Below are positions 1 to 22,546 of a DNA stretch of 22,546 nt, in pieces. A model generated the notes under the pieces. It was not told the origin of the DNA. It worked only from the letters and a program-made list of their open reading frames with translations, and made no database searches. Origin of the DNA: a virus; IMG/VR virus record IMGVR_UViG_3300021354_000036, positions 1-22,546 of that record, one strand, 5' to 3'. A program made the position numbers and the translations under genes. Each line of letters opens with the position of its first letter. Position 1 is the first letter of the stretch.

Positions 1-1077
1 GGCTGTACTGACTTAGGCTCAAGTCTCTCAACTGAGGGGCTTTACGGGGTCAAAGATGCGTATCCAGACAACCTTGTAACATTAATTGTTGACCGCAGAC
101 AGGTTTACCTTTTGGGTGAAACCACTACTGAGGTTTGGACGGATGTGGGTAACGTAATTACGGGAATCTTAACATTCCCATTTCAGCGTGTCCCAGGCAC
201 TTCGGTGCAATGCGGTATTGCGGCTCCGGCTTCAGTTGCTCGCCTTGCTGATTCATTTGCTTTTGTTGCCCAAGATACTCGCGGTACTGCAACTATTCGG
301 GCAATGTCGGGGTATCAAGTAAAGCGGATTTCAACCCATGCTGTTGAGCAATCTTTGCTTGGTGAAACGGTTAGTAATGCGGTGGCGTATACCTATCAAT
401 TAGAAGGCCACGAGATGTATGTGGTCACGTTTCCCTCAATTGGAAACGGATTGACATGGGTTTACGATGCCTCTACTCAGGTATGGCACAAATGGCTTTC
501 TTGGTCAAACGGTCAATATTATCGCCATCGATCTAACTGTGGTGCGTTTTTCAACGGTAAGTATTTGGTCGGCGATTATGCTAACGGCAAAATTTACAGC
601 ATTGAAAACGCTGTGTATACGGAGGATGGAAGTACAATCCGCAGACTTCGCAGGGCGGTTCATTTAGTAAATGACTTTCAAAGAACATACTTTGACGAAA
701 TGCAAGTTCAGTTCCAGCCTGGCGTTGGAGTTTATACTGCTTTATATGATAATTATCTTAGCGTTAATGATCCTTTTATAATTACAGCAGCGCAAATTTA
801 CACAATTGCCGCAAATAACATTGTTTACATTGGCACAGCGCCTACTATTCCAAGAACGGTTGATCCACAAGCAATGCTTCGGTGGTCAAATGACGGTGGT
901 TCTACTTGGTCAAGCGAACATTGGGTTAGCGTTGGTCAGCAAGGTAAATATAAAAATCGTGCTATCTGGCGCAGATTAGGCATGGCAAGGGATCGCATCT
1001 TTGAGGTAGCGGTATCGGATGCGGTTAAGTTTGTTGTTGTCTCTGCTAATTTGAAAGCCTCTGTTGGGGAAAATTGA
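1..1077 (+). CDS. P22 gp10-like tail accessory / packaged-DNA stabilization protein (5' partial)
   Basis: The frame is open from the first base, so the N-terminus lies outside the window; about 358 residues are visible before TGA at 1075-1077. The protein resembles the P22 gp10 (packaged DNA stabilization) family, whose members form the tail tube that plugs the portal after packaging. Supporting features are a beta-propeller-like run of short strands, with GETTTEVW, a TYQLEGHEMYVV-type strand, WVYDASTQVWHKW and a late RWSNDGGSTWS segment. Its place just before a fibre gene and three ejection-type genes matches the P22 gene order. The TTG at 112 sits inside the domain (upstream codons encode VDRRQVYLLGET) and is not the real start. 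An AT-rich patch near 730-800 suggests local mosaicism. The family assignment is by pattern and context; no search was run. Confidence 0.82.
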   Translation, partial: GCTDLGSSLSTEGLYGVKDAYPDNLVTLIVDRRQVYLLGETTTEVWTDVGNVITGILTFPFQRVPGTSVQCGIAAPASVARLADSFAFVAQDTRGTATIRAMSGYQVKRISTHAVEQSLLGETVSNAVAYTYQLEGHEMYVVTFPSIGNGLTWVYDASTQVWHKWLSWSNGQYYRHRSNCGAFFNGKYLVGDYANGKIYSIENAVYTEDGSTIRRLRRAVHLVNDFQRTYFDEMQVQFQPGVGVYTALYDNYLSVNDPFIITAAQIYTIAANNIVYIGTAPTIPRTVDPQAMLRWSNDGGSTWSSEHWVSVGQQGKYKNRAIWRRLGMARDRIFEVAVSDAVKFVVVSANLKASVGEN

Positions 1078-1994
1078 TGGCAAACAACAACATCAATATC
1101 CCGCAGAATGAGTTTCTAAACCCTGAGACGGGTAGACCGTCACAGCCGTGGATGATGTGGTTGATGAACCCCAGTGTGCTTAATATCACATTAGGAACGG
1201 CTTTGGGCATCATATCGGGCGGCACAGGCGTGATAACAGCCCCTACGAATGGTCAGTTGTTAATTGGGAATAACGGGGCGTATAACCTTAATACGTTAAC
1301 CCAAGGTACGGGGATTTTAATTGGCAACGGGGCCGGAAGCATCTCAATTGCTAACGATGGGGTGACAAGCCTATCGGCTGGCTCTGGAATAAGCGTATCA
1401 GCCAACAAAGGCGATATAACCGTTACCAATACGGGCGTAAAATCATTTTCCGCTGGCACGACCGGATTGCGTCCTGACACAATCTCAACCGGAGACATTT
1501 TGCTTACGGGTGTGCTAAACGTTAATCACGGCGGAACGGGGTTAAATAATTTACCTGCAAAACTAATTCCTTACGGGAACGGCGCATCTGCTTTTTTGTA
1601 CAACTCAGAGTTTTACTTTGACAACATCAGTTCCAGCGAAAAAATCTTATTGATTAACTCTGCATTGTCTAATGTAAAACGGTCAATGCAGGTCGCCTCT
1701 ACTACAGCATTGATGGCAATGGGAATTGACTCTACAAACGTCAGTTATTTATATTCTGATAAAGCTCTGTTGTTTTTCACAGCAACTAATGAGCAATTAC
1801 GCATCCTGACCACTGGCGCTATCTCTTTCGGTAGTACCGGAACAAATTACGGCTCTAGCGGCAACATTTTGACCTCTGGCGGGTCTGGTGGCGCTCCCAT
1901 TTGGGTAGCTGGCGCTTCGGGGACTTTTCTTTCTGCAAACGTTCCGCCTAAAACAATTACGGTCACCAACGGAATAATTACATCAATTGTATGA
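1077..1994 (+). CDS. Glycine-rich fibre-like virion protein
   Basis: The protein has 305 residues. ATG at 1077 overlaps the preceding stop as TGATG; a TTG one codon earlier is less likely. After an N-terminal segment (NIPQNEFLNPETGRPSQPWMMWL) comes a Gly/Thr/Ser/Asn-rich stretch of short beta repeats (GGTG, GNNGAYN, GTGILIGNGAG, GSGISVSANKGDITVTNTG, NHGGTGLNN, IPYGNGAS). This composition is typical of trimeric phage tail fibres. It ends in a KTITVTNGIITSIV strand of the kind that closes many phage virion proteins. Its slot directly after gp10 is where P22 has the gp26 tail needle, but I see no long needle-like coiled coil, so a fibre or needle replacement is an inference. The receptor, if any, cannot be read. 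Confidence 0.7.
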   Translation: MANNNINIPQNEFLNPETGRPSQPWMMWLMNPSVLNITLGTALGIISGGTGVITAPTNGQLLIGNNGAYNLNTLTQGTGILIGNGAGSISIANDGVTSLSAGSGISVSANKGDITVTNTGVKSFSAGTTGLRPDTISTGDILLTGVLNVNHGGTGLNNLPAKLIPYGNGASAFLYNSEFYFDNISSSEKILLINSALSNVKRSMQVASTTALMAMGIDSTNVSYLYSDKALLFFTATNEQLRILTTGAISFGSTGTNYGSSGNILTSGGSGGAPIWVAGASGTFLSANVPPKTITVTNGIITSIV

Positions 1995-2443
1995 ACGAAT
2001 TAGACCTTCCTACCCATGTAAGCCGAGAGCAAATTGAGCATCTTCAAGCTGAAATGGTGGCTATGCCCCAAGCGGAACTGACCACGGAGCATCACTTTAG
2101 CCCTGGGATGTACATGAGAAAAGTATTTCGGCCTGCTGGCACATTGATTGTGGGAAAAGTTCATAAGGAACCCCACTTCTTTTTATGTGCAAAAGGAGAG
2201 ATAATTGCGTGGACGGAAAACGGAATGAAAAAGCTCCAGGCGGGGGATGTTGTTGAATCTAAGCCTGGCACAAAGCGGGTCACTTTGGCTGTAACTGACG
2301 CAATTGGCGTTACGATTCACAGAACTGAGAAGACCGACCTTGATGAGATTGAGGCGGAATTGATTGAACCTGATCTAACGGCTTTATTTGACTCAACAAA
2401 TAAATTAAAAGTATCGTTAGATTTACAGAAACTGGAGAATTAA
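1991..2443 (+). CDS. Cupin-fold protein in the tail operon
   Basis: The protein has 150 residues. ATG 1991 overlaps the fibre stop (ATGA) with no clear Shine-Dalgarno, so translation is probably coupled. Residues 30-110 look like a single cupin barrel: GTLIVGKVHKEPHFFLCAKGE carries candidate metal ligands H58, H62 and E70, and LQAGDVVESKPGTKR (about 82-96) matches the second cupin motif with its G-D and P-G turn. The C-terminus (LDEIEAELIEPDLTAL) is acidic and helical. Cupins are beta-barrels used as sugar isomerases, dioxygenases or structural and sensor domains, and no substrate can be deduced here. It occupies the position of P22 gp14, so it could be an assembly factor or minor virion protein as readily as an enzyme. 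Confidence 0.72.
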   Translation: MNELDLPTHVSREQIEHLQAEMVAMPQAELTTEHHFSPGMYMRKVFRPAGTLIVGKVHKEPHFFLCAKGEIIAWTENGMKKLQAGDVVESKPGTKRVTLAVTDAIGVTIHRTEKTDLDEIEAELIEPDLTALFDSTNKLKVSLDLQKLEN

Positions 2444-2444
2444 T

Positions 2445-3233
2445 ATGACATGGGTAGCAACAGCAATTGCGGTATCGGCTGGCGCAAATCTTCTTGGCGC
2501 AAGTATGCAATCCAAAGCTGCCTCAAGCGCGGCAAATAAACAGTCTGAAGCTGCTCGATATGCGGCTGATCTTCAGCAAAGACAGTGGGAACTGATTAAT
2601 CAGCAAAATGCCCCGTATCGGCAGATGGGATATGGCGCATTAGACCAAATCAGTGGAATGATGCCATCACTGACGCAACAAGCGCCAGCATACAAACCAT
2701 TTACGGCTGAAGACCTAAAAGGCAACCTTGCGCCTAACTACCAGTTTATGCTTCAGCAAGGTCTTGGGGCTAATAAACAATCAGCAAACGTAGGCGGTGG
2801 CGGCACTAACATGAGCCGTGGAGCGACAAAGTTTGCAGAGGACTATGCTTCAAACGCATACCAAAATGCTTTGAACAACTACATGACTCAGCAACAGCAG
2901 GGTTTTAATCAGCAACAAACTTCTACCGGAAACATTTTTAACCGTCTTGCGGCTATTGCTGGTATCGGTCAGGCGGCTCAAGGCCAAGTCAACACTGCTG
3001 GACAAAACATAGCTTCCAACATTGGTAGCGCAGGCATGGCTGGTGCGGGTTATCAAGCTGCGGGACAAGTGGCTGGCGCTAACGCTTATGGTGGTGCTTT
3101 GAGCAACCTTGGCAATGCGGGGATGATGTATGGCTTGATGCGTAATCCTGGAGCCGGATCAAATCCTTATGCTACCAATCCTTATGTTAACAACCCTACG
3201 GCAATGGGCATTGACCAATCCGGTATGTATTAA
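2445..3233 (+). CDS. DNA-ejection (internal virion) protein, P22 gp7 position
   Basis: The protein has 262 residues. ATG 2445 follows GGAG at about 7 nt spacing. It opens with a hydrophobic/alanine-rich segment (WVATAIAVSAGANLLGASMQSKAASSAANKQSEAA), followed by a helical Gln/Asn-rich part (AADLQQRQWELINQQNAPYRQMGYGAL). The C-terminal half is Gly/Ala/Asn-rich with NPYATNPYVNNP-type repeats. This composition is typical of podoviral internal proteins that leave the capsid with the DNA and insert in the host envelope. It is the first of three consecutive large genes that correspond by order to P22 genes 7, 20 and 16. The assignment rests on position and composition, not on a catalytic motif. Confidence 0.65.
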   Translation: MTWVATAIAVSAGANLLGASMQSKAASSAANKQSEAARYAADLQQRQWELINQQNAPYRQMGYGALDQISGMMPSLTQQAPAYKPFTAEDLKGNLAPNYQFMLQQGLGANKQSANVGGGGTNMSRGATKFAEDYASNAYQNALNNYMTQQQQGFNQQQTSTGNIFNRLAAIAGIGQAAQGQVNTAGQNIASNIGSAGMAGAGYQAAGQVAGANAYGGALSNLGNAGMMYGLMRNPGAGSNPYATNPYVNNPTAMGIDQSGMY

Positions 3234-3241
3234 GGACAAAC

Positions 3242-4678
3242 ATGGCTGACTTAACATTTGCCCCTGCTGCTTCCTCTGGGATTAAACCTGCGCCTCAAAT
3301 GTCGCTTATGGATATGCTGAATTTGGCGCGAGGCACTCAAGCCTATCAGCAAAGCCAACAGATGAATCCAATTGAGTTGCAAAAAGCTCAAGCGGAACTG
3401 AGTAAATATCAGGCGATGTCGCCTTTGGATATTAGAAAAGCTGCTGCTGAAACTGATGTTTCAGAAAAAACAGCGCCAACACGCATTGAAGCGCAACGGT
3501 TTGCCACTGAAACCGCTGGTGTCGGAACCGAATCGGCAAAGATGAAATTTGCCAACGAACAAAGTACGGCAATTGCTAACCGTTTAACCGGATTGATTAA
3601 CAATCCTTTAGTAATTGCTTCACAGGAAAACCCTCAAGCAGTCAATAAAGATCAATTATCTAACACTCTTAAAAAATATGCTGAAGAACAAGCCAAGGCT
3701 TTAGGCATTCCTAAAGAAAAAGCCGACCAGTTAATTGAGCCTTACCTTGAACAAGCAATTACAAACACCGCTGGTTTGCGTAATTTCTTAAAAGAAAAAC
3801 TGTTAACTACTATAGATCAAGGTGCACGCCTTGGTGCAATGGAGCCTAAAGGTCTTGGCATTAACACTGGCGTAGGTGGTTTTACTGTACAGACGGGGCA
3901 ATTTGGCGCTCAACAACCTGGGCAAATTTTGCCTGGTACTGCCTTTGAATCTCAAATTCCCACTGGAACGCCTATTACTTTGGGTGAGGGCAATCCTTAC
4001 GGTCTGCCTGTTGGAACTCAAATTCTTAAACCACCAGTTTCGCAAACCCCACAAAATGCTGGCCCTGCAATGGGCGCTTTAGCCCCGCAAGTTGCAAGCA
4101 CAATAGCGGCTAACACTGCTGTTGCAAATGAAGATTGGAAGCAAACAACTGCGGCGGCTCAAACAGCACCGCAACGTATTGCTACATTTCAAAACATCAA
4201 GAAACTGGCTCCAGAAAGTTTTACCGCTGTGGGCGGAGAAAAGAAAGCATTGGCATCAGGTATTGCTAACGCGCTTGGCATCTCTGCTTATGAGGCTGAA
4301 AACACAGCTACTCAGGAATTGATTAAGAACACCAAGTTGCTTGCCATTGCTGGCGGCAATACGGATGCGGCTCGTCAATTGGCTGAAGCGGCTAACCCCA
4401 ACAACAAGATGAATGTCCCCGCAATTAAGAACATTGCAGACATGATGATTGGCGTTGAAAAGATGAACCTTGCAAGGCAAAAGTATTTAGCTTCTGCTCG
4501 CGACAATCCAACAACGTATCAGCAAAAGATGCAAGAGTTTCTTCCGTTTATGGATTCGCGTTTGTATCAGGAAATGACATCAGAAGATGTAAAGAAGTTA
4601 AAATCTTCTATGTCTGCTGAACAACAAGCGGAAATTAGTGCAAAGATTAAAAAAGCGCGGCAATTGGGGATTCTCTAA
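3242..4678 (+). CDS. DNA-ejection / internal virion protein, P22 gp20 position
   Basis: The protein has 478 residues. ATG 3242 follows AAGGA at good spacing, 8 nt after the previous stop. It is mostly helical and rich in Ala, Gln and Lys. A long amphipathic N-terminal region (about 20-110: LDMLNLARGTQAYQQSQQMNPIELQKAQAELSKYQ) is followed by a less ordered Gly/Pro/Gln-rich middle (about 195-275) and a helical C-terminus. There is no signal peptide and no obvious catalytic motif. Between a gp7-like and a gp16-like gene, it fits the second of the three ejected proteins that build the trans-envelope channel in P22-like phages. The function is inferred from gene order and composition only. Confidence 0.6.
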   Translation: MADLTFAPAASSGIKPAPQMSLMDMLNLARGTQAYQQSQQMNPIELQKAQAELSKYQAMSPLDIRKAAAETDVSEKTAPTRIEAQRFATETAGVGTESAKMKFANEQSTAIANRLTGLINNPLVIASQENPQAVNKDQLSNTLKKYAEEQAKALGIPKEKADQLIEPYLEQAITNTAGLRNFLKEKLLTTIDQGARLGAMEPKGLGINTGVGGFTVQTGQFGAQQPGQILPGTAFESQIPTGTPITLGEGNPYGLPVGTQILKPPVSQTPQNAGPAMGALAPQVASTIAANTAVANEDWKQTTAAAQTAPQRIATFQNIKKLAPESFTAVGGEKKALASGIANALGISAYEAENTATQELIKNTKLLAIAGGNTDAARQLAEAANPNNKMNVPAIKNIADMMIGVEKMNLARQKYLASARDNPTTYQQKMQEFLPFMDSRLYQEMTSEDVKKLKSSMSAEQQAEISAKIKKARQLGIL

Positions 4679-7044
4679 TGGCAACACTAGCTGAACTTTG
4701 GGACACTGAAACCCCTGCTAAGGGTGGCTTAAACGCTAATCTATCTACAAAATTGGAAGAAGCAAAAGCTGCTTACAAAAAAGAGTTTGGCAAAGAATTG
4801 CCGATCACTAGCGGGTTTCGCACAATGGCTGAACAGCAACGGCTGTTTGATGCTCGCAAGTCAAATCCTAATCCGGTGGCGGCTCCAGGCACTAGCCTGC
4901 ATGAAACTGGTGATGCTGTTGATATTTCATCAAAAGTGCCTAATGATTTTTTAGCGCGATTTGGTTTGCATCGTCCATTGGGGGCGAAAGACCCTGTTCA
5001 CGTTACTTTGATGCCTCAAAAAGCTGAAGGCAACACATTGGCTGATTTGTGGGACAAAACCCCGACAAAAGTAATTGAAGCCGTTGAACCTGCTGCTTCT
5101 TTGGTGATTAAAAAATCATCACCATTTGCCGGATCAAGAGGCGACATGGGCATTATGGGCGAATCCAAAAATGGCACTGTGTTTGGTGGCACTCCAGTTG
5201 AAAGCATAGCTGGAGCTTTAGAAACTGGTGCAAGCGGTCTTTACAACATGGGTGTTGGCCTTGTCGGTAAAGGCAAAGGTATTGTGGAAAGCCTAACCAC
5301 ATCCCCAGAAGGCACATACACATCTGGCAAGGCTGTGGAGTATGCGTCCAAGGTTGCCAAAGAGTTTGAAGACAAATATGGTTGGTCGCCTAAGTTGGCA
5401 AAGACTGCGGAATATCAACAGGCACTAGGGCAGTTCATGCAGAACGCCAAAATACCTGAGATTATTCCTGAAGCAATGGCTTTGTCGGCAACGGCTGGCC
5501 CTGCTTCTCAGCAATTAAAACAAGCTTTTAAAGCCCGTAAAGCTGCGGACGTTGCAGTGCCTACCGCTACTATTGTGGCGGCTCCTGAGGGCGTTCCTGT
5601 GCCTGCTGTGGTGCGTAAGGCTCAACAAGAAGCTAAGACAGTCAAAACGCCTCAAGGCATGACTCCCGAACAAGTGGCCCAAATGCAAGCCACGTTTGAA
5701 GCCAAAAAAGGTGGATTGCCTAAAGCGCCTACACCTGCTGCTGAACCTACTTTTGTCCCGCCTCCGGTTGCACCAGTTGCGCCAACTCAGCCTGATTTAA
5801 AAGGCGTGGGCGCTGCGGCTGTGCCTGATGCAAACTTACGAATTCAACGGGCAAAAGAATTGCCAATACCAATTGAGTTATCTAGGGATCAAGTAACCCG
5901 TAATCCAGCAGATGTACGTTTTGCTAGAGAAACAGCCAAAGACCCTGTGCTTGGTCAAGAACTTCAAGTGCATTATGCTCGCCAAAACGATCTTATTCAA
6001 AAAAACTTAGATCACATGGTTGAAACAACTGGTGCTGAATTTAGTGGGTTAAACCCTGTTGAACTTGGAAAAAAATTGTTTGATGTTGTTGAGCCTAATC
6101 GTTTTACCCGTAAGCGTGAAATTGAGCAAACATATACCAAAGCTCGTTTGGCGGGTGAAATGGCTGAACCCGTTAACATTTCCCCATTGCAAAATTTTGT
6201 AAAGACGCATGAAGCGGAAGCTATCAATGCACCAGTAATTAAAAGCCTTGAAGTAAAAATAAATTCATTGGCAAAAAATGGTCAAGTATCTTTAAATGAT
6301 TTGGAAGAAGTCAGAAAGATGGTTGGTCGTTTGTCTCAAGACACTAAGACAAATGCCAATTACGGTCGTCAAATCAATAAAATGATTGACAAAATGACCG
6401 AAAACAAAGGTGGCGAATCTTACAAAGAGGCAAGAAAACTTCACGCAAATTTTATGACTGAGTTTGAAGATACTCCGGTTATGAAAAACATCACTGCTTT
6501 AAAAAGAGGCAATAGCACTCAACGTGCAGTAGCAATGGAAGATTTGATCCAGAAATCTGTAATTGGGTCAACCCGTGATGACACTATGCGTTTGTTTGAT
6601 TCGCTGTCCCGCATGGGGCCGGAAGGCGAGCAAATGGTAAATGAATTAAAGGGCGCTGTTGCCCAACGAATTAAAGATCAAGCCACTAAAAACGTGCAGT
6701 TGGACATTAACGGAAAACCTTATGTTTCTACTGCTGCTTTAAACAACATCATTACCGACTTGGACAAAAGCGGAAAACTTGATTTGTTTTTTGGCAAAAA
6801 GGGCGCTGAACATTATCGCACTTTAAACCAAGTTACAAAAGAAATTCAAACTGTTCCTGTGGGTACAACTAACCCCTCTGGCACTGCATCTACTTTGTTA
6901 GCGACAATGGCTGAAATGGGCGCTCAAACAGCAATGACGGGTGTTCCAGTGCCTGCTGTAATGATTGCCAAACATCTTTATGGTAAACGTCAAACTGCAA
7001 AAAAACTTCGCAAAGTCAGCGAATTTGTGAATTACAAGGATTAA
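4678..7044 (+). CDS. Ejection protein with N-terminal M15-type peptidase domain (virion lysin), P22 gp16 position
   Basis: The protein has 788 residues; ATG 4678 overlaps the previous TAA by one base. Residues 23-112 form a peptidase M15-like (D-Ala-D-Ala carboxypeptidase/VanY-type) domain: SGFRT at 45-49, Q53, then SLHETGDAVD with zinc-ligand candidates H75 and D82, and HVT at 108-110 supplying the third histidine. Such a domain in an ejected protein would cut peptide bridges in the cell wall during DNA entry. The remaining roughly 650 residues are a long helical structural part with a Pro/Ala-rich linker (about 295-375) and a Gly/Ala C-terminal hydrophobic patch (MAEMGAQTAMTGVPVPAVMIA). A short peptide, TLA(E/D)LWD, flanks the peptidase on both sides (residues 3-9 and 119-125). 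The codon pattern becomes AT-richer from about 5870 to 6900. Confidence 0.75.
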   Translation: MATLAELWDTETPAKGGLNANLSTKLEEAKAAYKKEFGKELPITSGFRTMAEQQRLFDARKSNPNPVAAPGTSLHETGDAVDISSKVPNDFLARFGLHRPLGAKDPVHVTLMPQKAEGNTLADLWDKTPTKVIEAVEPAASLVIKKSSPFAGSRGDMGIMGESKNGTVFGGTPVESIAGALETGASGLYNMGVGLVGKGKGIVESLTTSPEGTYTSGKAVEYASKVAKEFEDKYGWSPKLAKTAEYQQALGQFMQNAKIPEIIPEAMALSATAGPASQQLKQAFKARKAADVAVPTATIVAAPEGVPVPAVVRKAQQEAKTVKTPQGMTPEQVAQMQATFEAKKGGLPKAPTPAAEPTFVPPPVAPVAPTQPDLKGVGAAAVPDANLRIQRAKELPIPIELSRDQVTRNPADVRFARETAKDPVLGQELQVHYARQNDLIQKNLDHMVETTGAEFSGLNPVELGKKLFDVVEPNRFTRKREIEQTYTKARLAGEMAEPVNISPLQNFVKTHEAEAINAPVIKSLEVKINSLAKNGQVSLNDLEEVRKMVGRLSQDTKTNANYGRQINKMIDKMTENKGGESYKEARKLHANFMTEFEDTPVMKNITALKRGNSTQRAVAMEDLIQKSVIGSTRDDTMRLFDSLSRMGPEGEQMVNELKGAVAQRIKDQATKNVQLDINGKPYVSTAALNNIITDLDKSGKLDLFFGKKGAEHYRTLNQVTKEIQTVPVGTTNPSGTASTLLATMAEMGAQTAMTGVPVPAVMIAKHLYGKRQTAKKLRKVSEFVNYKD

Positions 7045-7046
7045 TC

Positions 7047-8411
7047 ATGGCATCCCTAACCCCTAGCCCACTCATGCAGTTTTTTAACAGCCAAGACACG
7101 TTCTTGGTTGGTGGATTGCTGTACACCTATGCCGCAGGGACTAATACCCCTTTGGCGACCTATCAGAACCAAGCGGGGACTATTGCCAACACTAACCCTG
7201 TTGTCTTGAATACTCGCGGTGAGGCGTCTGTGTGGCTGTCTAACGCTCAATACAAGTTTGTATTGCGTGACTCTACCGGAACTTTAATCTGGACAGCAGA
7301 CAACATCAACGGCCCAGACGCTGCTACATTAAGCACATTGGCGGCATCTAACGGGGCTACGCTTGTCGGTTTTACGCCTTCTGGCGGTGCGGCTACTACG
7401 GTGGCGGCTCAACTTCAAACTTTGATTTCATCGGGTGCAAGCGTAATTTCGTATACGCCAACGGACACGGGAATCCCTACTAACATCAATGCTCGCCTTC
7501 AATTGTTGGATGGCGTATCGGTCACTGCTACGAATGCAGACACTTATGCTGGCGCAAGCGTTAACATTTATCGAGATTGCACTTCTGTAACTGGTGGAAC
7601 GGTTGGATTTGTTAATGCTGCAACAGTGGCTAAAACAAGAACTGGCGCTACGGAAACAGCCTTTGAATGGACTAATTTGTCTATTATGGATAATTATTCA
7701 GCAGCGGGTGAAAACGTTGCTGTATATGGTCAAGGTAATAAACGCGCAGTAGGCCCAACTTGGGCGTGTGTGTTTGAGGCTCGTGATTTTACAGAAACTC
7801 CCAACCCTACTGCTGGACTTATTGGTTTGGAAGTTGATGTATTTGCTAACGGAACGGATACTTCAAACAATCGAGTGGGAATTGATGTAGTGGCTGGAAA
7901 AGGTGTTTCTTCTGGAACATTAGCCACAATTGGCATTGGTATGCGGATTGGGCCTGTCAATGCTGATGTGTCTCAAGGTCAATTTTCAAACGGTATTCAA
8001 TTGACCGGAAACATGACTGTGGGTTTGGGTGTAGCAAGTTCTGGCACTTGGGGCGCTTTGTTTACAGGCACAAACGTTATTGGTATTGACTTGTCTACGG
8101 GAACAAATAGCACTTCTGCTATCCGTATTAAGAACGGTGAAAACATTGCGTTTGATGCGTCTTCAACATACAAACTTCAACATAAAAGCACTGGTGTAGC
8201 AGGCTTAGTTTATTCTGTTAGCGGTGCAGACAGAGTTATTTTTAGCGATGCTGGCGGCATTGTTTTAAGTGAAACAATTGCTTGGACAAACGATTACAGG
8301 TCTGCATCGGCAACTGCTGGAGCAAATGGTGCACCTCCGGCAACAGTAGCATGGTACATTATTGTAAACATCCAAGGCACAAACTTTAAAGTCCCTGTCT
8401 ACAATATATGA
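7047..8411 (+). CDS. Tailspike / tail fibre protein with head-binding-like N-terminus
   Basis: The protein has 454 residues; ATG 7047 follows AAGGA and sits 2 nt after the previous stop. The first 95 residues match the widespread phage tailspike anchoring domain: PSPLMQFFNSQDTFLVGGLLYTYAAGTNTPLATYQNQAGT, then NTNPVVLNTRGEASVWLSNAQYKFVLRDSTGTLIWTADNI. That domain attaches spikes to the tail. From about 150 onward the chain is Gly/Thr/Asn-rich with beta repeats (SGTWGALFTGTNVIGIDLSTGTNSTSAIRIKNGENIAFD), a probable trimeric beta-helix or fibre shaft. Its end (NIQGTNFKVPVYNI) resembles C-termini of small fibre proteins. No polysaccharide-lyase motif is recognised, so the receptor and any enzyme activity are unknown. 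It closes the tail module, as gene 9 does in P22. Confidence 0.8.
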   Translation: MASLTPSPLMQFFNSQDTFLVGGLLYTYAAGTNTPLATYQNQAGTIANTNPVVLNTRGEASVWLSNAQYKFVLRDSTGTLIWTADNINGPDAATLSTLAASNGATLVGFTPSGGAATTVAAQLQTLISSGASVISYTPTDTGIPTNINARLQLLDGVSVTATNADTYAGASVNIYRDCTSVTGGTVGFVNAATVAKTRTGATETAFEWTNLSIMDNYSAAGENVAVYGQGNKRAVGPTWACVFEARDFTETPNPTAGLIGLEVDVFANGTDTSNNRVGIDVVAGKGVSSGTLATIGIGMRIGPVNADVSQGQFSNGIQLTGNMTVGLGVASSGTWGALFTGTNVIGIDLSTGTNSTSAIRIKNGENIAFDASSTYKLQHKSTGVAGLVYSVSGADRVIFSDAGGIVLSETIAWTNDYRSASATAGANGAPPATVAWYIIVNIQGTNFKVPVYNI

Positions 8412-8412
8412 T

Positions 8413-8622
8413 ATGGCGACCGAAATTGATCCTGTAAAAATTGGGGTAATGTGGGCAAAGGTTGAGGCGATGGAGGCTGAAGTCTCCGAACTTCGCAAAG
8501 ACGTTAAGACCCTGCTAGAACTCGCCAACAAGTCCAAAGGCGGCTTTTGGATGGGCATGGTCATTGCGTCCAGTATTTCTAGTTTTATTGGTTACTTTAT
8601 TCACAATGCCAGTACAAAATGA
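8413..8622 (+). CDS. Small membrane protein of the lysis cassette (XhlA-like)
   Basis: The protein has 69 residues, starting one base after the tailspike stop with no clear Shine-Dalgarno. Residues 8-40 form an amphipathic heptad helix (VEAMEAEVSELRKDVKTLLELANK), followed by a single membrane segment (FWMGMVIASSISSFIGYFI, about 47-65) and a short polar tail. This coiled-coil plus C-terminal TM layout resembles XhlA-type or other lysis-accessory proteins. The next gene starts within its stop codon (ATGA). Its place just ahead of a holin and endolysin makes a lysis role likely, but this is inference. Confidence 0.65.
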   Translation: MATEIDPVKIGVMWAKVEAMEAEVSELRKDVKTLLELANKSKGGFWMGMVIASSISSFIGYFIHNASTK

Positions 8623-9107
8623 TCGATCCGATCACAATCGGTGCGGCGTTTGCAATAGCAAAAAGCACTATTGCAGGGGTTAAAGAAGCCATTCAGATGG
8701 GTAAAGACTTGCAGGAATGCAGTGGTGACCTCATCAAGTTTTTTGAGATGCGAGATACAGTAGCAAAGGCTGCTGTACACGATAAGAAAAAAGCAAAGTC
8801 TGACATGGGACAGGCTTTAGACACTGTGATGCAAGCCAAAGCCTTGCGTGATGCCGAAAGAGAACTAAAAGAAAAGTTAATTTGGTCAGGCCAAGGTGAT
8901 GTGTGGGAGGCTATTCAAGCCGAGTACAACATGGTGGTGGCTAATCGTAAGCGTGAAGAACGGGAAACAGAGGCCAAGGCCAAACTGAAGCGTGAGAATT
9001 TAGCAGAGACTGCAAACATTCTGCTGATTGGGTTTGTCTCTATTCTTGCCGCTGGGTTTATTGGCTGGGGAACTCTTGAATTTATCATGTACAAACTAAG
9101 GAATTGA
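8619..9107 (+). CDS. Coiled-coil protein with C-terminal membrane anchor, lysis cassette
   Basis: The protein has 162 residues and overlaps the previous gene by ATGA. The N-terminus (ITIGAAFAIAKSTIAGVKEAIQ) is mildly hydrophobic. A long charged helical centre follows (about 55-128: AAVHDKKKAKSDMGQALDTVMQAKALRDAERELKEKL, then NRKREERETEAKAKLKRENL). A clear membrane segment lies at about 133-155 (ILLIGFVSILAAGFIGWGTLEFIMY). I do not recognise a characterised family. A long periplasm-spanning helix is what an inner-membrane spanin needs, but i-spanins normally carry the anchor at the N-terminus, so the reversed topology argues against a simple Rz assignment. The coupling to holin and endolysin genes suggests a role in lysis timing or envelope disruption. 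Confidence 0.6.
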   Translation: MIDPITIGAAFAIAKSTIAGVKEAIQMGKDLQECSGDLIKFFEMRDTVAKAAVHDKKKAKSDMGQALDTVMQAKALRDAERELKEKLIWSGQGDVWEAIQAEYNMVVANRKREERETEAKAKLKRENLAETANILLIGFVSILAAGFIGWGTLEFIMYKLRN

Positions 9108-9108
9108 T

Positions 9109-9603
9109 ATGGATTGGTTAAAGACCATTGCACCCACTATTGCAACAGCCCTTGGTGGGCCTCTAGCGGGGCTTGCTATTGAGGCGGTAAGCAAGGCCAT
9201 TGGTATAGACCCAAAGGATGTTCAAAGCACAATCAGCGAGGGCAAGTTATCTGCTGACCAGATCATGCTGCTTAAACAAGCTGAAGTCCAAATGGCGGCT
9301 CGTGCTCAAGAAATGGGCTTAGACTTTGCCAAACTGTCGAATGAAGACCGAAAATCTGCTCGTGATATGCAAGTGGCTACTAAAAGTTATTTGCCCCCTG
9401 CCCTTGCTATTGGGGTTACTATTGGTTTCTTTGGCATTCTAGGTGGCCTTATGTACGGTCAGATACAACACGCTCCCCAGATTGACATCATGCTTGGCAG
9501 TTTAGGTACTGCTTGGACAGGTATTATCGCTTTCTATTTTGGCTCATCTGCTGGCTCACAAGCTAAAGATAATTTGCTTCACCAATCTACTCCCACATCA
9601 TGA
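9109..9603 (+). CDS. Holin (Holin_3TMs-like)
   Basis: The protein has 164 residues; ATG 9109 follows AAGGA at 6 nt. An N-terminal weakly hydrophobic amphipathic helix (TIAPTIATALGGPLAGLAIEAVSKAIG) is followed by a polar helix (about 40-90, LSADQIMLLKQAEVQMAARAQEMGLDFAKL). Two strong membrane segments come next (about 95-118 YLPPALAIGVTIGFFGILGGLMYG; about 126-148 IDIMLGSLGTAWTGIIAFYFGSSAGS) and then a short polar tail. This order is characteristic of the 3TMs holin superfamily, which permeabilises the inner membrane so that the endolysin can act. The endolysin start codon overlaps its stop (ATGA), which strengthens the call. Confidence 0.82.
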   Translation: MDWLKTIAPTIATALGGPLAGLAIEAVSKAIGIDPKDVQSTISEGKLSADQIMLLKQAEVQMAARAQEMGLDFAKLSNEDRKSARDMQVATKSYLPPALAIGVTIGFFGILGGLMYGQIQHAPQIDIMLGSLGTAWTGIIAFYFGSSAGSQAKDNLLHQSTPTS

Positions 9604-10109
9604 ATCAAAACTTTGACAAAGCACTTGCCGCTGTCCTTGTCCACGAGGGCGGTTTTGTAAATAATCCCAAAGACCCAGGCGGGATGACTAACCTTGGCTG
9701 CACTAAAGCGGTCTGGGAAGAACATTGCGGTCACGGCGTAGACGAAAAAGCAATGCGAGCATTAACGCCTAATGATGTTGGCCCACTGTATAAAGCAAAG
9801 TATTGGGACAAAATTAAGGGCGATGACTTGCCTAGCGGGGTTGATTACGTTGTGTTCGATGCGGCTATCAATTCAGGCCCAGGTCGTGCCGCAAAGTGGC
9901 TACAAGCCAATATAAACGTGTACGCAGATGGCGTTATTGGCAACATGACAATACAAGCTGTACGAAATAAAGACCCTAAAGAACTTATTAACGATTACTG
10001 TGCATACCGTTTAGCCTATCTCAAAATGCTTCAAACATGGCAAACATTTGGTAAGGGGTGGGAGCGTAGAGTCAAAGAAGTTAATGCAACTGCATTACTG
10101 ATGTCATAA
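9600..10109 (+). CDS. Endolysin, glycoside hydrolase family 108 (lysozyme-like)
   Basis: The protein has 169 residues and overlaps the holin stop (ATGA). The N-terminus carries the GH108 signature HEGGFVNNPKDPGGMTNLGCT (about 15-35), with E16 as the expected catalytic glutamate of the EGG motif. The middle (YWDKIKGDDLPSGVDYVVFDAAINSGPGRAAKWLQ) and C-terminus (VYADGVIGNMTIQAVRNKDPKELINDYCAYRLAYLKML, then GWERRV) match the family's accompanying peptidoglycan-binding half. It cleaves the glycan backbone of peptidoglycan. There is no signal peptide, so export should depend on the adjacent holin. The length is normal for the family. Confidence 0.9.
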   Translation: MNQNFDKALAAVLVHEGGFVNNPKDPGGMTNLGCTKAVWEEHCGHGVDEKAMRALTPNDVGPLYKAKYWDKIKGDDLPSGVDYVVFDAAINSGPGRAAKWLQANINVYADGVIGNMTIQAVRNKDPKELINDYCAYRLAYLKMLQTWQTFGKGWERRVKEVNATALLMS

Positions 10110-10119
10110 CTGCGTCACA

Positions 10120-10557
10120 GTGAGCGTTTTCAATACGCTCATGCTTAAACGTGTAGACATTCGCAAACAATCAAGTCAGGACAAATTGTCACGACTTCAA
10201 AAAGTTTGCTTGCCTTATGACCAACCAATTGACACAAATTTTGGTTCTTGGTGGATTGCTACTGAGAATGGTGTGGATATTGGCTTTGCGGGGCTTGTGC
10301 GTACCGTTAGCTGGATTGATTGTGGGTATTTATGTCGTGCAGGTGTTGTTCCTACTGCTCGTGGACAGGGATTACAGAAAAAGTTTATTCGTGTCCGACT
10401 TAGACAAGCAAAAGCTCTTGGGTGGAAATGGGTCATAACTGATACAACAGATAATCCAGCGTCAGCTAACAGTTTGATTGCCACAGGTTTCAAATTGTTT
10501 CAACCAACAAAACCTTGGGGTTTCAAAAACACGCTTTATTGGCGTAGGAAATTATGA
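10120..10557 (+). CDS. GNAT-family N-acetyltransferase
   Basis: The GTG at 10120 gives 145 residues. An in-frame ATG at 10141 would give 138; neither has a convincing Shine-Dalgarno, so the start is uncertain. The fold matches GNAT: substrate-side strands (WWIATENGVDIGFAGLVRTV), then motif A with the acetyl-CoA pyrophosphate loop (LCRAGVVPTARGQGLQKKFIRVRLRQAKALG). Then WVITDTTDNPASANSLIATGFKLF corresponds to the motif B region (asparagine, then a helix ending in GF). It would transfer an acetyl group from acetyl-CoA to an amine, but the acceptor is unknown. It follows the endolysin gene by 10 bases and its stop overlaps the next start. A position downstream of lysis genes is typical of accessory (moron-like) genes. 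Confidence 0.8.
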   Translation: MSVFNTLMLKRVDIRKQSSQDKLSRLQKVCLPYDQPIDTNFGSWWIATENGVDIGFAGLVRTVSWIDCGYLCRAGVVPTARGQGLQKKFIRVRLRQAKALGWKWVITDTTDNPASANSLIATGFKLFQPTKPWGFKNTLYWRRKL

Positions 10558-11534
10558 TGCCAGCCCAAAAATTTTCTGATCAGCAAATCATTAGCGCCAT
10601 TGAAAACAGCGCTTCGATGAATGCAGCAAGTTTGAGTCTTGGCATGAATTTGTCGGGGTTAAACAAACGCCGTAGACGCATTGAGCAGAGAGAAAAAATA
10701 GAAATAAGAGCGCCTAGAGCCACCAAACAATTTGAGCATCTGCAAATAGCTCACATACATCCAACTAAAAAAGACCTTGGCATCTTAAATGGCACAGTTA
10801 TTGTCTTTAGTGACGCTCATTTTTGGCCTGGGGTATATACAACAGCATTTAAAGGTCTTTTGTGGGCCATCAAAGAACTTAAACCCAAGGCAGTTATCGC
10901 AAATGGAGATATTTTTGACGGGGCAGGTATCAGTCGGCATCCCCGTATTGGCTGGGCTAAAGCGCCATCAGTGATGGATGAACTCAAAGCCTGTACCATC
11001 TCGATGGGATACATTGAGGAAGCCGCTAAAGAGGCCCGTCACAACGTTAAACTGATCTGGCCCCTAGGTAACCACGATGCACGGTTTGAAACCTTTCTAG
11101 CAGCCAATGCGCCTCAATATGAGCACGTTAAGGGGTTTACCTTGCGTGATCACTTCCCAAAGTGGGAACCTTGCTGGGCGGTTTGGATGAATGACAATAC
11201 GGTGGTTAAACACCGATTCAAGGGCGGTATCCATGCTACCCATAACAACACTATGTGGAGCGGCAAGAACATAGTTACAGGCCACCTGCATAGCCTAAAG
11301 GTTACGCCATTCAGCGACTATAACGGGGTGCGTTACGGTATTGATACTGGTACGCTGGCTGAACCCTACGGTCCACAGTTTGAAGACTATACCGAACACG
11401 GTCCACTAAACTGGCGTAGTGGCTTTGCTGTACTGACGTTTGTTGATGGGAATTTGATATTGCCTGAATTGGTAACAACACACGGCCCCGACTCCATTGA
11501 GTTTAGAGGCCGTGTGATTAAAGTTACTCTGTAA
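10557..11534 (+). CDS. Calcineurin-like metallophosphoesterase with N-terminal HTH-like region
   Basis: The product is 325 residues from ATG 10557, which overlaps the previous TGA (TGATG) and lies 7 nt after AGGA. The adjacent ATG at 10554 is possible but too close to that site. The catalytic domain shows all metal-binding blocks: SDAHF (about 85-89), GDIFD (117-121), GNHD (171-174), GIHATH (224-229) and GHLH (242-245). It therefore should be an active two-metal phosphodiesterase or phosphatase. Before it, residues 7-45 (SDQQIISAIENSASMNAASLSLGMNLSGLNKRRRRIE) look like a helix-turn-helix with a basic tail, which suggests a nucleic-acid substrate. The substrate is not known. The last 11 bases overlap the opposing gene tail to tail. 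Confidence 0.83.
   Translation: MPAQKFSDQQIISAIENSASMNAASLSLGMNLSGLNKRRRRIEQREKIEIRAPRATKQFEHLQIAHIHPTKKDLGILNGTVIVFSDAHFWPGVYTTAFKGLLWAIKELKPKAVIANGDIFDGAGISRHPRIGWAKAPSVMDELKACTISMGYIEEAAKEARHNVKLIWPLGNHDARFETFLAANAPQYEHVKGFTLRDHFPKWEPCWAVWMNDNTVVKHRFKGGIHATHNNTMWSGKNIVTGHLHSLKVTPFSDYNGVRYGIDTGTLAEPYGPQFEDYTEHGPLNWRSGFAVLTFVDGNLILPELVTTHGPDSIEFRGRVIKVTL
11479..11516. other. Imperfect inverted repeat / hairpin at convergent gene ends
   Basis: A perfect 9-bp stem (CACACGGCC at 11479-11487 and GGCCGTGTG at 11508-11516) encloses a second 4-bp stem (ACTC 11491-11494, GAGT 11499-11502) with a CATT tetraloop. It lies in the last codons of the metallophosphoesterase and just beyond the end of the opposing acidic gene. 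Neither strand has a good T-run after it, so it is not a textbook terminator. It could still pause or end convergent transcription, or protect RNA 3' ends. Confidence 0.45.
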
Positions 11535-11757
11535 CTTCTTCAGCAACTGCTTCTTCTTCAGTCTCTTCTTCGCCGTCTTCATCTTCTTCAGAATCAACTG
11601 CGTCCCAAGCGCCGATCCAGCCGTTTTCTTCCTGAAACTCAATAAATTCCTTCAGGATTTCAATGTGGTCAAAATCGCTTGTCTCAACGGTAACGGTGCT
11701 AGTGCCTAACCAGCCGATTGTCATTTCAAATTTAAACATAACAAACCCAATATTCAT
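11524..11757 (-). CDS. Small acidic protein of unknown function
   Basis: The product is 77 residues from ATG 11757; ATG 11739 (MFKFEMTIG...) is an alternative giving 71 residues, and neither has a strong Shine-Dalgarno. The N-terminal half looks like a small folded domain (MFKFEMTIGWLGTSTVTVETSDFDHIEILKEFIEFQEE). The C-terminal third is almost purely Glu/Asp (SEEDEDGEEETEEEAVAEE). Such tails occur in DNA mimics and chaperone-like proteins, but no family is recognised. The gene opposes the metallophosphoesterase with an 11-base tail overlap and diverges from the 72-residue gene at 11824. The poly-acidic tail comes from a TTC-rich low-complexity run at 11537-11593, so reading-frame conservation across relatives should be checked. 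Confidence 0.55.
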   Translation of the reverse strand: MNIGFVMFKFEMTIGWLGTSTVTVETSDFDHIEILKEFIEFQEENGWIGAWDAVDSEEDEDGEEETEEEAVAEEVTE

Positions 11758-11823
11758 AACAGCAAAATTGCTGCATAATCATCGTAATTGCATTAAATGA
11801 CACTTGCAAGACCAAGGAAAATC

Positions 11824-12042
11824 ATGGCTACAAATATGGTATTGACCCGCGAAAAACCAAAGCACTCAGAAGCTAAAGAGTACATCTTTGAGCGCGAACA
11901 CAAAAAAGAAGCTCGCAAAGTAGCTGAGTTGGAAAAAGAATTGAAAAAGCATGAGCGCACCGACATGGCTCACGCTCACCCCATGCACCGTTCGCATGAG
12001 GCTAATCAGAAATCTGCTCCGCTGCCAAATATGCGGAAGTAG
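11824..12042 (+). CDS. Small charged coiled-coil protein with His-rich C-terminus
   Basis: The protein has 72 residues. ATG 11824 is chosen because AAGGAAA precedes it; the in-frame ATG at 11797 lacks a site. It is strongly charged: a helix with heptad-like Lys/Glu pattern (EAKEYIFEREHKKEARKVAELEKELKKHE) followed by a His/Met-rich stretch (MAHAHPMHRSHEANQ). The function is unknown; the His cluster could bind a metal. It reads rightward alone between leftward genes and ends inside the 3' end of the HNH gene (41-bp tail overlap). A hairpin with a T-run begins 16 bases after its stop. Upstream, the 66-bp gap to the divergent acidic gene holds CAGCAA-AA-TTGCTG (11760-11773) and a CATAAT hexamer (11774-11779), but no convincing -35. 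Confidence 0.65.
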   Translation: MATNMVLTREKPKHSEAKEYIFEREHKKEARKVAELEKELKKHERTDMAHAHPMHRSHEANQKSAPLPNMRK

Positions 12043-12349
12043 GCACTTTTGCAGGCCACAGTCCTAAGTTGGTAAGTTTTTGGACTGTTTTTATATGAGC
12101 GTCAAGCCACAAAACCTGGCGCTCATCTTTTGATAAATTCTTACCCTGATCTAACTCTGAATGGCAAGCAAAGCACAGGCTGGCGATCAGGTTATCGTCA
12201 GCCTTAATTGATCTGCCGCGCCCACCTCCCCAGTTAGCGTGAGCCGCTACAACCGTCCCGTTATCTGCTCCACAATGCTGACAAGGTATTTCCCTAGCGT
12301 TTCTCAGCAATGTGGGGGAGCGTACATAACTATGCTTCGGGCGCTGCAT
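12002..12349 (-). CDS. HNH-type nuclease, DUF1364-like
   Basis: The protein has 115 residues. ATG 12349 lies inside the upstream 46-residue gene (20-base overlap), so it is probably coupled to it. Residues 5-70 show a treble-clef/HNH arrangement: PCQHCG (C23, C26), a VVAAHANWGGGRG segment with H37, and ASLCFACHSELD (C59, C62, H63). The Cys pairs would hold zinc and the histidines form the metal-dependent active site. The KH...LR..RE.PCQ start and GGGRG-IKADD middle resemble the lambdoid DUF1364 proteins found in nin-type regions. A role in recombination or branched-DNA processing fits its operon with NinB and a VRR-NUC protein. Its 3' end overlaps the opposing 72-residue gene. Confidence 0.75.
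   Translation of the reverse strand: MQRPKHSYVRSPTLLRNAREIPCQHCGADNGTVVAAHANWGGGRGRSIKADDNLIASLCFACHSELDQGKNLSKDERQVLWLDAHIKTVQKLTNLGLWPAKVPTSAYLAAEQISD
12058..12092 (+). terminator. Candidate rho-independent terminator for the rightward 72-residue gene
   Basis: A 7-bp stem, ACAGTCC (12058-12064) and GGACTGT (12082-12088), with a 17-nt loop is followed directly by a T-run (12088-12092). It begins 16 bases after the stop of the gene ending at 12042. A second 7-bp inverted repeat, ATGAGCG (12095-12101) and CGCTCAT (12120-12126), followed by CTTTT, lies just beyond and may act in tandem. Both lie inside the oppositely read HNH gene. The loop is long, which lowers confidence. Confidence 0.5.
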
Positions 12350-12470
12350 TAAGGGCTTGCCATTCTTCTTCTGTAATTAGCGGAATTGAAACCGGAGGGT
12401 TTTCATCAAGAAACTTTCGCCATTTGGCTTCTTGCTCAATGCGGTCAAATTCCCAATCCTCGTCAGTCAT
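12330..12470 (-). CDS. Small acidic protein, 46 residues
   Basis: ATG 12470 has GGAG 8 nt upstream and lies one base after the previous gene's TGA; TAG is at 12332-12330. The product begins MTDEDWEFDRIEQEAKWRKF and ends EEEWQALNAAPEA: an acidic, Trp-rich helical peptide with a central PPVSIPLI turn. No family is recognised. The strong ribosome site, the 1-base spacing and the overlap with the HNH start support a real gene despite its size. It may serve mainly to couple translation into the HNH gene. Confidence 0.6.
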   Translation of the reverse strand: MTDEDWEFDRIEQEAKWRKFLDENPPVSIPLITEEEWQALNAAPEA

Positions 12471-12471
12471 G

Positions 12472-12681
12472 TCATTTCTCCATTTCAGCTTTCAATTTAG
12501 GGTAATAACGTCCAACAGATATCAATGTTGACTGCGCTGTTTTTTCATTAAACCCGTACTCCAGATGTTGCTTAATGTTTAGATGTGCCAATCCAAGCAA
12601 TCCATAAACCTCGGTCAATTCTGAATTTAATTGACGTATTTCAGCTTTTAAACATTCAACTTCGCTTGTGTATATTTTCAT
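12472..12681 (-). CDS. Small coiled-coil protein, 69 residues
   Basis: ATG 12681 overlaps the upstream stop by ATGA. The product has an N-terminal heptad helix (VECLKAEIRQLNSELTEVYGLLGLAHLNIKQHLE) and a shorter C-terminal helical part (TAQSTLISVGRYYPKLKAEMEK). It has no recognised motif and no membrane segment. It belongs to the string of very small leftward early genes whose products are usually host-takeover or accessory factors in phages. The function is unknown. Confidence 0.65.
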   Translation of the reverse strand: MKIYTSEVECLKAEIRQLNSELTEVYGLLGLAHLNIKQHLEYGFNEKTAQSTLISVGRYYPKLKAEMEK

Positions 12682-12941
12682 GTGTTTTTATCTTTGTGTG
12701 CCACGTTAAATGTTTTTTGAATCCCAGACAGTAGATTTTTCAGCATTGCATTGCGGTCTATGTCAGGCAACGGCGTCCGGTCTTGGTGCGGCACAGCCAA
12801 GTCAATGCCAACATGAACCCCAAACTCTTTCATGATGCCTGCGTATAGTTGGCGCGGCGTACACCACCACTCTTCGTTATATGTGTGGTCTTGCTTGTCA
12901 ATAAACTCCAGCATCTTGGCTTGCAGTTCTTCTTCAGTCAT
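12678..12941 (-). CDS. Small protein of the leftward early operon, 87 residues
   Basis: ATG 12941 is preferred because AGGAG lies 8 nt upstream and the start overlaps the upstream stop (ATGACTGA). An upstream in-frame ATG at 12965 lies inside the previous gene and would add eight residues. The sequence starts MTEEELQAKMLEFIDKQDH and contains a WWCTPRQLYAGIMKEFGVHVGIDLAVPHQD block and a helical C-terminus (NAMLKNLLSGIQKTFNVAHK). The central block could be a small winged-helix-like fold, but this is weak. No family is recognised. Confidence 0.65.
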   Translation of the reverse strand: MTEEELQAKMLEFIDKQDHTYNEEWWCTPRQLYAGIMKEFGVHVGIDLAVPHQDRTPLPDIDRNAMLKNLLSGIQKTFNVAHKDKNT

Positions 12942-13107
12942 TGTTCTTCTCCTCTTTTGGCCCATTAAACAGTGCCATGCCTAGTGATCCAAGCATGACC
13001 ACCTTCAGTTCTTCGCGCTCTTCTTCAGGGTAATCGGAAGCAACTTCATCCATGATTTTCATGATGCTTGCCGCCACTTCTTTGGCGGGAATTGGTTTGC
13101 AGCTCAT
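12934..13107 (-). CDS. Small acidic helical protein, 57 residues
   Basis: ATG 13107 has a GGGGG-type ribosome site about 6 nt upstream and overlaps the previous stop by ATGA; TGA at 12936-12934 overlaps the next start as ATGACTGA. The product starts MSCKPIPAKEVAASIMKIMDEV and continues with an acidic helix (SDYPEEEREELKVVMLGSLGMALFNGPKEEKNND). Both junctions are tightly coupled and the ribosome site is strong, so I regard it as a real gene. No family is recognised. A compact helical protein is likely. Confidence 0.65.
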   Translation of the reverse strand: MSCKPIPAKEVAASIMKIMDEVASDYPEEEREELKVVMLGSLGMALFNGPKEEKNND

Positions 13108-13298
13108 GCTTGTCCCCCTCTGGCTCGGATACGCTCCGCTAAGTCTTTGCCATCAGGCTCGGGTGCGTCTTCGCACACCTTTGCACACGCCTCACGCTCA
13201 TGCTGTGCCACCAGTTTGGCAAACTCAGTTATACGCACTTCGCTAGGCGCATATTTAATAACCTCGTTCCACATTTCCATGATTTCGTCTTGTGTCAT
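13104..13298 (-). CDS. Small phage protein with EREA...IRARG signature, copy 2
   Basis: The product has 64 residues; ATG 13298 follows GGGGACAAGC and overlaps the upstream stop (ATGA). Residues EFAKLVAQHEREACAKVCE, then D-G-K-D-LAERIRARGGQA, belong to a pattern common in small proteins of proteobacterial phages: an (F)AxLVxxHEREA helix, a Cys-containing turn and a terminal IRARG. Its function is not known to me. It is paralogous to the gene just upstream (13295-13534), and the two share the same ending and an almost identical translation-start region, so they look like a local tandem duplication. Confidence 0.7.
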   Translation of the reverse strand: MTQDEIMEMWNEVIKYAPSEVRITEFAKLVAQHEREACAKVCEDAPEPDGKDLAERIRARGGQA

Positions 13299-13534
13299 GC
13301 TTGTCCCCTTGCTCGGATGATTTCAATGGCGGTAGCGTTAGGGTCATACAAATCCCATGTGTTTTGATCTTCCATCAATTTGCACAATGCCTCACGCTCA
13401 TCTTCACGCACCAGTGCGGCAAAGGCTTCAAGGTCTTCGCGTCTTTCAAATGAATGGTAGCTACCGTCAGCAGGGAATACTGCCCCAGCCTCTCGCGCCA
13501 TCTCTATGATTGTTCGTTTACGCCAGCCAGTCAT
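13295..13534 (-). CDS. Small phage protein with EREA...IRARG signature, copy 1
   Basis: The product has 79 residues; ATG 13534 follows AGGAG and overlaps the upstream stop (ATGA). It starts MTGWRKRTIIEMAREAGAVF, continues through a FERREDLEAFAALVREDEREALCKLMED helix and ends in ATAIEIIRARGQA. The second half aligns by eye with the 64-residue neighbour (FA-LV--EREA-CK and IRARGQA). The N-terminal IIEMAREAG segment is also frequent in this family of phage early proteins. No biochemical role is known to me. It may be a DNA- or host-protein-binding helical hairpin (inference). Confidence 0.7.
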   Translation of the reverse strand: MTGWRKRTIIEMAREAGAVFPADGSYHSFERREDLEAFAALVREDEREALCKLMEDQNTWDLYDPNATAIEIIRARGQA

Positions 13535-13686
13535 TTTCTGCTCCTACAAAACGCCCGTTGTTTCTGGGTTAAGTCAGGACTAAACCCCGCAACTGAACAT
13601 TCGGGGTGCTGTGGGAATACCGTATCTGCGGGAGGCAACAAATACACCGCGCAGATAATGATGCAACCAATGATAAATTCAGTCAT
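13531..13686 (-). CDS. Single-pass membrane protein, 51 residues
   Basis: ATG 13686 is preferred: GAGG lies 6 nt upstream and the start overlaps the previous stop (ATGACTGA). The longer frame from 13722 would run into the upstream gene. The product begins MTEFIIGCIIICAVYLLPPA, one strong membrane or signal-anchor segment, followed by a polar tail with two cysteines (HPECSVAGFSPDLTQKQRAFC). The tail would be periplasmic if the N-terminus stays inside. No lipobox is convincing. A small envelope protein such as an exclusion or host-modulating peptide is possible; the function is unknown. Confidence 0.6.
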   Translation of the reverse strand: MTEFIIGCIIICAVYLLPPADTVFPQHPECSVAGFSPDLTQKQRAFCRSRK

Positions 13687-13876
13687 CTTGCGCCTCATAA
13701 AGTTGGATAGCCCGTCCATCAAGCTCGTTTAATGTGTCTTCACTGAGCACTGGCACTAAATCAACGCCTTGGTACATGACTTTATCAACACCAGTGTTGT
13801 AAACGCCGTGTTCATCACGTTCAAACGTCCAGTAGACAACGACCTCCGCATCTTCCAATTGCATTCTTAATTTCAT
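13679..13876 (-). CDS. Small beta-rich protein, 65 residues
   Basis: ATG 13876 has GGAG 7 nt upstream; a TTG four codons earlier is rejected because it falls within that site. The product reads MKLRMQLEDAEVVVYWTFERDEHGVYNTGVDKVMYQGVDLVPVLSEDTLNELDGRAIQLYEAQDD: alternating strands and then an acidic helix. I do not recognise a family. It follows NinB after a 50-bp gap, the only real gap in this part of the operon, and a weak promoter may lie there. Confidence 0.6.
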   Translation of the reverse strand: MKLRMQLEDAEVVVYWTFERDEHGVYNTGVDKVMYQGVDLVPVLSEDTLNELDGRAIQLYEAQDD

Positions 13877-13913
13877 GGTTTGCTCCAAAAGACCCGAAAT
13901 AGGGCATGGCTAA

Positions 13914-13943
13914 ACTATAACCTAACTTATATGGATAGTGCAA
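13914..13943 (-). promoter_or_regulatory. Weak candidate internal promoter downstream of NinB
   Basis: On the minus strand TTGCAC (13943-13938) and TATAGT (13919-13914) are 18 nt apart. The -10 matches 5 of 6 consensus bases but the -35 only 3 of 6. It sits in the one gap of the leftward gene string, 38 bases before the next start, so it could boost the small genes that follow. It is a suggestion only. Confidence 0.3.
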
Positions 13944-14349
13944 CATCTTTGTAAATAATTCCGTTGTTGGCTCCCCACGCTTCAAGGAATGTGATGAACT
14001 CCATTGCTTGCTCTTTGGTGAAATTGCGGGTTTGGAGGCCCAATTGCACAATCCCTGTGCCATCTAAGGACGGAATGATTTTTCCGCCTTGTAGCCCTGT
14101 TTCCTTAGCAAATAGGTCTACCAACAACCGTTTCCAATCCTCTGCTGACCATTTGGCGCCCAAGTGACTAGCCTGTTCAGCTATTTCCCCAAGCATGGCG
14201 TGATATTTGGCTTCTTGGTCACGGCTTTTGGATTCGGCTTTAATCTCCATCCGCAACAGTTTTCCGGCTTTGAGGTTTTCTTTGACCTTAGGCCAAATCT
14301 TTGCCATTACTGCGCTGGCCTGTTCTTGGTTTTGTAAATGAAAAATCAT
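13927..14349 (-). CDS. ninB: NinB-family recombination protein
   Basis: The protein has 140 residues and starts inside the upstream stop (ATGA at 14349-14346). It matches the NinB family in length and motif order: an N-terminal beta segment, a LRMEIKAESKSRDQEAKYHAMLGEIAEQ block (R/K-rich strand then the conserved Q-x-KYHAMLGEI helix) and AEDWKRLLVDLFAKE. It then has GKIIPSLDGTGIVQLGLQTRNFTKEQAMEFITFLEAWGAN, the conserved ST-xLs-xemsefIe-type C-terminus. In lambda, NinB (Orf) is a mediator that binds single-stranded DNA and SSB and loads the annealing protein. That suits the Erf and exonuclease genes of the opposite operon. Confidence 0.87.
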   Translation of the reverse strand: MIFHLQNQEQASAVMAKIWPKVKENLKAGKLLRMEIKAESKSRDQEAKYHAMLGEIAEQASHLGAKWSAEDWKRLLVDLFAKETGLQGGKIIPSLDGTGIVQLGLQTRNFTKEQAMEFITFLEAWGANNGIIYKDVALSI

Positions 14350-14615
14350 TTGACAACTCCAATCATCCTTAAAGCCGCTTCAGGGCCGTCAACGCGGCAC
14401 AACGTACCACCGCACCAATTCTTAAAAAAGTCCTCTTGTAGGGCCGTTAAACGCTTTCTAGGGCCATCTTTGACTTCCATTAACCAACTGTGGTTCTTGT
14501 AGCCGACCAAAAGATCAACTGGCAGGCCAATAATCCAGACGTATGCGCCAGCGGCTCTAAGCGCTGAAACTATTTGGGCTTGGTTAGCATCTACACGGGC
14601 GGCGCGTCTAATCAT
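14346..14615 (-). CDS. VRR-NUC domain nuclease
   Basis: The protein has 89 residues. Its ATG overlaps the upstream TAG as ATGATTAG and its stop overlaps the NinB start. It covers a minimal VRR-NUC (PD-(D/E)xK) domain: RVDANQAQIVSALRAAGAYVW helix and strand, PVDLLVG with D34, LMEVKDG with E47 and K49, and TALQEDFFKNW with Q60. Single-domain phage VRR-NUC proteins are proposed structure-specific nucleases that cut branched DNA, as in resolution before packaging. The catalytic residues are all visible, so it should be active. The basic RKRL after the core may contact DNA. Confidence 0.85.
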   Translation of the reverse strand: MIRRAARVDANQAQIVSALRAAGAYVWIIGLPVDLLVGYKNHSWLMEVKDGPRKRLTALQEDFFKNWCGGTLCRVDGPEAALRMIGVVK

Positions 14616-14772
14616 TTTGTTCTTTCAATAAATTCATAGGTGGCGACTTTTCCATTTGACTGCTTGGCTCATAGTCTCCCGTAAGCTCAAGCGCTTGGTC
14701 GATGACAAAAGGGCTAAATTGCTGGCCTTCTTTAGCTCGGTCAAGGATTTGGTTGGCTTGTTGATTGGTCAA
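14608..14772 (-). CDS. Small protein with TTG start, 54 residues
   Basis: The gene starts with TTG at 14772, overlapping the previous stop as TTGA, and a GAGGTGG ribosome site lies 5-6 nt upstream. TAG at 14610-14608 overlaps the VRR-NUC start. The product begins (M)TNQQANQILDRAKEGQQF and continues FSPFVIDQALELTGDYEPSSQMEKSPPMNLLKEQND. It is a helical, polar protein with a Pro-rich end. The coupling at both ends and the strong ribosome site are the reasons to accept it. No family is recognised, although an N-terminal helix followed by IxxALxLTGD is seen in small phage early proteins. Confidence 0.62.
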   Translation of the reverse strand: MTNQQANQILDRAKEGQQFSPFVIDQALELTGDYEPSSQMEKSPPMNLLKEQND

Positions 14773-14987
14773 AATTCCACCTCGTCATACCAATTTTTTT
14801 TGTCTTTTTTTGGATAGTTGGGCAAAATTGGCACTTTTTTTGACTTTTCAGTGTTTGCCCATTGGTGATGGCTGCACATCGGTTTGTCAATTTTTACAGC
14901 CCACCAGTTTGAGCAGCTAGGCACTGAGCAAAGGTTTGAATCAAAAGTTGTTTCTGGTTGATTGCTTCGAAAATTAGTTAACGCCAT
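14769..14987 (-). CDS. Small Cys/His (putative zinc-binding) protein
   Basis: The product has 72 residues; ATG 14987 follows AAGGA at about 7 nt and overlaps the DUF1376 gene by 14 bases. The middle reads LCSVPSCSNWWAVKIDKPMCSHHQW: C20, C25, C38 and H40/H41 form a plausible one-zinc knuckle. The C-terminus is Lys/Pro/Tyr-rich (ILPNYPKKDKKNWYDEVEF). Similar short Cys-knuckle proteins sit after DUF1376 replication genes in other phages, so an accessory role in replication is plausible. There is no direct evidence for nucleic-acid binding. Confidence 0.68.
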   Translation of the reverse strand: MALTNFRSNQPETTFDSNLCSVPSCSNWWAVKIDKPMCSHHQWANTEKSKKVPILPNYPKKDKKNWYDEVEF

Positions 14988-15720
14988 GATATTTTCCTTC
15001 TACTATTTTTGCAAAATTGCTTGGTTTCAAGATCCATTCAAGGTCTGCTAAAAAGGCACGACCATCTTTGCTGTTAACTCTGCCTGTCAAAAACTTAGAT
15101 GATGCAATGTGTTGAAAGAAATCAGCAAACCAGCCAAGAATGTCAGTCGCCAAAATTTTCTTTTCCTTGGATAATTCTTCAGCAACTTCGCGCCATCTCT
15201 GCCGGAGATAACCTTTCCTTGCGTCATTCCAAACTTCTACCCTTCGCAATGTTGGCAGGTGTTTGTGGTAAAGCTCAATAACTTTTTCATGGTCGCAACT
15301 CGGAAGGCCACCGTCAGGTGGACATATATTGGTATTTACTTGGTTATTAGTTATTGGTTTATCGTTTATAGTTGCCTTAGCGATGGGATGCGAGTCGGAA
15401 CCCACTGGGTTCTTTTTACGTCCTCCTAAGCGACCGTTAGCTCGATTTTTCTCAGCCATTGCATGATATTGCTCTATGACATCAGCGCATCTAGCGTGAA
15501 ACCAACCATCTTCATCTTTGGTAAACATATCCAACAGAACCCCCTGCACCACTTGGGCATCCACTCGGATGCGTCTGGCAACCCATTGGGTATCCATTGG
15601 GATTTTTTGTTCGCTGTCATAGTACATATCAAGAAGGCGGCGATATGCTAAATCCTCCTCATTAGACAGGTGAGCCGTGGCTGACCGATAGTCGCCAATG
15701 TTGAATTGGTAATAGTGCAT
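14974..15720 (-). CDS. DUF1376 (YdaU-like) phage replication protein
   Basis: The product has 248 residues; ATG 15720 follows GAGG at 8 nt. Residues 1-90 match DUF1376: MHYYQFNIGDYRSATAHLSNEEDLAYRRLLDMYYDSEQKIP, then WVARRIRVDAQVVQGVLLDMFTKDEDGWFHARC and a helix. A basic RANGRLGGRKKN stretch (93-104) and a polar linker follow. Residues 145-248 form a helical C-terminal domain ending ADLEWILKPSNFAKIVEGKYHG, as in phage replisome organiser proteins that bind an origin or recruit host helicase. Its own sigma70-like promoter and a roughly 90-nt leader precede it. The family match is clear; the exact replication role is inferred. Confidence 0.83.
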   Translation of the reverse strand: MHYYQFNIGDYRSATAHLSNEEDLAYRRLLDMYYDSEQKIPMDTQWVARRIRVDAQVVQGVLLDMFTKDEDGWFHARCADVIEQYHAMAEKNRANGRLGGRKKNPVGSDSHPIAKATINDKPITNNQVNTNICPPDGGLPSCDHEKVIELYHKHLPTLRRVEVWNDARKGYLRQRWREVAEELSKEKKILATDILGWFADFFQHIASSKFLTGRVNSKDGRAFLADLEWILKPSNFAKIVEGKYHGVN

Positions 15721-15811
15721 TGAAGCATCCTCGCAAACCTCCAGAAAAGAAACAACAGCAGGCGGGAGGTACGCTTTTCGGTACGCTCATGACTTCGTAC
15801 CTAGCTGGTTT
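15721..15811 (-). promoter_or_regulatory. 5' leader of the DUF1376 gene with competing CGTACC/GGTACG repeats
   Basis: The predicted transcript leader (about 90 nt) holds one GGTACG-type arm and two CGTACC-type arms. On the plus strand these are AGGTACG 15767-15773, GGTACG 15780-15785 and CGTACCT 15796-15802. The single arm can pair with either of the other two, so two alternative hairpins are possible. A GGAGG and a GAGG follow near the start. This could be an attenuator, a protein-binding site or part of an origin; there is no direct evidence which. Confidence 0.4.
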
Positions 15812-15817
15812 CAAAAA

Positions 15818-15846
15818 ATTATATACCGTTCAAGCCTTACTGTAAA
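15818..15846 (-). promoter_or_regulatory. Sigma70-type promoter for the DUF1376 gene
   Basis: On the minus strand TTTACA (15846-15841, 5 of 6 matches) and TATAAT (15823-15818, perfect) are separated by exactly 17 nt. It overlaps the stop codon of the upstream winged-helix gene and predicts a start near 15811, about 90 nt before ATG 15720. It is the best consensus promoter in the window. Confidence 0.72.
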
Positions 15847-16177
15847 CAATCATCCGACCATCATGTCGGCGCTCAAACTGGCTCACGCTGTAAGCCTGCT
15901 CACGTTTAGATGTATGACACTGCGTTTCCCAATTACGCCAATCAAACGCATTGATGGCCTTGGGCTTTGCTTTAACCAAATCCCAAAGCGCCTCAGACCC
16001 AAAGCCACGGTCTAAATCTCGCACTCCAACCTGTTCAATAAGCCCCTCATCAAACAGTTTTTTGCGGTAAAACCGAACCTTGGCTTTTGTAAGCATAGTC
16101 TCGCGCATGATGTCTGAAATACTTATTGGAGTTTTTCCAAAAGCTGCAAGGACTGTAAGTCTTGTTTTTTGAACCAT
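15830..16177 (-). CDS. Winged-helix DNA-binding protein of the early operon
   Basis: The product has 115 residues. From ATG 16177 it overlaps the upstream Cro-like gene by 55 bases in another frame. Shorter starts (16108, 16096) would delete the first helix of the fold. Residues 5-60 (LTVLAAFGKTPISISDIMRETMLTKAKVRFYRKKLFDEGLIEQVG) form a typical winged helix with recognition helix KAKVRFYRKKL. The second half contains AFDWRNWETQCHTSKREQ and ends QFERRHDGRMIVYSKA. It probably binds DNA as an early regulator or replication accessory protein. There is no good Shine-Dalgarno, so translation is likely coupled to the overlapping gene. The family is not recognised beyond the fold. Confidence 0.7.
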   Translation of the reverse strand: MVQKTRLTVLAAFGKTPISISDIMRETMLTKAKVRFYRKKLFDEGLIEQVGVRDLDRGFGSEALWDLVKAKPKAINAFDWRNWETQCHTSKREQAYSVSQFERRHDGRMIVYSKA

Positions 16178-16320
16178 TTTGGCTTTAAAGATTTAAGTTG
16201 ATAGATACGCATCAACGGCACATCATTACCCCACTGAGCAATGGCTGCCTGGCTGATGCCCAAAAGGGCGGCTAACTTGGTTTGTGACCCTGCAAGCCTG
16301 ATGGCGGTAGATTTTTCCAT
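16123..16320 (-). CDS. Cro-like HTH repressor, second tandem copy
   Basis: The product has 65 residues. It has an N-terminal Cro-type helix-turn-helix: STAIRLAGSQTKLAALLGISQAAIAQWGNDVPLMRIYQLKSLKPKWF, with helix 2 KLAALLGI and recognition helix QAAIAQW. It is a paralogue of the gene directly upstream (16332-16499); the pattern AI-LAGSQ-KLA-LLGIS, then W, P, RI-QLK-L-P-WF is shared. The extra C-terminal tail (KKQDLQSLQLLEKLQ) is encoded where the next gene overlaps by 55 bases and is absent from the first copy. Cro-like proteins bind operators as dimers. The natural target is the palindrome at 16568-16587, although the two copies differ in the recognition helix and may prefer different sites. 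Confidence 0.8.
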   Translation of the reverse strand: MEKSTAIRLAGSQTKLAALLGISQAAIAQWGNDVPLMRIYQLKSLKPKWFKKQDLQSLQLLEKLQ

Positions 16321-16331
16321 GTGTACTTTTT

Positions 16332-16499
16332 TTATGGCTCAATTACTTCAAACCATTCAGGACGCAACAGTTTAAGTTGCCAAATTCTTGCTTGGGGTAT
16401 CGTTTCCCACAGCCAAACAGCACCCCTGCTGATGCCCAATAGTTTGGCTAACTTGGATTGTGAACCCGCTAACTGGATTGCTTGCTGTTTAGTTATCAT
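16332..16499 (-). CDS. Cro-like HTH repressor, first tandem copy
   Basis: The product has 55 residues. ATG 16499 to TAA 16332 encodes MITKQQAIQLAGSQSKLAKL, a LLGISRGAVWLWETIPQARI block and a WQLKLLRPEWFEVIEP end. This is a minimal Cro-type domain whose recognition helix (RGAVWLW) differs from the second copy (QAAIAQW). It is the first gene of the leftward operon. A TATACT -10 ends 6 bases before the start codon, so the transcript probably begins at the A of the ATG and is leaderless; no Shine-Dalgarno is present. It is likely the switch regulator (Cro- or CI-like), acting at the divergent promoter region. The second copy starts 11 bases downstream of its stop. Confidence 0.78.
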   Translation of the reverse strand: MITKQQAIQLAGSQSKLAKLLGISRGAVWLWETIPQARIWQLKLLRPEWFEVIEP

Positions 16500-16505
16500 G
16501 TGCTA

Positions 16506-16535
16506 AGTATAGCGCAATAGACAAAAAAACAACAA
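16506..16535 (-). promoter_or_regulatory. Leftward early promoter (possibly leaderless transcript)
   Basis: The minus-strand -10 TATACT (16511-16506) matches 5 of 6 consensus bases. The -35 is weak: TTGTTG (16535-16530) at 18 nt or TTGTTT (16532-16527) at 15 nt. With the usual 6-7 base discriminator the transcript would start at 16499, the A of the first Cro-like ATG. The GCTATAC heptamer spanning the -10 (16513-16507) is also present in the palindrome at 16579-16585, so one regulator could touch both sites. Confidence 0.55.
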
Positions 16536-16558
16536 ATACCCAACTTTTTTGTGTGGGC

Positions 16559-16591
16559 TTGCATTGTTTGTATAGATTGCTATACAATGCA
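16559..16591 (+). promoter_or_regulatory. Rightward early promoter overlapping an operator
   Basis: TTGCAT (16559-16564) serves as a weak -35. At 16 nt comes TATACA (16581-16586) preceded by TG at 16578-16579, giving an extended -10 (TG-C-TATACA). TACAAT (16583-16588, 5 of 6) at 18 nt is the alternative. It would start transcription near 16594 and drive the operon beginning at 16631. The palindrome at 16568-16587 lies between and over these elements, so a bound repressor would block polymerase. Confidence 0.55.
16568..16587. promoter_or_regulatory. Palindromic operator of the divergent switch
   Basis: The arms TTGTATAG (16568-16575) and CTATACAA (16580-16587) are perfect inverted repeats around ATTG. 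The right arm extends to CTATACAATGCA, and the left side holds TGCATTG at 16560-16566, offset by a 4-base insertion, so a longer degenerate dyad exists. A third half-site GTATAGC is at 16507-16513. Size, spacing and location between divergent genes are typical of a Cro/CI-type operator. The binding protein is presumed to be one of the two Cro-like products. Confidence 0.6.
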
Positions 16592-16630
16592 CCCATGCCC
16601 TGAACATCTTGGGGTCTACTAAGGAAAATT

Positions 16631-16711
16631 ATGAAAGATCAAATTCTTGACTGTTTAGCCGCTATTGCCATTGGCACTGTGTTTGCCATTCTTTTGGCGT
16701 GGAGGGGCTAA
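16631..16711 (+). CDS. Tiny single-pass membrane protein, 26 residues
   Basis: ATG 16631 follows AAGGA at a good distance and TAA is at 16709-16711. The product begins MKDQILDCLAAIAIGTVFAI and ends LLAWRG: one hydrophobic helix flanked by charged ends. It is the first gene after the rightward promoter, and the next start overlaps its stop (TAATG). Tiny membrane proteins in first position of early phage operons often affect superinfection or membrane physiology; no function can be assigned. The real ribosome site and the coupling argue it is expressed. Confidence 0.6.
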   Translation: MKDQILDCLAAIAIGTVFAILLAWRG

Positions 16712-16872
16712 TGGATACAACTATCCTAAAACGCGCCCGTGAGTTGTGGACAAACCCCAACGTTCCACTCTGCACCCAACGCCACAACATCCGCGCTTGG
16801 GTTAAATCTGTGCGATTCCTTGGCAACAGACATTTACTGGCAAATAAGATTATTAAGAAAGACGAATTATGA
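16711..16872 (+). CDS. Small basic protein, 53 residues
   Basis: ATG 16711 overlaps the previous TAA and is preceded by GGAGGGG. The product begins MDTTILKRARELWTNPNVPL and continues CTQRHNIRAWVKSVRFLGNRHLLANKIIKKDEL, basic and helical. TGA 16870-16872 overlaps the Erf start (ATGA). I do not recognise the family. The R-x-LW-x(n)-R-x-N-x-R-x-WV-x-S-VR-x-LG pattern could be a small nucleic-acid-binding protein. Its only clear context is translational coupling into the recombination genes. Confidence 0.6.
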   Translation: MDTTILKRARELWTNPNVPLCTQRHNIRAWVKSVRFLGNRHLLANKIIKKDEL

Positions 16873-17429
16873 AAAACCTTGCAACCGCCCTTGTCAAAGC
16901 ACAAATGGCCTTTGGCCCTGCTTTAAAGACTGCCACAAACCCTCATTTCCGTTCACGTTATGCTGACCTGTCTGCTTGTGTCGAGGCCGTCATGGACGGT
17001 TTAAACCGCAACGGCATAGCTATGATTCAACAATGCTCAGAATCAGATACCGGAGTAATTGTAGAAACCGTGTTTATCCACGAATCTGGCGAGATGCTGA
17101 ATTGCGGCAAACTCCACGTTCCCGCTGTCAAGCACGACCCACAAGGTTACGGCTCGGCTTTGACTTACGCTCGGCGTTACTCATTGATGGCGGCTTGCGG
17201 TATTGCCCCAGAAGACGATGACGGAAACGCTGCCAGCCGTAAGACAGAGATTAAGAAGTCTGAGGTTGACGAATCAAGAATGGCTGATATGTTGGCGGCA
17301 ATCGAGGCCACCACAACAGAAGAAGATTTAAAGAAGGCTTACGTTGGGGCTTATGCCTACGCTAACGGTGAACCCACTTGGCAAAAACGTGTTATTGCCA
17401 TTAAAGACAAGATGAAGGGGAAACTGTAA
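16869..17429 (+). CDS. erf: Erf-family single-strand annealing protein
   Basis: The product has 186 residues; the start overlaps the previous stop (ATGA). The N-terminal 130 residues match the ERF superfamily: LATALVKAQMAFGPALKTATNPHFRSRYADLSACVEAVMDGL, GIAMIQQ, a VETVFIHESGEML hairpin, and the signature DPQGYGSALTYARRYSLMAACGIAPEDDDGN. The C-terminus is a polar linker plus helical end, as in P22 Erf. It should anneal complementary single strands for recombination and genome circularisation. The exonuclease and NinB encoded nearby complete a recombination system. The length is typical and no key motif is missing. Confidence 0.9.
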   Translation: MKNLATALVKAQMAFGPALKTATNPHFRSRYADLSACVEAVMDGLNRNGIAMIQQCSESDTGVIVETVFIHESGEMLNCGKLHVPAVKHDPQGYGSALTYARRYSLMAACGIAPEDDDGNAASRKTEIKKSEVDESRMADMLAAIEATTTEEDLKKAYVGAYAYANGEPTWQKRVIAIKDKMKGKL

Positions 17430-17641
17430 TGAACTTGACTGACGAACAAATTATGGAAGCTGGCGATTTGGGTAACCAGATTGTTGGTTACGCTTTTGAA
17501 GAAAATGACGAAATTTCAGCATTGGCTTGTTTAATGGCGGCAGTGCCTTATTTGCTAGACGCAAAAATTGGCAAAGGTGAGGCTTGTTGGACTTTAAAAA
17601 CTTTAATGAATGGATATGAAGATGGAACAAAGAAGCCCTGA
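17429..17641 (+). CDS. Small helical protein between Erf and exonuclease genes
   Basis: The product has 70 residues; ATG 17429 overlaps the Erf TAA and follows AGGGG. The sequence MNLTDEQIMEAGDLGNQIVG, then YAFEENDEISALACLMAAVPYLL, suggests a four-helix acidic protein. The last 32 bases overlap the exonuclease start. No family is recognised. A position between annealing protein and exonuclease suggests an accessory of the recombination pair, but this is only context. Confidence 0.65.
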   Translation: MNLTDEQIMEAGDLGNQIVGYAFEENDEISALACLMAAVPYLLDAKIGKGEACWTLKTLMNGYEDGTKKP

Positions 17642-18245
17642 ATGGTTTGCGGCTCGATTGGGCAAAGTGACCGCATCGCGGGTAGCTGATGTAATTGCCA
17701 AGACAAAAACGGGTTATAGCGCCAGCCGAGACAATTATATGGCTCAACTGGTCTGCGAACGCATGACCGGAGTGCAAGGGGAAAACTATACCAATGCGGC
17801 AATGCAGTGGGGTACAGATCAAGAGCCTTTAGCCCGAGCAGCGTATGAGGCCGCACAAGACGTTTTAGTGGACGAGACAGGCTTTGTTATTCATCCAAGG
17901 ATTTCAGAGGCTGGTGCGTCTCCTGATGGCCTTGTAGGGATATTTGGCTTGATTGAGATCAAATGCCCCAACACGGCGACACACATTGAAACTATCTTGA
18001 GCGACAAAGTGCCTGGCAAGTACATTACCCAGATGCAATGGCAAATGGCGTGTACCGAAAGAGATTGGTGCGACTTTGTTAGTTTTGACCCTAGAATGCC
18101 TGAAGGACTCCAGTTATTTATTAAACGGGTTGAATTCGACTCTATTTATGTAAAAATGCTGGAATATGAAATCCAAGAGTTTTTAGATGAGCTAGAAACA
18201 AAAATTAAGAACCTTAACGAAAGAAAAAATGGCAAAAGTGCTTAA
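17610..18245 (+). CDS. YqaJ / lambda-type exonuclease
   Basis: The product has 211 residues from ATG 17610; in-frame ATGs at 17616 and 17622 are equally possible because no start has a clear Shine-Dalgarno. It shows the YqaJ recombinase motifs in order: RSPEWFAARLGKVTASRVADV (8-28), a MQWGTDQEPLARAAYE helix, GASPDGLVG with D106, LIEIKCP with E116 and K118 (PD-(D/E)xK core), and YITQMQWQMACTERDWCDFV. Such exonucleases chew one strand from double-strand ends so that the annealing protein can act. The pairing with Erf is the classical two-component phage recombinase. It overlaps both neighbours. Confidence 0.88.
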   Translation: MDMKMEQRSPEWFAARLGKVTASRVADVIAKTKTGYSASRDNYMAQLVCERMTGVQGENYTNAAMQWGTDQEPLARAAYEAAQDVLVDETGFVIHPRISEAGASPDGLVGIFGLIEIKCPNTATHIETILSDKVPGKYITQMQWQMACTERDWCDFVSFDPRMPEGLQLFIKRVEFDSIYVKMLEYEIQEFLDELETKIKNLNERKNGKSA

Positions 18246-18459
18246 AGAAATCTCAGTTATTACGGGCAAATACAAAAACACCCAAGGGCAAGAAAAGAAC
18301 CGTTATACCCGTATCGGCTCAATCATTGACACAAAAAATGGTGAAATGCTGAAGATTGACGTCATCCCTGTAATGGAGGGCGCTTGGTCTGGTTGGGCAT
18401 ACATCAATGAACCGCGCGAAAAAGATAATTTAAAAGACGATTCCGATATAAACTTTTAA
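18229..18459 (+). CDS. Small protein after the exonuclease, possible SSB-like recombination partner
   Basis: The product has 76 residues; ATG 18229 overlaps the exonuclease end by 17 bases and has only a weak GAAAG site. The sequence KEISVITGKYKNTQGQEKNRYTRIGSIIDTKNGEMLKIDVIPVMEGAWSGWAYINEP alternates strands, with conserved-looking GKY, R-x-IG and GWAY blocks. It ends in an acidic tail (EKDNLKDDSDINF). A small beta-barrel with an acidic tail ending in Phe is reminiscent of single-stranded-DNA-binding proteins. It is known to me only as a recurrent uncharacterised phage gene, so the SSB idea is inference from fold, tail and neighbours. Confidence 0.6.
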   Translation: MAKVLKEISVITGKYKNTQGQEKNRYTRIGSIIDTKNGEMLKIDVIPVMEGAWSGWAYINEPREKDNLKDDSDINF

Positions 18460-18496
18460 ACATGGCCTAACCCATACTCCTGGGAAAAGGGGGTGC

Positions 18497-18529
18497 TGGC
18501 ATACCATCCTATTAGGTCAATGTATGCCA
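18497..18529 (+). promoter_or_regulatory. Inverted repeat upstream of the winged-helix gene
   Basis: TGGCATAC (18497-18504) and GTATGCCA (18522-18529) form a perfect 8-bp stem with a 17-nt loop. The arms extend to GGTG and ACC with a 2-base bulge. It ends 17 bases before ATG 18547, in the only gap of this operon above 80 bases. It could be an operator, an RNA hairpin that changes translation, or a processing site. It has no T-run. Confidence 0.45.
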
Positions 18530-18546
18530 CCCAACAAGGACAAATT

Positions 18547-18867
18547 ATGAAATTATCAGATTTATTTGGCGGTCATCCTCTTAACTTATTCCCAAGAGTG
18601 AGGAAAGATGATCCAGTGACAAGTTATGAAGCAGCGGATGCAATCAAGGATAAAGTTTCCGACCATTACACCGAAATCATTGAATGCTTAATCCTCCACG
18701 GCGCGCTTGGCAAAGACGGGATTTCTAACAAAACAACGTTAGACCCAAACCAAGTCGCTAGGCGTTTGAGTGAGATGGAACGTCTAGGATTTATCGAGCA
18801 AACAGGCAACAAAGTGAAGTCAAACACGGGCAGAAATGAGCGTGAATGGAAAATTCATGTAAAATAA
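18547..18867 (+). CDS. Winged-helix DNA-binding protein
   Basis: The product has 106 residues. ATG 18547 is chosen because AAGGA lies 7 nt upstream; an upstream ATG at 18493 has no site and falls within the inverted repeat region. Residues 20-105 read RKDDPVTSYEAADAIKDKVSDHYTEIIECLILHGALGKDGISNKTTLDPNQVARRLSEMERLGFIEQTGNKVKSNTGRNEREWKI. This is a winged helix with DPNQVARRLSEMERLGFI as recognition helix and wing approach. Such stand-alone proteins occur in early phage operons as regulators or replication accessories. Its target may be the inverted repeat just upstream (inference). Confidence 0.72.
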   Translation: MKLSDLFGGHPLNLFPRVRKDDPVTSYEAADAIKDKVSDHYTEIIECLILHGALGKDGISNKTTLDPNQVARRLSEMERLGFIEQTGNKVKSNTGRNEREWKIHVK

Positions 18868-18870
18868 GGT

Positions 18871-18884
18871 AGGCGTTTTCGCCT
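18871..18884 (+). other. Short stem-loop after the winged-helix gene
   Basis: AGGCG-TTTT-CGCCT (18871-18884) starts 4 bases after the stop at 18867. The 5-bp GC-rich stem with a four-base loop could pause polymerase, but no T-run follows, so it is not called a terminator. Confidence 0.3.
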
Positions 18885-18910
18885 TCAATTCATATTTTCA
18901 AGGAAATATC

Positions 18911-19126
18911 ATGGGCAAGATGGACTCTAGCAAAGGCGTGAAAAGCGTCACTGGCGCAACCTCTCCTAAAGGCGCAACAGCGCCTGACATGAGTGGCGAG
19001 CGTAAAGGCAAACTGGTTGGCGGCGTTGCAATGGGCAAAGAAGACGCAACTGGCGCTGACAAGAAGTTTGACGGTGGACGTAGCTCCGGCATTTGCTACA
19101 CTCACACTCGAGACGCATACCGCTAA
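18911..19126 (+). CDS. Small Gly/Lys-rich basic protein
   Basis: The product has 71 residues; ATG 18911 follows AAGGA. It is low-complexity and basic: MGKMDSSKGVKSVTGATSPK, then GATAPDMSGERKGKLVGGVAMGKEDATGADKKFDGGRSSGICYTHTRDAYR, with repeated GAT/GK units. It is likely disordered in the N-terminal half, with a Cys/Tyr/His-containing end (ICYTHTRDAYR). No family is recognised. The strong ribosome site supports expression. A structured inter-gene element begins at its stop codon. Confidence 0.6.
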   Translation: MGKMDSSKGVKSVTGATSPKGATAPDMSGERKGKLVGGVAMGKEDATGADKKFDGGRSSGICYTHTRDAYR

Positions 19127-19166
19127 AATAGCGAAGCCACGCAGTCGGACAGGACTGAATGGCTTC
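19121..19166 (+). other. Strong two-part hairpin between genes (possible structured RNA or processing site)
   Basis: Two adjacent elements are visible. First, CGCTA-AAA-TAGCG (19121-19133) overlaps the stop of the preceding gene. Second, GAAGCCA (19133-19139) pairs with TGGCTTC (19160-19166), and inside it CAGTC (19142-19146) pairs with GACTG (19153-19157), giving a 7-bp plus 5-bp stem with a 2x2 internal loop and a 6-base loop. No T-run follows on the plus strand. The element lies in a 66-base gap before a well-placed AAAGGAG. It is likely an RNA structure, but not a recognised riboswitch or tRNA. Confidence 0.55.
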
Positions 19167-19192
19167 TAACCAACCAACTATAAAGGAGTTGA

Positions 19193-19393
19193 ATGGCTGC
19201 TGACAATTGTAAAGCCTGTAGATATTTCCAAGACCACGGTCCTATGGGAATATGCAGGCGCTTTCCGGCATACGTTAACCGCCACCATACCGAGATATGT
19301 GGCGAGTTTTCTGCATTGCTTGTTGAAATGTTGGTTTTGCCAGTTAAGGAAATGACTGAAGTAAAAAAACAACGTGGGAGGCCAAAGAAATGA
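19193..19393 (+). CDS. Small four-cysteine protein with AT-hook-like tail
   Basis: The product has 66 residues; ATG 19193 follows AAAGGAG. The four cysteines C6, C9, C21 and C36 (CKACRYF, GICRRFP, EICGEFS) would hold one zinc or an Fe-S cluster. The pattern C-x2-C-x-(Y/F)F, then GxCRRxP, then CGEF recurs in small phage and bacterial proteins of unknown role. The C-terminus (KKQRGRPKK) resembles an AT-hook or basic DNA-contacting tail. It ends overlapping the GroES-like gene (ATGA). DNA binding is inference. Confidence 0.65.
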   Translation: MAADNCKACRYFQDHGPMGICRRFPAYVNRHHTEICGEFSALLVEMLVLPVKEMTEVKKQRGRPKK

Positions 19394-19668
19394 AACTTAC
19401 GCCTTTACGCGACAAAATCATTGTCAAGCCAGAAAAACGAATCCAGAGTATCCTGTACGTTCAGACCGCAGAAGCCGATTCTGTGGGCTATGTGGTAGCT
19501 GTTGGCCCAGATGCGGCTAAACACTTAAACGTGGGCGAAAAGGTATATTTTGGAACGCTAGCCAAAGACTACGGGAATGAATACCTGAAGTTTGAGGAAT
19601 TGAAGATCAACAACGAACGCCATCTCAAAATGAGTTGGCAAGACATTTGCTTTGTGGAAGAACTATGA
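19390..19668 (+). CDS. GroES-like co-chaperonin
   Basis: The product has 92 residues; ATG 19390 overlaps the previous stop and follows GGAGG. The GroES fold is visible: LTPLRDKIIVKPEK (strand 1), a candidate mobile loop KRIQSILYVQTAEAD with hydrophobic tripeptide ILY (about 21-23), and VGYVVAVGPDA. Then LNVGEKVYFGTLAKDYGNEYLKFEELKI and a final strand (WQDICFVEEL) complete the barrel. Host GroES is about 95-100 residues, so the size is full. The loop is shorter and less glycine-rich than in host GroES. As with T4 gp31, it could replace host GroES at GroEL for folding a phage protein such as the capsid (inference). No GroEL gene is in the window. Confidence 0.82.
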   Translation: MKLTPLRDKIIVKPEKRIQSILYVQTAEADSVGYVVAVGPDAAKHLNVGEKVYFGTLAKDYGNEYLKFEELKINNERHLKMSWQDICFVEEL

Positions 19669-19826
19669 CCGAACAATCAATCAAAGACCGTATCATTGAA
19701 TTGTCTAACCAAGCCAAGAACATGGAAGTCAATCTAGTCGCTGTCCAAGGCGCAATCCAAGATTGCCAGTGGTGGTTGAAACAACTGGAGAATCAAGATG
19801 CCCCTCAAGAAGTCAGCCAGCCCTAA
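19665..19826 (+). CDS. Small coiled-coil protein, 53 residues
   Basis: ATG 19665 overlaps the GroES-like stop (ATGA) and has GGAAG just upstream; longer in-frame starts lie inside that gene. The product reads TEQSIKDRIIELSNQAKNMEVNLVAVQGAIQDCQWWLKQLENQ, one long heptad helix, then a short polar tail. Single-helix phage proteins of this type are common and uncharacterised. It overlaps the next gene by 29 bases. Confidence 0.6.
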   Translation: MTEQSIKDRIIELSNQAKNMEVNLVAVQGAIQDCQWWLKQLENQDAPQEVSQP

Positions 19827-19938
19827 AGCGTTCAAAGAGAACATCAAGGCTGAGGTAAAGGCGGGGAAACCCGTCAAACAGGCCGTGGCAATTGCCTATT
19901 CTGAGAAGCGTGAGGCTGAAAAGGCCAAAAAGAAATAA
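19798..19938 (+). CDS. Small Lys-rich helical protein, 46 residues
   Basis: ATG 19798 lies in another frame inside the end of the previous gene, with GGAG 8 nt upstream. The product begins MPLKKSASPKAFKENIKAEV and continues KAGKPVKQAVAIAYSEKREAEKAKKK. The pattern PLKKG/S-S-x(n)-NI-x-AE-x-AGKP-x-KQAVAIA-x-S is a recurrent short phage protein of unknown function. Its basic helices could bind DNA or RNA. It ends 24 bases before the zincin gene. Confidence 0.68.
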   Translation: MPLKKSASPKAFKENIKAEVKAGKPVKQAVAIAYSEKREAEKAKKK

Positions 19939-19960
19939 AATCTGTGCAAACAGAGGATTT
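19938..19960 (+). promoter_or_regulatory. Hairpin over the ribosome site of the zincin gene
   Basis: TCTGT (19941-19945), GCAA loop and ACAGA (19950-19954) form a stem closed by a GNRA tetraloop; alternatively AAATC (19938-19942) pairs with GATTT (19956-19960). Either fold covers AGAGGA (19952-19957), the ribosome site of ATG 19963, so it may damp translation of the putative protease. Confidence 0.4.
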
Positions 19961-19962
19961 CT

Positions 19963-21021
19963 ATGCCAACTCTAGCCGACATTTACAGCGCCATTGGATC
20001 AGCAAGACGCAAAGGGTCTGATTTTATTCAGAACCCTGGTCTGTCTTTGCAACAAATGGTTGGACTGGCAAATGATCGTGCTGGAGAACTGAACCAACAA
20101 ACGGCAGCAGCGGCTCAAGAAGGCGTCAATTATGGCCCCTCAAGCCAAGCACTAGGACAAACGCTTGCAGGGGCTTACAACCCTGTTGGCATGTTTATTG
20201 GCCCAAATGCCGCATCTTTTAACAAAATTATGGCAGTAAAAGCCCAAGAATTGGAAAAATTGGGAAAAACGGCAGAAGAAATTTGGGAACAAACTGGCAC
20301 ATTTAGAGGCCCAGATAAACAGTGGCGACAAGAAATTAGCGATAAAAATTCAAAAATAACTGAAGATGTTTTTAATCAAATATCTGCTAATAAACAATTT
20401 AAAGGCCCTATGGGGCAAGCCTTACAACATGAGGAACTTTATAACGCTTATCCACAATCTGCTGGAATTCCAACAACCATGTTTGCTGATGCGGCGCCTA
20501 GTGGAAATATGTTATATGGCAGAACTGGAACATTTCAAACACCACAAATCACTGTAGGTGGGCCAAGTTCAATGGATCAAAGAAGTGTAGCATTGCATGA
20601 ACTTCAACACGCAATTCAACAAAAAGAAGGATTTGCCCGAGGTGGTAGTCTTAATTCTTTTAAACCAAATGATATTTTTAGCACAAAAGCATTAGAGGAT
20701 GCCTCAATTATTGATAAATTAATGAGGGGGTCAAATTTAGATCAATTAGAAGCAAAACAAAGGTTTGAATCATTATTTAAGAGAAGTCCAGAAACTGGTG
20801 CGTTTGCTGCCTTAGAACGAATTGGCACAGGAAAAGAGTTAGATGCCGCTAGAGATGCCGCTAGACTTGCTGAAAAACCATTTGAATCATATAGACGATT
20901 AGCTGGTGAGGCAGAGGCTAGAGCAACTCAAAAACGCAGAAACTTAACTGATGAACAACGAAAAGCAATTTTTCCGTTGAAAAGTTATGATGTGCCTATA
21001 AAAGAATTGATTTTTAAATAA
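19963..21021 (+). CDS. Zincin-like (HExxH) protein upstream of terminase
   Basis: The product has 352 residues; ATG 19963 follows AGAGGA. The C-terminal half has a metalloprotease-type helix SVALHELQHAIQQKEGFARGGS (HELQH at 212-216, two zinc histidines and a catalytic Glu). Later come SYRRLAGEAEARATQKRRNL and a C-terminal FPLKSYDVPIKELIF strand pair. This set is typical of the zincin-like domains found in phage large polyvalent proteins, here as a stand-alone chain. The N-terminus starts MPTLADIYSAIG and continues with a Gly/Ala/Gln-rich segment like an ejection protein, so the protein may be packaged and injected. From about 20240 the sequence is clearly AT-richer than its surroundings, suggesting recent exchange. 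The substrate is unknown. Confidence 0.7.
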   Translation: MPTLADIYSAIGSARRKGSDFIQNPGLSLQQMVGLANDRAGELNQQTAAAAQEGVNYGPSSQALGQTLAGAYNPVGMFIGPNAASFNKIMAVKAQELEKLGKTAEEIWEQTGTFRGPDKQWRQEISDKNSKITEDVFNQISANKQFKGPMGQALQHEELYNAYPQSAGIPTTMFADAAPSGNMLYGRTGTFQTPQITVGGPSSMDQRSVALHELQHAIQQKEGFARGGSLNSFKPNDIFSTKALEDASIIDKLMRGSNLDQLEAKQRFESLFKRSPETGAFAALERIGTGKELDAARDAARLAEKPFESYRRLAGEAEARATQKRRNLTDEQRKAIFPLKSYDVPIKELIFK

Positions 21022-21428
21022 TGATTGATACAACCGAAAAACGCCCTGTTGGAAGACCAAGCCTTTACGATCCTAAATATTGTGAGGAAGTCATTGCTTT
21101 GGGCAAAATCGGTAAATCTAGCGAAGCAATTGGCGCTATGTTAGGTGTCGGCACTGCTACTTTATATCGCTGGCGCGATGAGTTTCCAGAATTTCGAGAA
21201 GCCTTGGAGTTAGCTAAAGAGTTTGAACTGCATTGGTGGGAAGATATTGCCCAAACGCACATGATTGAAAACAAGGAAAGCGACAGGATTAACGCTTCTA
21301 TTTGGTCAAGGTCAATGGCTGCAAGGTTTCCGAAGAAGTACCGTGAGAGTACGAAGACGGAGATTACAGGGGCTGATGGTGCTCCGCTGATCTCTGGCAT
21401 CCAAGTCACCTTTGTTAAGCCTGAATGA
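21021..21428 (+). CDS. Terminase small subunit
   Basis: The product has 135 residues; ATG 21021 overlaps the previous TAA. It has a basic N-terminus (KRPVGRPSLYDPKYCEEVIALGKIGKSSEAIGAMLGVGTATLYRWRDEFPEFREALELAKEFELHWWED), containing an HTH with recognition helix TATLYRWRDEF. An oligomerisation helix and an end with SRSMAARFPKKYRESTKTEITGADG follow. This N-HTH plus helical core plus KYREST-x-TEITG-x-DG end is characteristic of phage small terminases that recognise the packaging site. It overlaps the large-subunit start (ATGA), the standard arrangement. Confidence 0.87.
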   Translation: MIDTTEKRPVGRPSLYDPKYCEEVIALGKIGKSSEAIGAMLGVGTATLYRWRDEFPEFREALELAKEFELHWWEDIAQTHMIENKESDRINASIWSRSMAARFPKKYRESTKTEITGADGAPLISGIQVTFVKPE

Positions 21429-22546
21429 GTGAAGTCAGTGGATCAATCAAAAAAGCAGAGTTTCCTGAGAAGCTCAGTTGCCTATTTCAGCCAGTTAAGT
21501 CTCGCTATCGCGTCCTATATGGTGGTCGTGGAGGCGCTAAGTCATGGGGCATTGCCAGGGCTTTACTGATTAAAGGCGCTAAAGACCCGCTACGCATCCT
21601 CTGCGCCCGTGAGTTTATGACCTCAATGAAGGATTCAGTACACAAGCTGTTGTGTGACCAGATCGATGACTTGAGCCTTGGCGGGATGTACGAGATCACC
21701 CAAACATCAATCAGGGGCAAGAACGGGACTGAATTCTTCTTTGTGGGCTTACGGAACAACATTTCCAACGTCAAGTCTATTGAAGGCGTTTCTATTGCTT
21801 GGGTAGAAGAAGCCCAAACAGTCAGCGCAACCTCATGGAATACCCTGATTCCCACAATTCGCGCTGATAACAGTGAAATATGGGTTAGCTTTAACCCTGA
21901 ACTAGAAACAGACGAGACTTACCAAAGGTTTGTGGTCAACCCTCCTGAGAACTCAGTGGTCACCAAAATCAATTGGAATGACAATCCTTGGTTTCCTGAC
22001 ACGCTACGGCTTGAGAAAGACTCGCTCAAACTGCGGGATATGCAAGCCTATAACACGGTTTGGGAGGGCATTTGCAGGCAGACTGTAGATGGGGCAGTGT
22101 TTGCTAGAGAACTTCAGCAAGCAGACATGGAGCAACGCATCACAAGAGTAGGTTATGACCCTTCTAAGCCTGTTCACGCTGTCTTTGACTTGGGATGGTC
22201 AGATGCTACAGCTATTTGGTTTGTGCAGTTTATCGGCATGGAAACCCGTCTAATCCGTTATATTGAGGACAGTCAAAAGACCATAACCGACTATCTTTCT
22301 AAGATGCAAACCTACGGATACATCTACGATACACTGTGGCTACCACATGATGCGGAGAATAAAACTTTGGCTGCTGCTGGCAGATCAATTGAGCAAATCG
22401 TTAAGGCGGCGGGGTTCAAGACCCGAATAATCCCAAGAACTCCTGTGGTGGACTCAATCAACGCAGCCCGAACATTATTCCGCAATTGTTGGTTTGATAG
22501 GGAAAATTGCCACGATGGGCTACAATGTTTGCGTCACTATCGCTAT
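21425..22546 (+). CDS. Terminase large subunit (3' partial)
   Basis: ATG 21425 overlaps the small-subunit stop and the frame stays open to the last base (374 codons), so the C-terminus is outside the window. The ATPase is clear: LYGGRGGAKSWG with Walker A at 33-40, SIAWVEEA with Walker B and catalytic Glu at 123-130, and VSFNPE (about 154-159) as a coupling motif. The nuclease part begins at VFDLGWSDATA (D255, D260), with later acidic positions in YIEDS (E281) and LPHDAEN (D309), as expected for an RNase H-like nuclease. It cuts and pumps DNA into the prohead. It resembles the Terminase_3/PBSX-like branch; a headful mechanism is inferred only from the P22-like context. Confidence 0.92.
   Translation, partial: MSEVSGSIKKAEFPEKLSCLFQPVKSRYRVLYGGRGGAKSWGIARALLIKGAKDPLRILCAREFMTSMKDSVHKLLCDQIDDLSLGGMYEITQTSIRGKNGTEFFFVGLRNNISNVKSIEGVSIAWVEEAQTVSATSWNTLIPTIRADNSEIWVSFNPELETDETYQRFVVNPPENSVVTKINWNDNPWFPDTLRLEKDSLKLRDMQAYNTVWEGICRQTVDGAVFARELQQADMEQRITRVGYDPSKPVHAVFDLGWSDATAIWFVQFIGMETRLIRYIEDSQKTITDYLSKMQTYGYIYDTLWLPHDAENKTLAAAGRSIEQIVKAAGFKTRIIPRTPVVDSINAARTLFRNCWFDRENCHDGLQCLRHYRY

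Follow-up and report, generated by a model that had tools for sequence, protein, structure and literature searches.

Two Cro-type genes lie in tandem at a divergent early region

The window (the whole stretch of DNA analysed) is a linear 22.5-kb virus record, represented by a single metagenomic contig. It carries two leftward genes, cro1 and cro2, separated by a gap of 11 nt (Table 1). Both exceed the curated cut-off of the Pfam P22_Cro family (PF14549; 30.2 bits), cro1 with 41.5 bits (1.1e-10) and cro2 with 45.0 bits (9.3e-12), in agreement with the first-pass annotation, which had described adjacent genes for Cro-type proteins of 55 and 65 residues. Several other points of that annotation are borne out as well. 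The proteins align almost without gaps (51 residues, one gap, 28 identical and 38 positive, 55% identity, E 2e-17), their DNA is similar, albeit in patches with a longest exact common run of about 12 bases, and their recognition helices are unlike each other, defining what we refer to as type 1 and type 2. The structure model of Cro1 has five helices, with the helix-turn-helix formed by helices 2-3 (mean pLDDT 90.7), and its top folds in the PDB are P22 Cro and N15 Cro, with a probability of 1.00 yet E-values of 0.06-0.07; the sequence-profile match to P22 Cro (1rzs) has an E-value of 1.5e-8.

The cro2 gene is without a clear Shine-Dalgarno sequence and its translation is putative. Its 3' end is overlapped by 55 nt, out of frame, by the start of a winged-helix-like gene, an arrangement also found in type-2 phages. 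Further along the contig, a metallophosphoesterase gene (PF00149; 10554-11534, + strand) faces the leftward early genes.

Table 1. Genes, operators, promoters and leader hairpins of the window
Feature	Position	Strand	Description
cro1	16332-16499	-	55 aa, ATG start; P22-Cro-type repressor, type 1; recognition helix RGAVWLW
cro2	16123-16320	-	65 aa, ATG start; P22-Cro-type repressor, type 2; recognition helix QAAIAQW
Winged-helix-like gene	15830-16177	-	115 aa; sub-cut-off HTH_5/IclR matches
DUF1376/replication-initiation-like gene	14974-15720	-	P_R operon; PF07120 6e-22; phrog_21472 and O-like families
NinB/Orf-like gene	13927-14349	-	Last gene before P3; phrog_72 2.4e-27
ERF ssDNA-annealing gene	16869-17429	+	P_L side; PF04404 3.6e-22
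YqaJ exonuclease gene	17610-18245	+	P_L side; PF09588 2.2e-30
O_R	16507-16522	-	Type-1 operator GTCTATTGCGCTATAC; covers the -10 (TATACT, 16511-16506) of leftward P_R
O_L	16570-16585	+	Perfect type-1 operator GTATAGATTGCTATAC; over rightward P_L
P_L	-35, 16559-16564; -10, 16583-16588	+	TTGCAT and TACAAT; assigned by eye
O3	13916-13931	-	Type-2 operator TATAAGTTAGGTTATA; over internal promoter P3; one mismatch to palindrome
P3	-35, 13943-13938; -10, 13919-13914	-	TTGCAC and TATAGT; 18-bp spacer; assigned by eye
5' leader hairpin	13887-13908	-	CATGCCC-loop-GGGTCTTTT; just downstream of P3
Matching 5' leader hairpin	16594-16617	+	Downstream of P_L

Operators and promoters

Conservation and covariation among relatives point to two kinds of operator; promoter elements were picked out by eye. 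Type-1 cro genes are preceded by two copies of the 16-bp palindrome GTmTAnnnnnnTAkAC; upstream of type-2 cro genes, there are likewise two 16-bp sites, with the sequence TATAAGnnnnCTTATA or near to it. One of each pair sits on the -10 of the cro promoter and the other on the divergent promoter. The spacing TATACT-N6-ATG (16499-16511 in the window) is common to cro genes of both types and, as only 6 nt separate the -10 from the cro1 ATG, the cro mRNA is probably leaderless.

The first residue of the recognition helix is associated with the outer operator bases, arginine with GT..AC and glutamine with TA..TA (9/1 versus 1/20, Fisher 4.8e-6, counting perfect palindromes only, which many loci do not have, and ignoring relatedness). 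In a study of phiKO2 Cro, the outermost bases of the 16-bp operator likewise determine specificity (PMC4997575). Longer type-1 and type-2 contigs, scanned whole, contain three sites of their own type plus a few weak extra matches; the window contains two type-1 sites and one type-2 site. The earlier proposal of two operator specificities thus stands, as helix types track operator types in relatives and the window has both at different promoters. Its companion proposal, a heterodimer, is not supported: the window yielded no operator of hybrid type, and its sequence between O_L and the start codon of cro1 departs from that of the single-Cro locus L003 at only 2/86 bases. Heterodimers acting on hybrid operators were rejected on the former ground. 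No type-2 operator was found at P_L or P_R of the window. This all-type-1 divergent region had raised the suspicion that Cro2 has no operator at all, an idea dropped once the site at 13916 was recognised as a conserved third operator (see below).

Operator-overlapped early promoters, in the window and in many relatives, are followed by a hairpin of the form CATGCC-loop-GGTCTTTT. Pairs 3 and 4 of this hairpin vary on both sides among 129 leaders matched by regular expression (a few of them spurious), a pattern scan of viral_contigs returned at least 119 stretches, and comparison of the window with Rfam gave no match.

The tandem is a join of two allele types

Relatives were gathered by scans with each Cro protein. 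Each has a single Cro at the corresponding divergent site, flanked by the DUF1376 replication gene on one side and the ERF and YqaJ genes on the other. The count of copies in relatives, to which the first-pass annotation had pointed, gives a single Cro everywhere except in the window, among 297 Cro-bearing loci in all fetched sequence (some of them overlapping on the same contigs). Scanning viral_contigs with a pattern for any Cro that precedes a type-2 Cro revealed no other tandem, a search of genome_contigs with a single protein returned two MAG contigs only, and we found nothing relevant in the literature on tandem Cro genes.

Each copy has its closest counterpart in a different phage. Cro1 shares 96% identity with the lone Cro of L003, while the nearest relative of Cro2 is the single Cro of L083 (94% over 52 tree columns); Cro2 is also 94% identical to that of L086 over matched residues. 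In a tree of 32 rows and about 52 columns, in which many finer forks are poorly separated, Cro2 falls in a supported type-2 clade with the single Cros of L083-L091 (98/98). The copies are not mutual closest relatives, as local tandem duplication would have them: sister placement of cro1 and cro2 is rejected by the AU test (p-AU 1.6e-5). They are instead separate allele types, each found in other phages as the sole Cro at this locus. The flanking DNA is divided in the same manner. To the right of 16339 it is L003-like (92% over 16339-16600), and to the left of 16320 it is L083-like (77% over 15628-16320; 88.5% over 13515-14348). Judged from the separate allele types, the rejected sister pairing and the L003-like and L083-like halves of the DNA, the cro1-cro2 locus is a mosaic join and not a duplication.

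In-situ duplication, the origin given in the first-pass annotation, was rejected on the tree and the AU test, which place the copies in distinct allele types, the kind of result that the annotation itself had named as its refutation. Adjacency, 55% identity and the unlike recognition helices are what a local duplication followed by divergence, leading to a heterodimer or to split specificity within one switch, would leave. Set against the rejected sister pairing, the 94-96% identity of each copy to a single-copy allele elsewhere, the lack of a hybrid operator and a divergent region nearly unchanged from that of a single-Cro phage, such an origin appears extremely improbable.

A mosaic boundary that falls exactly between cro1 and cro2, in a single contig without reads, could also be produced by misassembly of a type-1 and a type-2 phage. 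We regard this as very unlikely: the longest exact stretch common to the two genes is about 12 bases, a k-mer join would fuse them into a single hybrid instead of leaving both complete, and related types of junction are present in other contigs. In L195, the Cro (gene at about 1548, reverse strand) is a hybrid, with a type-1 DNA-binding N-terminal half and a type-2 C-terminal half, behind a type-1 operator. The type-1 Cro of L009 has a tail resembling that of L091, and in L003 cro1 is followed by an HNH-like gene and the C-terminal remnant of a type-2 Cro. Cassette swaps of a related kind are visible at these loci, with their junctions elsewhere; the window is the case in which the join lies between genes and both Cros survive whole. 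In L003 (5165-5473), and also in L058, L062, L072 and L074, cro is directly followed by a small HNH-like gene, which might help the mobility of the cassette.

A third operator matches the type of Cro

Our search of the window for type-2 operators returned one site, O3, at the 3' end of the ninB-like gene. One of its half-sites is imperfect, and about 0.017 such sites are expected per window at one mismatch. It is identical to the O3 of L083 in 16/16 bases and has the same position. Among single-Cro loci in which both could be read, the type of O3 is that of the Cro in 12/12: type 1 in L004 and L009/L098, and type 2 in L083, L084, L085, L086, L088, L089, L091, L101, L102 and L321 (the 31.8-kb L003 contig lacks the O3 region, and this locus is absent from the comparison). 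Members of a third clade, with helices RGAIYHW or RGAVFLW, have sites of a GTTGA type at P3, like the switch sites of that clade itself. A natural experiment is provided by L009, with a type-1 Cro, and L091, with a type-2 Cro. Around O3 their flanks differ at 27/600 positions (95.5% identical), while the operator differs at 10/17 bases (p 2.5e-9). As O3 tracks the Cro type in relatives and has been rewritten in L009, an unmatched O3 seems to be disfavoured.

The cro2 gene shows the mark of purifying selection; compared with L083 it has a dN of 0.038 and a dS of 0.45, and its only private change, I19L, is conservative. Both this selection and the link between O3 and the type of Cro speak for a functional cro2 rather than a relic, although neither is proof.

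A model for the two-repressor operon

We consider it likely that two Cro/operator systems have been merged in the window, a chimera in which a type-1 cassette was acquired by recombination and Cro2 was retained for O3. The cassette (O_L, O_R and cro1) would have recombined in front of the resident cro2 of an L083-like type-2 phage, the join falling in the short gap that separates cro1 from cro2. We infer that Cro1 binds O_R and O_L and so represses both the operon to which it belongs and, on the divergent side, the ERF/YqaJ operon. Cro2 would be transcribed from P_R behind cro1, so that both repressors would come from one message. It would then bind the old O3, about 2.4 kb downstream, and repress P3, the promoter of distal early genes. 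Because O3 would still need Cro2, being at the one promoter that answers to this repressor alone, Cro2 would have been kept. Against this model, one half-site of O3 is imperfect, cro2 has no clear Shine-Dalgarno sequence, the two-Cro arrangement is known from one metagenomic contig only, and the retention of cro2 may reflect too little time for its loss; the contig of the sister L003, in which a remnant of cro2 is left, does not include O3.

Alternatively, cro2 and O3 may both be passengers left over from a recent recombination, neither of them important now, with cro2 intact since its 3' end holds the start of the winged-helix gene, to which it may be translationally coupled. The 55-nt overlap fits this view, the near-absence of private changes in cro2 would also be expected of a very recent event, and L003 indicates that a phage can lose most of cro2. 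We nevertheless think it unlikely, as the whole cro2 frame is intact, including the DNA-binding half, and O3 goes with the type of Cro in relatives, having been rewritten in L009. A different role for Cro2 would be as a weapon that represses co-infecting type-2 phages while the switch of its carrier is immune. Type-2 phages are common relatives, and P_L and P_R of the window are without type-2 operators; the window retains a type-2 operator of its own, however, at O3, which leaves this role with only a slight probability as the main explanation. It could coexist with the retention of Cro2 for O3.

Early-gene control in an apparently virulent family

Thirty relatives of 30-39 kb were searched for the hallmarks of a lambdoid CI/Cro switch. 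The integrase family PF00589, the sole one searched, was found in 0/30; HTH_3 above cut-off, as expected for CI, was also found in 0/30, the weak matches being short and Cro-like. Between its divergent promoters the window, itself a fragment, shows no CI-like ORF. As these relatives have neither integrase nor CI, a lysis-lysogeny switch is probably not present here, and the CI/Cro switch was set aside as a candidate. The word "switch" in the first-pass annotation is misleading in this respect, a CI-type repressor gene being found neither in the window nor in relatives; nor do the two specificities appear to reside within one switch, as the second would act about 2.4 kb away. The relatives are apparently a virulent phage family, in which Cro is probably used as an early-gene damper without CI. 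Comparison with annotated phages at DNA level gave nearest matches that are weak and partial, with Methylophilales phage MEP301 heading the list.

Implications and comparison with known systems

It is a long-standing problem how a repressor can change its specificity in step with several operators at scattered sites, since any intermediate should be mis-regulated. The locus is an apparent natural snapshot of the co-evolution of repressors and their DNA sites, and it suggests a testable answer, that both repressors are kept until the distal operator has changed. There is perhaps an even chance that such repressor stacking is a route of regulatory evolution: a heterospecific Cro cassette would be added before the old Cro, giving insulated Cro1-O_L/O_R and Cro2-O3 circuits that would last up to the rewriting of O3, seen in L009, and the decay of the older Cro, seen in L003. 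If true, it would constitute an observed intermediate in a change of repressor-operator specificity. In addition, the collection matches Cro helices to operators on a large scale in nature.

Hall, Lefevre and Cordes (2005; cited in PMC4997575) reportedly correlated Cro recognition helices with operator half-sites. The covariation of recognition-helix residues with operator bases seen here is of the same kind; unlike theirs, our set is drawn from many environmental phages that have no CI, and a single phage in it carries two specificities.

P22 Cro (1rzs) and N15 Cro (2hin, 6on0) belong to the all-alpha Cro repressors, which occur in lambdoid and telomere phages. The proteins of the window resemble them in Pfam family, sequence profile, top folds (for the Cro1 model) and 16-bp palindromic operators over early promoters, and in that outer operator bases set specificity (PMC4997575). 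They differ in that no opposing CI was found, that one operon holds two heterospecific Cros, and that a further operator lies distally, at an internal promoter.

Cluster A mycobacteriophages are temperate and have one repressor with up to 30 stoperator sites (PMC6550527). A regulon of many oriented, non-promoter sites of that kind was not seen, each phage here having about three promoter-associated palindromes. Unlike Cluster A phages, the window combines three palindromic operators with two repressors; like them, our phages show repressor specificity and genome-wide sites diverging together.
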